Source of the DNA: Blastocatellia bacterium
GTDB taxonomy: Bacteria > Acidobacteriota > Blastocatellia > HR10 > J050
DNA: 64,000 bases
Direction: 5' to 3'
Assembly (NCBI GenBank): GCA_026985075.1
Contig: JALSQX010000022.1
Location: forward strand, 62,001-126,000
Numbering within the stretch: position 1 is the first letter of the stretch; the number at the start of each line of letters is the position of its first letter. The position numbers and the translations under genes are program-made. A model generated the notes under the pieces. That model saw only the letters and a list, made by a program, of their open reading frames with translations. It made no database searches and was not told where the DNA came from. Shown here one piece after another: positions 1 through 64,000 of the stretch.

Positions 1-1049
1 ATCATCGTCCCATCGACGAGTGATGGCGGTCCGGCAATCTCGAATTCCTGCCCCAGTTCAATGGTGTTGGTTACTTTTCCATCCCGCGCATTGAGGACGA
101 TGAGCCGATGATCTCGCAGCGCTGAGACGAGGACCGCGTCATGGCCTATCAGGGGATCGGCGACAATACGACCGGATAATCGAACCTTCCATCGGATACG
201 TCCAGTGGATGGATGAAGCCCGTAGACGAAATTATCGTAGGAGGCGACGATGAGGTGACCACCGACCAGCGTCGGTTTGGCTTGAATGGCGGCTCCCGTA
301 CGCATTCTCCAGGCTCGTTTCCCCGTTCGCTTGTTGACCGCATAGACCCAGCCATCAAATGAACCGAAGTAAACCAGCTTTGAACACGCTTCCACCGGTG
401 ATCGGACCGGACCTCCTGTCTTGAATGCCCATCGGACAGTTCCGTCTGCCGCGTCGAGCGCGTAGAGATGGCCGTCATCACTGCCCACATAAATGGAGCT
501 CCCCACTTGCGTCACTGGTCCGCGAATCGATCCCCGGGTGTGAAATTGCCAGATGGGCTGACCGGTCGATGAATTCAGAGCGTAAAGGACACCTCGGACT
601 GTGCCCACATAGATCCTGCCAGCTTTCCCGGCGGGGCGAACCGAGAGCGAAGTGACCATCTCAGAATACGGATGCTGCCACAGAATGTCTCCTTTGTCGG
701 CGGCGATGGCGACAAGCTGATAAACGGCCTCTCCGTCTGATCGACTTCGGTCGGCGAGAGCAGCATAGATGATCTCCTCGTTCATCTGAAGCCGAGTGGT
801 GAAATCGCCTGGGTAGTTTTCCATCCACGCTGTTTCCCCCGTCTCGAGTTTCAGGGCGAGGATTCGGCCTCCGGAGAGAGGAACATAAACGTTTTCTCCG
901 TTTGAGACCGCCGCGTGATAGGGAAGAGTCTCCGGGGTGAGATACGTCCAGGCCAGCGCGAACGGCGAGTTGAGGAGAGATTGAGCCAGGGAAGGCATCA
1001 GCAACTTCCAAAGGAATGTTGTCACAAGAACGAGCACGATCAACCTCAT
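1..1049 (-). CDS. PQQ-type beta-propeller protein (C-terminus cut by window edge)
   Basis: The reading frame stays open from an ATG at 1049 down to base 1, so the C-terminus is missing; about 349 residues are visible. The start is supported by a GGAGGAGGAAGG ribosome site just upstream. Residues 1-24 form a hydrophobic signal peptide or anchor. The rest repeats blades of the form 'VYVGSxDGxLYALDxxTGxxxW' (for example YVGSDDGHLYALD, YFGSFDGWVYAVN), which is the PQQ-enzyme repeat also seen in BamB. No catalytic residues of quinoprotein dehydrogenases can be recognised, so a secreted or periplasmic scaffold or binding role is more likely than an enzyme. It is divergent from the desaturase gene. 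I cannot tell BamB from other PQQ-propeller proteins without the missing end. Confidence 0.8.
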   Translation of the reverse strand, partial: MRLIVLVLVTTFLWKLLMPSLAQSLLNSPFALAWTYLTPETLPYHAAVSNGENVYVPLSGGRILALKLETGETAWMENYPGDFTTRLQMNEEIIYAALADRSRSDGEAVYQLVAIAADKGDILWQHPYSEMVTSLSVRPAGKAGRIYVGTVRGVLYALNSSTGQPIWQFHTRGSIRGPVTQVGSSIYVGSDDGHLYALDAADGTVRWAFKTGGPVRSPVEACSKLVYFGSFDGWVYAVNKRTGKRAWRMRTGAAIQAKPTLVGGHLIVASYDNFVYGLHPSTGRIRWKVRLSGRIVADPLIGHDAVLVSALRDHRLIVLNARDGKVTNTIELGQEFEIAGPPSLVDGTM

Positions 1050-1322
1050 CACCGCCTTCCTCCTCCGGTCATCATCGATAAAGGTACTTCGGAGAATGCC
1101 TCAGAGGCAACTCCATGGATTCGCCACATGGCGATTCATCGCGATGTATCCAGAGACGGGCGGAAGCAAATCCTTGACGATGGACAGAGAGAACCATAAG
1201 ACGTTGAGGTGAAATCTCCCACATCGGTTGCCGGAGAGGCGGGGGTCTGGTATGCTGTTAAGTGCACGTGGAAACCACCCGGTGGATATCCTCACGCACG
1301 ATTCACATCACAAGGATTTATC

Positions 1323-2276
1323 ATGGAAAACACATCGACGCTGGCTGAGCGGCTCCCCTGGGAACAACCATGGTGGCGTCCCGCACCCGGTCAGTGGGCT
1401 ACGTTTGGTTATCTGATCTCCATCCATATTCTCTCGCTCATCGGGCTGATTCTTTATCCCATTCCGTCAGGGAGCATCTTTGTCGTCGCCCTCTCCCTCC
1501 TTCTCCTTGGAGGATTGGGCACATCCGTCTGCTATCACCGTGCTCTGGCCCATCGGACGGCGAAGCTGAACGCCGTGGTGGAGCACATCCTCATCTTCTT
1601 CACCGTTTTTAACGGCTCTGGGTCCCCCATTCAATGGACGGCCAATCATCGCCACCATCATGCCCAAGCCGACACCATTGATGATGTTTCCAGTCCACGA
1701 TTCGGCGGGTTTTGGTGGGCTCATTTGAGGTGGCTCTATCAGTGGCCCCAATCGGATCCCCGACGGTGGAGTCCGGATCTGATGGGCAATCGGTATCTTG
1801 TCTGGTCCACGCTTCAACCAATGCTCGTGGGAGGATCCTTATTTTGGGGACTCCTCGTATTTGGCTGGGAGGGTTTTTTCTGGATCGGACCCATCCGATT
1901 GATGTACGCCCTTCATATGCAGTGTTTCGTCAACAGCCTCCTTCATCTCTCGCCGGACGCTCCCGAGCATACCGACTCTAGTCGAAATATTTGGTGGCTG
2001 GGGCCACTGCAACTGACGGCGTGGGGAGAGAATTGGCATCGGAATCATCATCAAAACCCCAACTCCGCTCGGTTCGGATGGACTACGTGGCAGGTGGATA
2101 TGGGGTGGTATTTTTTGATGCTTTTGGAAAAGTTTCGCCTGGTGAAGGATGTCAAGCGCCCCAGAACGCTGCGCCCAAGGGAAAAGGGAGCCCACTCGAA
2201 TGCGCGCCTGGAGCGTAGGCGCCCACGCTCATCTCGACACAGCACCGAGGGAAGAGTCCAGAATCCAACGGCGTAG
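1323..2276 (+). CDS. Acyl-CoA/acyl-lipid delta-9-type fatty acid desaturase
   Basis: A 317-residue membrane protein of the fatty acid desaturase family, which inserts a cis double bond into an acyl chain at a di-iron centre. All three histidine boxes are present in the expected order: HRALAH near residue 75, HRHHH near 105 and HRNHH near 240. Hydrophobic segments flank the boxes as in stearoyl-CoA desaturases. The frame is open further upstream (to 1209), but ATG 1323, preceded by AAGGA, gives the family's usual length. The last 35 residues are basic and Arg-rich and look unconserved. It stands alone between a divergent gene and the M19-like gene. Substrate (acyl-CoA or lipid-bound) cannot be decided from sequence. 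Confidence 0.88.
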   Translation: MENTSTLAERLPWEQPWWRPAPGQWATFGYLISIHILSLIGLILYPIPSGSIFVVALSLLLLGGLGTSVCYHRALAHRTAKLNAVVEHILIFFTVFNGSGSPIQWTANHRHHHAQADTIDDVSSPRFGGFWWAHLRWLYQWPQSDPRRWSPDLMGNRYLVWSTLQPMLVGGSLFWGLLVFGWEGFFWIGPIRLMYALHMQCFVNSLLHLSPDAPEHTDSSRNIWWLGPLQLTAWGENWHRNHHQNPNSARFGWTTWQVDMGWYFLMLLEKFRLVKDVKRPRTLRPREKGAHSNARLERRRPRSSRHSTEGRVQNPTA

Positions 2277-2417
2277 GATCGGTTGGCGAAGACCGTCATT
2301 TTTCGATTCCCCCTCCATCAATAGGGAATATGAGGGTGGTGATTTTGCCCCTGACCCGATTCTGAGATTGTCGGCCCCGAGTGATCCATGTAGTAGACGG
2401 CATCATCGGGCATCGGA

Positions 2418-2423
2418 TATAAT
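2418..2423 (+). promoter_or_regulatory. Candidate -10 box for the M19-like gene
   Basis: A perfect TATAAT lies 35 bases before the chosen start codon in an otherwise G+C-rich gap. No good -35 hexamer stands at 16-18 bases, so the call is tentative. Confidence 0.35.
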
Positions 2424-2457
2424 CCCCTGCTATTACTTGATGGTGAGGATCGCGGCT

Positions 2458-3717
2458 ATGACGCTCAGGATGCGTCGAGATTCAGGAATCGGTTTTCTCG
2501 TCCTCGCCCTCTCGTGTCTCGTGGTGGGACGGGTCGAAGGTCAGCGTGATGAGAGGCTCTGGAAGGAAGCTCACCGTCTCCATCAAGAGGCCATCGTCGT
2601 TGACGCTCGTGTGGATGTTCTTTCCCATATCGTCGATGAAGGCGTCGACCTCGGCGAACGCGCGATCGGTGGACAGGTGGACATCCCTCGAATGCGGGAG
2701 GGAGGCATTGACGCCGAATTTTTCACTATCCGCCTCGGCGCGCAGGTCGCGAGCGATAGAGATGTCATGCGGCGGACGCTGGAGATGATCGACGCGCTCT
2801 ATCAACAGATCGAACGGCATCCGGAATCGCTCGAATTGGCGACGTCAGCGACCGATATTCGTCGTCTGGCGAAGCAAGATAAGATCGCCGTTTTGTTGGG
2901 GCTCGAAGATGGAGAAGCCATCGAGCAGAGTCTGGGCGTGTTGCGGACATTCTATCGGTTGGGGATCCGATATATGGCGCTCCCCGGTCATCATATCGCG
3001 GTCTCACACGACGGCGACAGCCCGACCAGCGATGACGAGGGATTGAGCGAGTTCGAGCGGCGGGTCATCTTAGAAATGAATCGGTTGGGTATGCTGGTCG
3101 ATGTGTCTGGTCTCCCGGACAAAACCTTTTTTGATGTTCTCGCCACCACGAAGGCGCCCGTTATCGCTTCTCACTCCTCGGCGCGGGCGTTGACCGATAT
3201 CCCTCAAAACATGAGCGACGATATGTTGCGGGCCATCGCGTCCAATGGAGGGATTGTGATGGTGAATTTCAGCGCCTCTTCCGTCGATCAAAACCGGGTA
3301 GACGCCATTCGAATGCGGGATCGGATTTTCCAACCTGCGCTCGATGAATTGCGCCACCGGTATGCGGGAGATCCGGAGGGATTCCAGCGGGCGCGAGAGA
3401 TCCTCTTTGCGGCGTTCGAGTTGCCCAGGACGCCGCTGGCTAAACTCATCGATCACATCGATCACATGGTCAAAGTCGCTGGAATTGATCACGTGGGATT
3501 GGCCTCGGGATTCGACGGCCGAGAGGCTTTGCCCGAAGGATTGAAGGACTGCTCGGATTTACCCAGAATCACCTATGAGCTGCTCCGACGCGGGTATCGA
3601 GACGCTGATATCAAAAAGATCCTCGGCGAGAATTTTCTTCGCGTTATGGCTCAGGTTGAGGATGTGGCGCGCCAGATGCGTCGGAGCGAACTTGCGCAGT
3701 TCGGAGGGAGATCGTGA
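2458..3717 (+). CDS. Membrane dipeptidase (M19) family protein with altered metal ligands
   Basis: A 419-residue exported protein: residues 1-28 are a signal peptide ending near VEGQ. The fold signatures of renal dipeptidase (M19) are clear, including VDxRVD, GLEDGE, EMNRLGMLVDVS, PVIASHSSARAL and DHVGLASGFDG. The family normally uses a di-zinc site. Here the first His (DGHxD) is Arg in VDARVD, the 'DxSH' His is Gly in VDVSG, and the Asp of GSDFDG is Gly in ASGFDG; the bridging Glu and the SHSS His remain. It may therefore be inactive or use another chemistry. ATG 2458 was chosen because GAGGAT lies 7 bases upstream; the frame is open further but would overlap the desaturase. Its stop overlaps the next gene's start by four bases, so the two are translationally coupled. 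Confidence 0.85.
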   Translation: MTLRMRRDSGIGFLVLALSCLVVGRVEGQRDERLWKEAHRLHQEAIVVDARVDVLSHIVDEGVDLGERAIGGQVDIPRMREGGIDAEFFTIRLGAQVASDRDVMRRTLEMIDALYQQIERHPESLELATSATDIRRLAKQDKIAVLLGLEDGEAIEQSLGVLRTFYRLGIRYMALPGHHIAVSHDGDSPTSDDEGLSEFERRVILEMNRLGMLVDVSGLPDKTFFDVLATTKAPVIASHSSARALTDIPQNMSDDMLRAIASNGGIVMVNFSASSVDQNRVDAIRMRDRIFQPALDELRHRYAGDPEGFQRAREILFAAFELPRTPLAKLIDHIDHMVKVAGIDHVGLASGFDGREALPEGLKDCSDLPRITYELLRRGYRDADIKKILGENFLRVMAQVEDVARQMRRSELAQFGGRS

Positions 3718-5216
3718 AACGACGAGGGATGAGCGGATTACTCATTGGGGGACTCTGGCTCGGCGTTGTTTTCAGTGGAGTTCGCCCCATCGTTTCTCTT
3801 AGTGGGCGAGTCGGTGTTGACCCGCAGCTCACCCAGGAGGTTAAGCGCCGGCGGCAGGCGTTGATGCATCAGCTCGGCGATGGGGCATTGTTGATTCTGT
3901 TCAGCGCCGAACCCAGGACGTTCGAACGGGACATTGACTACGAGTATCGACAGGATAGCAATCTGTATTATCTCACGGGCATCGATCAACCGGGGACGAT
4001 TCTCGTTCTCATGCCGGGGAATCGAACCCAAAAGGAGATCCTCTTCCTCCGCCGTCGAGATCCCACCCGGGAGTTGTGGACGGGCCGGATGCTGCGTCAG
4101 GATGAGGCGAGATCAATAAGTGGCATCGAGGTCATCTACGATGCGGATCTGTTCGATACGTTCATCGAATCCGTCCTGAACGGACAACCTTTTGGTCCGC
4201 GCACCTACGGGCCAACGATTGAATATGCCGGATTCTTCGACGCCCTCCATCAGGGTCGGGCCGTGGTGTACCTCGCTCTAGAGAATCGACCCGGACTGAA
4301 ACGCCTCCCCAATCGCGTGTGGCGGTTCGCCGAGAAGATCCGGCGCCGCTTCCTGGGCATCGACGTTCGTGATGTGACGCCACTCCTTCATCGAATGCGG
4401 CTGGTCAAGTCCCCATATGAGTTGACTCAGCTCCGTCGGGCGATTGAGATTACCTGCCGGGCTCACCGAGAGGCCATGAAAGCCTTGCGACCGGGGAAGT
4501 ATGAATATGAGATTGAAGCAGTGGTCGAGTACACGTTCAAGAGGCTCGGAGCAGCTTGGCCGGCCTTTCCCTCGATCGTCGCTTCAGGACCGAACGCCAC
4601 CACACTCCATTATGATCGAAGTACGCGACAGATTCACCCTGGGGAATTGTTGCTCGTTGATATTGGGGCCGAGTATCACTATTATGCCGCCGATGTCACG
4701 CGGACCTATCCGGCCGATGGTCGATTCACCCCCGACCAGGCCGCGCTTTACGATCTCGTACTGGAAGCCCAGAGGGAAGCCTTGAAGCTCGTTCGACCAG
4801 GATCGACGATCCCGCAGATTCACCAGCGGGCAGTGGACGTCTTGAAGCGCGGACTCCACCGGCTGGGGCTCATCACCAGCGAGGAGACCTCGCAGTATCG
4901 TCTCTGGTTTCCTCATGGAACGAGTCACTGGTTGGGGATGAACGTTCATGACGTGGGGGATCGGAATGCGCCGTTTGAGCCGGGTATGGTTCTGACCGTG
5001 GAGCCTGGATTGTACATACGCGAAGATACCTTTCAAAGAATTCGCCAGGAGGATCCGGAGTTGGCGGCGGCGATCGAACCGGCATTTCGGAAATACCGAG
5101 GCATCGGCGTGCGCATCGAAGATGATGTGTTAGTGACCGAGAGTGGTTATGTGGTGCTCTCCAAAAATGCACCTAAGATGATCACCGAGATTGAAGCCAT
5201 CATGACGCGGCATTGA
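3714..5216 (+). CDS. Xaa-Pro aminopeptidase (aminopeptidase P, M24B), exported
   Basis: A 500-residue M24 metallopeptidase that removes N-terminal residues preceding proline. A hydrophobic N-terminus (residues 8-28) suggests export. It is followed by an AMP_N creatinase-like domain (about 35-200) and the pita-bread catalytic domain. All five metal ligands are visible: Asp in LLVDIGA, Asp in AADVTRTYP, His in HGTSHWLG, Glu in TVEPGLY and Glu in VRIEDDV. The GTG start overlaps the preceding TGA (GTGA) and has GGAGGGAG in front, so it is co-translated with the M19-like protein. Two peptidase-fold proteins in tandem suggest periplasmic peptide turnover; that pairing is inference. Confidence 0.92.
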   Translation: MKRRGMSGLLIGGLWLGVVFSGVRPIVSLSGRVGVDPQLTQEVKRRRQALMHQLGDGALLILFSAEPRTFERDIDYEYRQDSNLYYLTGIDQPGTILVLMPGNRTQKEILFLRRRDPTRELWTGRMLRQDEARSISGIEVIYDADLFDTFIESVLNGQPFGPRTYGPTIEYAGFFDALHQGRAVVYLALENRPGLKRLPNRVWRFAEKIRRRFLGIDVRDVTPLLHRMRLVKSPYELTQLRRAIEITCRAHREAMKALRPGKYEYEIEAVVEYTFKRLGAAWPAFPSIVASGPNATTLHYDRSTRQIHPGELLLVDIGAEYHYYAADVTRTYPADGRFTPDQAALYDLVLEAQREALKLVRPGSTIPQIHQRAVDVLKRGLHRLGLITSEETSQYRLWFPHGTSHWLGMNVHDVGDRNAPFEPGMVLTVEPGLYIREDTFQRIRQEDPELAAAIEPAFRKYRGIGVRIEDDVLVTESGYVVLSKNAPKMITEIEAIMTRH

Positions 5217-5310
5217 GCGGGGCTGGGCTTCATGGGGTGGCTCGAGATGCTGAGACGGTTCAATCCCGGTGGCGATTTCCAAGAGATCTCTCTCATCCGG
5301 GAAGGAAACG

Positions 5311-6234
5311 GTGGCTGGTGATCCTCTCGTCGTGGCAGTCGTCGTCAACTGGAACGGGGGCAACGTAGTGGAGGAGTGTGTGAGGAGTCTGGTCGCATCA
5401 GCCTATCCCGCTCTACAGATTATCGTGGTCGATAATGGGTCCACCGATGGCTCCCCACAGCGAATCGAACGGCTCTTCCCGGACGTCGAGCTCGTGTTGA
5501 ATGGGGAGAATCTCGGCTACGCCGAGGGAGCCAATCGCGGGATTCGTCGAGCCCTCGCTCGGGGAGCGGGTGCTGTCCTGATCTTGAATAACGACCTGAC
5601 CGTTGATCGCCGGGCGGTGGCAGAATTGGTCGCGGCTCTCAACGCTCAACCGGGGGTGGGGATTGTGGGAGCGAAAATTTATCGCGCTGATGATCCCTCC
5701 CGACTCTACTGCGTGTGGGAAGAACTTCGATACAATCACGTCCTGACCCGAGCCCATGGCGAGTACGAGCTGGATCGTGGACAGTACGATCGCCTTCAAG
5801 ACGTGGATTGCGTTTGCGGTGCCGCTATGATGATTCGCCGGGAGGTTTTCCGGAGCATAGGGATGTTCGATCCGTTCTATTTCGCCTATCAAGAGCAGGT
5901 CGACTTTTGTCTGCGCGCGCGACGACGCGGCATCAGAATCGTGTTTGTGCCTCGGGCCAAGGTCTGGCACCACGGTGAGTTCAGCCTCCGGTCGCGACAC
6001 GCCCTGCAGGTCAAGACGTATCTCTTGCGGCGCAACAGCGTCATTTTTATGAAGAAGCATGGAACGTGGCGAACTTGGCCGAGATTTCTTGTGTCCGTGC
6101 TGGCGAGCGTGGTGGTCGCTTTCTTCATCGAGCTGGGACGGGGTCGGCCAGAGTTTTTTGCCGCCCGGATCCGGGGGTTTTGGGATGGATTCATGAATAA
6201 GACTGTGGACGGAAAGGGGTTATTCGGGGAGTGA
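5311..6234 (+). CDS. Family 2 glycosyltransferase
   Basis: A 307-residue GT-A glycosyltransferase. Motifs in order: VVVNWNG at the N-terminus, DNGSTDGS (nucleotide-sugar binding), LNNDLTVD in the metal-binding DxD position, and the acceptor-side segment FAYQEQVDFCLRARRRG followed by VWHH. This pattern is that of rhamnosyl- or similar transferases of cell-surface polysaccharide synthesis. A hydrophobic segment near residue 265 (SVLASVVVAFFIE) may tether the C-terminus to the membrane. GTG 5311 is preferred because GGGAAGGA lies 5 bases upstream; a GTG at 5269 in the same frame lacks a ribosome site. Donor and acceptor sugars are unknown, and there are no other polysaccharide genes beside it. 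Confidence 0.85.
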   Translation: MAGDPLVVAVVVNWNGGNVVEECVRSLVASAYPALQIIVVDNGSTDGSPQRIERLFPDVELVLNGENLGYAEGANRGIRRALARGAGAVLILNNDLTVDRRAVAELVAALNAQPGVGIVGAKIYRADDPSRLYCVWEELRYNHVLTRAHGEYELDRGQYDRLQDVDCVCGAAMMIRREVFRSIGMFDPFYFAYQEQVDFCLRARRRGIRIVFVPRAKVWHHGEFSLRSRHALQVKTYLLRRNSVIFMKKHGTWRTWPRFLVSVLASVVVAFFIELGRGRPEFFAARIRGFWDGFMNKTVDGKGLFGE

Positions 6235-6280
6235 CCGTCTCTCATGAGCGTGGGATCTGTTCGCTTGAGATGGAGTGCTT

Positions 6281-7570
6281 ATGAACCAGCAGACTTCATT
6301 GTCTTCCAGTCCTTGGGATTTCAGGGATGGTGTTTTGCATATTGGCGGGTGTTCGGTCTCTGATCTCGTCTCTGAGTTTGGGAGCCCTTTGTACGTCTAT
6401 GACCGAACGATTATGGAGCAGCAATTCACAGCGCTTCACGGAGCGATCCCTTATCGGCCATTTCGAATGCGCTACGCTTGCAAAGCGAATGGAAACTTGA
6501 CCATCCTGCGTATTTTTCGGGATCTCGGAGCGCATCTGGATGTCACCTCTCCCGGTGAGATTGTCTTGGCCGAATCCGCCGGCTTTCAAGCCGAGCAATT
6601 GCTGTTCACCGGAAGTAGCGTGACCGATGAGGAGTTGGCCTTCGTCGAACGGAAAGGCGTTCTCATCAACTTTGACTCCATCTCTCAGTTGAGGCGATAC
6701 GGGCAGCGCTTTCCCCATCGAGATATATGTCTGCGACTCAACCTGGATGTGGGCGCGGGACATCATGAGCATGTCATCACGGGAGGACCGGAGAGTAAGT
6801 TTGGCATCACGATCGAAGACCTGCCCGAAGCGCGCCAACTGGCTCGGCAGTTTGATCTGAGAGTGGTCGGGTTGCATCAACATATCGGATCAGGAATTCT
6901 CGATGCGCGCGTCTTCATCCGGGCGGTAGAACCCCTTCTGGAGGTGGCCAGGGAGTTCGGAGACCTTCTTTTCCTCAATATGGGGGGTGGGTTGGGGATT
7001 CCTTACGCTCCCGAGGATCGTCCCCTCGATCTCGTTGAGTTAGGAGAGGGGATGAGCCGCCTCTGTGAGTCGTTCTGCCGATCGTATGGGCGTCGGTTGA
7101 GGTTAGAACTAGAACCTGGTCGATTCTTGGTCGGGCCTGCGGGATACCTCTTGACGCGCGTCAACACGGTCAAGCGCACGACCAAGCATCTGTTTGCCGG
7201 AACCGATTCGGGGTTCAATCACCTCATCCGACATCCGCTCTATCGTTCCTACCATCGGATCATTAATGCGACGCGCGTGGATGGCCCTATACGAAGAGTT
7301 GCCGTATGCGGGAATCTTTGTGAGAGTGGGGATCTGTTCACTCATGGGCGCGAGATCATCGAGCCGCGGGAGGGGGATATCTTGGCCATCTGTGATGCGG
7401 GAGCCTACGGGTATAGCATGAGTTTTCCCTATAACATGCGGCCTCGCCCAGCGGAAGTGTTAGTTGATGGAGGGCGGGCGCGACTGATTCGGCGTCGGGA
7501 GGAGATAGGGGATCTCCTGGCTCTGTTTCCCGAACTCACGCCTGACGGACGTCTGACGGACGTCGAGTAA
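6281..7570 (+). CDS. lysA: Diaminopimelate decarboxylase
   Basis: A 429-residue PLP enzyme of fold type III that converts meso-diaminopimelate to L-lysine. Visible signatures: the PLP lysine in YACKAN near residue 65, HIGSG, GGGLGIPY, EPGRFLVG, the active-site Cys in CGNLCESGD, and CDAGAYG with FNMRPRP-like SFPYNMRPRP near the end. ATG 6281 follows TGGAG; an in-frame GTG two codons earlier is also possible. The gene ends at a convergent boundary with guaA, and a copy of the post-stop element starts directly after its TAA. A related substrate (carboxynorspermidine, arginine) is less likely because the DAP-specific ESGD motif is kept. Confidence 0.93.
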   Translation: MNQQTSLSSSPWDFRDGVLHIGGCSVSDLVSEFGSPLYVYDRTIMEQQFTALHGAIPYRPFRMRYACKANGNLTILRIFRDLGAHLDVTSPGEIVLAESAGFQAEQLLFTGSSVTDEELAFVERKGVLINFDSISQLRRYGQRFPHRDICLRLNLDVGAGHHEHVITGGPESKFGITIEDLPEARQLARQFDLRVVGLHQHIGSGILDARVFIRAVEPLLEVAREFGDLLFLNMGGGLGIPYAPEDRPLDLVELGEGMSRLCESFCRSYGRRLRLELEPGRFLVGPAGYLLTRVNTVKRTTKHLFAGTDSGFNHLIRHPLYRSYHRIINATRVDGPIRRVAVCGNLCESGDLFTHGREIIEPREGDILAICDAGAYGYSMSFPYNMRPRPAEVLVDGGRARLIRRREEIGDLLALFPELTPDGRLTDVE

Positions 7571-7590
7571 TGTAAACTTGCGTCTGATAA
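7571..7590 (+). repeat. Post-stop element copy 1 (after lysA)
   Basis: The 20 bases immediately after the lysA TAA carry TGTAAAC, then TGCGTCTGATAA. It is on the sense strand of lysA and faces the convergent guaA gene. The match to copy 2 extends as TGTAAACnTGnGTCTGATAA, and ATCACC(C)TTTCC follows in both. No hairpin terminator is seen in this gap. Confidence 0.6.
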
Positions 7591-7677
7591 AAGTAAATCG
7601 ATCACCCTTTCCACTCGTTCCCGTTGTAAGCTCTTGATTTTCTTGTACCTTGTGTCTTGACCGGTGGGGTGCGCTTC

Positions 7678-9213
7678 CTACTCCCATTCGATGGTGCTTG
7701 GTGGTTTAGAGCTGATGTCGTACACGACGCGATTAATGCCCCGGACCTCAGAGACGATACGGTCCGAGATGCGAGCCAGCACATCATAAGGGAGCCGGGC
7801 CCAATCGGCCGTCATCCCATCTTGACTCGTAACAACGCGGATGGCGACGACATTTTCGTAGGTTCGCTCGTCGCCCATGACGCCTACAGTGCTGATTGGG
7901 AGCAGGACCGCAAAAGCTTGCCAGACGTGTTCATAGAGTTGGGCTCGTTTGATCTCTCGAACGACGATAGCATCCGCCTCCCGAAGAAGCTCCAGTCGAG
8001 GACCGGTCACTTCGCCCAATATGCGAACAGCAAGCCCCGGTCCAGGAAAGGGATGGCGTTCGATGATTTCCGGCGGGAGGCCGAGCCGGCGTCCGACGGC
8101 GCGGACTTCGTCTTTAAACAGTTCTCGAAGCGGTTCGATGAGTTTTAAGCGCATTCCCTCCGGCAGCCCACCAACGTTGTGGTGGCTTTTAATCACGGCT
8201 GAAGGCCCTTTGACCGACGTTGACTCGATGACATCCGGGTAGAGCGTTCCTTGAACGAGGTAATCGACGGGTCCCAGTTTGGCCGCCTGTTCCTGAAAGA
8301 CCTCGATGAAAACGGCACCGATGATTTTGCGTTTCTGTTCGGGGTCGGAAACTCCCGCCAGACGAGAGAGGAAGCGCTCTGCGGCGCGAACGCCAATGAC
8401 ATTGAGTCGTAGGCGCTGCCGGTAAAGGTCCAGGACCTCGTCAAACTCGTTCTTCCTCAGCAGGCCATTATCAACAAAAATGCAGGTGAGCCGATCACCA
8501 ATGGCCCGGTGAACAATGGTGGCGGCAACCGACGAATCAACGCCGCCAGAGAGTCCACAGACGGCTCGCCCCATTCCCACCTGCCGACGAACGCGCTCGA
8601 TCGCCGATTCGATGAATGATTCTGGGGTCCAATCTCCTCGAGCCCCGCAGATGCGGTAGGCGAAGTTCCTCAGAATGAACTTTCCTTGAGGAGTATGGGC
8701 AACCTCGGGATGGAATTGGAGACCATAGAGTTGTCGGTGCCGATCGTGAGCGGCACCGAGCGCGTTCTCGGTCCGGGCCACCACTTGGAATCCAGGTGGT
8801 GGTTCGCAGACTTCATCGCCATGACTCATCCAGACGGGAAAGTTCTCGGGTAAATCCTCAAACAAGGGACTGGGAGCAATCACCTGGAGATGAGCCCGAC
8901 CATACTCTCTTCGCGGCGAGGGGCGAACTTGGCCACCGAGCATGCTGGCGAGCAATTGAAATCCGTAGCAGATCCCCAGAATCGGCACTCCCAGGTGCAG
9001 TATTTCAGAGTCACAGCGAGGGGCCCCTTGATCATAGACCGAACTCGGCCCACCTGACAGGATGAGGCCGAGCGGCCGTTTCTGGCGAATTTGCTCGCAT
9101 CCGATGGTGTAGGGGACGATTTCGCAAAAAACGCCCAACTCTCGAATTCGGCGCGCAATGAGTTGGGTGTATTGTGAGCCGAAGTCCAAGATAAGGAGGA
9201 TCTCGCGTGTCAT
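7678..9213 (-). CDS. guaA: GMP synthase (glutamine-hydrolysing)
   Basis: A 511-residue amidotransferase converting XMP to GMP in purine synthesis. The N-terminal class I glutaminase has its nucleophile in GICYGFQ and its His-Glu pair in HPEV. The ATP-pyrophosphatase domain has the P-loop-like GLSGGVDSS. The C-terminal dimerisation domain ends in the characteristic KPPSTIEWE. The ATG has GAGGAGTGA seven bases upstream. It lies downstream of fur on the same strand with a 157-base gap. Length and all motifs are standard. Confidence 0.97.
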
Positions 9214-9370
9214 CAGTTCGTCACTCCTCGCGCCGGCGAGAAACCGTGGTCCCCCTTCTCCCTGCGCCGGATCGAACGGCCCGTGCTTTCCGAGGCTCTT
9301 TTTCCGTGTGCTTTAAGTTTAAGCAAAACCATGGCGTCATCCCCGCCATCGCTCCAGTGAAGTCCCATCA

Positions 9371-9835
9371 TCAGGATTCTCGAAGCTGACAGTCATGACA
9401 CAGCCCCCAGATTCGCAGACTGTGATCGAGCATTTTAAACTTATGTTGTTTCACGATGCGCTCCTGAAGCGATTCCAATTGTTGGCTGAAAAACTCCATC
9501 AGTTTGCCACACCGGATGCAGATGAGGTGATCATGGTGGGAGTAGTGAAATCCTTGTTCATACCGGGTGTACCCATCGCCGAACTGCACCGGGTGAGCGA
9601 GTCCACATTCGGCGAGGAGCTTCAGGGTTCGATAGACTGTTGTGAAACCGATGGATGGGTCAACCTCTTTGACGTGCCGATAGAGCTCCTCGCTGCTGAC
9701 ATGTCCTTTCATTCGCAGGAAGACATCGAGGATGAGATCTCTCTGGGCTGTGCGCTTCAGCTTCTTTTTCCGCAGACACTCGTGAAAAGCCCGGCGTTCG
9801 GGGCTATCCTGCCGTGGTTTGTTGGGTGTCGCCAT
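9371..9835 (-). CDS. fur: Ferric uptake regulator family repressor (Fur)
   Basis: A 154-residue winged-helix metalloregulator. The N-terminal DNA-binding domain contains TTVYRTLKLLAECGLA; the dimerisation domain contains HHDHLICIRCGKLMEF, which holds the regulatory metal His/Asp ligands and the first CxxC. A second CxxC (CHDC) closes the structural zinc site. The HHDHLIC motif favours Fur over Zur or PerR, but the exact metal cannot be proved from sequence. The ribosome site is weak. No clear Fur box palindrome was recognised in the gap before it. Confidence 0.88.
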   Translation of the reverse strand: MATPNKPRQDSPERRAFHECLRKKKLKRTAQRDLILDVFLRMKGHVSSEELYRHVKEVDPSIGFTTVYRTLKLLAECGLAHPVQFGDGYTRYEQGFHYSHHDHLICIRCGKLMEFFSQQLESLQERIVKQHKFKMLDHSLRIWGLCHDCQLRES

Positions 9836-10054
9836 GATGTTTCATCTCGGTCCTGGGTCGCCGCTGGCCTCAGCGTGAGGGGACTTTCCCGGCGGCAACT
9901 GACGTTCCGTAACACAGTTTCTTTTGAACAACGGGTGCGACATTGACCCGCATGCCGCTCGCAGGGCGTCAGGTCTCTGTCGCCTTTTCTCAGATTATTC
10001 GCGCGACAGTGACGCTACCCATTCATCCCATGAGGAACTATTCTAGCACAGAAA

Positions 10055-10735
10055 GTGCGAAAATTGCAGCCGAGAGCCAAAGGGGGGGCCTTGAGGAACG
10101 ATTGTGACGAGCATCGTCATGCCTTATTGACAGACGGTCCGCGGCAGATTAGGCTGAAGGAAGGGGGGCTGGTTGGAGAGGAGGGGGAGAAGAATGGGCA
10201 GGTCATCTGGTTGCATTCAGGTCGTGAGCTGATCGTGGAGCAACATATTCAGAGCCTGAGCGAGCAGATCTTAAACAGTGGGCGCGTGCTCCGCTTCCGG
10301 GTGAGGGGTGAGAGCATGTCGCCTCTGTTGAAGGATGGAGATGTGATTGATGTTGAGCGCGTTCCGCCCGGCCAATTATATGTGGGCGATATCGTTCTGT
10401 TCAGGTCCAGGGAGGGGGTGCTTCTTGTTCATCGGTGCGTGAAGCGACGGGCGGCGTCCGGTCAAATCTGGGTCACGACGAAAGGAGATGCCGGGCGAGG
10501 TCTCGACCGGCCGATCACTGTCGATCAGATTCTCGGGCGGGTCATTCGCATTCATCGGGGGGGACGCATTCGGGTCGAGGTCGGAATCTGGTCGAGGCTC
10601 ATCAATTACACCTTGGCCAAGGGGTCATTATATCGCTCTTGGCTCATCCGTATCAGACAGAAGGTTCAGGGGCGTTTTTCTCAAATGGTGAGGGCGACCC
10701 GCGAGATCCGCCGGAAGGAGCAGAGAGATCACTGA
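10055..10735 (+). CDS. S24/S26-type signal-peptidase-like protein (SipW-like)
   Basis: The core (about residues 80-165) is a serine peptidase fold: [14 protein letters not shown] holds the nucleophile Ser, and LYVGDIVLF plus LLVHRCVKR match the second catalytic region. In ordinary signal peptidase I that region carries a Lys; here a His (VHR) occupies it, as in SipW or ER-type enzymes with a Ser-His dyad. No clear membrane anchor is seen. The start is uncertain: GTG 10055 is the longest option, and TTG 10091 has a G-rich stretch in front. The stop overlaps the convergent larB by seven bases. Small proteins of this type often sit near exopolysaccharide or peptide-processing genes, but none are here. 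Confidence 0.65.
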
Positions 10736-11472
10736 TTGATCAGGCTGGCCACCACGCCAGCACCGAATCCGTTGTCGATATTCACAACGACGACGTTGGC
10801 CGCGCAACTATTGAGCATCGAGAGCAGGGCGGCCACGCCTCCAAAACTGGCTCCGTAGCCAACGCTGGTGGGCACAGCAATCACGGGGACGGCTACCAGT
10901 CCGCCCACGACGCTGGGGAGCGCCCCCTCCATTCCAGCCACGCAGATGACGACACGGGCTCGATTCAGTTCCTCCCGTACACTCAGCAGTCGGTGAACGC
11001 CGGCGACGCCCACGTCATAAATCCGATGGGTCGGGTTCCCCAGCGTCTCAGCCGTCACGATCGCTTCCTCAGCTACCGGAATATCAGATGTACCGGCGGT
11101 GACCACAGCGACCGTCCCTTTCTTCTTGGGAACGGGGTGCCGAATGACGGTGACGGCGCGAGCCGCATCGTGATACACCGCGTCGGGAGCGAGATGGCGA
11201 ATGGCCACATAAATGTCGTGGCTGGCCCGAGTGATTAATACGTTGGTCGTCGTGGTCAGCACATTTTCGACAATGGCCACAATTTGGTCGGTGGTCTTTC
11301 CCTGGGCGAAGATGACCTCAGGGAAGCCTTGTCTCAAGCTGCGATGATGATCGGGTCGGGCGAAATGGAGGTTCTCGTAGGGAAGGGATCGGAGCCGATC
11401 AACGACCTGTGGGAGATCGATATCTCCTCGCTTATAAGCTTGTAAGAGACTCTCTAGCGCCTTTCGATCCAT
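10729..11472 (-). CDS. larB: LarB-type pyridinium-3,5-biscarboxylate synthase (PurE-related)
   Basis: A 247-residue protein with the AIR-carboxylase-like fold of Lar[30 protein letters not shown] and [17 protein letters not shown] are family signatures. LarB carboxylates and hydrolyses nicotinic acid adenine dinucleotide in the first step of nickel-pincer nucleotide synthesis, the cofactor of lactate racemase. The usual partners LarC and LarE are not in the window. Its C-terminus overlaps the convergent peptidase gene by seven bases. The PurE-like Ser/His region is kept, so it should be active, but without neighbours the end use is inferred. Confidence 0.85.
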
Positions 11473-11637
11473 TGCTCTTCATTTTAACAGGCTGGGCTTC
11501 CGGCTTCTACTCCGTGATCGGCCGTCGCGCCCGCGCCTGTGGCTCTCGCTGTTCGCGGTCTCAGGTACGTAATTGACAGTCACACGCCCCATGGTTAGTA
11601 TTACGCCAATCGAAGACGATATTCGGGGAAGGGAGAT

Positions 11638-12546
11638 ATGTCAACCGCTATTCTTCGCCATACCAGAGTGACGTTGGCCATGATCAAATTCGAGCACACC
11701 CTGTTTGCTCTCCCGTTTGCTCTTCTCGGCGCCCTTCTTGCGGCCCGGGGATGGCCATCGGGGCGGGTGTTGTTTTGGATTCTGGTTGCCATGGTGGGAG
11801 CGCGGAGTGCGGCGATGGCGTTCAATCGATTGGTAGATCGGCAGTACGATGGAGCGAATCCCCGAACGAGGAACCGGGCCCTCCCCGCAGGATTGGTTTC
11901 GGTGAGGTTTGTGAAGATGTTCATCGTGATCTCTGCGGCGGTGTTTTTCCTGGCCGCTGCCATGCTCAATCGGATGACTCTTCTCCTCTCACCGATTGCT
12001 TTAGCGTCTATTCTTCTCTACTCGTATGCGAAGCGGGTCACCAGCTATACGCATCTGTTCATTGGTTGGTGTTTGGCGTTGGCGCCGTCTGGCGCGTGGA
12101 TTGCCGTTCGGGGGAGTTTCAGCCCTTGGACAGTTCCATTATGGTTGAGCGTGGCCGTGATGACCTGGACGGCCGGCTTCGACATCATTTATTCGTGTCA
12201 GGATGTTGAATTCGATCGTCGAGCAGGTCTGCATTCATTTCCTCGGAAGTGGGGAATCGCCCGTGCGCTGTGGATCGCTCGTGGGCTTCATGGCCTGACG
12301 TTCATCAGTCTCCTGGTGGTGGTGGTGGCTGCCGAGCTCTATGGTTTGGGGATCGTTGGGTTAGTGCTGGCTGGTGGATTGCTCATCAGGCAGCATCTGC
12401 TGGTCAAACCTGATGACCTCTCGCGGGTCAACGAGGCGTTCTTTACCGTGAATGCGTATTTGAGCTTGGTTCTCTTAGTCACGCTGGGTGGGGATGTCCT
12501 ATTGAGATCTGGTGGTGTTGGTTTGAGTATTGTGAGCATCATGTAA
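11638..12546 (+). CDS. UbiA-family prenyltransferase (MqnP/UbiA-like)
   Basis: A 302-residue polytopic membrane protein with about eight hydrophobic segments. The first Asp-rich motif is [15 protein letters not shown] (residues about 66-80) and the second is SCQDVEFD (about 188-195), which together bind the Mg-diphosphate of the prenyl donor. The NPRTxNRALPAG sequence is that of the UbiA-like subfamily found with the futalosine menaquinone pathway (MqnP) rather than classical ubiquinone UbiA. GGGAG stands before ATG 11638. The stop TAA lies inside copy 2 of the post-stop element. Quinone type cannot be decided from one gene. Confidence 0.85.
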
Positions 12547-12561
12547 ACGTGGGTCTGATAA
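12542..12561 (+). repeat. Post-stop element copy 2 (overlaps ubiA-like stop)
   Basis: TGTAAACGTGGGTCTGATAA begins two bases before the stop codon TAA of the prenyltransferase gene, on the same strand, at the convergent boundary with xerC. It differs from copy 1 at only two of 20 positions. Confidence 0.6.
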
Positions 12562-12746
12562 CACGCCCCCATCACCTTTCCTTCAGGTCGCCCGCTACGT
12601 GGAATACAGGCGCCACCTCACTCGACTCTCTCACCGCGACACAACATCGCCAGACGACACCAGCCGCAACGCGGTGAGGAGTGCCTCTCCCTGGTGACCC
12701 TCTGCGACCCTGCTTTAAGGCGTTTGACGGTGGTCACGGGGAACAT

Positions 12747-13667
12747 TTATGCCTTGGGGTGGCTTTTATCATAGACTTCAATCAAGCGCTCGGTGGAAAC
12801 GTGGGTATACTGTTGAGTCGTCGAGAGCCGCGCGTGGCCGAGGAGTTCTTGGATGGCCCGCAGGTCTGCTCCAGCATTGAGCAGATGGGTGGCGAATGAA
12901 TGGCGAAGGCTGTGGGGGCTTACAGCCGTCCCCACGTCCGTACACAGTTTGGCGTATTTGCTTATCATGCGACCGACGGATCGGGTTGTGAGTCGCGTTC
13001 CTTGATAGTTCAGAAAAACGGCCATAGGGTCTCGCTCTTCCTCGGAGGCTTCGGCCAGAAGCTGCCCCCGGACGCTTAAATACAGCTTGAGGGCCTCTCC
13101 CGCTTTCCGTCCGAACGGGATGATCCGCTCTCTCCGTCCCTTTCCCCGCACTCGAATGGTGCGATGCTTAAAATCGATATCATCGAGGTTTAAATTGACC
13201 AACTCGCTCACCCGCATGCCCGTGCTGTAAAGGAGTTCCAGGATGGCTCGATCGCGCTTTCCCAGCAGTGTGTCCGTATCAGGCGTTTCGATGAATCGGA
13301 TGACCGCTTCGATGCTCAGATAGTGCGGGAGTTTCTTTTCTAACCGTGGAGTAGAAACCAATTGAGCCGGATTGACGTCGAGAATCTGTTCCCGACACAG
13401 GAACTTAAAGAAACTCCGAAGGGTAGCGAGTTTTCTGGCGATGGACGTTTTCTTTTTTTTCTTCCCATAGAGGGTGGCCAGAAATTCCCGGATGGTGATG
13501 TTGTCGATCTGACGGATGTCAACGGGAGGGCGTTTCCCTCGATGATCAACGGGGGCCAGATAGTCGTAAAACTGTGCCAGATCGATCCGGTAATTTCGAA
13601 GGGTGTGGTCGGAGAGATTTCGTTCGTACTTCAGATGATCGAGGAACATGTCGATATAGTGCTGCAT
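12747..13667 (-). CDS. xerC: Tyrosine recombinase XerC
   Basis: A 306-residue site-specific recombinase that with XerD resolves chromosome dimers at dif. The SAM-like core-binding domain covers residues 1-95. The catalytic domain shows Arg in STGMRVSEL, Lys in the [10 protein letters not shown] hairpin, [12 protein letters not shown] (His-x-x-Arg), the second His in LLGHARLST and the nucleophile Tyr in QQYTHV. ATG 13667 is chosen for the GGGAGG five bases upstream; the frame is open further but without support. A run of five lysines (GKKKKKT) occurs near residue 89. It lies downstream of the VWA gene with a 22-base gap. Assignment as XerC rather than XerD is by comparison with the second paralogue at 30322. 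Confidence 0.88.
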
Positions 13668-13689
13668 ACGAACCTCCCCATGTGCGGCG

Positions 13690-14694
13690 TCATTTTTTCG
13701 GCGCATAGTAACCCGCCCGGGCGCGCGCAAGCACCCCTGGCTTCTTAATTCTTACGGTCAACCGACGATATGAGCCATCTCTCCGCTCATTGGAGGAGAT
13801 GAATCCCAGGACATATTGCATCCGCAGCTCATTGGCCAGCCGGTCGAAGATCGGATTGAGTTCGATCAGATCACGGGGAAAAAAGGCTTCTCCGCCAGTT
13901 TGCCGGCACAACAGATCAAGCGTCTGTTGACCGGGCCAGATTCGCTTCTCGGCTGAGATCGACGTTAATGCCGTATTAATGGCATAGATGACGGCGTCGG
14001 CCTCTTGGGCTCGTCTCAAAGCCTGGTCGAGGGTGAGGCGACTTATGGTGTCCCGCCCGTCCGAGAGGATGATGATAGCTCGACGACCGGATCGCGTTTT
14101 CAGGAGATCGGCGGCGGTAGCAATGGCATCATAGAGAGCCGTTGCCCCTTGGGCGTTCACATGACTGATGGCGAAAAGGAGTTTATCGATGTCGCCCGTG
14201 AAGCCCTGCTGCAGAACCACATCAGTGCTCACCGAGAAGATGGCCACGCTATCGATGGGTCGAATGATGGCGCGAAGAAACGCAGCGAAGGCCTCTTTTT
14301 CGAATCGAAGGCGGTTCTTCACGCTGAGGCTCGCATCGAAGATCATGACCAGACTCAAGGGCGTCTCTGAGTTCCGACTGAATGTGGTGATGACCTGGGG
14401 AATGCCGTCCTCCAGGATTTCGAAATCCTCGACATCAAGGTTTTGTATCAAATTCCCCGTGGAATCTGAGACAGTGACCACCACAGTGACGAGATCAGCG
14501 CGCAGTTTGACCATCTCTGGCGATTCGGTTCCCGATTGGGTTCCCGTGTAGCGGCCAATGAAGTGAGGGGAGGCCGCCAGAGCAGAGGAGAATAGAATCG
14601 GTCCACGGGGGGAGAGGAACATCATGAAGCCCATGATCACGGCCGGTAATCTCTTTGTCGCCTTCACTTCCTCTTCTGATCGAACCTTCCTCAT
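13690..14694 (-). CDS. VWFA-domain protein, acidobacterial type, exported
   Basis: A 334-residue protein with a signal peptide (about residues 14-40, ending near ALAAS), then the beta-strand domain '[29 protein letters not shown]' region and a von Willebrand factor A domain. The MIDAS metal motif is FDASLS, with Thr in GATALYDA and Asp in ILSDGRD. This architecture is the VWFA-related domain family typical of Acidobacteria, whose members are numerous and functionally undefined. The ATG at 14694 is chosen because a strong promoter places the transcript start next to the alternative GTG at 14718. It precedes xerC by 22 bases. Confidence 0.85.
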
Positions 14695-14721
14695 GGTGCC
14701 ATCGGCAGTCCGTCTCACGCC

Positions 14722-14750
14722 AGTATATCACCCTCCCGAATGGGTGGCAA
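14722..14750 (-). promoter_or_regulatory. Sigma-70-type promoter of the VWA gene
   Basis: On the minus strand TTGCCA (14745-14750) and TATACT (14722-14727) are separated by 17 bases, an almost ideal vegetative promoter. The predicted transcript start near 14715 falls at the in-frame GTG 14718, so either ATG 14694 is used with a 20-base leader or the mRNA is leaderless. Confidence 0.6.
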
Positions 14751-14936
14751 TAGGCCTCCCCGTAAGGCGACGGGACGGCAAGGTAGAGCGCGCGGGCGAC
14801 CGGCAGCGAACATCGAATGTCTTCCCGCGCATGATGGCCAGAAGGAATCGGTTGTCCTCATTGGAGATTATGGCTAGAATGACGTCCTGGTGAGGGACGT
14901 TTTTCGCCATCACGTTCCGGAGATGGAGAGAAGATC

Positions 14937-17141
14937 ATGGCTCAGTTCATGGTTGCGAGGGCATCACATAATGAACCTGGTGGGAGAAGGGGGGAGTCGG
15001 TGAGGGTGCAGATGGACGAGAGAGGCCGGTTGCGGTCAGGACGAGGGTTCTTCGCTTCTGGTGGGACGGTGGCTGGGAGGGAGACGGGGCCCTCCTGTGA
15101 AATACGACGGTGGCCAGTCGCCTGGTTTTCCTTTCGCGTGTTGCTGATTATCATGGTAGCCGTATCGTGGGTCACCGCCTCGGGGAAGGGGGATGGTGAG
15201 CGATCCCGCCCTTCGGTCCCGCAATTTCGCTGGCGGCACTCAGGTCCATTTGGGGGGAATGCCCGGCGGCTGGCCGTTGATCCAAGTGATCCCAACGTCT
15301 TCTTTGTGGGAACGGCCAACGGGTATATCTATCGATCCACGGATGCCGGCCGGTCCTGGGAAATATGCCGTCCGGGGTTAGGAGTATGGGGGTTGACGAT
15401 TGAAAGTTTGCTCGTCGACCGGCGGACCTCTTCGCGGCTCTATGTCGCCGGGTGGGATGGGTACCGGCGGGGCGGCGTATTCGTCTCGGAGGACGCTGGA
15501 CGCCATTGGAGGCCTCTTCTCCGTGGCCAAGCCGTGCGCGCGCTCGCTCAGTCTCCCTCCGATCCGGAGCAATTGGTTGCGGGGACGCTCGACGGGGTCT
15601 ATGAGTCGCGGGATGGTGGACGAACGTGGCATCGTCTCTCGCCACGAGATCATCCTGGCATTAAGAATGTAGAGTCGATTGCCATTGACCCCCTGAATCC
15701 TCTCACCATGTATGTCGGGACGTGGCATTTGCCGTGGAGGACAACCGACGGAGGACAGACCTGGACGCTCATCGGAGGGAGCCGTCGCGGGATGGCCAAC
15801 GACTCGGATATTTTCCACATTCTCTTAGATTCTTCCCCTTCCGGAAAGACAATCTACGTGGCGACCTGCAGCGGGATCTATCGATCGCGCACCGGAGGGA
15901 GCAGGTGGATCAAGATAAAGAGTCTTCCCAGAGCGAGTCAACGAGTGCAGGTCGTTCTTCGTCATCCGGTTAAGGGGAACATTCTTTTTGCTGGGACGAC
16001 GCGTGGGTTGTGGAAGACGACCGACGGTGGCCGGCGTTGGTATTTGGTGACCGACCGGCGACTGGCGATTAACGACGTGGCCATCCCTTCTCAACGTCCC
16101 CATTTCGTCATGTTGGCCACCGACCAGGGGATTTTCGCCAGTTCTGATCAGGGAGAAACGTTCGTCGCATCCGATGAAGGATTTTCGGCCCGAACAATCG
16201 CTTTCCTCCGCTCGGATCGTCGACGACCGGAGAGGATTTATGCGGGAATCCTCAACTCTGGCCTGAAAAGTGGATTATATGTGAGTACCGATGGGGGAGG
16301 GTATTGGCAGGAATGGGGCGAGGGGCTCGACGGCGTCGATGTGTTTTCTTTTTGTCAGCTGGAGAAATCTCTCCAGACGATGTACGTGGGAACGAACCGT
16401 GGGTTGTTCCGATCGACGGACGGGGGGAAACGCTGGGAGCGCGTGATGGTCGGGAGACGGCGGTCTGCTGGAGGAGGAGGGCGTCAGGCATCGGATTCTC
16501 TGAGAATTCTGGCCCTGGAGGTTCTCTCGGGTGACCGTGCCATCCTTATTCTCACCGAGCGCACACTCTACCGGCTGAATAGGGTGAGTGGGCGCTGGGA
16601 CCCGCTCGTCTCCGCCGACCGAGGGGAAACTCTGACGTGCCTGTTGGTGAGCCGGTTACAGAGAGGGATCATCGTGGTGGGAACGAGTCGCGGGCTCAAG
16701 CTCTCTTTTGATGGGGGGCGCACATGGCGTGGCGTTTCCATCGGCGGGCAGGCTTACCAGGTCCAGGCGCTCGGAGAGGTGAAGGGGGTGACCGGAGGAC
16801 TCTATGTGGGGACCTCGCTCGGACTCTTTCAGATGCGTTGGCGGGGTGAAAGCATCGCCTGGGTTCGGTGTGGGAACGGCCTTCCCCCGGTGAGCGTTTC
16901 TACAATCGCCGTTACTCCGAATGGAGAGGTCATCGTAGGGGATCGCCGCTATGGGGGACTCTACCAGTCATGGGGTGAGGGAGACCGGTGGGTGCGCATC
17001 GACGTTGACCTGCCGCGCCCGCGAATCTCCTCACTTCTGTTGAGCGGGGGGGCATCATCGGGTTCGTTGTTGGTGGGGCTCCTGAATGGTGGGTGTTTCA
17101 TTGGGCAGCCCGTGAGGTGGTCGGTGGCTTCCAGTCGGTGA
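14937..17141 (+). CDS. Secreted Asp-box (BNR/sortilin-like) beta-propeller protein
   Basis: A 734-residue protein with an unusually long basic N-terminus, a hydrophobic segment at about 66-82 (FSFRVLLIIMVAVSWVTA) that may act as signal anchor, then about ten Asp-box repeats of form S/T-x-D-x-G-x-x-W (for example STDAGRSW, SEDAGRHW, TTDGGQTW, STDGGKRW, SFDGGRTW). This is the ten-bladed or paired seven-bladed propeller seen in VPS10/sortilin and xyloglucanase-like proteins. No sialidase RIP motif or catalytic triad was recognised, so a binding role is likelier. ATG 14937 follows GGAGAG. It is divergent from the VWA gene and ends with a copy of the post-stop element. Function unknown. Confidence 0.8.
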   Translation: MAQFMVARASHNEPGGRRGESVRVQMDERGRLRSGRGFFASGGTVAGRETGPSCEIRRWPVAWFSFRVLLIIMVAVSWVTASGKGDGERSRPSVPQFRWRHSGPFGGNARRLAVDPSDPNVFFVGTANGYIYRSTDAGRSWEICRPGLGVWGLTIESLLVDRRTSSRLYVAGWDGYRRGGVFVSEDAGRHWRPLLRGQAVRALAQSPSDPEQLVAGTLDGVYESRDGGRTWHRLSPRDHPGIKNVESIAIDPLNPLTMYVGTWHLPWRTTDGGQTWTLIGGSRRGMANDSDIFHILLDSSPSGKTIYVATCSGIYRSRTGGSRWIKIKSLPRASQRVQVVLRHPVKGNILFAGTTRGLWKTTDGGRRWYLVTDRRLAINDVAIPSQRPHFVMLATDQGIFASSDQGETFVASDEGFSARTIAFLRSDRRRPERIYAGILNSGLKSGLYVSTDGGGYWQEWGEGLDGVDVFSFCQLEKSLQTMYVGTNRGLFRSTDGGKRWERVMVGRRRSAGGGGRQASDSLRILALEVLSGDRAILILTERTLYRLNRVSGRWDPLVSADRGETLTCLLVSRLQRGIIVVGTSRGLKLSFDGGRTWRGVSIGGQAYQVQALGEVKGVTGGLYVGTSLGLFQMRWRGESIAWVRCGNGLPPVSVSTIAVTPNGEVIVGDRRYGGLYQSWGEGDRWVRIDVDLPRPRISSLLLSGGASSGSLLVGLLNGGCFIGQPVRWSVASSR

Positions 17142-17147
17142 GGTGGC

Positions 17148-17167
17148 AGGTTATTCACGTCCGATAA
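17148..17167 (+). repeat. Post-stop element copy 7 (after Asp-box protein)
   Basis: GTCCGATAA, a one-base variant of the core, lies six bases after the stop codon on the sense strand and faces the convergent ssb gene. Confidence 0.45.
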
Positions 17168-17248
17168 CGTACAACAGGGCTACCCGCTCATTCAGACGCT
17201 CCCTGTTGGGCATCCTCTCTTCAGCAACAGCGTCTTTCACCCGGGCCT

Positions 17249-17713
17249 CTAGAAGGGGACGTCATCGGTATTCTCTTCGCTCTCCTCGATCTCGGTGGGA
17301 GGTTCCTCCACTGTTTCTGCCGGTTGAGGCGCTCCGGTTGTCTGGGATGCCGCCGGTTGACTCACGTCCTCGGGAATCTCGGTCGATCTTTGGCCGATGA
17401 AATGGATATCAGAAGCCCTCACTTCCAGCGAGGTTCTCAGCACGCCATTCCGGTCGGTGTATTCTTGGACAGACAGGCGGCCTTCCACGTAGACTTGCCG
17501 CCCTTTGCTCAGATACTGGTTGGCGATCTCGGCCAGTTTCCCCCACGCCGTGACCCGGAACCACGTCGTGCGGTCCTGCCATTCGCCGGCGCTATCTCGC
17601 CATCGTTCGTTGGTGGCCACGGGGAAGTTGCAGACGGGCGTTCCCTGCGGCGTATATCTCAGTTCGGGATCCCGTCCTAAGTTTCCAATGATGATGATCT
17701 TGTGAAACGACAT
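17249..17713 (-). CDS. ssb: Single-stranded DNA-binding protein
   Basis: A 154-residue OB-fold protein: IIIIGNLGRDPELRYTP, WFRVTAWGKLAEIANQYLSKGRQVYVEGRL and the acidic tail ending DDVPF, the tip that recruits replication and repair partners. The linker is Pro/Glu-rich. ATG 17713 has GAGGAGGGAAAA in front; an in-frame ATG six codons upstream lacks support. It stands 33 bases after cpoB on the same strand, so it may be read through from the Tol-Pal cluster. Confidence 0.96.
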   Translation of the reverse strand: MSFHKIIIIGNLGRDPELRYTPQGTPVCNFPVATNERWRDSAGEWQDRTTWFRVTAWGKLAEIANQYLSKGRQVYVEGRLSVQEYTDRNGVLRTSLEVRASDIHFIGQRSTEIPEDVSQPAASQTTGAPQPAETVEEPPTEIEESEENTDDVPF

Positions 17714-17746
17714 GAAATTTTCCCTCCTCAATAGGCCTGTACAGCG

Positions 17747-18616
17747 TTACTGCCGCCGCCGACGCCGTCGGCGGTTGAGCTTCTTTGGCTTTTCCAGTGG
17801 TACGCCCAATTCCTCCAGCTTCTGCTTGGCCGCCAGGGCAGCGGGTGAATCGGGAAAGCCCTCGATGAGTTGTCGAAGTTCCTCAACGGCCTGATCTGCT
17901 TTTTGGAGAGCCAGAAGAGCCAAGCCCTTCTTGAGCTTGGCCGCTGGGACTCTATCGCCCTGAGGATATGTTTCCAGGAGATGGTCGAATTCGGCGATGG
18001 CGTCCTCATAGAGTCCTTGGCGAAAGAGCGACTCGCCAATCCAGTATTGAGCGTCGTCAGCCCGTTCTGAGTGGGGAAACTTCAGCAGAAACTGGCGGAA
18101 TTGATCGATGGCTAACTGGTAATTTCCGCGAAGAAAATCTCCGTAGGCGGCTCCGAAGACCTGAATGGGATCTGTAGGATCGATGGACATCAACGACCGC
18201 TCTTTGAGAGCGGCCAGTTCCTCGTTGACAGCGCGGAGCTGGTCGGTGATCTCAGCCAACCGATTGTTGAGCGTGTTCAGCGTGGTCTCTTGAGCGAGCA
18301 ATCGGCTATTGAGAGAGCCGAGGGCGCCCGCCACGCGGGTGTGGGTATCTCGCACGATTCGTCGAACGTCCTGGATGGCTTGGTTGGTCAGAGCGATGGT
18401 GTCATTGGTCTGGTTCACCAAAGCCGTTAATTCGCCGCTATTCCGGCTCATCATCTCTTGGAGGTCACGGATATCGCGTTGCAAGACGGTCACTTCCTGG
18501 GTCAGTTTTTCGATCGCCTGTATTTCGCGTTTACCGGGTAGAAACGCAGAGGGGGTGGCGACGAGCCCCCATATTCCTATACCCAGTATGGCGACAGCCA
18601 TAGAAACTTTTCTCAT
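17747..18616 (-). CDS. cpoB: Tol-Pal system protein CpoB (YbgF)
   Basis: A 289-residue periplasmic protein that in other bacteria coordinates peptidoglycan synthesis with outer-membrane constriction. A signal peptide (1-25) is followed by a long coiled coil (about 30-150) and three TPR-like repeats (AYGDFLRGNYQLAIDQFRQFL, then AQYWIGESLFRQGLYEDAIAEFD and AKLKKGLALLALQ). The C-terminus is a run of seven arginines (NRRRRRRRQ), not usual for CpoB. ATG 18616 has GGGAGGAG upstream. It is the last Tol-Pal gene, 65 bases after pal. Confidence 0.88.
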   Translation of the reverse strand: MRKVSMAVAILGIGIWGLVATPSAFLPGKREIQAIEKLTQEVTVLQRDIRDLQEMMSRNSGELTALVNQTNDTIALTNQAIQDVRRIVRDTHTRVAGALGSLNSRLLAQETTLNTLNNRLAEITDQLRAVNEELAALKERSLMSIDPTDPIQVFGAAYGDFLRGNYQLAIDQFRQFLLKFPHSERADDAQYWIGESLFRQGLYEDAIAEFDHLLETYPQGDRVPAAKLKKGLALLALQKADQAVEELRQLIEGFPDSPAALAAKQKLEELGVPLEKPKKLNRRRRRRRQ

Positions 18617-18681
18617 GAAACTCCTCCCACTCGGTGGTGGAGAAGGGGGCTTCTCCACCACCCATCGACCTCAAGTGGCGA

Positions 18682-19656
18682 TTATGATCCGCCGTTGAGC
18701 GGGACCTCCGTATCTCCACCGCCGCGATAAACGAATTCGTCGCGGCGGTTCAATGCCCAAGCCCGCTCGTCATGTCCCTGCACAGCAGGTCGCGCCTCGC
18801 CATAGCTGATCGTCTCGATGCGGTCCGGAGAGATCCCCAAACTGATGAGGAAGTCTCGCGCGGCGTGAGCACGCCGATCTCCTAAGGCGAGGTTGTATTC
18901 TTCTGTTCCGCGTTCGTCGCAGTGACCTTCGATGCGGAATCTCACTGTTCGATTCTCTGGTCGATTGAGCCACTCCACGGCCGCCCGCAGTCGCGACTGA
19001 GCTTCTTCATCGAGGTCAGCGCTATCAAATGCAAAGTAAATGACTTTCACATTCTGGGCGAACTCGCGAGCGATATCAGCGGTCGTTCGCGTTCGCGTCG
19101 TTGGTGGTGGTGGAGGCGGCGGCGGGGGTTCATTCACAGTGATTCGGACGCTCTTGGTTTCCGAGCCCCCGGGACCCCGTGCGGTTGCGGTATATGTTGT
19201 TGACCGACTGGGTGACACGCGCCGGGATCCACTGGGTGGGACCCGTCCCAATCCAGAGATTTCCACCACGTCGGCATTGGTGGCGCTCCAGCGGAGCGTT
19301 GTGCTCTCGCCACGAAGGATCACGTTCCGTTCGGCGGTGAATGTGAGCGTAGGGGCGGGGGGCGGAATTTCGACCTCCACCCGAGCGCTGGCCCGGGCCT
19401 CCTTCTTTCCTCTTCGGGCCACAGCTTCGTAAACGGTCGTTTGCTTTGGTCTCACGGTCTTTGATCCATTTTTGGCGACGGGTTCGCCGTTGAGCGTGAC
19501 CGTTCGGGCATTTTTACTCGTCCAGGTGAGTGTGACCTCCTCTCCCTGTTTGATATGATCTCGATCAACTTGGAGCGAGATTTGCGGCTTGCAAGCGGCT
19601 CCGAGTACGATGACCACGCATAGGCTTAGAAGCAGTCCGTTGGTTGTTCGTTTCAT
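18682..19656 (-). CDS. pal: Peptidoglycan-associated lipoprotein Pal with two Ig-like domains
   Basis: A 324-residue lipoprotein: signal peptide with lipobox VLGAAC (Cys about residue 22). Two homologous Ig-like repeats follow (about 26-97 and 102-172; note TLTWTSKNA and TLRWSATNA), then a Pro-rich linker of nine prolines and an OmpA-type peptidoglycan-binding domain (about 205-310) with VIYFAFDSADLDEEA, RIEGHCDERGTEEYN and LGDRRA. The Asp and Arg that hold meso-DAP are in this domain. The outer-membrane lipoprotein tethers envelope layers together with TolB. Standard Pal lacks the Ig-like part. It follows tolB by 19 bases. Confidence 0.93.
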   Translation of the reverse strand: MKRTTNGLLLSLCVVIVLGAACKPQISLQVDRDHIKQGEEVTLTWTSKNARTVTLNGEPVAKNGSKTVRPKQTTVYEAVARRGKKEARASARVEVEIPPPAPTLTFTAERNVILRGESTTLRWSATNADVVEISGLGRVPPSGSRRVSPSRSTTYTATARGPGGSETKSVRITVNEPPPPPPPPPTTRTRTTADIAREFAQNVKVIYFAFDSADLDEEAQSRLRAAVEWLNRPENRTVRFRIEGHCDERGTEEYNLALGDRRAHAARDFLISLGISPDRIETISYGEARPAVQGHDERAWALNRRDEFVYRGGGDTEVPLNGGS

Positions 19657-19675
19657 ATGCGTTTCCCCCTAGTTT

Positions 19676-21055
19676 TTATTTTCCCGTTCCTGCTCTCCAC
19701 CACGCTGGGGAAGTCCCTCCAGCCTTTGTGATTTGTTTCAGCCCGGTTCCATCGATATGCATCAGGTAAATCTCAAACCGCCCGGACCGGTTCGATTGAA
19801 AGGCCAAGTGGCGCCCATCTGGCGACCATGTTGGGCTCTCATTACTCCCCGGCCCGTTGGTTAATTGTACGATTTGTCGACTGGCGATGTCCATAACAAA
19901 AATGTCATACTTCGTCGCTTCTGGAGGTCGCCAAGCGAAAGCAATATATCGCCCGTCAGGAGACCAGGCTGGTGAGTCGGCGGCGCCTCCTTCGGTGAGC
20001 AATCGACGTGTGGTTCCACTTTCGATGTCAACCACGTAGATCTGTGGCGTCCCGCTGCGGTCCGAGATGAAAGCGAGTTCCCGGCCCGTACGGGGATTCC
20101 AACGGGGCGAAGTGTGAATGACGGACCGAAGGCGGGTGAGCTGACGAATGTGGCCCGTGCGAAGATCAGCGAGGTATAGTTGCATACTGTTACTATCCTT
20201 GCTGGAACTGAATGCCAGATACCTCCCGTCGGGCGAAAAAACTGGGGAACTCGGCGTCCCTGAAGGGAAACGAAGTGCCCCGACAGGGAGTCGATCGACG
20301 ACCGAGCGAATCTGGATGAAGGGGCGATCCTCTTTAAAACTGACGTAGGCGATTCTCTTGCCGTCAGGAGACCAGGCGGGGAAGAAAGCCATCGACTGAT
20401 CATAAGTGAATCGCCGGACCCGCTGACCATCATAATCCATGATGTATATTTCTGGATGTCCGGTTCTCCGCGAGACGAAAGCGATTTTCGAGCTGGCAAT
20501 CCCTTCGGTCCCCGTCAGAAGCATGACGATATCATCGGCGATGCGGTGAGCGAGGCCCCGTATGGTTCGCACCGTCCCCCGGTACTGTCGGGCGAAAAGA
20601 CGTCCACCGGCCTGCACATCGTACAGATAGATCTCTACAACCACCGCCTCGGCACGGGCCACCACCGTTCCGACCAAGAGGTAGTCCGGTTGGACGGGGG
20701 GACGCCGCCACGCCGAAAAATCGATATGGAATGGATCAGGGATGGTTGTTTGGGGGTAGAGGCTTTCACCCAAGATATTGACGACCCGGGCGAAATCCAG
20801 ATCAGCATCAATGGTGTCCCGAAGTTCTTGAGCCGGAGGAATCCCTTCGGCATTGGCGGTGAAACGAGGAATGGCCATGACAGCGCCGCTGCCCGGTCGC
20901 ACGATGATCCGGTTCAGTTGTTCCCGGAGAGGTTTGACCGGGGGCTCTTGTCGGTGTCCCCCCGCGGTCGTCAGCGAGGAAGTCACCAAGAGCACCAGAG
21001 GTGCCAGGAGGAAGAGACTGCGAAGTGCTTGTTTTAAGCGTTTGTTTTTAAACAT
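19676..21055 (-). CDS. tolB: Tol-Pal periplasmic protein TolB
   Basis: A 459-residue protein with a hydrophobic export signal (10-32), an N-terminal TolB domain and a six-bladed propeller of PD40 repeats: PAWSPDGKRIAYVSF, PVFSPDGRYLAFSSS, PRWNPRTGRELAFISDRSG, PAWSPDGRYIAFAW, PTWSPDGRHLAFQSNRSG. TolB binds Pal and links it to the TolA-driven inner-membrane motor. The gene lies between tolA/tonB (6-base gap) and pal, as expected. Confidence 0.95.
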   Translation of the reverse strand: MFKNKRLKQALRSLFLLAPLVLLVTSSLTTAGGHRQEPPVKPLREQLNRIIVRPGSGAVMAIPRFTANAEGIPPAQELRDTIDADLDFARVVNILGESLYPQTTIPDPFHIDFSAWRRPPVQPDYLLVGTVVARAEAVVVEIYLYDVQAGGRLFARQYRGTVRTIRGLAHRIADDIVMLLTGTEGIASSKIAFVSRRTGHPEIYIMDYDGQRVRRFTYDQSMAFFPAWSPDGKRIAYVSFKEDRPFIQIRSVVDRLPVGALRFPSGTPSSPVFSPDGRYLAFSSSKDSNSMQLYLADLRTGHIRQLTRLRSVIHTSPRWNPRTGRELAFISDRSGTPQIYVVDIESGTTRRLLTEGGAADSPAWSPDGRYIAFAWRPPEATKYDIFVMDIASRQIVQLTNGPGSNESPTWSPDGRHLAFQSNRSGRFEIYLMHIDGTGLKQITKAGGTSPAWWRAGTGK

Positions 21056-21061
21056 AGGCTT

Positions 21062-21889
21062 TCAATACTGAAAGTAGATCTCCACGACGGCTTCCGAAGC
21101 CCCGGGCAGGAGGTCCGGGGGGAAGGGAATGGGATGACGATCGAGTTCCAGCAACGCGGCGACCACCCGCGTATCCACGACAATGTTTCCGCTCTTGCGG
21201 ATGAAGGCCTCGGGCCGCAGCCGCCCGCCCTCGATAGAGAGGATACGGCCGGAGCGAGCGATACGGATGCGCACGATGACGTAACGGGGCGTTTGGCTAT
21301 CGGGAGTCAGCCGATAATAGCTGACCAGGGCCTGCTGGAGCCGGCGACCGTACTCTGAGCCGGCGGGAATGCCCGCCGGTGTTGATCGATGGGGGACGAT
21401 GCCCACACTGCCTGAGGGCCCCCCGGGCGACGGCGATCCTGGAACGCTCGTCGACGCGGACTCTTCTTCCCTCCTTTTCTCCCGGAGATAGGGGCGATCA
21501 GCTCTGGGTTCCAGTGGGGCGGGGTGTTCATAGCGAGAGGGGTGCTCAGGCGTGAGTGAGGGAAGAAGTTCGGGGGAGGGTTCGGGAGGTTCCTTGGTGC
21601 GCTCCTTAACAGAGGGGGGGGGGTGACGGTTAAGGTGGCCTGTGTTCAGCTCTTGCCGAAGGCGAAACCACTCCGAGGCTCCAACAACGCTGACCTCCAT
21701 GGCCCGGCCGGCGATATCTTGGCCACCGGCCAGCAGCAGGGGGGAGGTTGTTGGGCGGAGGGAGCCCACGAGGAGGATGGTCAGCAGGAGTCCAGCATGT
21801 CCGATGCTGGAGATGACCAACCCGCGCCGGAGGGCGCGGTCGCCGTACGATAGCCAAGCAGATTCCCTGTAGTGAGTTCGCAGGGCCAT
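21062..21889 (-). CDS. TolA/TonB-like energy transducer
   Basis: A 275-residue protein with one N-terminal membrane helix (about 23-44, LVISSIGHAGLLLTILLVG), a Pro/Glu-rich periplasmic stretch (90-175) and a C-terminal TonB-like domain (about 185-275) with YYRLTPDSQTPRYVIVRIRIARSGRI. By position between tolR and tolB it should do the work of TolA, passing the proton-driven TolQR motion to TolB-Pal. The Pro-rich linker is more TonB-like than the Ala-rich helix of enterobacterial TolA. Three bases separate it from tolR. Confidence 0.85.
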   Translation of the reverse strand: MALRTHYRESAWLSYGDRALRRGLVISSIGHAGLLLTILLVGSLRPTTSPLLLAGGQDIAGRAMEVSVVGASEWFRLRQELNTGHLNRHPPPSVKERTKEPPEPSPELLPSLTPEHPSRYEHPAPLEPRADRPYLREKRREEESASTSVPGSPSPGGPSGSVGIVPHRSTPAGIPAGSEYGRRLQQALVSYYRLTPDSQTPRYVIVRIRIARSGRILSIEGGRLRPEAFIRKSGNIVVDTRVVAALLELDRHPIPFPPDLLPGASEAVVEIYFQY

Positions 21890-21892
21890 CTT

Positions 21893-22333
21893 CTACTCAC
21901 GTTCTTCGGCGAGTTCGGTCACCACACGAACCGTCGCCCCAGCCTGTCTACAGAGACCGAGCACATAGGCGATGGTGCGCCACGGTGCATCGCCGTCACC
22001 CCGAACATAGACTTTCCGCTCGCCCGTCTCGGCCAGTTTTTCCTCAAGCAGTTTGGGAAAATCGCTCACATTAATGGGAGCGGAAGAAACCATACGTCCC
22101 ACGCTGAGGTAAAGATTGCTCCTTCGATCCACGGTGATAATGATCGCCTTGGCCGGAGCGAGATCCGGTTCCGCCGTCCGCGTCCGAGGCAACTCCACCT
22201 GAATGCCTGTTTGAAGGATCGGGGCGGTGACCATGAAGATCACTAATAAGACGAGCATGACGTCCACCAACGGAGTGACATTGATCTCGGACAGGGAGGT
22301 CTGAGCTTTTCCATCAGGATCTAAGAATGCCAT
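21893..22333 (-). CDS. tolR: TolR/ExbD-family proton-motor subunit
   Basis: A 146-residue inner-membrane protein with one helix containing the essential Asp: SEINVTPLVDVMLVLLVIFMV (Asp about residue 25). The C-terminal periplasmic domain includes VYVRGDGDAPWRTIAYVLGLCRQAGA. The start ATG 22333 overlaps tolQ by 20 bases, with GGAG upstream. With TolQ it converts proton motive force into motion for envelope constriction. Confidence 0.93.
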   Translation of the reverse strand: MAFLDPDGKAQTSLSEINVTPLVDVMLVLLVIFMVTAPILQTGIQVELPRTRTAEPDLAPAKAIIITVDRRSNLYLSVGRMVSSAPINVSDFPKLLEEKLAETGERKVYVRGDGDAPWRTIAYVLGLCRQAGATVRVVTELAEERE

Positions 22334-23018
22334 CGTGAGAGAAGCTCCGTTCGATTGCATTGAGGAGTTCCAATGAAAACTCACTGAATACCCCCGTGAA
22401 CTCGCGCACCCGCGCCAGGAAGTGATTATATCCGATGTAGGCGGGAACGGCCACAAACAGACCGGCGGCGGTGGCGACGAGCGCTTCGGCGATACCCGGC
22501 GCGACGGCTTGGATGGAAGATGGCGTCTGAACCGAAAGCCCCTCAAAGGCGATGATGATCCCAATAACCGTGCCGAATAGCCCGATGAACGGGGATGAGG
22601 TGGCAATGGAGGCGAGCCAGGAGAGATGTTTTTCCAATCGCTCCGTCTCAACGATGGCCGCTTGTTTCAAGGCCCGCTCTACTTGCACCAGCGACCGTGA
22701 GGAGAGGCGATGTCCCTCCTGGTCGGGACCCATGATGTCCACCCATTGTTCATAGGCCGCCAGAAAGAGGCTGACCAACGGGCTCTGCTTGAACTGCTCA
22801 CAGTGAGGGTAGGCGTCGGTCCATTGGGCGCATCGTCGGAAAAGGGCGATGAATCCCTGGCTCTCGCGTCGAGCTCGACTGAAGGACCTCTGCTTACTCA
22901 AGATAATAGCCCAGGAGAGGATCGAGAACAGGAGCAATATCAGAACGACGAGCTTGGCCGGGGTAGAAGCCTGGTCGATGAGGTAATGGAACATCGAGTC
23001 GAACGGTTGCGTGTGCAT
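22314..23018 (-). CDS. tolQ: TolQ/ExbB-family proton-motor subunit
   Basis: A 234-residue inner-membrane protein with three membrane helices: LVVLILLLFSILSWAIIL (about 22-40), SSPFIGLFGTVIGIIIAF (about 137-155) and ALVATAAGLFVAVPAYIGY (about 175-195), which is the MotA/TolQ/ExbB signature. It is the first gene of the Tol-Pal cluster. ATG 23018 gives the usual length; the frame is open to 23081. The transcription start should lie in the 272-base gap shared with the divergent recN. Confidence 0.92.
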   Translation of the reverse strand: MHTQPFDSMFHYLIDQASTPAKLVVLILLLFSILSWAIILSKQRSFSRARRESQGFIALFRRCAQWTDAYPHCEQFKQSPLVSLFLAAYEQWVDIMGPDQEGHRLSSRSLVQVERALKQAAIVETERLEKHLSWLASIATSSPFIGLFGTVIGIIIAFEGLSVQTPSSIQAVAPGIAEALVATAAGLFVAVPAYIGYNHFLARVREFTGVFSEFSLELLNAIERSFSHDGILRS

Positions 23019-23290
23019 AGACTCTATCGCTCTCTTTGGATTGAAGAGGTGATTGTATCGGGGTTCTGTCGCCCATGTCAACTAATGCCGCCGTTATCAT
23101 CGGTTCAACTTTTGGGGGGCTTGAAAAGTGATGGGTCTTCGGTCTCTGGGAACTGTTGCGAATTGTTCTTCCGGGATTAAAATTGAGAAGATGAAGTTCC
23201 GGACGCCGAGCGGTCAAGCCGTGCGACCGGAGGCGGGGCCGGAATTGGTGAGATGACTTTGCGACTGTTTTGTGATAGACTACGCATACC

Positions 23291-24955
23291 ATGCTGAAGT
23301 ATCTGAGGATCAGGAATCTGGCGGTGATCTCGGACGTGGAGATGGAGCCCGAAACCGGCCTGAATCTCCTCACTGGCGAGACGGGCTCGGGTAAATCGAT
23401 CATTGTGGATGCCGTTTCTCTCCTGGTGGGCGCTCGAGCCTCTCAGGATATGCTTCGGACGGGTGCATCGGAAGCCTGGGTGGAGGGAGTCTTCTCGGTT
23501 GGATCGACCGGCCCGGTGAGAGAGTGCTTGGCTCGAGTGGGCGCGGACCTCTCTTCGGATGAGATGATCGTTCGTCGCCAGATACACAGAGATGGCCGGA
23601 CGCGCGCCTTCATCAATGACCGGTTGGTGACGGTCTCGCTGCTCCGCCAGGTTCAGCCCCATTTGGTCGATATTCATGGACAAGGAGACTATCAATCGCT
23701 CCTGGCCCCATCGGCCCAGCTGGACCTTCTCGATGAGATCGCCGAGGCCATGGAGCTTCGAGCTCAAGTGAATGCCATTTATCGGCAGTATCAGGAGAGG
23801 CGGAAGGAACTCGAAGCGTTGATCTGTTCGGAGGCGGAGCGGCTCCGATCGATCGACATGTATCGGTTCCAGATCGACGACATCGAGCGGGTGAATCCGC
23901 AACCCGGCGAAGACGAGGACTTGGAGAGGGAGCGCCGCCTCCTGCTCCGCGCCGAGGAGCTCATGCGACTGGCTTCAGAGGTCTATGAGCGTCTTTACGA
24001 AGCGGATGATGCCGTGCTGACGGTGATCGCTCGGCTGCGTCATCTCGTTGAGCGTCTTCGTGAGATTGACGGTCGGTTCGAGACGGTGGTCGGGTATTTG
24101 GAGAGCGCTCGTCCGGTGCTCGAGGAGGCCTCTATTTTCCTCCGCGAGTATCTGGCCGATATGACGGCCTCGCCGGATCGGTTGGAGTGGGTCGAGAGTC
24201 GGTTGGCGGAGTTGTCCCGCCTCAAGCGGAAATATGGTCCTCGGCTGAGCGATGTCATTGACCGTTGGAACGAGGCGAAGGTGAAACTGGAGCGGTTGAC
24301 CTCCTCGGCGGTCTCCCGGGAGGAGATCGAACGGGACCTCTCGACACTGGAGAGGGAGTATCTGGAGCGCGCTCGATTATTGACCGAGCGGCGTCAGAAA
24401 ACAGCCCGCTGGTTGGTCGAGCGCGTCATGGAGGAGATGAAAGCGTTGGCTATGGAGCATGGTCGAATGGAGGTGGTTTTCCGCCCGGTCGGGGACATCC
24501 CGGCCGAGAACGGAATGGAGCGGGTGGAGTTCGTCATCACGTTGAATCCCGGCGAAGCGCCGAAACCTCTGGCGCGGGTGGCGTCCGGCGGGGAGATCTC
24601 CCGACTCATGCTGGCCATCAAGTCGGTGGCCACGGCTCACGTGGGTCCCCCATCTCTGGTCTTCGACGAGATCGATATGGGCATTGGGGGGCGGGTGGCC
24701 GAGCGCGTGGGCGAACGGCTGAAGCGGCTGGCCGGAGCTCATCAGGTATTCTGCGTCACTCACCAGCCACAGATTGCGCGCTTTGCCGACGCGCACTTTC
24801 GCGTCAGGAAGCGGGTGACTGGGGGACGAGCGGTGGTGGAGGTGACGAAATTGGATCATCGGGGTCGGGTGGAGGAGTTGGCCCGGATGATGGCCGGTGC
24901 CCGCGTCACCGACGTGTCGCGACGGCATGCGCGGGAACTCCTGGGAGCGAGGTGA
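23291..24955 (+). CDS. recN: DNA repair protein RecN
   Basis: A 554-residue SMC-like ATPase of double-strand-break repair. The Walker A is GETGSGKS (residues 30-37); two coiled-coil arms (about 150-365) flank a central hinge region; the signature ARVASGGEISRLMLAIK and Walker B SLVFDEIDMGIGG follow, then FCVTHQPQIA. All are standard. ATG 23291 begins the conserved MLKYLRIRNLAVI. No LexA-type box was confirmed upstream. It ends 6 bases before miaB. Confidence 0.96.
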   Translation: MLKYLRIRNLAVISDVEMEPETGLNLLTGETGSGKSIIVDAVSLLVGARASQDMLRTGASEAWVEGVFSVGSTGPVRECLARVGADLSSDEMIVRRQIHRDGRTRAFINDRLVTVSLLRQVQPHLVDIHGQGDYQSLLAPSAQLDLLDEIAEAMELRAQVNAIYRQYQERRKELEALICSEAERLRSIDMYRFQIDDIERVNPQPGEDEDLERERRLLLRAEELMRLASEVYERLYEADDAVLTVIARLRHLVERLREIDGRFETVVGYLESARPVLEEASIFLREYLADMTASPDRLEWVESRLAELSRLKRKYGPRLSDVIDRWNEAKVKLERLTSSAVSREEIERDLSTLEREYLERARLLTERRQKTARWLVERVMEEMKALAMEHGRMEVVFRPVGDIPAENGMERVEFVITLNPGEAPKPLARVASGGEISRLMLAIKSVATAHVGPPSLVFDEIDMGIGGRVAERVGERLKRLAGAHQVFCVTHQPQIARFADAHFRVRKRVTGGRAVVEVTKLDHRGRVEELARMMAGARVTDVSRRHARELLGAR

Positions 24956-24961
24956 GAGAAG

Positions 24962-26353
24962 ATGGATCGATTGGTGACCGCTGTCGGCGCGCCGACATGT
25001 CGACCTGAGACAAAGAAATACTTCATCGAGACGTTCGGTTGCCAGATGAACGTGCTCGATTCGGAGCGGGCCGACGCCCAGTTGCGAAAGTGTGGTTATC
25101 AGTGGACGGACGTTCTCGAGGAGGCCGATCTCATTCTGCTGAATACGTGCGCCGTCCGCGAGCGGCCGGCCGAGAAAGCGCTGGTGCGCATCAGCGAGAT
25201 TCGTCGACGGAAGAAGCCAGAGGCGATCATTGGTATCATGGGGTGTGTGGCTCAGGCCGAGGGGCGGCGGCTCATCGACCGGGCTCCCGACGTCAAGCTC
25301 ATCGTGGGCACGCAGGCGGTCGGGCATCTCGCGGCTCTGGTGACTCAGGTGGAGAGGGGAGGGGATGCCATCGTCGATGTCCGGATGCCCAATCGACCGG
25401 CCTTCGACCGGCTGGCGCCAGAGGAACGGCGACAGCGCCACGTCGCCTACGTGACCATTGTCGAAGGGTGTGATAAGTTTTGCACCTTCTGCATCGTCCC
25501 CTTCACCCGGGGACGGGAGCGAAGCCGGTCGCCCGAGGATATCCTCACCGAGTTGCGGGCGTTAGCCGGGGCCGGGTACAAGGAGGTCCATCTGCTCGGT
25601 CAGAATGTGAACAGCTATGGGCTGAGTCGACGCATCGAGGGCCGTCGCATGGGGTTCGCCGATCTGCTGGAGATGTTGGCCGCTCGGTCCGGCGTACCGC
25701 GGATCAAGTTCACCACATCCCACCCGCGAGATTTCGATGAGCGTATCGTGCGAGCCATCGAGCGCTGGCCGCAACTCTGTCCCTGGATTCACCTGCCGCC
25801 CCAGTCGGGTTCTGACCGCATCTTGGCGCTGATGAACCGGGGGTATACGGCGGAGGAGTACCTCCGGAAGGTCGAGTACATTCGCCGGGCATCGCGGGAC
25901 ATCAGCCTCACCGGCGACATCATCGTCGGATTTCCGGGGGAGACGGACGAGGATTTTCGCCAGACGGTCCGGTTGGTCGAGCAGGTGGAATTCGATGGGT
26001 TGTATATTTTCAAATATTCGCCCCGTCCCCATACGGTGGCCGCCAGGTGGGCTGATACGGTGCCCGAGCCGGTGAAGACGGAGCGGTTGATGCAGTTAGT
26101 TGAAGTCCAACGTGGCGTGCAGCGCCGCCGGTGGCAGAGGTATTTGGGGAGGGAAGTTGAGGTACTCGTCGAGGGTCGAAGCACTAAGTCAGAAAGACAT
26201 TGGGCTGGACACACACCTTGTCATAAGGTTGTAAACTTTGAATCATCAATGACAAACCTTGAGGGACTTATTGTAAAAGTAGAGGTGACGAAGATCAACC
26301 CACACAGTCTCTTCGGCCGCCACGTCGAATCCCGGGCGGAGTCGACGGTGTGA
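24962..26353 (+). CDS. miaB: tRNA-2-methylthio-N6-isopentenyladenosine synthase MiaB
   Basis: A 463-residue radical-SAM methylthiotransferase acting on A37 of tRNA. The N-terminal UPF0004 domain binds a second cluster through Cys in TFGCQMN, LNTCAVRE and GIMGCVAQ. The radical-SAM triad is CDKFCTFC, followed by VPFTRGRERSR and LGQNVNSYG. The C-terminal TRAM domain (about 385-450) reads CHKVVNFE and PHSLFGR. The DNA coding the TRAM domain (about 26160-26290) is clearly richer in A+T than the rest of the gene. It is six bases after recN. Confidence 0.95.
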   Translation: MDRLVTAVGAPTCRPETKKYFIETFGCQMNVLDSERADAQLRKCGYQWTDVLEEADLILLNTCAVRERPAEKALVRISEIRRRKKPEAIIGIMGCVAQAEGRRLIDRAPDVKLIVGTQAVGHLAALVTQVERGGDAIVDVRMPNRPAFDRLAPEERRQRHVAYVTIVEGCDKFCTFCIVPFTRGRERSRSPEDILTELRALAGAGYKEVHLLGQNVNSYGLSRRIEGRRMGFADLLEMLAARSGVPRIKFTTSHPRDFDERIVRAIERWPQLCPWIHLPPQSGSDRILALMNRGYTAEEYLRKVEYIRRASRDISLTGDIIVGFPGETDEDFRQTVRLVEQVEFDGLYIFKYSPRPHTVAARWADTVPEPVKTERLMQLVEVQRGVQRRRWQRYLGREVEVLVEGRSTKSERHWAGHTPCHKVVNFESSMTNLEGLIVKVEVTKINPHSLFGRHVESRAESTV

Positions 26354-26378
26354 GAGGCCAGAAGTGGAGGGGAGCATC

Positions 26379-26873
26379 ATGGATTTGGAAGTCAAGGTCC
26401 GTGGTTTGATTCTCGACCCGACCAGCAATTCCCCCATTGTGATCCTGAAGGATTCGTCGTCGGATTCCATGCTGCCCATCTGGATTGGCGTGTGCGAGGC
26501 CAACGCCATCGCCATGGAGATGGAGAAGGCCGTCGCTCAGCGTCCGATGACCCATGATCTCTTGAAGAACATCATCGACCAATTGGACGCCCGCGTGGAG
26601 AAAGTCGTCATCAACGACCTGGTGGAGAACACGTTCTATGCCGTCATCGTGCTCCGCTGGAATGGGAAACATGTCCTCGTCGACGCCCGTCCGAGCGATG
26701 CCATCGCCATTGCTCTGCGGACGGACAGTCCGATTTTTGTCAGCGAGCATGTGATGCGGAATTCGAAGAACACCATCAGCAGCGCGGAATTCGATCAGAT
26801 CGAAGAGCGCGCCGAGGCCGATGATGATTGGATGGATCTGGACGACGAAGAGACGGGGAAATACAAGATGTAG
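26379..26873 (+). CDS. Bifunctional nuclease family protein (DUF151)
   Basis: A 164-residue protein of the BFN/DUF151 family: MDLEVKVRGLILDPTS, LPIWIGVCEANAIAMEME, RPMTHDLLKNI and LVDARPSDAIAIALR are its conserved segments. Plant members show RNase and DNase activity; bacterial ones are little studied. The acidic tail (DDDWMDLDDEE) is typical. ATG 26379 follows GGAGGGGA. Its place after miaB suggests RNA- or DNA-related work, which is inference. Confidence 0.88.
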   Translation: MDLEVKVRGLILDPTSNSPIVILKDSSSDSMLPIWIGVCEANAIAMEMEKAVAQRPMTHDLLKNIIDQLDARVEKVVINDLVENTFYAVIVLRWNGKHVLVDARPSDAIAIALRTDSPIFVSEHVMRNSKNTISSAEFDQIEERAEADDDWMDLDDEETGKYKM

Positions 26874-26956
26874 CCAGTCGGGCAGTGGAGTGAGGTGAGT
26901 CGGGGTCGTGGATATCGCTCGGGTGTCCAGATCAGGTGTGGAGGAGCGTCTGCGGG

Positions 26957-27724
26957 ATGGGGAAATCAGCCATCATTGCTATCACCAATCAGAAAGGAGG
27001 GGTAGGGAAGACGACCACGGCGATTAACTTGGCGGCCGGTCTCGCCCGCCGGGGGCTTCGGGTTCTGCTTGTCGATCTCGACCCTCAGTCCAATAGTTCG
27101 CTCTCGTATTTGGACATGCGGGAGGTCGATCGGTCGATTTATGATCTGCTCATGGATTCCCGGGTGCGCTGCGAGCAGGTGATCTATCCGAGCGGCGTCG
27201 AGGGGTTGGACGTTCTTCCCTCCCGGATCAATTTAGCCAAATTCGAGAGTCAGATGGTGGGAGAGTTCGACGCTCCCTACCGAGCCAAGGACCGGTTGGA
27301 GCCGCTCCGGTATCGATATTCGTTCATCATCTTGGACACGCCGCCCACGCTCGGCCTCATCACGGTCAATGCGTTGGTGATGGCGACACATCTGCTGGTC
27401 CCCATTCAGTCGTCCTATTATGCGCTGGAGGGGACGGACGACTTGTTGGAGACGGTGGAGAAGATCAAGGCCCGTCCCAATCCGGCGCTCAAGCTGCTCG
27501 GCGTGTTGGTGACGCTCCACGATCGGCGGACGACGCTCAGTCGGGACGTCCACCGGCAGATTGTGAGCGTATTCGGCGATAAAGTCTTCCGGACGGTGAT
27601 CACCAAGTCGGTCCGGTTGGAAGAGAGTCCCGCTTACCGGGAGTCGATCTTCACCTATGCTCCTCAATCGAGCGGGGCTCGCGAATACGAGCAACTCACC
27701 GAGGAGGTGCTGGAACGTGTCTAG
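26957..27724 (+). CDS. parA: Chromosome partitioning ATPase ParA (Soj)
   Basis: A 255-residue deviant-Walker ATPase: IAITNQKGGVGKTTTAINLA, LVDLDPQSNSS, and ILDTPPTLGLITVNAL. It positions ParB-parS complexes on the nucleoid. ATG 26957 was chosen to start at the conserved MGKSAII with GGAGGAG eleven bases upstream. It overlaps parB by eight bases, so the pair is translationally coupled. Confidence 0.95.
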   Translation: MGKSAIIAITNQKGGVGKTTTAINLAAGLARRGLRVLLVDLDPQSNSSLSYLDMREVDRSIYDLLMDSRVRCEQVIYPSGVEGLDVLPSRINLAKFESQMVGEFDAPYRAKDRLEPLRYRYSFIILDTPPTLGLITVNALVMATHLLVPIQSSYYALEGTDDLLETVEKIKARPNPALKLLGVLVTLHDRRTTLSRDVHRQIVSVFGDKVFRTVITKSVRLEESPAYRESIFTYAPQSSGAREYEQLTEEVLERV

Positions 27725-28544
27725 ACGGGGTCTACCGAGTCACTTGAAGATGCGCCACGATGTTCACTTTGTCGAGCAACTCGCCTCGCGGGTGGGGGCG
27801 CCCGTCGGGCGGCTCATTCCCATCGAGCGGTTAGAGCTGGACCCTCACCAGCCCAGAGTCGAGATGGGGGATCTCAGCGATCTGGTGGCCTCGATCGAGG
27901 AGAAGGGGATACTGGAGCCTCTGCTGGTCAGGCCGGCCGCTTTCGGACGATATCAGATCATCAGTGGTGAGCGGCGCTATCGGGCCGCCCAGCAAGTCGG
28001 CCTCAGGGAGATCCCCTGCATCGAGTTGGATGTCGATGAGGCCACGGCCGCCGAAATCGCCCTCATTGAGAACCTGCAGCGAAAAGATCTGACCCCGTTC
28101 GAGGAGGCCGATGGGTTGAAGCGGCTCGTCGAGCAGTTCGGGTACACGCATCAAGAGATTGCCCGGCGGATCGGCAAGTCGCGAACATCGGTGACCGAAG
28201 CCCTGTCGATCGCCGCACTCCCGGAGGAGATTCGCGAGGAATGTCGGCGCGCCGACATTCAGTCCAAGTCCTTGCTGCTCCAAGTGGCTCGTCAGCCGGA
28301 TGTGGGGGCCATGCGCCGGGTGATCGCGCGCATCCGGGCGGGGGAGGCCAATCGCGACGTTCTCCGTCAGGAACGACGGGCTCGTCGCCCTTCGCCGCGG
28401 AAGAAGCCGTATGTCTTCCGCTATCGGGGCGAAGATTTCGTCCTGGAGATGCGGTTTCGGCAGGCCCGGGTTCCGCGCGAGCGCGTCGTCCGCGGTCTGG
28501 AACGAGCGCTTCGCTCTCTCCAGGGTCCCGAGGAGGCGTCCTGA
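27717..28544 (+). CDS. parB: Chromosome partitioning protein ParB (Spo0J)
   Basis: A 275-residue CTP-dependent clamp. The N-terminal CTPase domain has LDPHQPR, GILEPLLVR, ISGERRYRAAQ and IALIENLQRKDLTPFEEA. The central helix-turn-helix reads YTHQEIARRIGKSRTSVTEAL. The C-terminal dimerisation part is about 225-275. The GTG start at 27717 has AGGAGGTG eight bases upstream and lies within the end of parA. A parS-like palindrome lies 2.7 kb downstream (31230-31245). It nearly touches the convergent unknown gene. Confidence 0.95.
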   Translation: MSRRGLPSHLKMRHDVHFVEQLASRVGAPVGRLIPIERLELDPHQPRVEMGDLSDLVASIEEKGILEPLLVRPAAFGRYQIISGERRYRAAQQVGLREIPCIELDVDEATAAEIALIENLQRKDLTPFEEADGLKRLVEQFGYTHQEIARRIGKSRTSVTEALSIAALPEEIREECRRADIQSKSLLLQVARQPDVGAMRRVIARIRAGEANRDVLRQERRARRPSPRKKPYVFRYRGEDFVLEMRFRQARVPRERVVRGLERALRSLQGPEEAS

Positions 28545-28550
28545 TGGGGG

Positions 28551-29156
28551 TCAACGCTTCCGCTTTCTTCGTCGTTTGGACGCCCGGCTCGGTCGGTTTC
28601 GACCATCCGTTGAGCGGGGATTGGACGCCTTCATCTCCTGGAGGTAGCGTTTCCGGAGCCAGCGCGCCAGCCTGTCCAAGGCGGGTTTGAAAGGTTTGAG
28701 GAGGGCCGCGCGAATGCCGCGGCGGCTCTCGGCATAGGCCGTCATCTGCCTCTCGACGTAGCTCCGGACGGCCGCCTCATACTGCGTCTTCCTCACCCCG
28801 TGGGAGAGAGTCAGATAGTAGTGCTGTCCAATCAATGAGAACAAGGTGGCCGTCAAGTTCGCCTTGAAGGTGAGGCGGCGGCCCCATCGTTTGTACCACG
28901 TCGTGTCGGAGCGGAGCGTCTCGAGCGCAATCTCGAGCCAAGGAGGCGAACCGGGGAGTCTGGGGTGGTACAGACCGGGGAGTTCCGCTCGCTGTGTTGC
29001 GTCGAGCCGAGGATCTTCGAGCCGATCAACGAGCAGGATCTTGCTGATCCCGCGGAGATGGGCCGGCGGTACGGTCTCCAGCACAGAGTTAATGTGATTT
29101 ATGATCTTATTGAGGTTGAGCTTGACGGTCGATTGGTTTTCTATCTTGATATCCAT
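28551..29156 (-). CDS. Unknown protein with a zincin-like but incomplete motif
   Basis: A 201-residue protein not recognised as a known family. It has no signal peptide or membrane helix. A central segment reads LFSLIGQHYYLTLSHGVRK (about 108-126). This looks like the HExxHH...H pattern of small zinc-peptidase-like proteins in which His-Glu is Ser-Leu and the next His is Gln, so a catalytic zinc site is not intact. Downstream the pattern EAAVRSYVERQM is helical. The tail is strongly basic (KRRRKRKR). The first 30 codons and the gap upstream are A+T-rich relative to neighbours. It is convergent with parB and lies downstream of lpxD. Function cannot be given; the zincin relation is inference. 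Confidence 0.6.
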   Translation of the reverse strand: MDIKIENQSTVKLNLNKIINHINSVLETVPPAHLRGISKILLVDRLEDPRLDATQRAELPGLYHPRLPGSPPWLEIALETLRSDTTWYKRWGRRLTFKANLTATLFSLIGQHYYLTLSHGVRKTQYEAAVRSYVERQMTAYAESRRGIRAALLKPFKPALDRLARWLRKRYLQEMKASNPRSTDGRNRPSRASKRRRKRKR

Positions 29157-29206
29157 GAGTTACACCGAATTCTTCATGGACAATCTGTGATGTATCCCCT
29201 TATGGG

Positions 29207-30235
29207 TCATCGCTTTAAATGTAATTTCTCAAGACTGACCATGCGCCGCTCGAGACGGCGCAACCGTTGGGCGAGTTCGGGCAACCGGCGGAACAGAGCC
29301 GAGGCCTTCAACCAGTCGCGGTTGCGGATGGCCGGATAGCCTGAGACGGTCTCGCCCGCGGGAATGGAGTGAGGAATACCTGATTGGGCGGTGGCGACGA
29401 CGTCATCGCCGATAGTGAGGTGACCGGCGGCACCCACTTGCCCGGCGAGGATGACGCGTTTACCCACCTTGGTGCTCCCGGCCAGTCCGACTTGGGCGCA
29501 GAGGAGGCTATCGGCATCGACCGAGCATCCGTGTCCGATTTGGACGAGGTTGTCGATTTTGGTTCCCGATCTGATGCGCGTCTCGCCGATGGCCGCTCGA
29601 TCGATCGTCGCGTGGGCGCCGATCTCTACGTCGTCTTCGATGACCACCCGACCGGCCTGGACGATCTTGTACCATCGCCCGTCTGGTTGCTTGGCATAAC
29701 CGAAGCCATCGCTTCCGATGCAGGCGCCGTTCTGGAGAATCACCCGTTCGCCGAGCCGGCAATACTCCCGGACGACGCAGTGGGAATGGAGGATGGACTG
29801 CCGGCCGATGGTCACGTGAGGATAGATGGTGCAGTGGCCATGGATGATGACCTCATCCCCGATGACGCAGGCTTCGGCGATGATCGTATAGGCTCCGACA
29901 GAGACATTTCGGCCGAGGCGGGTTGAAGGATGAATGACGGCCGTAGGGTGGATGCCCGGCGGGGGCAGGGGCGGCCGGTAAAAGAGTTCCAGAGCGCGGG
30001 CGAACGCCAGGTAGGGATTCTCGTGTCGCAGCGTCGGTCGATCCAGTGGGCCGCATTCGGGGGAGAGAATGATGGCTCCCGCCCGGGTGGTCTGAAGCTG
30101 GGGGGTGTAGACGGGATTGGCCAGGAAGCTGAGTTGATCCGGTCGGGCTTCGGCCAGTGGGGCAATGCCGGTGACCTCGATATCGGCCCCTTCCAGGCGG
30201 GCGCCGATCTTTCGGGCGATCTCAGAGAGTTTCAT
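29207..30235 (-). CDS. lpxD: UDP-3-O-acylglucosamine N-acyltransferase LpxD
   Basis: A 342-residue lipid A enzyme that adds the second hydroxyacyl chain to UDP-3-O-acylglucosamine. The N-terminal uridine-binding domain (1-100) has LSFLANPVY. The left-handed beta-helix hexapeptide repeats run from about 100 to 310, with the catalytic His in NLVQIGHGC and the substrate segment GSDGFGYA. A C-terminal helix follows. It shows that the cell makes lipid A. It is divergent from xerD. Confidence 0.94.
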   Translation of the reverse strand: MKLSEIARKIGARLEGADIEVTGIAPLAEARPDQLSFLANPVYTPQLQTTRAGAIILSPECGPLDRPTLRHENPYLAFARALELFYRPPLPPPGIHPTAVIHPSTRLGRNVSVGAYTIIAEACVIGDEVIIHGHCTIYPHVTIGRQSILHSHCVVREYCRLGERVILQNGACIGSDGFGYAKQPDGRWYKIVQAGRVVIEDDVEIGAHATIDRAAIGETRIRSGTKIDNLVQIGHGCSVDADSLLCAQVGLAGSTKVGKRVILAGQVGAAGHLTIGDDVVATAQSGIPHSIPAGETVSGYPAIRNRDWLKASALFRRLPELAQRLRRLERRMVSLEKLHLKR

Positions 30236-30321
30236 GGGTTGAAATTCAGCCTCACTCGGTGTACGCTTCTCCCCGTTTGACAGAAGACTGTAGCCAACAA
30301 TGGGGGCGGAGTCAAGAGGTT

Positions 30322-31209
30322 ATGGAGCGACGGGATCTCAAACGAGAGTTTCTCAATTACCTCCGGGTAGAGCGCGGGCTGTCGGCGAATACCTTGGCGG
30401 CCTACGCCCGGGACTTGGAGAAATTCGAGTCTTGGTTGAGCGGCGAGCGGGGAAAAGGGATCGCGGCGGCCGAGCGGGGTGATGTCTCGGCGTTCTTGCA
30501 GCAGTTGAGTCGCGGGGGCGCCGAGCCCAGTTCGGTCGCCCGCCAAGCCTCGACCTTACGGCACTTTTACCGGTATCTCGTTGCCGATGGGTTCATCAAG
30601 CGCGATCCCACCGTGGAGATCGAAACGCCGCGGGCGTGGCAGACGTTGCCCAAGTTCCTCACCATCGAGGAGATCGAGCTGTTGTTGAAGCAGCCGGATG
30701 TTTCCTCGGAGGTGGGAGTCCGAGATCGTGCTGTGCTGGAGCTTCTGTATGCTTCGGGACTCAGGGTCTCGGAGATCGCCGGGTTGCGCCTCGCCGATGT
30801 CGATCTCGATCGTGGAGTCGTGACCTGTTTGGGGAAGGGCAGTAAGGAACGCGCCGTGCCCATTGGGCGGTCGGCCATCGGGTGGGTGAGTCGGTATCTC
30901 CCGGTGCGGCAGAAATGGTTAGGGCAGCGGACGTCGTCGTGGTTGTTCATCACTCGGCGCGGGCGCCCACTGAGGCGTCAGATGCTCTGGAAGCGCGTGG
31001 TATGGTATGGGCAGAAGGCTGGTCTCGGCCACGTCACCCCTCACATGTTGCGGCATACGTTTGCCACCCATCTTTTGGAGCACGGGGCGGATCTTCGCTC
31101 GGTTCAATTGATGCTCGGGCACGCTGATGTCTCGACCACCGAAGTCTACACTCACGTGACCGACGAGCGGTTGAGAGAAGTGTATGAGAAGTTTCATCCT
31201 CGGGCGTGA
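30322..31209 (+). CDS. xerD: Tyrosine recombinase XerD
   Basis: A 295-residue recombinase. Catalytic residues: Arg in ASGLRVSEI, Lys in LGKGSKERAVP, HMLRHTFATHLL, His in LGHADVST and Tyr in EVYTHV. The sequence YLRVERGLSANTLAAYARDL at the start is typical of XerD. ATG 30322 has AGAGG before it. With xerC at 12747 both partners of dif recombination are present. Which of the two is XerC and which XerD is by similarity only. Confidence 0.87.
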   Translation: MERRDLKREFLNYLRVERGLSANTLAAYARDLEKFESWLSGERGKGIAAAERGDVSAFLQQLSRGGAEPSSVARQASTLRHFYRYLVADGFIKRDPTVEIETPRAWQTLPKFLTIEEIELLLKQPDVSSEVGVRDRAVLELLYASGLRVSEIAGLRLADVDLDRGVVTCLGKGSKERAVPIGRSAIGWVSRYLPVRQKWLGQRTSSWLFITRRGRPLRRQMLWKRVVWYGQKAGLGHVTPHMLRHTFATHLLEHGADLRSVQLMLGHADVSTTEVYTHVTDERLREVYEKFHPRA

Positions 31210-31229
31210 GGGGACCAGGGCAATGGGAG

Positions 31230-31245
31230 TGATTCACGTGGAACG
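31230..31245 (+). promoter_or_regulatory. Candidate parS centromere site
   Basis: TGATTCACGTGGAACG matches the ParB-binding consensus TGTTYCACGTGRAACA at 13 of 16 positions around a perfect CACGTG core. It is intergenic (xerD-metK) and 2.7 kb from parB. Other CACGTG words in the window lie mainly inside genes and match worse. Confidence 0.5.
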
Positions 31246-31343
31246 TTCGCTTGACACGCTCTCTCTGGTGTGATAGCCTTCGCCGCTCAACCGTGGAGAG
31301 AGATCATCATCGCGAGGAGGAAGGTGCGTTGGCCGGTGGACAT

Positions 31344-33784
<2,441 letters not shown>

Positions 33785-34083
33785 TGGTGGCTGATTGTTT
33801 TTGACCTCAGGCTTTCGTACTATCCCCAGCTCTCCGAGATCGCCTTCAACATTTGTCCTTTATTTGTCCTTTGTGGCGTGATTTGTGCGTTTCGTGGGGA
33901 ATTGAAATATAGCGATATTGCCGTTGCAGGGGTGGGGGTAGAGGGTAGATATATTGCGTCTGATAATAGATGTTATGAAATACACAGCGACAGATCGCCA
34001 CAACCGCACCAACACGCCTTGTCCTCCACCACACACTGATGTATATTAAGTCCTCACAAACAACACACACAGCACGAAGAACG
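33785..34083 (+). other. Gene-free gap between ahcY and the E1-beta gene
   Basis: This 299-base stretch is A+C-rich near its end and A+T-rich in the middle. It holds a short direct repeat (TTTGTCCTTT and ATTTGTCCTTT at about 33850) and copy 5 of the repeated element at 33947-33966. No ORF or hairpin terminator is convincing. It should contain the end of the metK-ahcY transcript and the promoter of the E1-beta operon, but no strong -35/-10 pair was found. Confidence 0.5.
33947..33966 (+). repeat. Post-stop-type element copy 5 (ahcY-E1-beta gap)
   Basis: TTGCGTCTGATAA on the strand of ahcY, 163 bases after its stop. It has the same TGCGTCTGATAA core as copy 1. Confidence 0.5.
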
Positions 34084-35067
34084 ATGCCCAGCCTCACTTA
34101 TCTCCAAGCCATACGCCAAGCCATCATCGACGAGATGAACCGAGACTCATCCGTGCTCCTGCTTGGCGAGGACATTGCCCGCTATGGTGGCGCTTTCAAG
34201 CTGACCGAAGGACTCGTCGAGATCTACGGCGCCAGTCGCATCGTTGATACTCCGATTACCGAAGCTGGCTTGATTGGCGCTGCCGCCGGCGCCGCTCTCA
34301 TGGGGTTGCGGCCCGTCGTCGAGATGCAGTTCATCGATTTCATCTCCTGTGGGTTCAACCAGCTCACCAATTTGGTCGCGAAGTTCTGCTACCGTACGGG
34401 CAAACCGCTTCCCCTCGTTGTTCGCGGGCCGGCTGGCGCCGGAGTGAGTGCTGGTCCCTTTCATTCCCAGAGCCCCGAAGCCTATTTTCTGCACACTCCG
34501 GGATTGAAGATCATCGCTCCGGCCACGCCATCTGACGCTATGGGCCTGCTCAAGGCGGCCATTCGCGACCCGAATCCGGTCATCTATCTCGAGTATAAGC
34601 GGCTCTATCGAAGGTTGAGAGAAACCATCCCCTCGGATCGGATGGACGACATCGTTCCCATTGGTGAGGCCACGGTGAGAAGACGCGGCGATGACATCAC
34701 CGTTCTCACTTATGGGCAGATGGTTCACCTGTGTCTTGAGGCTGCCCAACAACTTGAAGTCAGCGATGATATCAAATTGGAAATAATAGACTTACGTAGC
34801 ATTCGGCCACTTGACGAGCAAACCATTCTCGCTTCGGTCAGACGGACCAATAAAGTCATGGTCGTTCACGAGCCGACCCGCATTGGTGGACCGGCCGGAG
34901 AGATCATCGCTCGGATCAACGAACTCGCTTTCGACTATTTAGATGGACCCATTCTCAGGGTCACGGCAAAGGATACTCCTGTACCTTACAGTTCGCCTCT
35001 GGAGGAGGCTTATTTGCCTCGGGTGGTCGATATTGTTGATGCTGCCCGGTGGCTGGCGCATTTTTAA
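34084..35067 (+). CDS. 2-oxoacid dehydrogenase E1 component, beta subunit
   Basis: A 327-residue transketolase-like subunit: LGEDIARYGGAFKLTEGL, DTPITEAGLIGAAAGAALMGLRPVVEMQFIDF, FHSQSPEAYFLHTPGLKI and DLRSIRPLDEQTI are standard for pyruvate or branched-chain dehydrogenase E1-beta. It would bind ThDP together with an alpha subunit. No alpha subunit gene is adjacent: ahcY lies upstream. ATG 34084 starts the conserved MPSLTYLQAI. The E2 gene begins 19 bases later. Confidence 0.92.
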   Translation: MPSLTYLQAIRQAIIDEMNRDSSVLLLGEDIARYGGAFKLTEGLVEIYGASRIVDTPITEAGLIGAAAGAALMGLRPVVEMQFIDFISCGFNQLTNLVAKFCYRTGKPLPLVVRGPAGAGVSAGPFHSQSPEAYFLHTPGLKIIAPATPSDAMGLLKAAIRDPNPVIYLEYKRLYRRLRETIPSDRMDDIVPIGEATVRRRGDDITVLTYGQMVHLCLEAAQQLEVSDDIKLEIIDLRSIRPLDEQTILASVRRTNKVMVVHEPTRIGGPAGEIIARINELAFDYLDGPILRVTAKDTPVPYSSPLEEAYLPRVVDIVDAARWLAHF

Positions 35068-35086
35068 TCACGAGGAGGGAGTAAAG

Positions 35087-36778
35087 ATGAGAGTTGACGT
35101 GGTGATGCCGCAGATGGGCGAGAGCATTGCTGAGGGGACGATCAGCAAGTGGCTCAAGCAGGTGGGCGATGTGGTCAAGCGGGATGAACCGTTGCTGGAG
35201 ATTTCCACCGACAAGGTGGATGCCGAGGTTCCCTCTCCGGCCGAAGGGCGGCTGGTCGAGATCCGCTATCGCGAAGGCGACACCGTCCCGGTCAATACCC
35301 CCATCGCCGTCATTGACACGGAGGCCGCAGAAGCTGTGGTAACGGCTGGGCCTGCGTCGCCCGAGCAACCGGCAGAGCACGCGCCTCCGCCGGCCGAGCC
35401 GGAAGAGGCCCCCGCCGCAGCAGAGACCGGTGCCCAGAGAGTTGACGTGGTGATGCCGCAGATGGGCGAGAGCATTGCTGAGGGGACGATCAGCAAGTGG
35501 CTCAAGCAGGTGGGCGATGTGGTCAAGCGGGATGAACCGTTGCTGGAGATTTCCACCGACAAGGTGGATGCCGAGGTTCCCTCTCCGGCCGAAGGGCGGC
35601 TGGTCGAGATCCGCTATCGCGAAGGCGACACCGTCCCGGTCAATACCCCCATCGCCGTCATTGAGGTCGTTGCCGGCGTCCCCGAAGCCGAAGGAGCAGC
35701 AGGCCCAAAGGTCGTTCGCGTGGAACCCTCTGACTCTGGGCTCCGTCGAATCGCTCCGTCAACTCCCGGTCGTGGCGCCGCCCGCAGGGATCGCGTTCCA
35801 GCAGTGGCTGGTGCCGGCGCCATCGAGTCGCCCGAAGACCGAAGGCGTCGCCTTTCATCACCGCTGGTGCGGCGGTTGGCTGCAGAACACGGGATCAACC
35901 TCAGCGAGATCGCCGGCACCGGGCTTTCTGGACGAGTGACGAAAAAGGATATCCTCGCCGCCATTGAGAGACGGCGCGCGGCCGGAGTTGGCCGGCCAGA
36001 GGTTGTGCCCATTCCTCCTGCTGCTGCGGTGCCCTCCCCTGCTCCCATGGAGATCCCGGCCTACGAGCCCGGAGAGCCCGTTGAGATCGTTCCCATGACG
36101 CCTATGCGCAAGACGATCGCCGAGCGAATGGTCCTCAGTCGGCGTACATCGGCCCATGTGACCACCGTGTTCGAGGTCGATATGACCCGGGTCATGCACG
36201 CGCGCGACGCCCTCAAAGGTGAGTTTCTGGATCGACATGGCGTGCGATTAACGCCGCTGGCTTTCATCGCCCAGGCGTGCATTGATGCGCTCAAGAAATT
36301 CCCCATCTTCAATGCTTCCATCTCCGGGGAGAACATCGTCTACAAGAAGAACATCAACCTGGGCATTGCAGTGGCTCTCGATTGGGGACTCATCGTCCCG
36401 GTGATCAAGCAAGCCGATGAGAAGAGTCTACTCGGGCTGGCCAAAGCTATCCAGGATCTGGCCGATCGAGCTCGACGCAAGGAATTGAAACCGGAGGAGG
36501 TGAAAGGCGGCACCTTCACCATCACCAATCCGGGGATCTTCGGCAGCTTGTTCGGAACGCCAATCATCAACCAGCCGCAGGTGGCCATCCTGGGAGTGGG
36601 ATCGATTCACAAGAGACCCGTGGTCATCGAAGGCGACGCCATCGCCGTTCGATCGATGGCCTATCTTTCGCTCTCGTTCGACCATCGCCTCATCGACGGG
36701 GCCCTCGGCGACCAGTTCATGGCCCATATCAAACGGTGGCTGGAATCGCTGGACGGAGGACAGTCCACCCGGAGTTAA
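35087..36778 (+). CDS. 2-oxoacid dehydrogenase E2 (dihydrolipoyl acyltransferase) with two lipoyl domains
   Basis: A 563-residue E2. Two lipoyl domains (about residues 1-77 and 117-193), each with the modified Lys in EISTDKVDAEVP, are separated by a Pro/Ala/Glu-rich linker. A peripheral subunit-binding domain (about 265-300, SPLVRRLAAEHGINLSEIAGTGLSGRVTK) and the catalytic core follow, with the active-site SFDHRLIDGA near the end. The two lipoyl domains are identical over 228 bp of DNA. GAGGAGGGAG precedes ATG 35087. The motif MPQMGESIAEGTISKWLK is shared by pyruvate and 2-oxoglutarate E2 of actinobacterial type; the substrate is not decided. Confidence 0.93.
   Translation: MRVDVVMPQMGESIAEGTISKWLKQVGDVVKRDEPLLEISTDKVDAEVPSPAEGRLVEIRYREGDTVPVNTPIAVIDTEAAEAVVTAGPASPEQPAEHAPPPAEPEEAPAAAETGAQRVDVVMPQMGESIAEGTISKWLKQVGDVVKRDEPLLEISTDKVDAEVPSPAEGRLVEIRYREGDTVPVNTPIAVIEVVAGVPEAEGAAGPKVVRVEPSDSGLRRIAPSTPGRGAARRDRVPAVAGAGAIESPEDRRRRLSSPLVRRLAAEHGINLSEIAGTGLSGRVTKKDILAAIERRRAAGVGRPEVVPIPPAAAVPSPAPMEIPAYEPGEPVEIVPMTPMRKTIAERMVLSRRTSAHVTTVFEVDMTRVMHARDALKGEFLDRHGVRLTPLAFIAQACIDALKKFPIFNASISGENIVYKKNINLGIAVALDWGLIVPVIKQADEKSLLGLAKAIQDLADRARRKELKPEEVKGGTFTITNPGIFGSLFGTPIINQPQVAILGVGSIHKRPVVIEGDAIAVRSMAYLSLSFDHRLIDGALGDQFMAHIKRWLESLDGGQSTRS
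35089..35664 (+). repeat. Perfect 228-bp direct repeat inside the E2 gene
   Basis: Bases 35089-35316 and 35437-35664 (offset 348) appear identical at every position, including synonymous sites. Each unit codes one lipoyl domain. Confidence 0.9.
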
Positions 36779-36825
36779 TCTCGATTGCGGTGGCAAACCG
36801 AAAGGGACAAACGGAACGTCGCTCG

Positions 36826-37980
36826 ATGAGAGCGGGGATTGAGCGCCGGGTCAGTGCCAGATCACCAGATCCACTGCGGCCTCACCGTGTCCTTCACGTT
36901 TACAGGCTCGGCTGGGTGAGCTATGGAGATGGTCTCCGGCTGCAGGCTTTCCTGGTCGGTGCGAGGAGGGCTGGAGAGATCCCCGACACGCTCCTGCTCC
37001 TCCAGCACTTCCCGGTCATCACGCTGGGACGAGGGGCGACGCGAGAGGAGGTGCTCGCCGATGAACGACGTCTGGCCGACCTCGAAATTGAGCTCTTCGA
37101 GACGAACCGGGGCGGAAGGGTGACCTATCACGGGCCGGGCCAGCTGGTCGTTTATCCCATCCTGAATCTGGCACCCTCTCGCCGCGATGCGCATCGGTAT
37201 CTGAGAGACTTGGAAGAAGTGGTTCTTCGTACGCTGCGCGATGTGGGGTTGGATGGGCGACGCCTTCCCGGTTTGACCGGCGTCTGGGTTGGCGATAAAA
37301 AGATCGCCGCCATCGGCGTTCACCTCTCCCATTGGATCACCAGCCATGGGGTGGCCCTCAACGTCAACAATGAGACGAGTCCTTTCCATAAGCTGATCAT
37401 TCCCTGCGGGTTAAGTCACGACAGATACAGTGTGACATCAATTAAAGAAGAACTTCAACACGAGGTAAGTTGGTCGCTGATCGAAGAGCGCTTCATCAGT
37501 CACTTCGGGGAGGTGTTCGACTGCGGGCCCATCATCAGGTCGCCCGAGACTCAGAGCGTCCAAGTCATTGTGATGAGCGTCCCGGACAGGCGCATCCTGC
37601 TTCTGAAGCGGAACCCGGCCCACGGCGATTTCTGGCAACCGGTGACCGGTTTCTTGGAACCCGGCGAATCCCCCGCCGAGGCGGCTTCCAGGGAACTCGA
37701 GGAAGAAACGGGTCTCGTCGGTCGACCACAGAGCTTGAACCACGAGCAAAGCTTCCTGCTCGACCCCTGGCAGGTGGGAAGGGGGAACCTACAGCGACCG
37801 GCCATCCACCGTGAATATTCGTTCCTCCTGACCGTGCCCAGTCCCCCGCCTCGGCTCCGGATCGATCCTGGTCAACATGCGACAGCGGGGTGGTTCACCA
37901 TCGAAGAAGCCACCAGGCGGGTGAGATGGGATAGCACCCGCCGAGCACTCCGCCGGGTGGCTCACCTGGCCGTGCAATAG
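36826..37980 (+). CDS. lipB: LipB octanoyltransferase fused to a Nudix hydrolase
   Basis: A 384-residue two-domain protein. Residues about 20-235 are LipB, which moves octanoate from acyl carrier protein to lipoyl domains: RGGRVTYHGPGQLVVYP, Lys in DKKIAAIG, and the acyl-carrying Cys in IIPCGLS. Residues about 240-380 are a Nudix domain with GFLEPGESPAEAASRELEEETGL (the GX5EX7REUXEEXGU box). Its surroundings (ILLLKRN, DFWQPVTG, REYSFLL) resemble NudB dihydroneopterin triphosphatase. ATG 36826 is a best guess: the frame is open to 36736, overlapping E2. It follows E2, its likely substrate partner. A short A+T-rich patch lies at about 37415-37465, near the domain junction. Confidence 0.9.
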   Translation: MRAGIERRVSARSPDPLRPHRVLHVYRLGWVSYGDGLRLQAFLVGARRAGEIPDTLLLLQHFPVITLGRGATREEVLADERRLADLEIELFETNRGGRVTYHGPGQLVVYPILNLAPSRRDAHRYLRDLEEVVLRTLRDVGLDGRRLPGLTGVWVGDKKIAAIGVHLSHWITSHGVALNVNNETSPFHKLIIPCGLSHDRYSVTSIKEELQHEVSWSLIEERFISHFGEVFDCGPIIRSPETQSVQVIVMSVPDRRILLLKRNPAHGDFWQPVTGFLEPGESPAEAASRELEEETGLVGRPQSLNHEQSFLLDPWQVGRGNLQRPAIHREYSFLLTVPSPPPRLRIDPGQHATAGWFTIEEATRRVRWDSTRRALRRVAHLAVQ

Positions 37981-37985
37981 AACGC

Positions 37986-40340
37986 ATGCCCTGGAGAATC
38001 TATCGTTACATCATCAAGGAGATCATCCCTTACTTTGTTCTCACCTTCCTCATTGCCACGGCGATTATCTTCTCCCAGGAGGTCGGTCGATTCGCCGAAT
38101 TATTTGTGAAGCGAAATGTTCCGCCAGTGCTCGTTCGGACGCTCCTGATCTCGCTGCTCACCCGCATTTCCATCATCACGCTCCCCGTTTCTTTGCTGAC
38201 CGGTATCTTCTTGGCGCTGGCCCGCCTGTCGAGCGACAATGAGGTCCTCAGCCTGTTGGCCAGTGGAATGAGTCGGCGACAGCTCCTCATTCCGTTGATG
38301 CTCATTTCTGGGGCCGTCTCGTCGTTGCTGGGTTTCATCACTCTGAAAGAGCTCCCGGATTCGGCGGCCCAGTTCCGACGGATCCGCGGTGAACTGCTCG
38401 TTCAAGGCATCCGCACTCAGGTGAGACCACGGGTCTTCGACACCCGTTTCCTCCATCGCGTTCTGTACATCCGGGAGATCGACCGGCAGACCGACGTCTG
38501 GAAAGGAGTGTTCATCGCCTCCACCGAGGGTGGCGATCTGGTTCTGATGACCGGCGAGCGTGGCGTCTTGGTTTTGGGCGAGGAGCCGTCCAGCTCGCAG
38601 CTGCACCTGTTCAATGGCGTTGTCCATCGGCTGGAGAGGAACGAGGACGGGGAACTGGTATACCATCTGGAAGCTTTCTCATCGCACCACGTTCGTTTTG
38701 ATCCGCGCTCGTCCGAAGCCGAGAAATTCAAAGTGGAGTTCAAACAGAAGCCACCGGCGGTCACCGAGCGTCCTCTGAGGGAGCTCCTCAGAATACCCCC
38801 GGAGCGGGAGATGCTGTATGTTAAAGCTCGCGTGGAAGCGGGAAGGCGACTTGCTATTCCGCTCGCCTGCCTGTTATTCGCTCCCTTAGGTTTAGCGCTG
38901 GGCATCGTTCCCCGTGCGGCCGGTCGGTCGGCGGGATTCATCGTGAGCATAATTCTGGCCACCATCTACTATCTGCTGCTCTTCGCCGGAGAGCATCTTG
39001 CCCGCGCCAGGCTCGTTCCTCCATTTTCGGCCATGTGGCTGGCTGACGCCGTGTTCGCCGGTATCGGGCTGATCGGCATGCGGGAGCGACCTATTTTTGG
39101 TGGGTGGCAACACCTGCTCGCCGAAGTGGCCCAACGGACGACGGCCCTCCTTCACCGAGTACGCCGACCGAGGGAGAGAGAGGAAGCAATGATCAAGGTG
39201 ACGGTGAGAAAGAGCAAGGCGGGGTGGATCTTGCCCGTGCGACTCATCGACCGTTACCTGGCTGGTGGGTTCCTGCGTTACTTCGGCCTCGCCATGTTCG
39301 CTCTGTGGCTCATCTTCATGGTATTCACTCTGTTTGAACTCGCCCCCGATATCATCAAGCATGGTATCGGCGCGCGATACGTAGCGGAGTATTTCGCCTT
39401 TCTCTCCCCACAGGTTCTCCAGGCTCTGAGTCCGCCGTGTGCTCTCATCGCATCGCTCTTGGTGATGAGCATTCTCACCCAGCGCAACGAAGTGCTCGCT
39501 CTCAAGGCGAGCGGGATCAGCACCTATCGGATTTCCCTTCCCGTGTTGGCCCTTTGCGCCATCTTGGTCGGGCTCATGACGGCATGGGCCACCTGGGTTG
39601 TCCCCCCCGCAAACCAGCATCAGGACAGGCTCCGGTTTTATATCAAGAAGGGACGATTCCCCCAACCGATTGAACTCTCGCCTATGCCATTTATCGGTGG
39701 CCACTGGATGTATGGCCTCCAGGCCCGGATCTTCCACTTCGATGCCTTCGATCCCGCTTACGATGAGTTTCGCAATCTCCTCATCCTGGACATAGACGAA
39801 TCGAATATGTCTATTCGCCGCCGAATCGAGGCTCCCAGGGCGAGGTGGAATGATGAGCAGGGGCGCTGGATTCTGGATTCCGCACGGGTGTGGACATTCA
39901 GCGGGAGCGAGATGATCAACGGCGAAACTCGGAAGGTGTATCGGCTGGCCCTGGAGGAAACTCCTGCTTACTTTAAGAAATACGTCAAAAAACCAGCATA
40001 TATGTCGGCGAGCGCGCTCGCCGCTCACATTCGTGAACTCGCCCGACAGGGAGTTGACGTCACCGAATTGCGAGTCGCCCGGCAACGTAAACTGGCTCTG
40101 GCCTGGGCTTGTCTGGCGATGGGGCTGGTGGGCGTTCCCTTCGGGCTCTCTGCTGGCCGACGGGGTGCACTTTTTGGAGCGAGTGTAGCGGTGGTGCTCG
40201 GTGTCATCTATTGGGTCGGATGGGGATTCTTCGCTCAGCTGGGGAAGTATGGGTATGTGGGGGTGGGACTGGCTGGGTGGGGCCCGGTGGGGTTGCTCGC
40301 TGCAATAGGTGTGTATGGGTTGTTCCGTGTGCGAACGTAG
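37986..40340 (+). CDS. Fused LptF-LptG lipopolysaccharide transport permease
   Basis: A 784-residue protein made of two YjgP/YjgQ permeases in a row. Residues 1-395 are LptF-like (LFxxxxFSQEVGRFAELFV, SRRQLLIPLM, ALGIVPRAAGRSAGFI). Residues 402-784 are LptG-like (YLAGGFLRYFGLAMFALW, LKASGISTYRI, and the C-terminal helices AWACLAMGLVGVPFGLSAGRRG). Each half has about six membrane helices around a periplasmic beta-jellyroll. In most bacteria they are two proteins that with LptB pump LPS to the outer membrane. At the junction, ATG 39189 (codon 402) has GAGAGAGGAAG in front and could also start a separate LptG. It lies 5 bases after the LipB-Nudix gene. Confidence 0.92.
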   Translation: MPWRIYRYIIKEIIPYFVLTFLIATAIIFSQEVGRFAELFVKRNVPPVLVRTLLISLLTRISIITLPVSLLTGIFLALARLSSDNEVLSLLASGMSRRQLLIPLMLISGAVSSLLGFITLKELPDSAAQFRRIRGELLVQGIRTQVRPRVFDTRFLHRVLYIREIDRQTDVWKGVFIASTEGGDLVLMTGERGVLVLGEEPSSSQLHLFNGVVHRLERNEDGELVYHLEAFSSHHVRFDPRSSEAEKFKVEFKQKPPAVTERPLRELLRIPPEREMLYVKARVEAGRRLAIPLACLLFAPLGLALGIVPRAAGRSAGFIVSIILATIYYLLLFAGEHLARARLVPPFSAMWLADAVFAGIGLIGMRERPIFGGWQHLLAEVAQRTTALLHRVRRPREREEAMIKVTVRKSKAGWILPVRLIDRYLAGGFLRYFGLAMFALWLIFMVFTLFELAPDIIKHGIGARYVAEYFAFLSPQVLQALSPPCALIASLLVMSILTQRNEVLALKASGISTYRISLPVLALCAILVGLMTAWATWVVPPANQHQDRLRFYIKKGRFPQPIELSPMPFIGGHWMYGLQARIFHFDAFDPAYDEFRNLLILDIDESNMSIRRRIEAPRARWNDEQGRWILDSARVWTFSGSEMINGETRKVYRLALEETPAYFKKYVKKPAYMSASALAAHIRELARQGVDVTELRVARQRKLALAWACLAMGLVGVPFGLSAGRRGALFGASVAVVLGVIYWVGWGFFAQLGKYGYVGVGLAGWGPVGLLAAIGVYGLFRVRT

Positions 40341-40384
40341 GGGTGAGGAAATGGTGGGTGTGTTACCCGTTAGTGTGTTACTTG

Positions 40385-40404
40385 TTATCAGACCCAGATA
40401 AACT
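40385..40404 (-). repeat. Post-stop element copy 3 (after ppdK)
   Basis: On the minus strand CTGGGTCTGATAAC follows 17 bases after the ppdK stop codon and faces the convergent LptF-LptG gene. Confidence 0.55.
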
Positions 40405-40421
40405 TAAGCTCATGACGCCCC

Positions 40422-43163
40422 TCACTTCCTGCTCCCGACTTCTTCGCGTTCGGCCACCCTCTCCTTCAACTTCAACGCCGCCTGAGCTGCAGCCAACCGG
40501 GCCACCGGAACCCGAAATGGCGAACAGGAGACATAATCCAACCCGATCTCATGACAGAACTCGATGCTCAGTGGATCACCCCCATGCTCCCCACAAACGC
40601 CTATCTCCAGGTCGGGCCGCGTCCTCCGCCCCTTGCTCACGGCCATCTTCATCAACTCCCCAACCCCCTCACGGTCAATCGTCTGGAAAGGATTGGCCGG
40701 TAGTATCCCCCTCTCCACATACTGGAGCAAAAATCGAGCCTCGGCGTCGTCGCGCGAGTACCCAAACGTCATCTGAGTCAAGTCATTCGTCCCGAAGGAG
40801 AAAAACTGAGCGACAGAGGCAATGTCGTCGGCCGTCACCGCCGCCCGGGGAACCTCGATCATTGTCCCAAACTTATAATTGACCCGAACGCCCGTTTCCG
40901 CCATCACCTCCTCGGCGACCTTCTCCAGCTCCGGTTGAATCACCTTCAACTCGTTGACATGCCCCGTCAATGGAATCATCACCTCCGGCTTGACCACGAT
41001 GCCATCGCGCGCGACGCGACAAGCCGCTTCCATGATGGCCCGAACCTGCATCTTCACGATACCGGGCATGATGATGCTCAACCGAACCCCTCGCAACCCC
41101 ATCATGGGATTGCTCTCATGCATGCCCTCGATCGACGCCAATAACCTCTCCAGTTCTCCAATCCGTCCATCCGCCCTCCTTCCGAGAACATACTGACTCA
41201 CCGCCGCCAACCGACTCTCAATCAGCTGCTCCCATACCTGATTCCGATCCGGTAAGAACTCATGAAGAGGAGGGTCGATCAACCGGATGATCACCGGCAG
41301 GCCATCCATCACCCTGAACAACCCCTCGAAGTCCTGGCGCTGCAAAGGCAACAACTCCTGGAGCGCCTGCTCGCGTTCCTCTTCGCTCTCGGCCAGGATC
41401 ATCCGCTGTACGATGGGAAGACGCTCCTCCCCGAAAAACATATGCTCAGTTCGGCATAATCCAATACCTTGCGCCCCGAACCGACGGGCGCGCGCCGCAT
41501 CCTCGGGAACATCGGCATTCGCCCATACCTGCAACCGGCGAACCTCATCAGCCCAGGACAAGAGCTTCATCAACTCTGCCTGTTCCTCTAACCGAGGATG
41601 AACCGTCGGCACCCGCCCCACGAACACTTCGCCCGTCGATCCATCAATGGAGATCCACTCGCCCTCTCTCACCACGCGCTCGCCAACCCGCATCTGCCGA
41701 GCTTCCAGATCGATCTCCAGTTGCCGCGCCCCAACGATACAGGGAACCCCAAACTGCCGAGCCACCACGGCGGCATGACTCGTCGCCCCTCCCTCACTGG
41801 TCAAGATCCCCCGAGACGCCAGCATCCCATGAACATCATCCGGCTTGGTGAACGGTCGAACCATGATGACCTCCTTCCCCTCTTTCCCCCAGGTCTCCGC
41901 CGTGTCCGCATCGAAGGCAACCATTCCCACGGCGGCTCCCGGCGATGCGTTCACCCCGCGCACGAGCAGCCGCCCCTCGGCTGCCAACTGCTGCTTCACC
42001 GCGGCATCAAACTGAGGATGAAGAAGCGAATCCACATCTGACGGGCTCACTCGCATCACCGCCTCTTCTCGCTGAATCAAGCCCTCCTGGGCCATATCCA
42101 CCGCAATCTTGATCGCCGCCCTGGCCGTGCGCTTCCCCGCCCGCGTCTGAAGCAACCACAACCGCCCCCGCTCAATGGTGAACTCTACATCCTGCATATC
42201 CCGATAATGCCGCTCCAACTTGCCCGCTACCTCCACAAGCTGGTTATACACCTCGGGGAGTTCACGGGAGAGTTCAGCAATCGGCTTGGTGTTTCGAATT
42301 CCCGCCACCACATCTTCTCCCTGAGCGTTCAACAGGTATTCTCCATAGAGAACCTTCTCGCCGGTTCGCGGATCGCGCGTGAATAAGACGCCCGTCCCCG
42401 AATCCCAGCCCATATTCCCGAACACCATGGTGACCACGTTGACCGCCGTCCCCAAGTCGTGGGGGATCCCCGCGGCATTGCGATAATCGATGGCCCGCTT
42501 GGTGTTCCAACTACGGAACACCGCCTCGATGGCCAATCGCAGCTGATGATATGGGTCTTGAGGAAATTCCTCGCCCATCTCCCGACGAACGATGGCCTTG
42601 AAGGTCTCCGTCAGTTGCCGCCAGTCGGACGCCCCTAACTCGGTATCCAGTTCAACACCCCTCCGTCGCTTCAGTTCATTCAATGCCTCTTCGAAGCGCT
42701 CATCGGAAATACCGAGCACGACGCTACTGAACATCTGGAGGAACCGGCGATAGGCATCGTAGGCGAATCTCTCGTCCCCCGACTCCCGAGCGAGGGCCTC
42801 GACCGTCTCATCGTTGAGCCCCAGGTTCAAGATCGTATCCATCATTCCCGGCATGCTGACCTTCGCTCCCGACCGCACGGAAACGAGTAACGGATGCTCA
42901 CCGCCCCCAAATGTCCTCCCCGTCACCTCCTCCAGTCGCCGCAACGCCTCCATGACCTGATCCCACAGCCCCTCGGGCAGTACCTCCCCCGACCGGAAAT
43001 AGGCACTACACGCTTCCGTGGTAATCGTAAACCCCGGAGGGACGGGTAGCCCCGCATTGGTCATCTCCGCCAAACCAGCTCCCTTTCCCCCGAGAAGAGC
43101 CCTCATCTCTGCCGATCCCTCCGCTCGGCCAGCACCGAAGAAGTAAACATATTTCTTGGTCAT
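40422..43163 (-). CDS. ppdK: Pyruvate, phosphate dikinase
   Basis: A 913-residue enzyme interconverting pyruvate, ATP and phosphate with PEP, AMP and pyrophosphate. The ATP-grasp domain starts GGKGAGLAEMTNAGLPVPPGFTI. The swivelling phosphohistidine domain has the catalytic His in GGATSHAAVVARQFGVPCIVG. The PEP domain includes GIGLCRTEHMF, RDDAEARF and the active-site CGEHGGDP near the end. ATG 43163 has GGGAGGTGAG upstream. It could serve gluconeogenesis or PPi-linked glycolysis. It lies 54 bases after recO on the same strand. Confidence 0.97.
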   Translation of the reverse strand: MTKKYVYFFGAGRAEGSAEMRALLGGKGAGLAEMTNAGLPVPPGFTITTEACSAYFRSGEVLPEGLWDQVMEALRRLEEVTGRTFGGGEHPLLVSVRSGAKVSMPGMMDTILNLGLNDETVEALARESGDERFAYDAYRRFLQMFSSVVLGISDERFEEALNELKRRRGVELDTELGASDWRQLTETFKAIVRREMGEEFPQDPYHQLRLAIEAVFRSWNTKRAIDYRNAAGIPHDLGTAVNVVTMVFGNMGWDSGTGVLFTRDPRTGEKVLYGEYLLNAQGEDVVAGIRNTKPIAELSRELPEVYNQLVEVAGKLERHYRDMQDVEFTIERGRLWLLQTRAGKRTARAAIKIAVDMAQEGLIQREEAVMRVSPSDVDSLLHPQFDAAVKQQLAAEGRLLVRGVNASPGAAVGMVAFDADTAETWGKEGKEVIMVRPFTKPDDVHGMLASRGILTSEGGATSHAAVVARQFGVPCIVGARQLEIDLEARQMRVGERVVREGEWISIDGSTGEVFVGRVPTVHPRLEEQAELMKLLSWADEVRRLQVWANADVPEDAARARRFGAQGIGLCRTEHMFFGEERLPIVQRMILAESEEEREQALQELLPLQRQDFEGLFRVMDGLPVIIRLIDPPLHEFLPDRNQVWEQLIESRLAAVSQYVLGRRADGRIGELERLLASIEGMHESNPMMGLRGVRLSIIMPGIVKMQVRAIMEAACRVARDGIVVKPEVMIPLTGHVNELKVIQPELEKVAEEVMAETGVRVNYKFGTMIEVPRAAVTADDIASVAQFFSFGTNDLTQMTFGYSRDDAEARFLLQYVERGILPANPFQTIDREGVGELMKMAVSKGRRTRPDLEIGVCGEHGGDPLSIEFCHEIGLDYVSCSPFRVPVARLAAAQAALKLKERVAEREEVGSRK

Positions 43164-43217
43164 CTCTCACTCACCTCCCAGAAGCAAACATCTTTCTCGA
43201 TCGTCTCTCCACCGACG

Positions 43218-43967
43218 CTAGAGCTCCTGAAGCCGCTCTGTCTTCAGCTCTTTTTCCAAGACGTGCGACAAGAACTGCCGGAGAAACTCCACAAACTGAT
43301 CCGACCATGCCTCCATACCCGCCCGGGCGATCCATCGGTCAGGTGGCTCGGTCAGGAGCGCCCGGAGATCCCTCCGCATCAAAGGAGAGAGTATAATTCC
43401 CCGCACCGCCGACTGACAAGCCACACACTCCGGTCTTCCTTCAATGGTGAGGAAAATCGCCTCGTTCCTCGGAACGAGAGCCTCGCACTCCGCACAACGA
43501 TCCAGCGAAGGGAAAAATCCGCTCAACCGAAGCATCCACACATCAAAGTACAGCTTCAATAATCGAGCCCGATCCCCTTCCACAACCCGGAGCGAGGAGA
43601 GGATCGCGCGCAATAACCTATAGATCCTGTCGTTGGGTTGATGCGGTGGACAGAATTCATCGACGAGCTCAACCAGGTGATGGATCAACTGCTCCCCCTC
43701 CGGCGTACTCCCAATGTCGAAAACCGACTCAATCAGCTCGCACTGACCGATCGTCACCAGCTCCTGACCCTCCCTCTCGCCATACCAGAGGCGTACCTCT
43801 GACAGCGGCTCTAAGCTCGCACCAAACCGGCTGTGCAGCCGCCGCGCCCCTTTGGCCACACCCCGAACCTTACCCGTTCGCTGAGTGAAAAATGAGCACA
43901 GTTTGTCTCTTTCCCCTAATGGGCGAGCATAGAGGACATAAGCTGTGGTTTCCACCCATTGCGGCAT
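43218..43967 (-). CDS. recO: DNA repair protein RecO
   Basis: A 249-residue recombination mediator that loads RecA with RecF and RecR. The N-terminal OB fold has TTAYVLYARPLGERDKLCSFFT and VRGVAKGARRLHSRFG. The zinc finger is CAECEALV and PECVACQS. A promoter directly overlaps the start region, so the mRNA may be leaderless. It heads an operon with ppdK. Confidence 0.92.
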   Translation of the reverse strand: MPQWVETTAYVLYARPLGERDKLCSFFTQRTGKVRGVAKGARRLHSRFGASLEPLSEVRLWYGEREGQELVTIGQCELIESVFDIGSTPEGEQLIHHLVELVDEFCPPHQPNDRIYRLLRAILSSLRVVEGDRARLLKLYFDVWMLRLSGFFPSLDRCAECEALVPRNEAIFLTIEGRPECVACQSAVRGIILSPLMRRDLRALLTEPPDRWIARAGMEAWSDQFVEFLRQFLSHVLEKELKTERLQEL

Positions 43968-43971
43968 TACT

Positions 43972-44002
43972 ATTATCGGACTCAGGTTTATTTTCCTGTC
44001 AA
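43972..44002 (-). promoter_or_regulatory. Promoter of recO, containing element copy 4
   Basis: On the minus strand TTGACA (43997-44002) and GATAAT (43972-43977) are 19 bases apart. The transcript start, seven bases on, falls at the recO ATG (43967-43965). Copy 4 of the repeated element (43973-43992, GAGTCCGATAA) overlaps the -10 box, so this copy may be a chance resemblance. Confidence 0.45.
43973..43992 (-). repeat. Repeat element copy 4 (promoter of recO)
   Basis: AATAAACCTGAGTCCGATAA shares AAACnTG and GTCnGATAA with copies 1 and 2 but is not at a gene end. Confidence 0.35.
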
Positions 44003-44061
44003 CTCACTCCCGGCTCAGACAACGCAGCCGTCCCCCCCAACCGCCATCCGGCGACTCACAG

Positions 44062-44091
44062 TTGACAAATATCCAATTCTTCATTTATCGT
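44062..44091 (+). promoter_or_regulatory. Promoter of tRNA-Phe
   Basis: TTGACA at 44062-44067 and TATCGT at 44086-44091 are 18 bases apart. The predicted start near 44098 is just before the tRNA at 44102. Confidence 0.5.
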
Positions 44092-44101
44092 ATGTACTCG
44101 T

Positions 44102-44177
<76 letters not shown>

Positions 44178-44215
44178 CATCCCCTCGCTTCCACCCTCTG
44201 ATATTCACTCTCCCA

Positions 44216-44241
44216 ACCTTCTGTCCCGTTGACGAGAAGGT
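44216..44241 (+). terminator. Possible hairpin after tRNA-Phe
   Basis: ACCTTCT (44216-44222) and AGAAGGT (44235-44241) form a 7-bp stem with a 12-base loop; the following bases are only moderately T-rich (ATCTTCGTTC). Confidence 0.35.
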
Positions 44242-44258
44242 ATCTTCGTTCTATTGCA

Positions 44259-44278
44259 TTATCAGACGCTAGTCTCAT
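44259..44278 (-). repeat. Post-stop element copy 6 (after the cytochrome gene)
   Basis: TAGCGTCTGATAATGC on the minus strand, 13 bases after the stop codon of the cytochrome gene and facing tRNA-Phe. Confidence 0.5.
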
Positions 44279-44291
44279 AGAAACGGTGCGC

Positions 44292-44747
44292 TCAATGCCC
44301 CGCACCCATCGACGGCGCCGTCTCCTCGGCCGCCCATCGAACGCGATAGTGACACTCGGCACAATATGACAAAAGCTGACCGTAGGACATCACTGCCACC
44401 AGCGCATCCTTTCTCGACGCTTGCTGCTTCAGGTAATTCACCGCTGCCTCAAGGCTCGTAGAGATGGAAGCGATCTCCTGATTGGATTCCATCTCCGTGT
44501 ACTCTTTGGTCAGCGCCACGAGCTTATCACAGTAACCGACGATCTCCTCAAAATCCTTATCGCTCAATTTCTCGGTCAATGCCCCAGCCATGATCTTCTG
44601 ATTGAGCATGGAAAACTGCTCCCCCATCTCCACCATGTTCTGTTTCTTGGTCCGTTGCTGACCCCATGATGAAAACCCGAAGATCAACAATCCACCCGTG
44701 ACACCAATAGTGACCAACACCTTCCTCAACGATGAACGATTGGCCAT
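44292..44747 (-). CDS. Small exported c-type cytochrome-like protein
   Basis: A 151-residue protein with a hydrophobic signal (about 9-29), a helical body with Met and Glu-rich segments and one haem-binding CxxCH (YCAECHYR) about 20 residues from the C-terminus. Helical bundles with a C-terminal CxxCH are typical of cytochrome c' and related proteins, but overall similarity was not recognised. ATG 44747 has GGAGGG seven bases upstream. The redox partner is unknown. Confidence 0.75.
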   Translation of the reverse strand: MANRSSLRKVLVTIGVTGGLLIFGFSSWGQQRTKKQNMVEMGEQFSMLNQKIMAGALTEKLSDKDFEEIVGYCDKLVALTKEYTEMESNQEIASISTSLEAAVNYLKQQASRKDALVAVMSYGQLLSYCAECHYRVRWAAEETAPSMGAGH

Positions 44748-44978
44748 GATGATCCCTCCTATCTTCAAGTTGAACGCCTTTAGTTTAGCATATCACGGGC
44801 AGGGAAAAATATCATTTTCCACAACCGATTGATCTCGAGTGACTCTTCTCACCAACGGCTCATCTTATGTCTCCTCGGAATCCTCCCTCGGCAGGAGTGT
44901 CGGAAACCCGCCGACGACTCAAGTCCCACTGGCGTGAGGTCGGCGCTCAATAGCTCTTTCCAACGTCCAGCTTTATGG

Positions 44979-44984
44979 TATAAT
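44979..44984 (+). promoter_or_regulatory. Extended -10 promoter of the YihY-family gene
   Basis: TATGGTATAAT ends at 44984. No strong -35 box is seen. Transcription from about 44991 would leave only six bases before ATG 44997. Confidence 0.45.
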
Positions 44985-44996
44985 CATGGCAAAACG

Positions 44997-45962
44997 ATGA
45001 GGTATAAACAACAGGGACAAAAACTGGCCAATGCTCGGATGGAGCCTCCGTTCGTTTCAACAAAAACGCCACTGCCGAAGCACCGGCTTCTCGTTGAAAC
45101 ATTCATCTCTTTCCTGCGAAATGGCCTCCCCTCCTCCGCGGCGGCTATCTCCTATTTCGTCATGCTCGCTTTGTTCCCCATTATGCTCCTCCTCTTAGAT
45201 CTGGGGACCCACTTCCCTGATCTGGCCGAAATTAAAACCTATACGCTGGAAACGTTGATCATCATGATTCCCCCGGGAGCCCAGGATACCCTCGTCGAGT
45301 ATCTCCAGAATGTCGCCCATCCCTCCAAGAGCGAACTCATCGCCTGCATCGTCATCATTCTCTGGGCCGCCTCGTGGGCGTTCACGATCATCGAGCAAGC
45401 CATCAACCGTATCTGGCGGACCTCGTGCCGCTCCTTTCTCCACGGCCGCGCTGTTTCTCTCATGATGATGATCACCGTCGGAGGACTGCTCTTCCTCTCG
45501 GCTGTCGCCACCTCCGTTCTCGCCTTCATCAAGGGGCAGGCCAATGAACTGACCCCTCACGCCCATGCGGTCAACCTCTGGTTGAATGGCGTCCTCTGGC
45601 AAGTTGTCTTCGGCATTGTGGGAGTCATGCTGACCATCTCTCTCTTCGGACTGGTTTATAAGGTGATGCCCAATACGCACATCACTGTCAAGGAAGCACT
45701 GCCCGGTGCAATTATCGCCGGCGTGGCCTGGGAAGTGGCCAAATATGTGTTCGCCTGGTTCCTGGCCGAAGTCCCTTACGAGGGACTATATGGATCATTA
45801 GCCACCGTAGTCGCCGTTCTCACTTGGATATACATTTCGAACCTCATCATGCTGTTTGGCGCCCAAATGACCGCTCTCCTCCATTGTGAGGACCTGCGCC
45901 AGGCGAGAGCTGACCAGCTTCAACCAGAGACCCGCGTCATGACCGCTGCCGCCTCCCGGTGA
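44997..45962 (+). CDS. YihY/BrkB-family inner-membrane protein
   Basis: A 321-residue membrane protein with about six helices, including SSAAAISYFVMLALFPIMLLLLDLG near the start, IVIILWAASWAFTIIEQAINRIW, and IYISNLIMLFGAQMTALL at the end. These are the conserved blocks of the BrkB/YihY family (wrongly called RNase BN in older annotation). Function is unsettled; transport has been suggested. The start is uncertain: ATG 44997 lies just after a promoter, and ATG 45039 is an alternative. It precedes queA by six bases. Confidence 0.85.
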   Translation: MRYKQQGQKLANARMEPPFVSTKTPLPKHRLLVETFISFLRNGLPSSAAAISYFVMLALFPIMLLLLDLGTHFPDLAEIKTYTLETLIIMIPPGAQDTLVEYLQNVAHPSKSELIACIVIILWAASWAFTIIEQAINRIWRTSCRSFLHGRAVSLMMMITVGGLLFLSAVATSVLAFIKGQANELTPHAHAVNLWLNGVLWQVVFGIVGVMLTISLFGLVYKVMPNTHITVKEALPGAIIAGVAWEVAKYVFAWFLAEVPYEGLYGSLATVVAVLTWIYISNLIMLFGAQMTALLHCEDLRQARADQLQPETRVMTAAASR

Positions 45963-45968
45963 CCGCCT

Positions 45969-47012
45969 ATGCGCATCGAGGAGTTCGACTATCATCTTCC
46001 CCCAGAGCTCATCGCTCAACAGCCCCTGCCCCAACGAGATCAGGCGCGGATGCTCGTCGTTCGCCGACGTACGGACACCTTCCAAGACAGTTCTTTCCGT
46101 GATCTCCCCTCCATTCTCCAACCGGGAACAGTGATCGTCATCAACAACACCCGCGTATTTCCCGCCCGCCTGGTCGGCCACCGGCGGGGACATCGTGGGA
46201 GAGTGGAGATCCTGCTGCTCCGCCCGGTGACTGACACGATCTGGGATGCCTTGGTCAAACCGGCCCGGGTGATGTCCGTCGGCACCGAGGTGATCATCGG
46301 CAACGGACAACTGGCGGCCCGCGTCGTCCGAGAACTCGCCGAGGGTCGTCGCCACGTCCAATTCCCCCGTCCCGTCCCCGAACTCCTCCACCACCTCGAG
46401 CGCTGGGGACAGCCCCCTCTCCCCCCCTACATCAAACGTCCCCCCACCGGCCCATGGGACGAGGATCGAGAGCGCTATCAGACGATCTACGCCCGGTATC
46501 CCGGAGCAGTGGCGGCGCCAACAGCTGGACTCCATTTCACTGAACGGATCTTCGAACAACTTCGGGCCCGCCAGATGGAAATTGTCGAACTCACCCACCA
46601 CGTCGGCTATGCCACTTTTCAACCTCTTCGCGTCTCACGGGTGGAAGAGCACGTTCTCGAGCCCGAGCAATCGATCATCCCCGAGGAAACCGCCCAACGC
46701 GTGAACCGCGCCCGCCGGGAGGGTCGCCCCATTCTCGCCGTCGGGACGACGACGGTCCGGGCTTTGGAGTCCGCTGCCGATCCGACAGGCATGATACGAC
46801 CGGGGCGTCGCTGGGCCGATGTGTTCATTTATCCCGGCTATCGCTTTCGTGCCATCGACGCATTGTTGACGAATTTTCACCTGCCGCGATCGACTCTCCT
46901 CATGCTCGTCTGTGCGTTCGCCACCCGAGATCTGATTCTCCGGGCTTACAAGTACGCTGTCAGCCAGCGATACCGCTTCTATAGCTACGGTGATTGCATG
47001 CTCATCATCTGA
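45969..47012 (+). CDS. queA: S-adenosylmethionine:tRNA ribosyltransferase-isomerase
   Basis: A 347-residue enzyme of queuosine synthesis that turns preQ1 in tRNA into epoxyqueuosine using the ribose of SAM. Signatures: FDYHLPPELIAQQPL, VVINNTRVFPARL, APTAGLHFT, THHVGYATFQP, EEHVLEPE, VGTTTVRALES and TNFHLPRSTLLMLV. Length and order are standard. Two enzymes of tRNA modification, miaB and queA, are in the window but in different operons. Confidence 0.97.
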   Translation: MRIEEFDYHLPPELIAQQPLPQRDQARMLVVRRRTDTFQDSSFRDLPSILQPGTVIVINNTRVFPARLVGHRRGHRGRVEILLLRPVTDTIWDALVKPARVMSVGTEVIIGNGQLAARVVRELAEGRRHVQFPRPVPELLHHLERWGQPPLPPYIKRPPTGPWDEDRERYQTIYARYPGAVAAPTAGLHFTERIFEQLRARQMEIVELTHHVGYATFQPLRVSRVEEHVLEPEQSIIPEETAQRVNRARREGRPILAVGTTTVRALESAADPTGMIRPGRRWADVFIYPGYRFRAIDALLTNFHLPRSTLLMLVCAFATRDLILRAYKYAVSQRYRFYSYGDCMLII

Positions 47013-47029
47013 GACCCAGGATCCCCCAC

Positions 47030-47060
47030 AAAAAAGCCCGCCTCATACTGCTGGGCGGGC
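47030..47060 (-). terminator. Intrinsic terminator of the HU gene
   Basis: Read on the minus strand, GCCCGCC (47060-47054) pairs with GGCGGGC (47042-47036) across an 11-base loop and is followed by six T. This is a classic rho-independent terminator, 30 bases after the HU stop; it also sits just after queA. Confidence 0.8.
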
Positions 47061-47089
47061 GAGACCAAACATTGGTCATTCAGCGACCA

Positions 47090-47374
47090 CTATTTTTTCC
47101 TGCCCCGAACGGCATCTTTGAGCTTCTTCCCGGCAGTGAATTTAGGGACCTTCGTTGCCGGAATTCGCATGGATTCTCCAGTGGCAGGATTTCGCCCCTT
47201 TCGCGCCTTACGCTTGGCGACGGAAAACGTCCCAAAACCAACCAAGGCGACTTTGTCGCCTTTTTTCAACGACCTGGTCACAGCATCGGTGAAAGCGTCC
47301 ACCGCTTTCTCCGCCGCTGCCTTTGAGAGTCCTGCATTCTTGGCCACATACGCCACAAGTTCGCTCTTGTTCAT
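47090..47374 (-). CDS. hup: HU-family DNA-binding protein
   Basis: A 94-residue nucleoid protein: [50 protein letters not shown] (the DNA-intercalating Pro is in RNPATGE) and a Lys-rich tail. GGGGG precedes the start. Transcription comes from a very strong promoter (47425-47453) with an overlapping inverted repeat, and ends at the hairpin at 47030-47060, so it is monocistronic. Confidence 0.96.
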
Positions 47375-47398
47375 TGGATTACCCCCTTTGCGTTATTC

Positions 47399-47427
47399 AT
47401 ACAGTGATTTTCTACCCACCACTGTAT
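47399..47427 (-). promoter_or_regulatory. Inverted repeat at HU promoter, candidate operator
   Basis: ATACAGTG (47399-47406) and CACTGTAT (47420-47427) are perfect 8-bp arms 13 bases apart. One arm overlaps the -10 box and the other lies in the leader. Confidence 0.5.
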
Positions 47428-47453
47428 ATACAAAACCTCGACAGTATTGTCAA
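47425..47453 (-). promoter_or_regulatory. Strong sigma-70 promoter of the HU gene
   Basis: On the minus strand TTGACA (47448-47453), a 17-base spacer and TATATA (47425-47430). Start expected near 47418. Confidence 0.75.
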
Positions 47454-47596
47454 TAGGAAATGTCATAAACGAGCCTCTCAAGCCCTTATTTTCTAGGCTC
47501 TTCACCCATCCGGCTATCCAATCCACTCTTTTCCGACAAAATGCTCGCCCCCGCTGGCTTGCTCCCAACCTCGCCACTCGTGTATCCTCACCGGAG

Positions 47597-47827
47597 ATGA
47601 ACAATGAATGGACCTCAGATGACGCCGATCGGCTTCAATTCCTCTGCCCCGCTTGTCGCGCTGACCGGCTCAGGGGATGGGAGGAGTTGGATGAGGAAGA
47701 GAGGGAGGTCTTCATGCAACGACCTTCACCAGACATCCCCTCTCGCGAACACCGATGCCGATGCCATCTCTGGTGCCGTCATTGCGCCCTGGAATATTGT
47801 TCCCAACGCACGCCCATCCACGTCTGA
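47597..47827 (+). CDS. Small CxxC protein, probable zinc-binding, hypothetical
   Basis: A 76-residue acidic, cysteine-rich protein. It has CPACRADRLRGWEELDEEEREVF, then a charged loop and CRCHLWCRHCALEY. The order 'CPxCRxxRLRxWxEL-xEEREV...HxWCxxCxxE' resembles small uncharacterised acidobacterial proteins that I recall; this is memory, not a search. Two Cys pairs could form a zinc ribbon. The start ATG 47597 lacks a good ribosome site. It is divergent from HU and ends two bases before the convergent TPR gene. Confidence 0.55.
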   Translation: MNNEWTSDDADRLQFLCPACRADRLRGWEELDEEEREVFMQRPSPDIPSREHRCRCHLWCRHCALEYCSQRTPIHV

Positions 47828-47828
47828 C

Positions 47829-49478
47829 TCACGGAGTTCCCTGCCGCAACTTCTGATCCAGAGCCAACGCCTCGGCATTCTGTGAGTCCAAGGCTAAAGC
47901 CCGCTTGACGTTCTCCCAGGCCTTCGCCTTCTCCCCAAGAGCGAGATAGATTCTGGCCAATCCCACATAGCCGGCCACCAGGTCCGGATCCCAGAATACC
48001 GCCGCTTGATAGTCGGTCACCGCCAACGGATATGCCCCCAGTCGTTCGTGCGCGACGCCCCTCAGATAGTGTGCTCGCGCCACATTGGGTTTCTTTTCGA
48101 GCAACTTCGTCAAGACGATCACCGCGTCCCCATTCCGCTGCTCGGTGACCAGCCGGTCAGCCGCCGCCAGCAACGTCTGAACCCACCACGACGTGCGCCC
48201 CCGACCTTCATCCGACGAATGCACCTTCGCCCATCCGATGGCCTTCACCACCCCCGGTTCCGTGATCATCCTCCCCAGGAACGGCATCTTCTCCGGAACT
48301 CTCCAAGACTCGACGTCGGGCAATTGCTCCTCGGCCGCGCTCAAAGCCCGCTCTGCCTCTTTCTTCCGCCCCAACCGGGCGAAACATCGCGAGAGCACAT
48401 ATAAGGCCTCGGGATCCGTCCGCCGGGCGGTCACCTTCTCCAGCGCGCTCACCGCTTCCTCGTCGGCACCGGACAACCACAGCAGATAGCCATAGTTGAA
48501 CCCAACATCGACATCCTCGCCGTTCAACGAGAGCGCCACGATGAGATTTTTTCGCGCCTCATCGAGCTTCCGCCGTTTCATGTCGATCACGGCGAGATTG
48601 TTGAAGAGAACGTCCGATGGATATTGTTCGGCCACAGCCGAGAATCTCTCCGCCGCCGATGCCAGGTCCCCCTGGTGATAAAAACACACCCCGAGATAGA
48701 ATTGCGCTATCCAATATCCCGACCAGTCGATGTTGAGTCGCGATAGCCAATCGGCCGCCGCCTCATACTCGCCGAGATGGTAGAGTCCTTTTCCCAACTC
48801 ATAGACGGCAGGACTGAAACTGGCCTCGGGCCTGGGAGATTTCACCAACGCCACCGCTCGTTTGAGCATCTTCACCCGCTCCGGAAGTGCGACAAACAGC
48901 GCCTTGGCAAACATCTCGAAGGCGGCGGCAGGAATTTGACGAAACCGGGAGGTGAATTCGTTTCGCGATAAACTCACCGGGACGCGCTGATGAAGGAGAA
49001 TATCCCACACCGACAACACCTGGAGCTCGATGACGTCCGCCAGAGGTCCACGGGCCTCAGTCGGTCCATAGGCGACCATGCCCGCAGATACATCGATGAG
49101 GCGCATCCAGAGCGTGAGGTGTTCCTCGGCCTCGGTCCCCGTCACTTTATATGTTCCGATGAGCAACATCGTGGCACCGACACTTTGAGCCATTCGTAAG
49201 CTCGATGCCCGACTGAGAATGATCCCCTCCGGGAAAGAGAGCAACCGATAGGCTGCCTCCCGTTCCTCGGTGGGAACGACATCGACGCCGGCGGCGCTCA
49301 ACATGTAGGACACCATCCGAGCCAGGCCTTCGCCGAGCCAATGATATTGCGGATCATCCGATTGGTTCTCGAACGGGAGGACGAGCCAACGCGGCGCCGC
49401 GTGAGCCGTTCCACTCAAGAAGAAGGAAAAAACGAGGATGGCCAAGATCCATCTGAAAAGAAGGGACCGCCAATTCAT
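47829..49478 (-). CDS. Exported TPR-repeat protein
   Basis: A 549-residue protein with a signal peptide (about 8-26, ending AHAAP), then an N-terminal domain starting APRWLVLPFENQSDDPQYHWLGEGLARMV that resembles the CsgG/FlgT-type 'FENxS...WxGxGLA' fold, and about eight TPR units (for example YELGKGLYHLGEYEAAADWL, AHYLRGVAHERLGAYPLAVTDYQAAV, GYVGLARIYLALGEKAKAWENVKRAL). A periplasmic assembly or scaffold role is likely but unproved. The frame is open upstream through the tRNA, but ATG 49478 begins the signal peptide. tRNA-Lys ends 11 bases before it. Confidence 0.8.
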   Translation of the reverse strand: MNWRSLLFRWILAILVFSFFLSGTAHAAPRWLVLPFENQSDDPQYHWLGEGLARMVSYMLSAAGVDVVPTEEREAAYRLLSFPEGIILSRASSLRMAQSVGATMLLIGTYKVTGTEAEEHLTLWMRLIDVSAGMVAYGPTEARGPLADVIELQVLSVWDILLHQRVPVSLSRNEFTSRFRQIPAAAFEMFAKALFVALPERVKMLKRAVALVKSPRPEASFSPAVYELGKGLYHLGEYEAAADWLSRLNIDWSGYWIAQFYLGVCFYHQGDLASAAERFSAVAEQYPSDVLFNNLAVIDMKRRKLDEARKNLIVALSLNGEDVDVGFNYGYLLWLSGADEEAVSALEKVTARRTDPEALYVLSRCFARLGRKKEAERALSAAEEQLPDVESWRVPEKMPFLGRMITEPGVVKAIGWAKVHSSDEGRGRTSWWVQTLLAAADRLVTEQRNGDAVIVLTKLLEKKPNVARAHYLRGVAHERLGAYPLAVTDYQAAVFWDPDLVAGYVGLARIYLALGEKAKAWENVKRALALDSQNAEALALDQKLRQGTP

Positions 49479-49489
49479 AGAGAACAAAT

Positions 49490-49565
49490 TGGTGAGCCGT
49501 GGAGGAATCGAACCTCCGACCCTCGGGTTAAAAGCCCGATGCTCTACCGACTGAGCTAACGGCCC
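49490..49565 (-). tRNA. tRNA-Lys (TTT)
   Basis: Acceptor GGGCCGT pairs with ACGGCTC (one G-T), D-arm GCTCAGTCGGTAGAGC, anticodon loop CTTTTAA (TTT), T-loop TTCGATT, and encoded CCA. The TPR gene follows 11 bases after the CCA on the same strand. Confidence 0.97.
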
Positions 49566-49631
49566 ACCTTCGATATCACTCATCCACACACCGTCAACCT
49601 CATCCCCCACTCCATCCCACCGATCATCCTA

Positions 49632-49660
49632 ATATTAGGCGAATTCCGCCGCTCCGTCAA
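49632..49660 (-). promoter_or_regulatory. Promoter of tRNA-Lys and TPR gene
   Basis: TTGACG (49655-49660) and TAATAT (49632-49637) are 17 bases apart on the minus strand; about 60 bases of leader precede the tRNA. Confidence 0.5.
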
Positions 49661-49808
49661 TCCATCGCTTCGGCGCCCGGCGTGGGGAATCAGGCGCCGA
49701 TGCCGGGTATCCCGATCGGTCTCGACCCCGATGAGGAATAATTGGGCCGTCCATTCAGGTTCCTCCCCGATGGATCTCGAGCAATGGTTAGTGGTCCCAG
49801 TCCCGTCC

Positions 49809-49838
49809 TTGACACCCTCTCTACACATTTTCTACACT
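49809..49838 (+). promoter_or_regulatory. Promoter of tRNA-Thr
   Basis: TTGACA (49809-49814) and TACACT (49833-49838) with an 18-base spacer; expected start about five bases before the tRNA. Confidence 0.6.
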
Positions 49839-49849
49839 CTGTTTTTGGA

Positions 49850-49925
49850 GCCGGCGTAGCTCAGTTGGTAGAGCAGTCGATTCGTAATCGACAGGTCATC
49901 GGTTCAAGTCCGATCGCCGGCTCCA
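49850..49925 (+). tRNA. tRNA-Thr (CGT)
   Basis: Acceptor GCCGGCG pairs with CGCCGGC, D-arm GCTCAGTTGGTAGAGC, anticodon loop TTCGTAA (CGT), T-loop TTCAAGT, discriminator T and encoded CCA. Confidence 0.97.
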
Positions 49926-50119
49926 GCAGGTCTGAGCCGACTCATGGCGTCTTGACAGGAGGTGGCGGCATCGCTCAACGACGAGAGTACCCACACCGAC
50001 ATCCGATGAATGACCAGCAGACGCTCTCGATCACCCCGGGCATAGAGATCACGAGAGCGGTGGGGCACCCGCAGAGCCCTCTGTCGACGGTTCGACCAAA
50101 CATTCAAAAGGAGACGGGC

Positions 50120-50138
50120 CCTGACCTTGCGGGTCAGG
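50120..50138 (+). terminator. Hairpin between tRNA-Thr and the PP2C gene
   Basis: CCTGACC and GGTCAGG form a 7-bp stem with a 5-base loop, followed by CTTTCT. It may end the tRNA-Thr transcript or fold in the leader of the phosphatase mRNA, whose ATG is ten bases on. Confidence 0.35.
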
Positions 50139-50148
50139 CTTTCTGAGC

Positions 50149-51399
50149 ATGAGCATTCAGCGCACGGTGAAGGTTTCAGTTTACGCCCAAACGGATATCG
50201 GTCGTGTTCGGCAGAACAACGAAGATAATTTTCTCGTCGCCGATCTGACGGCGCGCGTTTACCGAACGGCAGCCAGTCAGGACCACCGGTCAGAGGTCAA
50301 GACGGAATGCGATGTCGGCGAGTACGGGTTCCTGGCCGCCGTCTCTGATGGGATGGGAGGAGCCCTCGCCGGAGAGGTTGCCAGTCATCTGGCCGTCAAT
50401 GCCGTCCCCCTATGGATGGAAAAACTGCAACAAGACTCCCAGACCAACCAGTTCCCGTTCAGCGAGCAATTCCGCCTGGCCGTGGAACAAACCAACAAGC
50501 TCATTTACAAGTATAGTCAATCCTCACCCCGACTCGTGGGCATGGGAGCAACCTTCACCGGTGCGGCTTTCTTCCAGGGTCACCTTTACCTCGCTCAGGT
50601 TGGCGATAGCCGCGCCTATATGGTGCGACACGGCCAGATCATTCAAGCGACCAAGGATCAATCACTCGTCGAGCAACTGGTCGAGGCCGGATATCTCACC
50701 GAAGAACAAGCCCGAGAGCACGTGTACAGAAACGTCATCCTCCAGGCTCTGGGAGCCCAACCCGACACGGCGGTGATCATAGACCGGTTGACGGTCTTCC
50801 GGGACGACATTCTCGTGCTGTGCAGTGATGGGTTGTCCAACAAAATCTACGACCATGAGATGCTCGATATTCTCACTCGCAGCCAGACCCTCCAGGACGC
50901 CGGCCGAGAGCTCATTGAGTTGGCCAATCAAAGAGGAGGAGAGGATAACATCACGGCGGTCATTTGCCATTTTCAAGGAGAAGCATTGCCCCGAATCACC
51001 TCTCCACCCTCATTCGATCTCCGGAGAATCGAGCGACCTGAAGACCTCCCTCTCGAACTCCCCACCATACCGTTCAACGCCGACGAGCTGTTGACCGAAG
51101 CCTTGACGACCTCCGATCATCCTCCCGAAGAAGAGGACTCCGACCCTGAAGTTGAACCCGACAACGGCCCCTCTCCAAGAATGGAAGCCCGAGACGATAA
51201 CCCTGGGCACCCGGAAACCACTCTCGAACGGCATATCGCTCATCTGATGATCGGCATTCTCCTCCTCATCTTTCTCGGAGCGGCCTGGGCCGTGGCCTGG
51301 TACTTGAAAATCCGAGAAGAGAGCCATCAGGAACGCCCCGAGTTCCCTGCCCGCCCCATCGCCCAGCAGAATGCTTTCATTCCCCTCGTTCACCTGTGA
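50149..51399 (+). CDS. PP2C-family serine/threonine phosphatase, membrane-anchored
   Basis: A 416-residue protein. The PP2C domain (about 8-285) keeps the metal-binding residues: RVRQNNEDNFLV, VSDGMGGALAGE, LAQVGDSRAYMVR, LCSDGLSN and GGEDNITAVI. An acidic linker (about 295-355) leads to one C-terminal membrane helix (about 365-385, MIGILLLIFLGAAWAVAWYL). It should remove phosphate from Ser/Thr kinase substrates. No Hanks-type kinase gene is in the window. A hairpin stands just upstream; the start ATG lacks a strong ribosome site. Confidence 0.93.
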   Translation: MSIQRTVKVSVYAQTDIGRVRQNNEDNFLVADLTARVYRTAASQDHRSEVKTECDVGEYGFLAAVSDGMGGALAGEVASHLAVNAVPLWMEKLQQDSQTNQFPFSEQFRLAVEQTNKLIYKYSQSSPRLVGMGATFTGAAFFQGHLYLAQVGDSRAYMVRHGQIIQATKDQSLVEQLVEAGYLTEEQAREHVYRNVILQALGAQPDTAVIIDRLTVFRDDILVLCSDGLSNKIYDHEMLDILTRSQTLQDAGRELIELANQRGGEDNITAVICHFQGEALPRITSPPSFDLRRIERPEDLPLELPTIPFNADELLTEALTTSDHPPEEEDSDPEVEPDNGPSPRMEARDDNPGHPETTLERHIAHLMIGILLLIFLGAAWAVAWYLKIREESHQERPEFPARPIAQQNAFIPLVHL

Positions 51400-51441
51400 G
51401 CCCCGCCGACGACGATGTCCTCGCCTCCATTCCCTGGCTCG

Positions 51442-51457
51442 CTCGGGGTTCCCCGAG
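51442..51457. terminator. Palindromic hairpin between PP2C and gyrA
   Basis: CTCGGGG-TT-CCCCGAG, a perfect 7-bp inverted repeat without a T run. Confidence 0.3.
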
Positions 51458-51464
51458 AACCCGG

Positions 51465-51494
51465 TTGCTTCTGGATTCCCGCGTCGGATATAAT
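51465..51494 (+). promoter_or_regulatory. Promoter of gyrA
   Basis: TTGCTT (51465-51470), 18 bases, then a perfect TATAAT (51489-51494). The leader to ATG 51566 is about 65 bases. Confidence 0.6.
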
Positions 51495-51565
51495 GAAAAG
51501 TAACGATGTCAACTCACAGATGATCCTGCTGACGACTCGTTGACACCATCGAGAGGAGCGCATTC

Positions 51566-54010
51566 ATGGAAGCCAAAAAGCAATTGCAGGTCGCACTCGA
51601 TGAGGAAATGCGGCGGAGCTATCTGGACTACGCCATGTCAGTGATCATTGGCCGGGCTCTGCCCGATGTTCGAGATGGATTCAAGCCGGTTCACCGCCGC
51701 ATCCTCTGGGCGATGCATGAACTGGGAAATACGCATAATAAGCCCTATAAGAAAAGCGCCCGCATCGTTGGCGATGTGATCGGGAAATACCATCCTCATG
51801 GCGACGCCGCCGTTTATGAAACCATCGTTCGCATGGTCCAGCCATTCTCCATGCGATACCCATTGATCGATGGTCAAGGAAACTTCGGATCGATTGATGG
51901 AGATGAAGCGGCGGCGATGCGCTATACAGAAGTCCGGCTGAGCCGCATCACGACTCAGGTTCTCGCCGATATCGACAAAGAGACCATCGACTTTCAGCCC
52001 AATTATGACGAATCGCTTCGAGAACCGACGGTCCTGCCGGTCCGCTTCCCCCATCTGCTAGTCAATGGCAGTTCGGGAATCGCCGTGGGCATGGCCACCA
52101 ATATCCCACCGCATAATTTGGGAGAGATCATCGATGCCACCATTCATCTCATTCAGCATCCCGACGCCAGCATCAAAGCACTGATGAAATATGTCCCCGG
52201 ACCGGATTTCCCCACCGGCGGTTTCATTTATGGGCGCGAGGGGATCAAACAAGCCTACGAAACCGGTCGGGGGACCATCATCATGCGCGCCCGAGCGGCC
52301 ATTGACCGAGTCGGGCGTGGGAGCGCTCAGCGCGAGGCTATCGTCATTACCGAAATCCCTTACCAGGTCAATAAGGCGAAACTCGTCGAGAAAATCGCCC
52401 AACTGGTGACGACTCGCAAGATCGAAGGGATCGCCGACTTGCGCGATGAGTCGGACCGGGAAGGGATGCGTATCGTCATCGAGTTGAAACGGGATGCCGT
52501 CCCCAAAATCATCCTCAACAAACTATACAAGCTGACCCCCATGCAGACCAACTTCGGGGTCATCAACTTAGCCATCGTTCACGGCCAGCCTCGGATACTG
52601 AATCTCAAAGAGACGCTCGAAGAGTTCATCAATTTTCGCCGCGAAGTCGTCCGGCGTCGGACGACCTACGAATTGAATAGAGCCGAAGCGCGAGCGCATA
52701 TCCTGGAAGGACTCAAACGGGCCCTCGATCACATCGATGCCGTCATCGAGCTGATTCGCGCCGCCCGATCCACGTCGGAAGCTCGCCAGAGACTGATGGA
52801 GCGATTCAGTTTCACCGAGAAACAGGCCCGGGCTATCCTCGATATGCAACTCCAGCGACTCACCAGTCTGGAGCGAGAAAAACTGGTCAACGAGTACAGG
52901 GATATCATCAAAAAGATCGCTGAGCTGAAGGAGATCCTGGACAATGAACAGGTGCTCATGAACGTCATCGTGGAAGAATTACGAGCGATCCGTAAGGAGT
53001 TTGCCGATGCGCGCCGGACTCAGATCATCGATCAAGAGGCTGAATTCACGCTGGAAGATTTGATCCCCGACGAAGAAGTCGTCATTACGGTCACTCACGC
53101 CGGATTCATCAAACGCACGCCACTGAAGGCATTTCGTCATCAAGGTCGAGGAGGACGAGGGCGATATGGGATCACGCTTCGGGGTCACGATTTCGTCACC
53201 CATGTCTTTGTGGCCACCACGCATAGCTACATCATGGCGTTCACCAGTGAGGGCAAAGTGTACAACCTGAAAGTTCACGAGATTCCCGAAGCGGCGCCCG
53301 CCAGCCGGGGGAAAGCTATTGCCGGTCTGGCTCGAATCAGCTCCAAAGAGAAAGTCGCCGGCGTGATCGCCGTTCGGGAGTTCACCGACGATAAATATGT
53401 CGTGATGGTCACGAGAAAAGGGATCCTCAAAAAGACGCAACTCTCCGAATTCGGTAATTTGAGATCGAGTGGTCTGATCGCCATGTCCGTGGATTCCGAT
53501 GACGAATTGATCAGCACTGAAGTCACCGACGGAAAGATGAAGATCTTCCTGGCCACTCACGATGGATTGGCCATTCTTTTCGATGAATCCGATGTACGTC
53601 CCATGGGCCGTCCAGCTAAGGGTGTCCGGGGCATCCGACTTCGACCGGGTGACTACGTAGTGAGCGTCTGTGCCGTGAGAGGAGATGAACAAATCCTCTC
53701 TATCACCGAGAAAGGCTATGGTAAACAAACGCCGCTCGGCGAATACCGGCTCCAATCTCGTGGCGGCAAAGGCGTTCTCAATGTGAAGACGACCGAACGA
53801 AACGGGAAAGTCGTCGCCGCCATGCCCGTCGGCCGAGATGATCAGATCATGGTCATCACAACGCAAGGGAAAGTGGTACGGCTCGATGTGGCGAGCATTC
53901 GGGAGACGGGGCGTTATGCCCAGGGTGTCCGCGTGATAACGTTGGGAGAGAATGATGAAGTGGCTTCGGCATCTTTAGTTGGCCGAGGCAGAGAGCAAAT
54001 TGAGACGTAG
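51566..54010 (+). CDS. gyrA: DNA gyrase subunit A
   Basis: An 814-residue type II topoisomerase subunit. The breakage-reunion domain has the catalytic Tyr120 in [12 protein letters not shown]. The C-terminal DNA-wrapping propeller includes the GyrA-box-like QGRGGRG near residue 530, which separates it from ParC. The quinolone-contact helix reads [15 protein letters not shown], so the residue equivalent to E. coli Ser83 is Ala81 and Asp87 is Glu85. GAGAGGAGC precedes the ATG. gyrB is not adjacent. Confidence 0.96.
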
Positions 54011-54089
54011 ACGATGAGGGAAGCTCCTAGAGCATCTTCGTCGCTCGTCCGAGCACAATCCCTCCCTCGCGGGCGCTCCCGGTTTCCGA

Positions 54090-54770
54090 TCAAGAAGCCT
54101 CGCCCGACTCGCCCTCGACCCAGCGGCTCCCATCCTCGAAGAATTCTCGCTTCCAGATGGGAACGATCTTTTTCAACCGATCAATGGCATAATGGCACGC
54201 TTCGAAGGCCGGCCGCCGATGGGCTGCCGTGACGACGATGGCCACGCTCGTCTGACCGATCTCGATGCGCCCCAGTCGATGGATGATCCCCAGGCGATCA
54301 ATCGGCCATCTCTCGTGGACTTCCCGGCCGATGCGCGCCATCATCCGCAGAGCCATGGACTCGTAAGCCTCATATTCGAGATAGAGAACCGTCTTCCCCA
54401 GAGAATGATCGCGAACGACTCCCTCAAAGAGCACCACGGCACCATCCCGATGCCGAAGCAAGCGACTCACCAATCCTCGCCCATCAATCGGCTCGCGAGT
54501 GAGCTCAAACACGTCCTCATTTGACCCGCCACTCACCGGAGGAAATACGGCCACGATGTCCCCATCTGACAGCGGCCTGGAGTGCGCGACATATTCCTCA
54601 TTCACGGCGACGAGCAACCGATCGGCGAGCTCGTTGAGTTTTGGATAGCGCTCGCAGAGGGCATCCAGAGCCATCCGGACGTTAGCTTCCTCCGGAAGAT
54701 CGAGTTGGATTCGGTCGACGCCCGCCAGTTCCCGACAGTGACCGAACAAGTGCACGTGTAAGCGTGTCAT
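54090..54770 (-). CDS. Fused MoaD-MoaE molybdopterin synthase
   Basis: A 226-residue fusion. Residues 1-82 are MoaD, the beta-grasp sulfur carrier, ending in FPPVSGG. Residues 83-226 are MoaE, the catalytic subunit, with LFEGVVRDHS, YLEYEAYESMA, RLGRIEIGQTSVAIVV, HRRPAFEACHYAIDRLKKIVPIWKREFF (active-site Lys in PIWK). In free MoaD the C-terminal Gly-Gly is thiocarboxylated; here it is inside the chain, so cleavage or a modified mechanism is needed. ATG 54770 has GAGGGG six bases upstream. It lies last in the lepA run. Confidence 0.92.
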   Translation of the reverse strand: MTRLHVHLFGHCRELAGVDRIQLDLPEEANVRMALDALCERYPKLNELADRLLVAVNEEYVAHSRPLSDGDIVAVFPPVSGGSNEDVFELTREPIDGRGLVSRLLRHRDGAVVLFEGVVRDHSLGKTVLYLEYEAYESMALRMMARIGREVHERWPIDRLGIIHRLGRIEIGQTSVAIVVTAAHRRPAFEACHYAIDRLKKIVPIWKREFFEDGSRWVEGESGEAS

Positions 54771-54796
54771 ACTCATCCCCTCTATCGATGAACGCC

Positions 54797-55482
54797 TCAG
54801 TGGAGGAATTTCTTTTTCCGCCCGTTTCCCCGCATGGCAATGTGTTCGGCAGCCCGAGCCTCGACCTCGTCGATGATCATCTCCAGATAATGCCGAACCA
54901 CCTGCAGTCGCCGTTCAGTGTCCTCCATCTGAAGGACTTCGAGTTGTTCCTCGGGCTCGGTTAACACCTCTGAAGCGATGGCGAATGAGAGCAGTTCCGG
55001 ATCCGTGGGCAGCACATATCGGGATCGCGGAGCATCGCGAAGGATGCGCAAAGCCTCGAGGAATCGGAGATAAAGATTGGAGATCTCCTCGATCTCTTCA
55101 TCCAAGATGTCTCTATCCTCTTTCTTGTCTTCAAAGAATTCGACTCGAGCCATCAAATAGGGTTCCTGAGCCACATATTCTAGCGTCCGGTAGCGGCAAA
55201 CGCCCACCGTCAAGATGTTTGATCGCCCGTCGGGTAAAGGCACCACCGAAACGATGTCGGCGGCACATCCAATACTTCCCACCACGGGAACGACAACCAC
55301 GCCCACAGTCGACTGGGGATGATAAGTCAACCCGAAGAGGCGCGTGCCCTTCAGGCAATCATCGAGCATTTGGCGATAGCGCGGCTCGAAGATATGCAGG
55401 GGGAGAAACATCGTCGGCATCAACACCACCGGAAGGGGGAAGATCGGCAATCGTTCAATATGGGTGAGATCTTGACGCGTCT

Positions 55483-55486
<4 letters not shown>
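54797..55486 (-). CDS. Lon N-terminal-domain protein
   Basis: A 229-residue stand-alone LON substrate-binding domain: [32 protein letters not shown] at the N-terminus, [28 protein letters not shown], and a helical C-terminal half. No ATPase or protease domain follows. Such LonN proteins are widespread; the role is unknown. Its ATG overlaps the lepA stop by four bases (ATGA). Confidence 0.88.
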
Positions 55487-57278
<1,792 letters not shown>

Positions 57279-57282
<4 letters not shown>

Positions 57283-58271
57283 CGGACATTCCCGTTCCGC
57301 TGAAGATCCCGCGCCAGCATGGCCCCGCCAATGAGCGCCGCCTGCCCGCCTAATGGGGAATTCACGATGCGGCACCCCTCCTTGGGAAGCCACCGCGCTC
57401 GGTTCTCCGCTTCGGCGACGACGGGCTTCAGGAACACATCGCCAGCGACCATCACCCCTCCACTCAAAATGACCATGTCCAGGTTGAGGAGGTTGAGCAG
57501 GTTGGCGATGGCCACCCCCACCCAACGACCAGTCTGCTCCAGCATCATGAGAGAGAAATCGTCTCCATCCAGGGCCTCCATGGCAATGCGCTCCGGCGTC
57601 AATTCCCCGCGCCCGGGGAGGGCCAGTGAGGAGAGCGACGATGAACGATCTCGGAACAGGCGTTCCCTTGTCCGACGGACGAGATTCGGGCCCGAAGCGA
57701 TGGTCTCCAAACACCCCACATTCCCGCATCGACATTCCAACCCGTCCGGATCAACGGTCATATGTCCCAATTGCCCGGCAAAGCCGAGCGCGCCCCGATA
57801 GATCGCCCCCTCAATGATCAATCCCGCACCCACGCTCGTCCCCAGATGGACGTAGACCAGGTTGGGCGCGCTCCGACCGATACCACACCGATACTCGCCA
57901 TAGGCCGCTAACCGCACGGCATTCTCCATCACCACTGGGACGGCGAGGCGATCCCTCACCTCCTCGCTCAGTTGGAGCCCTTCGATGACCGGAAGGTCGG
58001 GAGCGAACTCCACGCGCTGAGTCTTCCAATTCACCATGCCCGGCACCCCGATGCCCACCCCGGACACGGCTCTTCCATGATGAGAGGCTTTTTGCTTCAG
58101 CTCAGCAATGATATCGATGACCGTGCCGAGTATCTCCGAGATGCTTTCCATCGAAGCTTCCCGCTCATCGATTTCCAGGATCTCCCCTCCAGCGTCAGTG
58201 AACGCCGCCTTGAAGAGACCGCTTTCGATATGCAGTCCAATGTATCCGATGCGATCGTCCATATCCGTCAT
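57279..58271 (-). CDS. ROK-family protein with altered kinase motifs
   Basis: A 330-residue ROK protein with the zinc motif [11 protein letters not shown] and HMTVDPDG, and [13 protein letters not shown] and [10 protein letters not shown] intact. In sugar kinases of this family the phosphate loop is DIGGT and the catalytic Asp lies in ENDAN. Here these read HIESG and ENAVR, so the catalytic Asp and phosphate loop are missing. No helix-turn-helix is present, so it is not a NagC-type repressor. It may be a sugar-binding, non-catalytic member. It overlaps lepA by four bases. The start (ATG 58271) could also be 58262. Confidence 0.85.
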
Positions 58272-58386
58272 ACCCGGTCGGGTCGAAGACCCCAACACGG
58301 CTATTATGCCAGAATCGCGCCCATTCTACAAAGCCTCGTCGAGGAGAGGACCAGCCATCGGACCGCCGCCCACGTCACGAGTCCGG

Positions 58387-58968
58387 TCACGACCAGCGGG
58401 CCAAGATCTTCCAACCGGAGGGCAAGAGAGCGGCCGCCAGCATCCCCTTGACTATATCGCCGGGGAGGAAGGGGACGACGCCCAACAGAAGGACGCGATC
58501 AGCGGGCACATATCGGGCCAACCAGAGAGCGCCCGAGCCGAGAATGATCGCCTCGCCGACCATCATCATCACCAGAGCTTTTCCCCAATGTCGATCCCAT
58601 CCGCGTTCGGCCAAGGTCCCCACCGCATACGCCGCCGGGACGTATGCTGCCAGGTAGCCTCCCGTGGGACCCCACAGGTGCAGCCACCCGCTCGATCCCC
58701 CGGCGAAGAACGGCATCCCCGACGCCCCCTCAACCAAATACAGGAGGACGGTCAGCGTTCCATAACGAGATCCGAGCAAAGCGCCGGTCAGAAGAACGGC
58801 GAACGTCTGTCCAGTGATGGGCACAGGGGTGAACGGGAGAGGGATCACGACGTGAGCCATGAGCCCGATGAGTCCACTGAACACGAGCATCACGATGAGT
58901 CTTCGCATCCCCCGAATCGAAGGCCACACCACCTCGATCAACGTTGCCTGTTGGACGGCTGTTGACAT
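58387..58968 (-). CDS. bioY: BioY-family biotin transporter (S component)
   Basis: A 193-residue membrane protein with six helices: HVVIPLPFTPVPITGQTFAVLLTGALLGSRYG and FFAGGSSGWLHLWGPTGGYLAAYVPAAYAVG are the BioY signature, with WGPTGGYL conserved. BioY binds biotin and works alone or with an ECF energising module, which is absent here. Seven bases after dnaJ. Confidence 0.92.
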   Translation of the reverse strand: MSTAVQQATLIEVVWPSIRGMRRLIVMLVFSGLIGLMAHVVIPLPFTPVPITGQTFAVLLTGALLGSRYGTLTVLLYLVEGASGMPFFAGGSSGWLHLWGPTGGYLAAYVPAAYAVGTLAERGWDRHWGKALVMMMVGEAIILGSGALWLARYVPADRVLLLGVVPFLPGDIVKGMLAAALLPSGWKILARWS

Positions 58969-58975
58969 GGTCGGT

Positions 58976-59743
58976 TCACTCCACGGAGATTCTCCTGGTC
59001 TCGAAAATACCCAATCGACGCGCCCGTCCCACCAGAAAGACGAACGTTGGTGGAAACATCAACAGACAAAGAAGAAGATCCCCGTCGCCGAGAAAATGCG
59101 ATTCGCCGAGAAGAGATCGAATGAGCAGTCCGAGGATCAGCGAACCGAGGAATCCTCCGATCAAGAACGCCCAGGCTTCGGCTCGGGTGAACGGCTTCCC
59201 CAGCTCCTGGTAAGGATCCATCAACGAAATGGTGCTGTCTTCGTCGAAGGTGTAATAGTTGAGCGAAAACCGAATATTGCTGATCAGATCGCGCAGGCCA
59301 AATCCCACCAACGTGAGCCAAATCGCCCACCCCAGCCAGCTCAGCGAATCAAAGATCGGAGGGCGAACGAGCGCCGCGAGGAACGTCGAGAAGAACAGCG
59401 CCACCACTGTGGTCACCGTGATCTGACGAGCCCGCGTCTCCTCAGCATCTCTTCGGAGCAGATCATTGACGATCTCCTCGATCCGTCGCTCGAGCAATTC
59501 CTCTCGTATCTTTCGCCGGCGATACTCATCCAGATCGATCAGCGCGCCTCGGTCGTACAACGATCTGAGCCGAGGATCGCTCAGTATGCGATAGGCTTCG
59601 GCAATCCGCAGGAAATCGTCATGCGCCGTGGGGGACCGATTCACATCGGGATGGTATATCCGAGCCAGTCGCCGAAAGGCCGCCCGGATCTCCTCCTGAC
59701 TGGCGGTGGGTGAGACGCCTAAGGTTTTATATGGATTGGCCAT
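58976..59743 (-). CDS. Membrane-anchored J-domain protein
   Basis: A 255-residue protein. The J domain (1-65) is complete: YKTLGVSPTASQEEIRAAFRRLARIYHPDVN with HPD, then FLRIAEAYRILSDPRLRSLYD. It recruits a Hsp70 (DnaK) to its site. A charged helix (70-105) leads to four hydrophobic segments (about 108-125, 135-152, 190-210, 225-245). No zinc-finger or substrate domain of DnaJ is present, so it is a class III co-chaperone tied to the membrane. It lies after pepA and before bioY. Confidence 0.85.
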   Translation of the reverse strand: MANPYKTLGVSPTASQEEIRAAFRRLARIYHPDVNRSPTAHDDFLRIAEAYRILSDPRLRSLYDRGALIDLDEYRRRKIREELLERRIEEIVNDLLRRDAEETRARQITVTTVVALFFSTFLAALVRPPIFDSLSWLGWAIWLTLVGFGLRDLISNIRFSLNYYTFDEDSTISLMDPYQELGKPFTRAEAWAFLIGGFLGSLILGLLIRSLLGESHFLGDGDLLLCLLMFPPTFVFLVGRARRLGIFETRRISVE

Positions 59744-59854
59744 CTCGCCTGCTCCCTTAATACTATAGCACGGCTTCCGCCACGGCTAAATAGCGCCCGT
59801 CCCCGATACCGCGCTCAGTCAATGACGCGCTCCGTTCTTTCCGCCACATGAGAC

Positions 59855-61378
59855 TCACCCCCTCCCAGTTGGCGACGATCGCGTCTGAGCGAGCTGCTCG
59901 GCGAGGTGAACCAGGGTTCGGACGCCAACCCCGGTTGGTCCCGCAGCCAGATAGGGTTTCTTTTCCTCGAGCCAGGCCGTCCCGGCAATATCGATATGCG
60001 CCCAAGGAACACCCTGAACGAACTCGCTGAGGAAGGATGCTGCAGTGATGGCGCCCGCTTTCCTCCCTCCAATATTCTTGAGATCAGCAATCTCGCTTTT
60101 GAGCTGATCCCGATAGGCCTCGTCCAGTGGGAGTCGCCAGAGGCGCTCTCCAGCAGCCTCACCGGCTCGAATCACCTCGGCGAGAAACGATTCGTCGTTG
60201 CCCATAACGGCCGCGTACACCGACCCCAGAGCAACGACGCAGGCCCCGGTCAACGTCGCCAAATCCACAACCTGGCTCGCCCCCAGTCGACAGGCATAGG
60301 TCAGCGCGTCGGCCAAGATGAGCCGGCCTTCGGCATCCGTATTGATGACTTCGATCGTTTTACCACTCAGGGAGCGAACGACATCCCCGGGTTTCTGAGC
60401 GCGCCCGCTGGGCATATTCTCCGCTGCGGGAACAAGTCCCATCACTGGAATGGCGGGGCGAAGCTGACCGATGGCGCGCATGGCCCCCAGGACGGCCGCC
60501 CCTCCGGCCATATCATACTTCATCTGCTCCATTCCCTTCGATGGTTTCAATGAGATCCCTCCCGAATCGAAGGTGATGCCTTTGCCCACAAAGGCCACAG
60601 GAGCGCGCTGGCCCGCCTGTCCCTCTTCCGGTGCGTATCGAAGAATGATCAGCTTGGCGGGTTCATCGCTGCCTCGGGCCACGGCCAGCAGGGCGCCCAT
60701 TCCGAGATCGCGCATCTGCTGTTCATCCAATATCTCGATATCCAGGCTGAACCGGGAGGCCATCTCTCCCGCGCGAGAAGCTAATTCCGTAGGGGTCAGG
60801 ATGCTCGACGGCTCGTTGACCAGGTTGCGAGCGAAGTTCGTCGCCTTGGCCAGGATCTGGCCTCGGTGGAGCGCCCGCTCCAGGGCGTCCAGTGATCCCT
60901 CATCGGTGGCGATGACGACGTCCTCCAGAAATCGATCATCCTTCTCTTGCGTCTTGTAGGTGCCAACGTCAAACAGGCCCAGGAGAACGCCCTCCACCGC
61001 CGCCCGCGCGCTCGCTTCCGGCGCCCACTCGGGACGGCAGAAGAATCCCATCGATTTCACCCCTCTCGATTTGAGGTATCGCGCCGCCGTTCCCGCAGCA
61101 CGTCGAACGCCATCCGGAGACCAGTGCTCCTGTTTCCCTCCCCCGACGAGGAGAATCCGACGGGATCGCATGTGTGCCGGTTGATGAATGTAGGTGATCT
61201 CATCGGGCTTGCCGCGAAGTTCGCTGGATGCGAGCAAAGAACCGATGACGCCGTTCGTCCGTTCGTTGAGCTGGGCCATGAGGGGCGTATTCTCTGGGGT
61301 CTCCGCTTCGAATACGACCATGCAGAGCACCTCCACATCGAGCTCATGGAACGGTCTCCGCTGTGCTTTGATCTCCAT
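59855..61378 (-). CDS. pepA: Leucyl aminopeptidase (M17)
   Basis: A 507-residue di-zinc exopeptidase. The catalytic domain has VGKGITFDSGGISLKPS (Lys and Asp ligands), MKYDMAGGAAVLG, and the signature NTDAEGRL. Glu and Asp ligands are in DAEG. The N-terminal domain is divergent as usual. ATG 61378 follows GAGGAGG, which overlaps the stop of the small ORF upstream. Standard length. Confidence 0.95.
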   Translation of the reverse strand: MEIKAQRRPFHELDVEVLCMVVFEAETPENTPLMAQLNERTNGVIGSLLASSELRGKPDEITYIHQPAHMRSRRILLVGGGKQEHWSPDGVRRAAGTAARYLKSRGVKSMGFFCRPEWAPEASARAAVEGVLLGLFDVGTYKTQEKDDRFLEDVVIATDEGSLDALERALHRGQILAKATNFARNLVNEPSSILTPTELASRAGEMASRFSLDIEILDEQQMRDLGMGALLAVARGSDEPAKLIILRYAPEEGQAGQRAPVAFVGKGITFDSGGISLKPSKGMEQMKYDMAGGAAVLGAMRAIGQLRPAIPVMGLVPAAENMPSGRAQKPGDVVRSLSGKTIEVINTDAEGRLILADALTYACRLGASQVVDLATLTGACVVALGSVYAAVMGNDESFLAEVIRAGEAAGERLWRLPLDEAYRDQLKSEIADLKNIGGRKAGAITAASFLSEFVQGVPWAHIDIAGTAWLEEKKPYLAAGPTGVGVRTLVHLAEQLAQTRSSPTGRG

Positions 61379-61386
61379 AAGCCTCC

Positions 61387-61614
61387 TCACTTGAAGTGAA
61401 TGTCATCCAAGAGGACATCCAGCGCCCGATGACGGCCAGTCGCCATCACCGAGTCAGCGCCGATCGGCCACGCCGGCGATAAGGGCGCGGGGCGCCAGAG
61501 GCCATCTTGCGTCACGTCACTGTCGTCCTCCTTCGTGGGTTCGTCTCCCGGGAGCGAGGGTTTCGAAAAGAAACCGGTAGCGCGCTCTGGTGTCTCGCGT
61601 TGCCCTCTCTTCAT
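61387..61614 (-). CDS. Possible small hypothetical protein upstream of pepA
   Basis: A 75-residue frame begins at ATG 61614 behind GGAGG (13 bases away) and ends over the pepA ribosome site. The sequence (Lys/Arg-rich start, acidic middle, WRPAPLSPAWP) resembles nothing known to me. It could be a leader peptide, a real small gene or chance. If not coding, 61379-61758 is a 380-base leader and promoter region. Confidence 0.3.
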   Translation of the reverse strand: MKRGQRETPERATGFFSKPSLPGDEPTKEDDSDVTQDGLWRPAPLSPAWPIGADSVMATGRHRALDVLLDDIHFK

Positions 61615-61652
61615 CTTTTGTCGCCGACCTCCGGCATCGATGCCACTTGTTC

Positions 61653-61682
61653 ATGATACACTGACTGGCCAGTGAATCCCAA
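61653..61682 (-). promoter_or_regulatory. Candidate promoter of the pepA run
   Basis: TTGGGA (61677-61682) and TATCAT (61653-61658) are 18 bases apart on the minus strand, between smpB and pepA. The rest of 61683-61758 holds only a short GAGCG/CGCTC hairpin after smpB. Confidence 0.4.
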
Positions 61683-61758
61683 GGGAGTCTGGATTCCCCG
61701 TCGATGAAGAGACGGGCCTCGGCGAGCGGAACGCTCCCTTCGGGGACTCATCGATGCT

Positions 61759-62217
61759 TCACCGCCTTCGGCCTTTGAGCAGCGCCTCGGTCTCCCGTTC
61801 GACCGTTTTTCGCATCAGTGCTTCTCGCTTGTCATGCAACTTCTTCCCTTTGGCCAGGGCGAGTTCGAGTTTGATCTTTCCATTCTTCAGATAACATCTG
61901 GTCGGGATCAAAGTGAGTCCCTTTTCCCTGACCTTCCCCGCCAGCCGCCGGATTTCCCACTTGTGGAGGAGGAGTTTTCGATCCCTTCGCGGGTTGTCGC
62001 GCTCCCACCGACTGTACCGATACGGACTGATGTGCGTGTTCACCAACCAGGCTTCCCCCTGGCGAATGACGGCGTATCCCTCTTTGAGATTGATGCCGCC
62101 CTCCCGAATGGACTTCACCTCTCCTCCGGTGAGAGCGATTCCACACTCGTAAGTCTCCAGGATCTCATAGTTGTGATACGCCTGACGATTCGTCGCTAAC
62201 ACGCGTTCCTCGCTCAT
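61759..62217 (-). CDS. smpB: SsrA-binding protein SmpB
   Basis: A 152-residue RNA-binding protein needed for trans-translation. NRQAYHNYEILETYECGIALTGGEVKSIR, HISPYRYS and KLLLHKWEIRRL are conserved; the C-terminal helix tail KKLHDKREALMRKTVERETEALLKGRRR is typical. It is ten bases after gpsA. The tmRNA gene is not in the window. Confidence 0.97.
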   Translation of the reverse strand: MSEERVLATNRQAYHNYEILETYECGIALTGGEVKSIREGGINLKEGYAVIRQGEAWLVNTHISPYRYSRWERDNPRRDRKLLLHKWEIRRLAGKVREKGLTLIPTRCYLKNGKIKLELALAKGKKLHDKREALMRKTVERETEALLKGRRR

Positions 62218-62227
62218 GGTCGATCCA

Positions 62228-63229
62228 TCACATTTCGCGCCGGAGGGGGCGCATCATCAATTCCTCAGCCGCCACCCGCGGCGGCTTCCCTTCATAAAGC
62301 ATCTCATATACGCTGACCGTGATGGGCATGTCTACGCCCAACTGCCGACTCAACTGGTACGCGGCCTTGGTGGTCTTCACCCCCTCGGCCACCATATTCA
62401 TTTCCGAGAGGATGTCGTCGAGCTTCCGGCCCTTCCCCAGCTCAACGCCGACGTGCCGATTCCGCGACAGTGCGCCCATACAGGTGAGCATCAAATCGCC
62501 CATTCCGGCCAACCCGGCCAACGTCTCGGCCCGACTCCCCAGAGCGACGGCCAACCGGGTGATCTCGGCGAGACCGCGGGTCGCCAGCGCCACGGTGCTA
62601 TTGTATCCCCAGCCCAAGCCAGCGACGACGCCGGCGGCGATGGCCATCACATTTTTCACCGCCCCTCCCACCTCGACGCCCACAACATCGGTGCTCGAAT
62701 AAATCCGAAATACCGGGCTGGCCAGCGTCCGCTGAATCAGTCCCGCATACTCGAGCGAGTGAGAGGCCGCCACCACAGCCGTGGGATGTCCCTGGGCGAC
62801 TTCCATGGCGAAGCTCGGGCCGGACAAGACCACATACCTCGGCTCAAAATGATCCCGAAGAACATCCCGAACCACCGCATGCATGCACATGAGCGTCCCG
62901 TTCTCGATGCCCTTGGTGGCGTTGACGAGAATCATTCGCGGGTGGAGATAGGGAAGCATCTCGGTGTACACGTGCCGATAGACGTGCGAGGGAACCGCGG
63001 TGATCACGATATCGGCTTGGGCTACGGCGCGATGGAGCGAGTCGGTGATCTGGACAGACTCCGGGATCTTGAAGCCGGGGAGATACTGGGAATTCTCTCG
63101 ACGCTGTTGAAGCTCGACGACTAATTGTCGTCGGCGGGCCCAGAGGATAGTCTCATGCCCCTTGGCGGCCGCCAGGCGACAGAGCGTCGTTCCCCAGCTC
63201 CCGGCTCCAATAATGGCAATGCGACTCAC
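62228..63229 (-). CDS. gpsA: Glycerol-3-phosphate dehydrogenase [NAD(P)+]
   Basis: A 333-residue enzyme that makes sn-glycerol 3-phosphate from dihydroxyacetone phosphate for phospholipids. IAIIGAGSWGTTL binds the cofactor; NATKGIE, SGPSFAMEVA, GGAVKNVMAIAAG and AGMGDLMLTC follow. The GTG start at 63229 overlaps the plsY stop (GTGA) and has AAGGGG upstream. The frame is open further but over plsY. Confidence 0.96.
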   Translation of the reverse strand: MSRIAIIGAGSWGTTLCRLAAAKGHETILWARRRQLVVELQQRRENSQYLPGFKIPESVQITDSLHRAVAQADIVITAVPSHVYRHVYTEMLPYLHPRMILVNATKGIENGTLMCMHAVVRDVLRDHFEPRYVVLSGPSFAMEVAQGHPTAVVAASHSLEYAGLIQRTLASPVFRIYSSTDVVGVEVGGAVKNVMAIAAGVVAGLGWGYNSTVALATRGLAEITRLAVALGSRAETLAGLAGMGDLMLTCMGALSRNRHVGVELGKGRKLDDILSEMNMVAEGVKTTKAAYQLSRQLGVDMPITVSVYEMLYEGKPPRVAAEELMMRPLRREM

Positions 63230-63879
63230 CCGCGATTCCCCTTTGCTCCTCCAGGGCTCTCCCCTATCCTGTCCTCGATCCCCCGAAGAAGCCTCTTGAT
63301 GTTCTCGTGATGAGCGGCAATGACCACCCCACACCCGATGAGGGTGACCGTGACCAGTGCGGCCACCTGCTCGGCGGGCCGAGAGAAGATATACCCTTCC
63401 CAGAGGATGACCAATGGCGGCACGGCCGCTGCCGCCAGTATCGACCCCAGGGCCACGTATCTCTTCCAATACACGGTAACGCCCCACACCACCAGAGCGG
63501 AGAGAATCGCCCATGGGGAGAGGAGAACGAACGAACCGACTCCCGTGGCCACACCTTTGCCGCCACGAAACCCAATCCATACGGGGAAGATGTGCCCGAG
63601 AATGGCAAGAATCCCGGCTACGCCCATCCACCACAGGTCATGGTGATTGATCCAGCCAGAGAGACCCACAGCCAGAATCCCTTTACCCGCATCGCAGAGA
63701 TAGGTGAGCGCTCCCCCCTTGAGTCCGGTCACCCGCGTCACGTTCGTCGCCCCCGTGGCGCCACTCCCGTAGGCGCGCACATCCTCTCCCTCGGTGAACA
63801 CATATTTGACCAACAGGTAGCCAGAGGGAATCGATCCCACGAGATAGGCGAGAACGATGGTCATCAGGTGCGCCACCAT
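63226..63879 (-). CDS. plsY: Acyl-phosphate:glycerol-3-phosphate acyltransferase PlsY
   Basis: A 217-residue five-helix membrane enzyme: VGSIPSGYLLVKY, the glycerol-3-phosphate-binding GSGATGATNVTR, and FRGGKGVATGVG are the three conserved motifs. It uses the product of the next gene, gpsA, so the two form the first steps of phosphatidic acid synthesis. GAGGGTG precedes ATG 63879. Confidence 0.95.
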   Translation of the reverse strand: MVAHLMTIVLAYLVGSIPSGYLLVKYVFTEGEDVRAYGSGATGATNVTRVTGLKGGALTYLCDAGKGILAVGLSGWINHHDLWWMGVAGILAILGHIFPVWIGFRGGKGVATGVGSFVLLSPWAILSALVVWGVTVYWKRYVALGSILAAAAVPPLVILWEGYIFSRPAEQVAALVTVTLIGCGVVIAAHHENIKRLLRGIEDRIGESPGGAKGNRG

Positions 63880-63949
63880 AGTCGATCACACCCTCATCGA
63901 ACTGCATCACCTCCGGATCCGGACGCGAAGCGGGTCACACAGTGTTTTA

Positions 63950-63979
63950 ATTCTATCGGACTGGCGACGCCTTTCACAA
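63950..63979 (-). promoter_or_regulatory. Promoter of the plsY-gpsA-smpB operon
   Basis: TTGTGA (63974-63979) and TAGAAT (63950-63955) are 18 bases apart on the minus strand; the leader to plsY is about 65 bases. Confidence 0.5.
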
Positions 63980-64000
63980 TAGCTACCTCCCCTTCCACGA

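Follow-up and report, generated by a model that had tools for sequence, protein, structure and literature searches.

The two permease subunits of the lipopolysaccharide (LPS) exporter, LptF and LptG, are encoded by one reading frame in the Blastocatellia bacterium studied here, and this fusion is real and beyond chance. The gene, lptFG, occupies positions 37986..40340 (stop included) of the window, by which we mean the whole 64,000-nucleotide stretch of DNA that was analysed, and its ORF and translation give a single uninterrupted frame of 784 codons with an ATG start; the gene and every feature described within it lie on the forward (+) strand. Both halves are complete, the gene is the sole copy found, its frame is open in nearly all sampled relatives, and the partner genes are present. 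From these observations we infer a protein that would be made as a single translation product, fold and assemble in the manner of LptF and LptG, and transport LPS. We consider it highly probable (roughly 0.87) that the cell makes one fused LptFG protein and that this single chain pairs with an LptB dimer. Like LptF and LptG, each half would have a periplasmic jellyroll in addition to its six transmembrane helices, and the two halves would be connected on the cytoplasmic side by a basic linker of some 50 residues, running from the final LptF helix to the first helix of LptG. The fusion would in this way fix the F:G ratio at 1:1, with the two halves pairing in cis.

Two permease halves and their partner genes

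The assignment of the two halves is based on family models as well as on structure. The LptF half (residues 5-364; 37998..39077) scores 271.8 bits against the LptF model TIGR04407, for which the equivalog cut-off is 230, and covers positions 2-344 of the 347 in the profile. The LptG half (residues 421-781; 39246..40328) reaches 256.5 bits against the LptG model TIGR04408 (equivalog cut-off 240) and covers positions 2-350 of 351. These scores bear out the statement of the earlier note on this DNA that two complete permease halves lie in one 784-codon frame. Pfam also recognizes two LptF_LptG stretches in the protein, which together score 447.6 bits, and a sequence search of solved structures pairs the first half with LptF chains and the second half with LptG chains. 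The usual arrangement, about which the family models make no demand, is one of two separate polypeptides, and LptFG has a single frame instead. Since a search of the organism's own genome (completeness 98.66%) found no second PF03739 match, lptFG should supply both LptF and LptG.

An AlphaFold2 model of LptFG, built from seven sequences, is of middling confidence (mean pLDDT 73.0, pTM 0.61), and pLDDT falls below 50 within the linker at residues 368-378 and 393-416. Residues 3-370 of the model, comprising the LptF half, match 5x5y_F with a Z score of 25.6 over 338 aligned residues, albeit at a large rmsd of 8.4, and residues 417-783, comprising the LptG half, match 6mjp_G with a Z score of 28.3 and an rmsd of 4.8 over 353 aligned residues; these searches scored the halves separately, so that the F:G interface lies outside the score. 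The best 29 Foldseek matches were LptF and LptG chains. MATE and other transporters also appeared as structural matches with Z scores below 10, which we discounted as reflecting a common arrangement of helices. As judged from the order of helices and strands and from the Z scores, six transmembrane helices and a periplasmic beta-jellyroll are predicted for each half, and an excerpt of PMC5548808 describes six helices each in LptF and LptG.

The remaining components of an LptB2FG exporter can be found elsewhere in the same genome, where genes for LptB, LptC, an LptA-type protein and LptD are all present. The LptB gene lies away from lptFG, on contig C73, and scores 365.5 bits (cut-off 240). Directly upstream of lptB on that contig is a putative LptC-LptA fusion ORF (L073:2808-5114), which encodes 768 aa when read from ATG 2808, its nearest upstream ATG. 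The LptC match in this ORF is over the cut-off but partial (positions 38-171 of the 175 in the profile), and the same ORF also bears two LptA/LptD_N stretches, as seen in a domain search run from L073:2829. LptD is over its cut-off on another contig. Judged by these family matches, the LPS export pathway genes are present, and they include two predicted Lpt fusions, LptFG and LptC-LptA.

The immediate neighbours of lptFG have other predicted functions. Upstream, on the same strand, are genes for a transketolase-type dehydrogenase subunit, a 2-oxoacid dehydrogenase acyltransferase and a lipoyl-ligase/Nudix protein, and downstream, on the opposite strand, are genes for pyruvate phosphate dikinase and RecO. 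Two of the upstream ORFs have further features of note. The ORF at 36736-37980 combines an LplA/LipB-type lipoyl-ligase domain with a Nudix domain in a single 414-aa frame. The acyltransferase ORF at 34943-36778 contains two lipoyl domains that are identical over 74 residues and at 222 of 222 bases, which suggests that the domain was duplicated very recently or homogenized by gene conversion, or that the assembly is at fault.

The fusion and its linker across Acidobacteriota

Far from being confined to this organism, the fusion is nearly universal in the sampled phylum. For our main count, 109 phylum genomes of at least 90% completeness were searched with a profile made from 20 rows of full-length fusions, and the presence of both halves in one frame was judged from frame lengths and positions. 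A match was obtained in 107 of these genomes, and in 106 of the 109 both halves share a single frame. One genome (G151) has one half only, which ends at a contig end, and two (G085 and G094) gave no match in this profile search, of which G094 has a fused frame of 757 aa by Pfam. An artefact of assembly or sequencing could in principle have merged two neighbouring genes, but we found nothing in favour of this, and the recurrence of the same arrangement in these 106 genomes effectively refutes it; we give this notion practically no weight. Also against it are six public records in which the fusion is without stops (two labelled Blastocatellia and one each Acidobacteria, Acidobacteriota, HR10 and HR08), although some of them are seemingly of the same species as genomes already used. 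These six loci were found by scanning public genomes with a pattern from a six-sequence alignment (A2), and several have linkers identical to those of loci already used, so that they are not independent.

Searches of wider or different scope gave a similar picture. The family match was found in 390 of 396 phylum genomes, and with the LptFG protein as query, 57 of 58 genomes matched, the organism's own counted. Matches were also obtained in 37 of the 41 genomes of one family (f29), of which 34 encode the two halves in a single frame of about 640-815 aa; the exceptions are two genomes (G321 and G425) with pieces on different contigs and one (G435) with a run of N between the pieces. Weak partial matches in this family had suggested split lptF and lptG genes, a possibility that we rejected given the 34 genomes with one frame. 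Three further apparent exceptions (G048, G052 and G001) run off contig ends. Contig C1 of G428, also a member of family f29, carries two fused LptFG frames of 741 and 772 aa that lie about 24 kb apart, and the second of these is possibly a second copy. Outside the phylum, the best match in a plasmid search is annotated with separate lptF and lptG.

In the known topology of LptF and LptG, both of the ends that are joined here are cytoplasmic. The linker of LptFG (residues 366-417; 39081..39236), as described by alignment, model confidence and charge count, is basic and variable among relatives. We compared it in 59 loci, the window's own counted, which are the best-scoring matches and are biased to full-length or open frames (in one, L036, the contig ends downstream and truncates the locus). 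The linker ranges from 32 to 80 residues in these loci and varies in sequence too, and Lys plus Arg exceed Asp plus Glu in all 59. None of the 59 has an in-frame stop in the linker, and the other two frames contain stops in 42 and 31 loci; since selection by score favours open frames, the 109-genome count constitutes the less biased support. A linker that is basic, variable and open fits a cytoplasmic tether between LptF helix 6 and LptG helix 1. The variability of the linker and the low model confidence in parts of it could also be reconciled with a fusion protein that is made and then cleaved there into LptF and LptG, but no conserved motif is apparent by eye in the aligned linkers, and we regard such processing as very improbable.

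Candidate internal starts in the linker

The one fused product that we favour has to be weighed against dual expression, in which the cell would make the full fusion and, in addition, a separate LptG from an internal start at ATG 39189 (or TTG 39231), thereby altering the F:G ratio. The earlier note had raised this possibility from a ribosome-site sequence before ATG 39189, and the candidate site GAGAGAGGAAG is indeed present at 39176-39186, with a fair match to the 16S tail. Together with the ATG (residue 402) it spans 39176..39191 and has a Shine-Dalgarno (SD) energy of -8.2 kcal/mol. The ATG had been placed exactly at the start of LptG; with the LptG model beginning at residue 421 and the alignments to solved LptG chains at model residue 417-420, it actually precedes the canonical start by about 13-15 residues. 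A second in-frame candidate, the TTG at 39231..39233 (residue 416), is nearer to the canonical LptG start and has a stronger SD (-11.3 vs -8.2 kcal/mol). The presence of two fair candidates in one linker speaks for dual expression, as does the weakness of the main start at 37986, whose SD of only -3.7 kcal/mol is inferior to both. The stop of the preceding ORF is, however, just 5 bases before the main start, which may thus be reached by re-initiation.

Within the window, the strength of the internal sites can be gauged against 43 long ORFs. When the best candidate start is taken from the first 60 codons of each of these ORFs, the median SD is -7.8 kcal/mol, close to that of ATG 39189, which again favours dual expression. 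An SD as good as that of ATG 39189 also occurs at 15 of the 262 internal ATGs in the same ORFs (itself counted), and when 60-codon stretches were sampled, 13 out of 200 contained an ATG as strong. For TTG 39231, an equally strong SD is found at 12 of 949 internal ATG, GTG and TTG codons (4/262, 3/412 and 5/275, respectively; itself counted). The ribosome site of ATG 39189 is not clearly more than chance. A purine run is also expected from Arg and Glu codons, and 6 of the 11 bases of the SD are paired in the predicted RNA fold, which is itself no stabler than shuffles (z 1.68).

Sixty loci were selected for a test of linker starts, and one (L005) was dropped where the contig ends before the linker, which left 59 including the window's own; the stretch scanned was that aligned to residues 365-425, and synonymous shuffles served as the null. 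No linker ATG is present in 21 of the 59 aligned fusions. A linker ATG with an SD of -8 or lower occurs in three, namely the window's gene, L055 and L062, and the latter two count in favour of dual expression; a linker start of any kind at this strength occurs in seven. Across the 59 linkers we found no enrichment of start signals, the mean best SD being -4.6 vs -4.5 in synonymous shuffles. Individual loci reached p <= 0.05 against the shuffles in 3 of 59 cases, which is about the chance expectation, and the window's gene has a p of 0.14. The three best-matching intact relatives (L004, L006 and L007), which belong to the same family and order, have no linker ATG, and three other relatives of the same order (L027, L030 and L031) have linker ATGs with weak SDs of -2.2 to -4.6. 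Of the six public records, one (L094) has a scanned stretch free of ATG and five (L095-L099) contain ATGs that reach -6.0 at best, although the linker of L095 holds a TTG with an SD of -8.4. A single genome of the same genus was listed (G001); it shares 85% identity with LptFG across residues 1-336, where its contig ends.

An LptG-only transcript was considered as well. No consensus sigma-70-like promoter was found before LptG in 38900-40600, a weak point against dual expression given that shuffles average just 0.7 in this interval.

Taken together, the proposal of a separate LptG from an internal start finds no support, as relatives are generally without the site and start signals are not enriched over shuffles. 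The earlier note had itself taken absence of the internal site from relatives as the refutation, and on that comparison, with 21 of 59 fusions lacking a linker ATG, the outcome is against an internal start. As a conserved device, an internal start was rejected on the strength of the 59 loci set against their synonymous shuffles. In this organism, the ribosome site with ATG 39189 is probably unused or minor and the TTG 39231 site is probably due to chance; a minor LptG-only product from either codon is possible. Overall, dual expression appears unlikely, and a single fused LptFG protein is the preferred reading.

Relation to known transporters

Structures of LptB2FG(C) have been solved for E. 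coli, Klebsiella, Enterobacter, Acinetobacter, Vibrio and others. LptFG shares with the LptF/LptG heterodimer of these complexes its family models, its match to the solved structures and a coupling-helix glutamate in each half, and differs from it in that two proteins are replaced by one polypeptide with a linker. The putative glutamate of the LptF half, E86 (38241..38243), is one that we take to be equivalent to E. coli LptF E84. The putative glutamate of the LptG half, E502 (39489..39491; E. coli E88), aligns with a glutamate of solved LptG chains. PMC5082905 demonstrates a central functional role for LptF E84 and LptG E88 and describes both as strictly conserved, distant homologues included. 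In an alignment of 60 rows, the LptF-half position holds E in 59 rows and Q in the other, and the LptG-half position holds E in 39 rows, Q in 20 and a gap in 1, where the contig ends first. The loci with Q in the LptG half (L006, L008-L025 and L032) make up 20 of the 59 rows that have a residue there, and all 20 come from the class search, which provided 29 aligned rows with the residue. We looked for a corresponding change in LptB at the site that is presumably F90-R91. A motif scan of 25 LptB loci matched 24, in all of which Arg follows Phe, with the proviso that the motif itself requires Phe; the locus that escaped it (L123) is the second, weaker LptB match of G062. LptB showed no covariation with the Glu-to-Gln change: Arg is kept throughout, in the 11 Gln-group genomes as well as in the 13 Glu-group genomes.

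ABC transporters in which a single chain carries both membrane domains are known as a general type. The fused TMDs of the Thi system, described in an excerpt of PMC3688454, are one example. Such single-chain transporters resemble LptFG in that two homologous membrane domains are fused and their stoichiometry is fixed; LptFG differs as a predicted LPS extractor with periplasmic jellyrolls. LptFG is a variant of the known LptF/LptG machinery and not a new system.

We found no description of an LptF-LptG fusion in Acidobacteriota in the literature searched, which was thin on subscription journals and in part consisted of excerpts. The excerpts of PMC8787282, PMC7989815, PMC11130926 and PMC3688454 do not describe it. 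Proteins of GAL08 Acidobacteria are labelled LPS export permease LptF/LptG in PMC8787282; they share with LptFG the phylum name and the family label, and the passage in question is silent on fusion. A 2022 survey (PMC8871954) reports an apparent lack of lptF and lptG in Acidobacteria, which it nevertheless counts as LPS-bearing diderms. The words "apparently lacking" in its section 3.4 conflict with the family match in 390 of 396 phylum genomes. Hits in that survey were selected, by its own account, on E-value, length, coverage, copy number and taxonomy, and the rules on length and coverage may have dropped double-length fused proteins. The fusion may therefore explain the reported absence of lptF and lptG.

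A broader scenario, which we put forward tentatively and regard as rather doubtful as a whole, is that a covalent LptFG is a derived, phylum-wide trait that accounts for the "lacking" score, that tethering let the two halves diverge, and that in much of the class the LptG glutamate became glutamine, with ATP coupling leaning on the LptF half.

LptF and LptG are essential in model Gram-negatives and constitute a drug target. A natural single-chain LptFG would provide a 1:1 protein for structural work, and would allow asymmetric mutants in which each half is changed alone. The fusion also bears on the debate over the origin of the outer membrane, in which the absence reported in the section cited from PMC8871954 stands against a family match in 390 of 396 genomes and a fused frame in 106 of 109.
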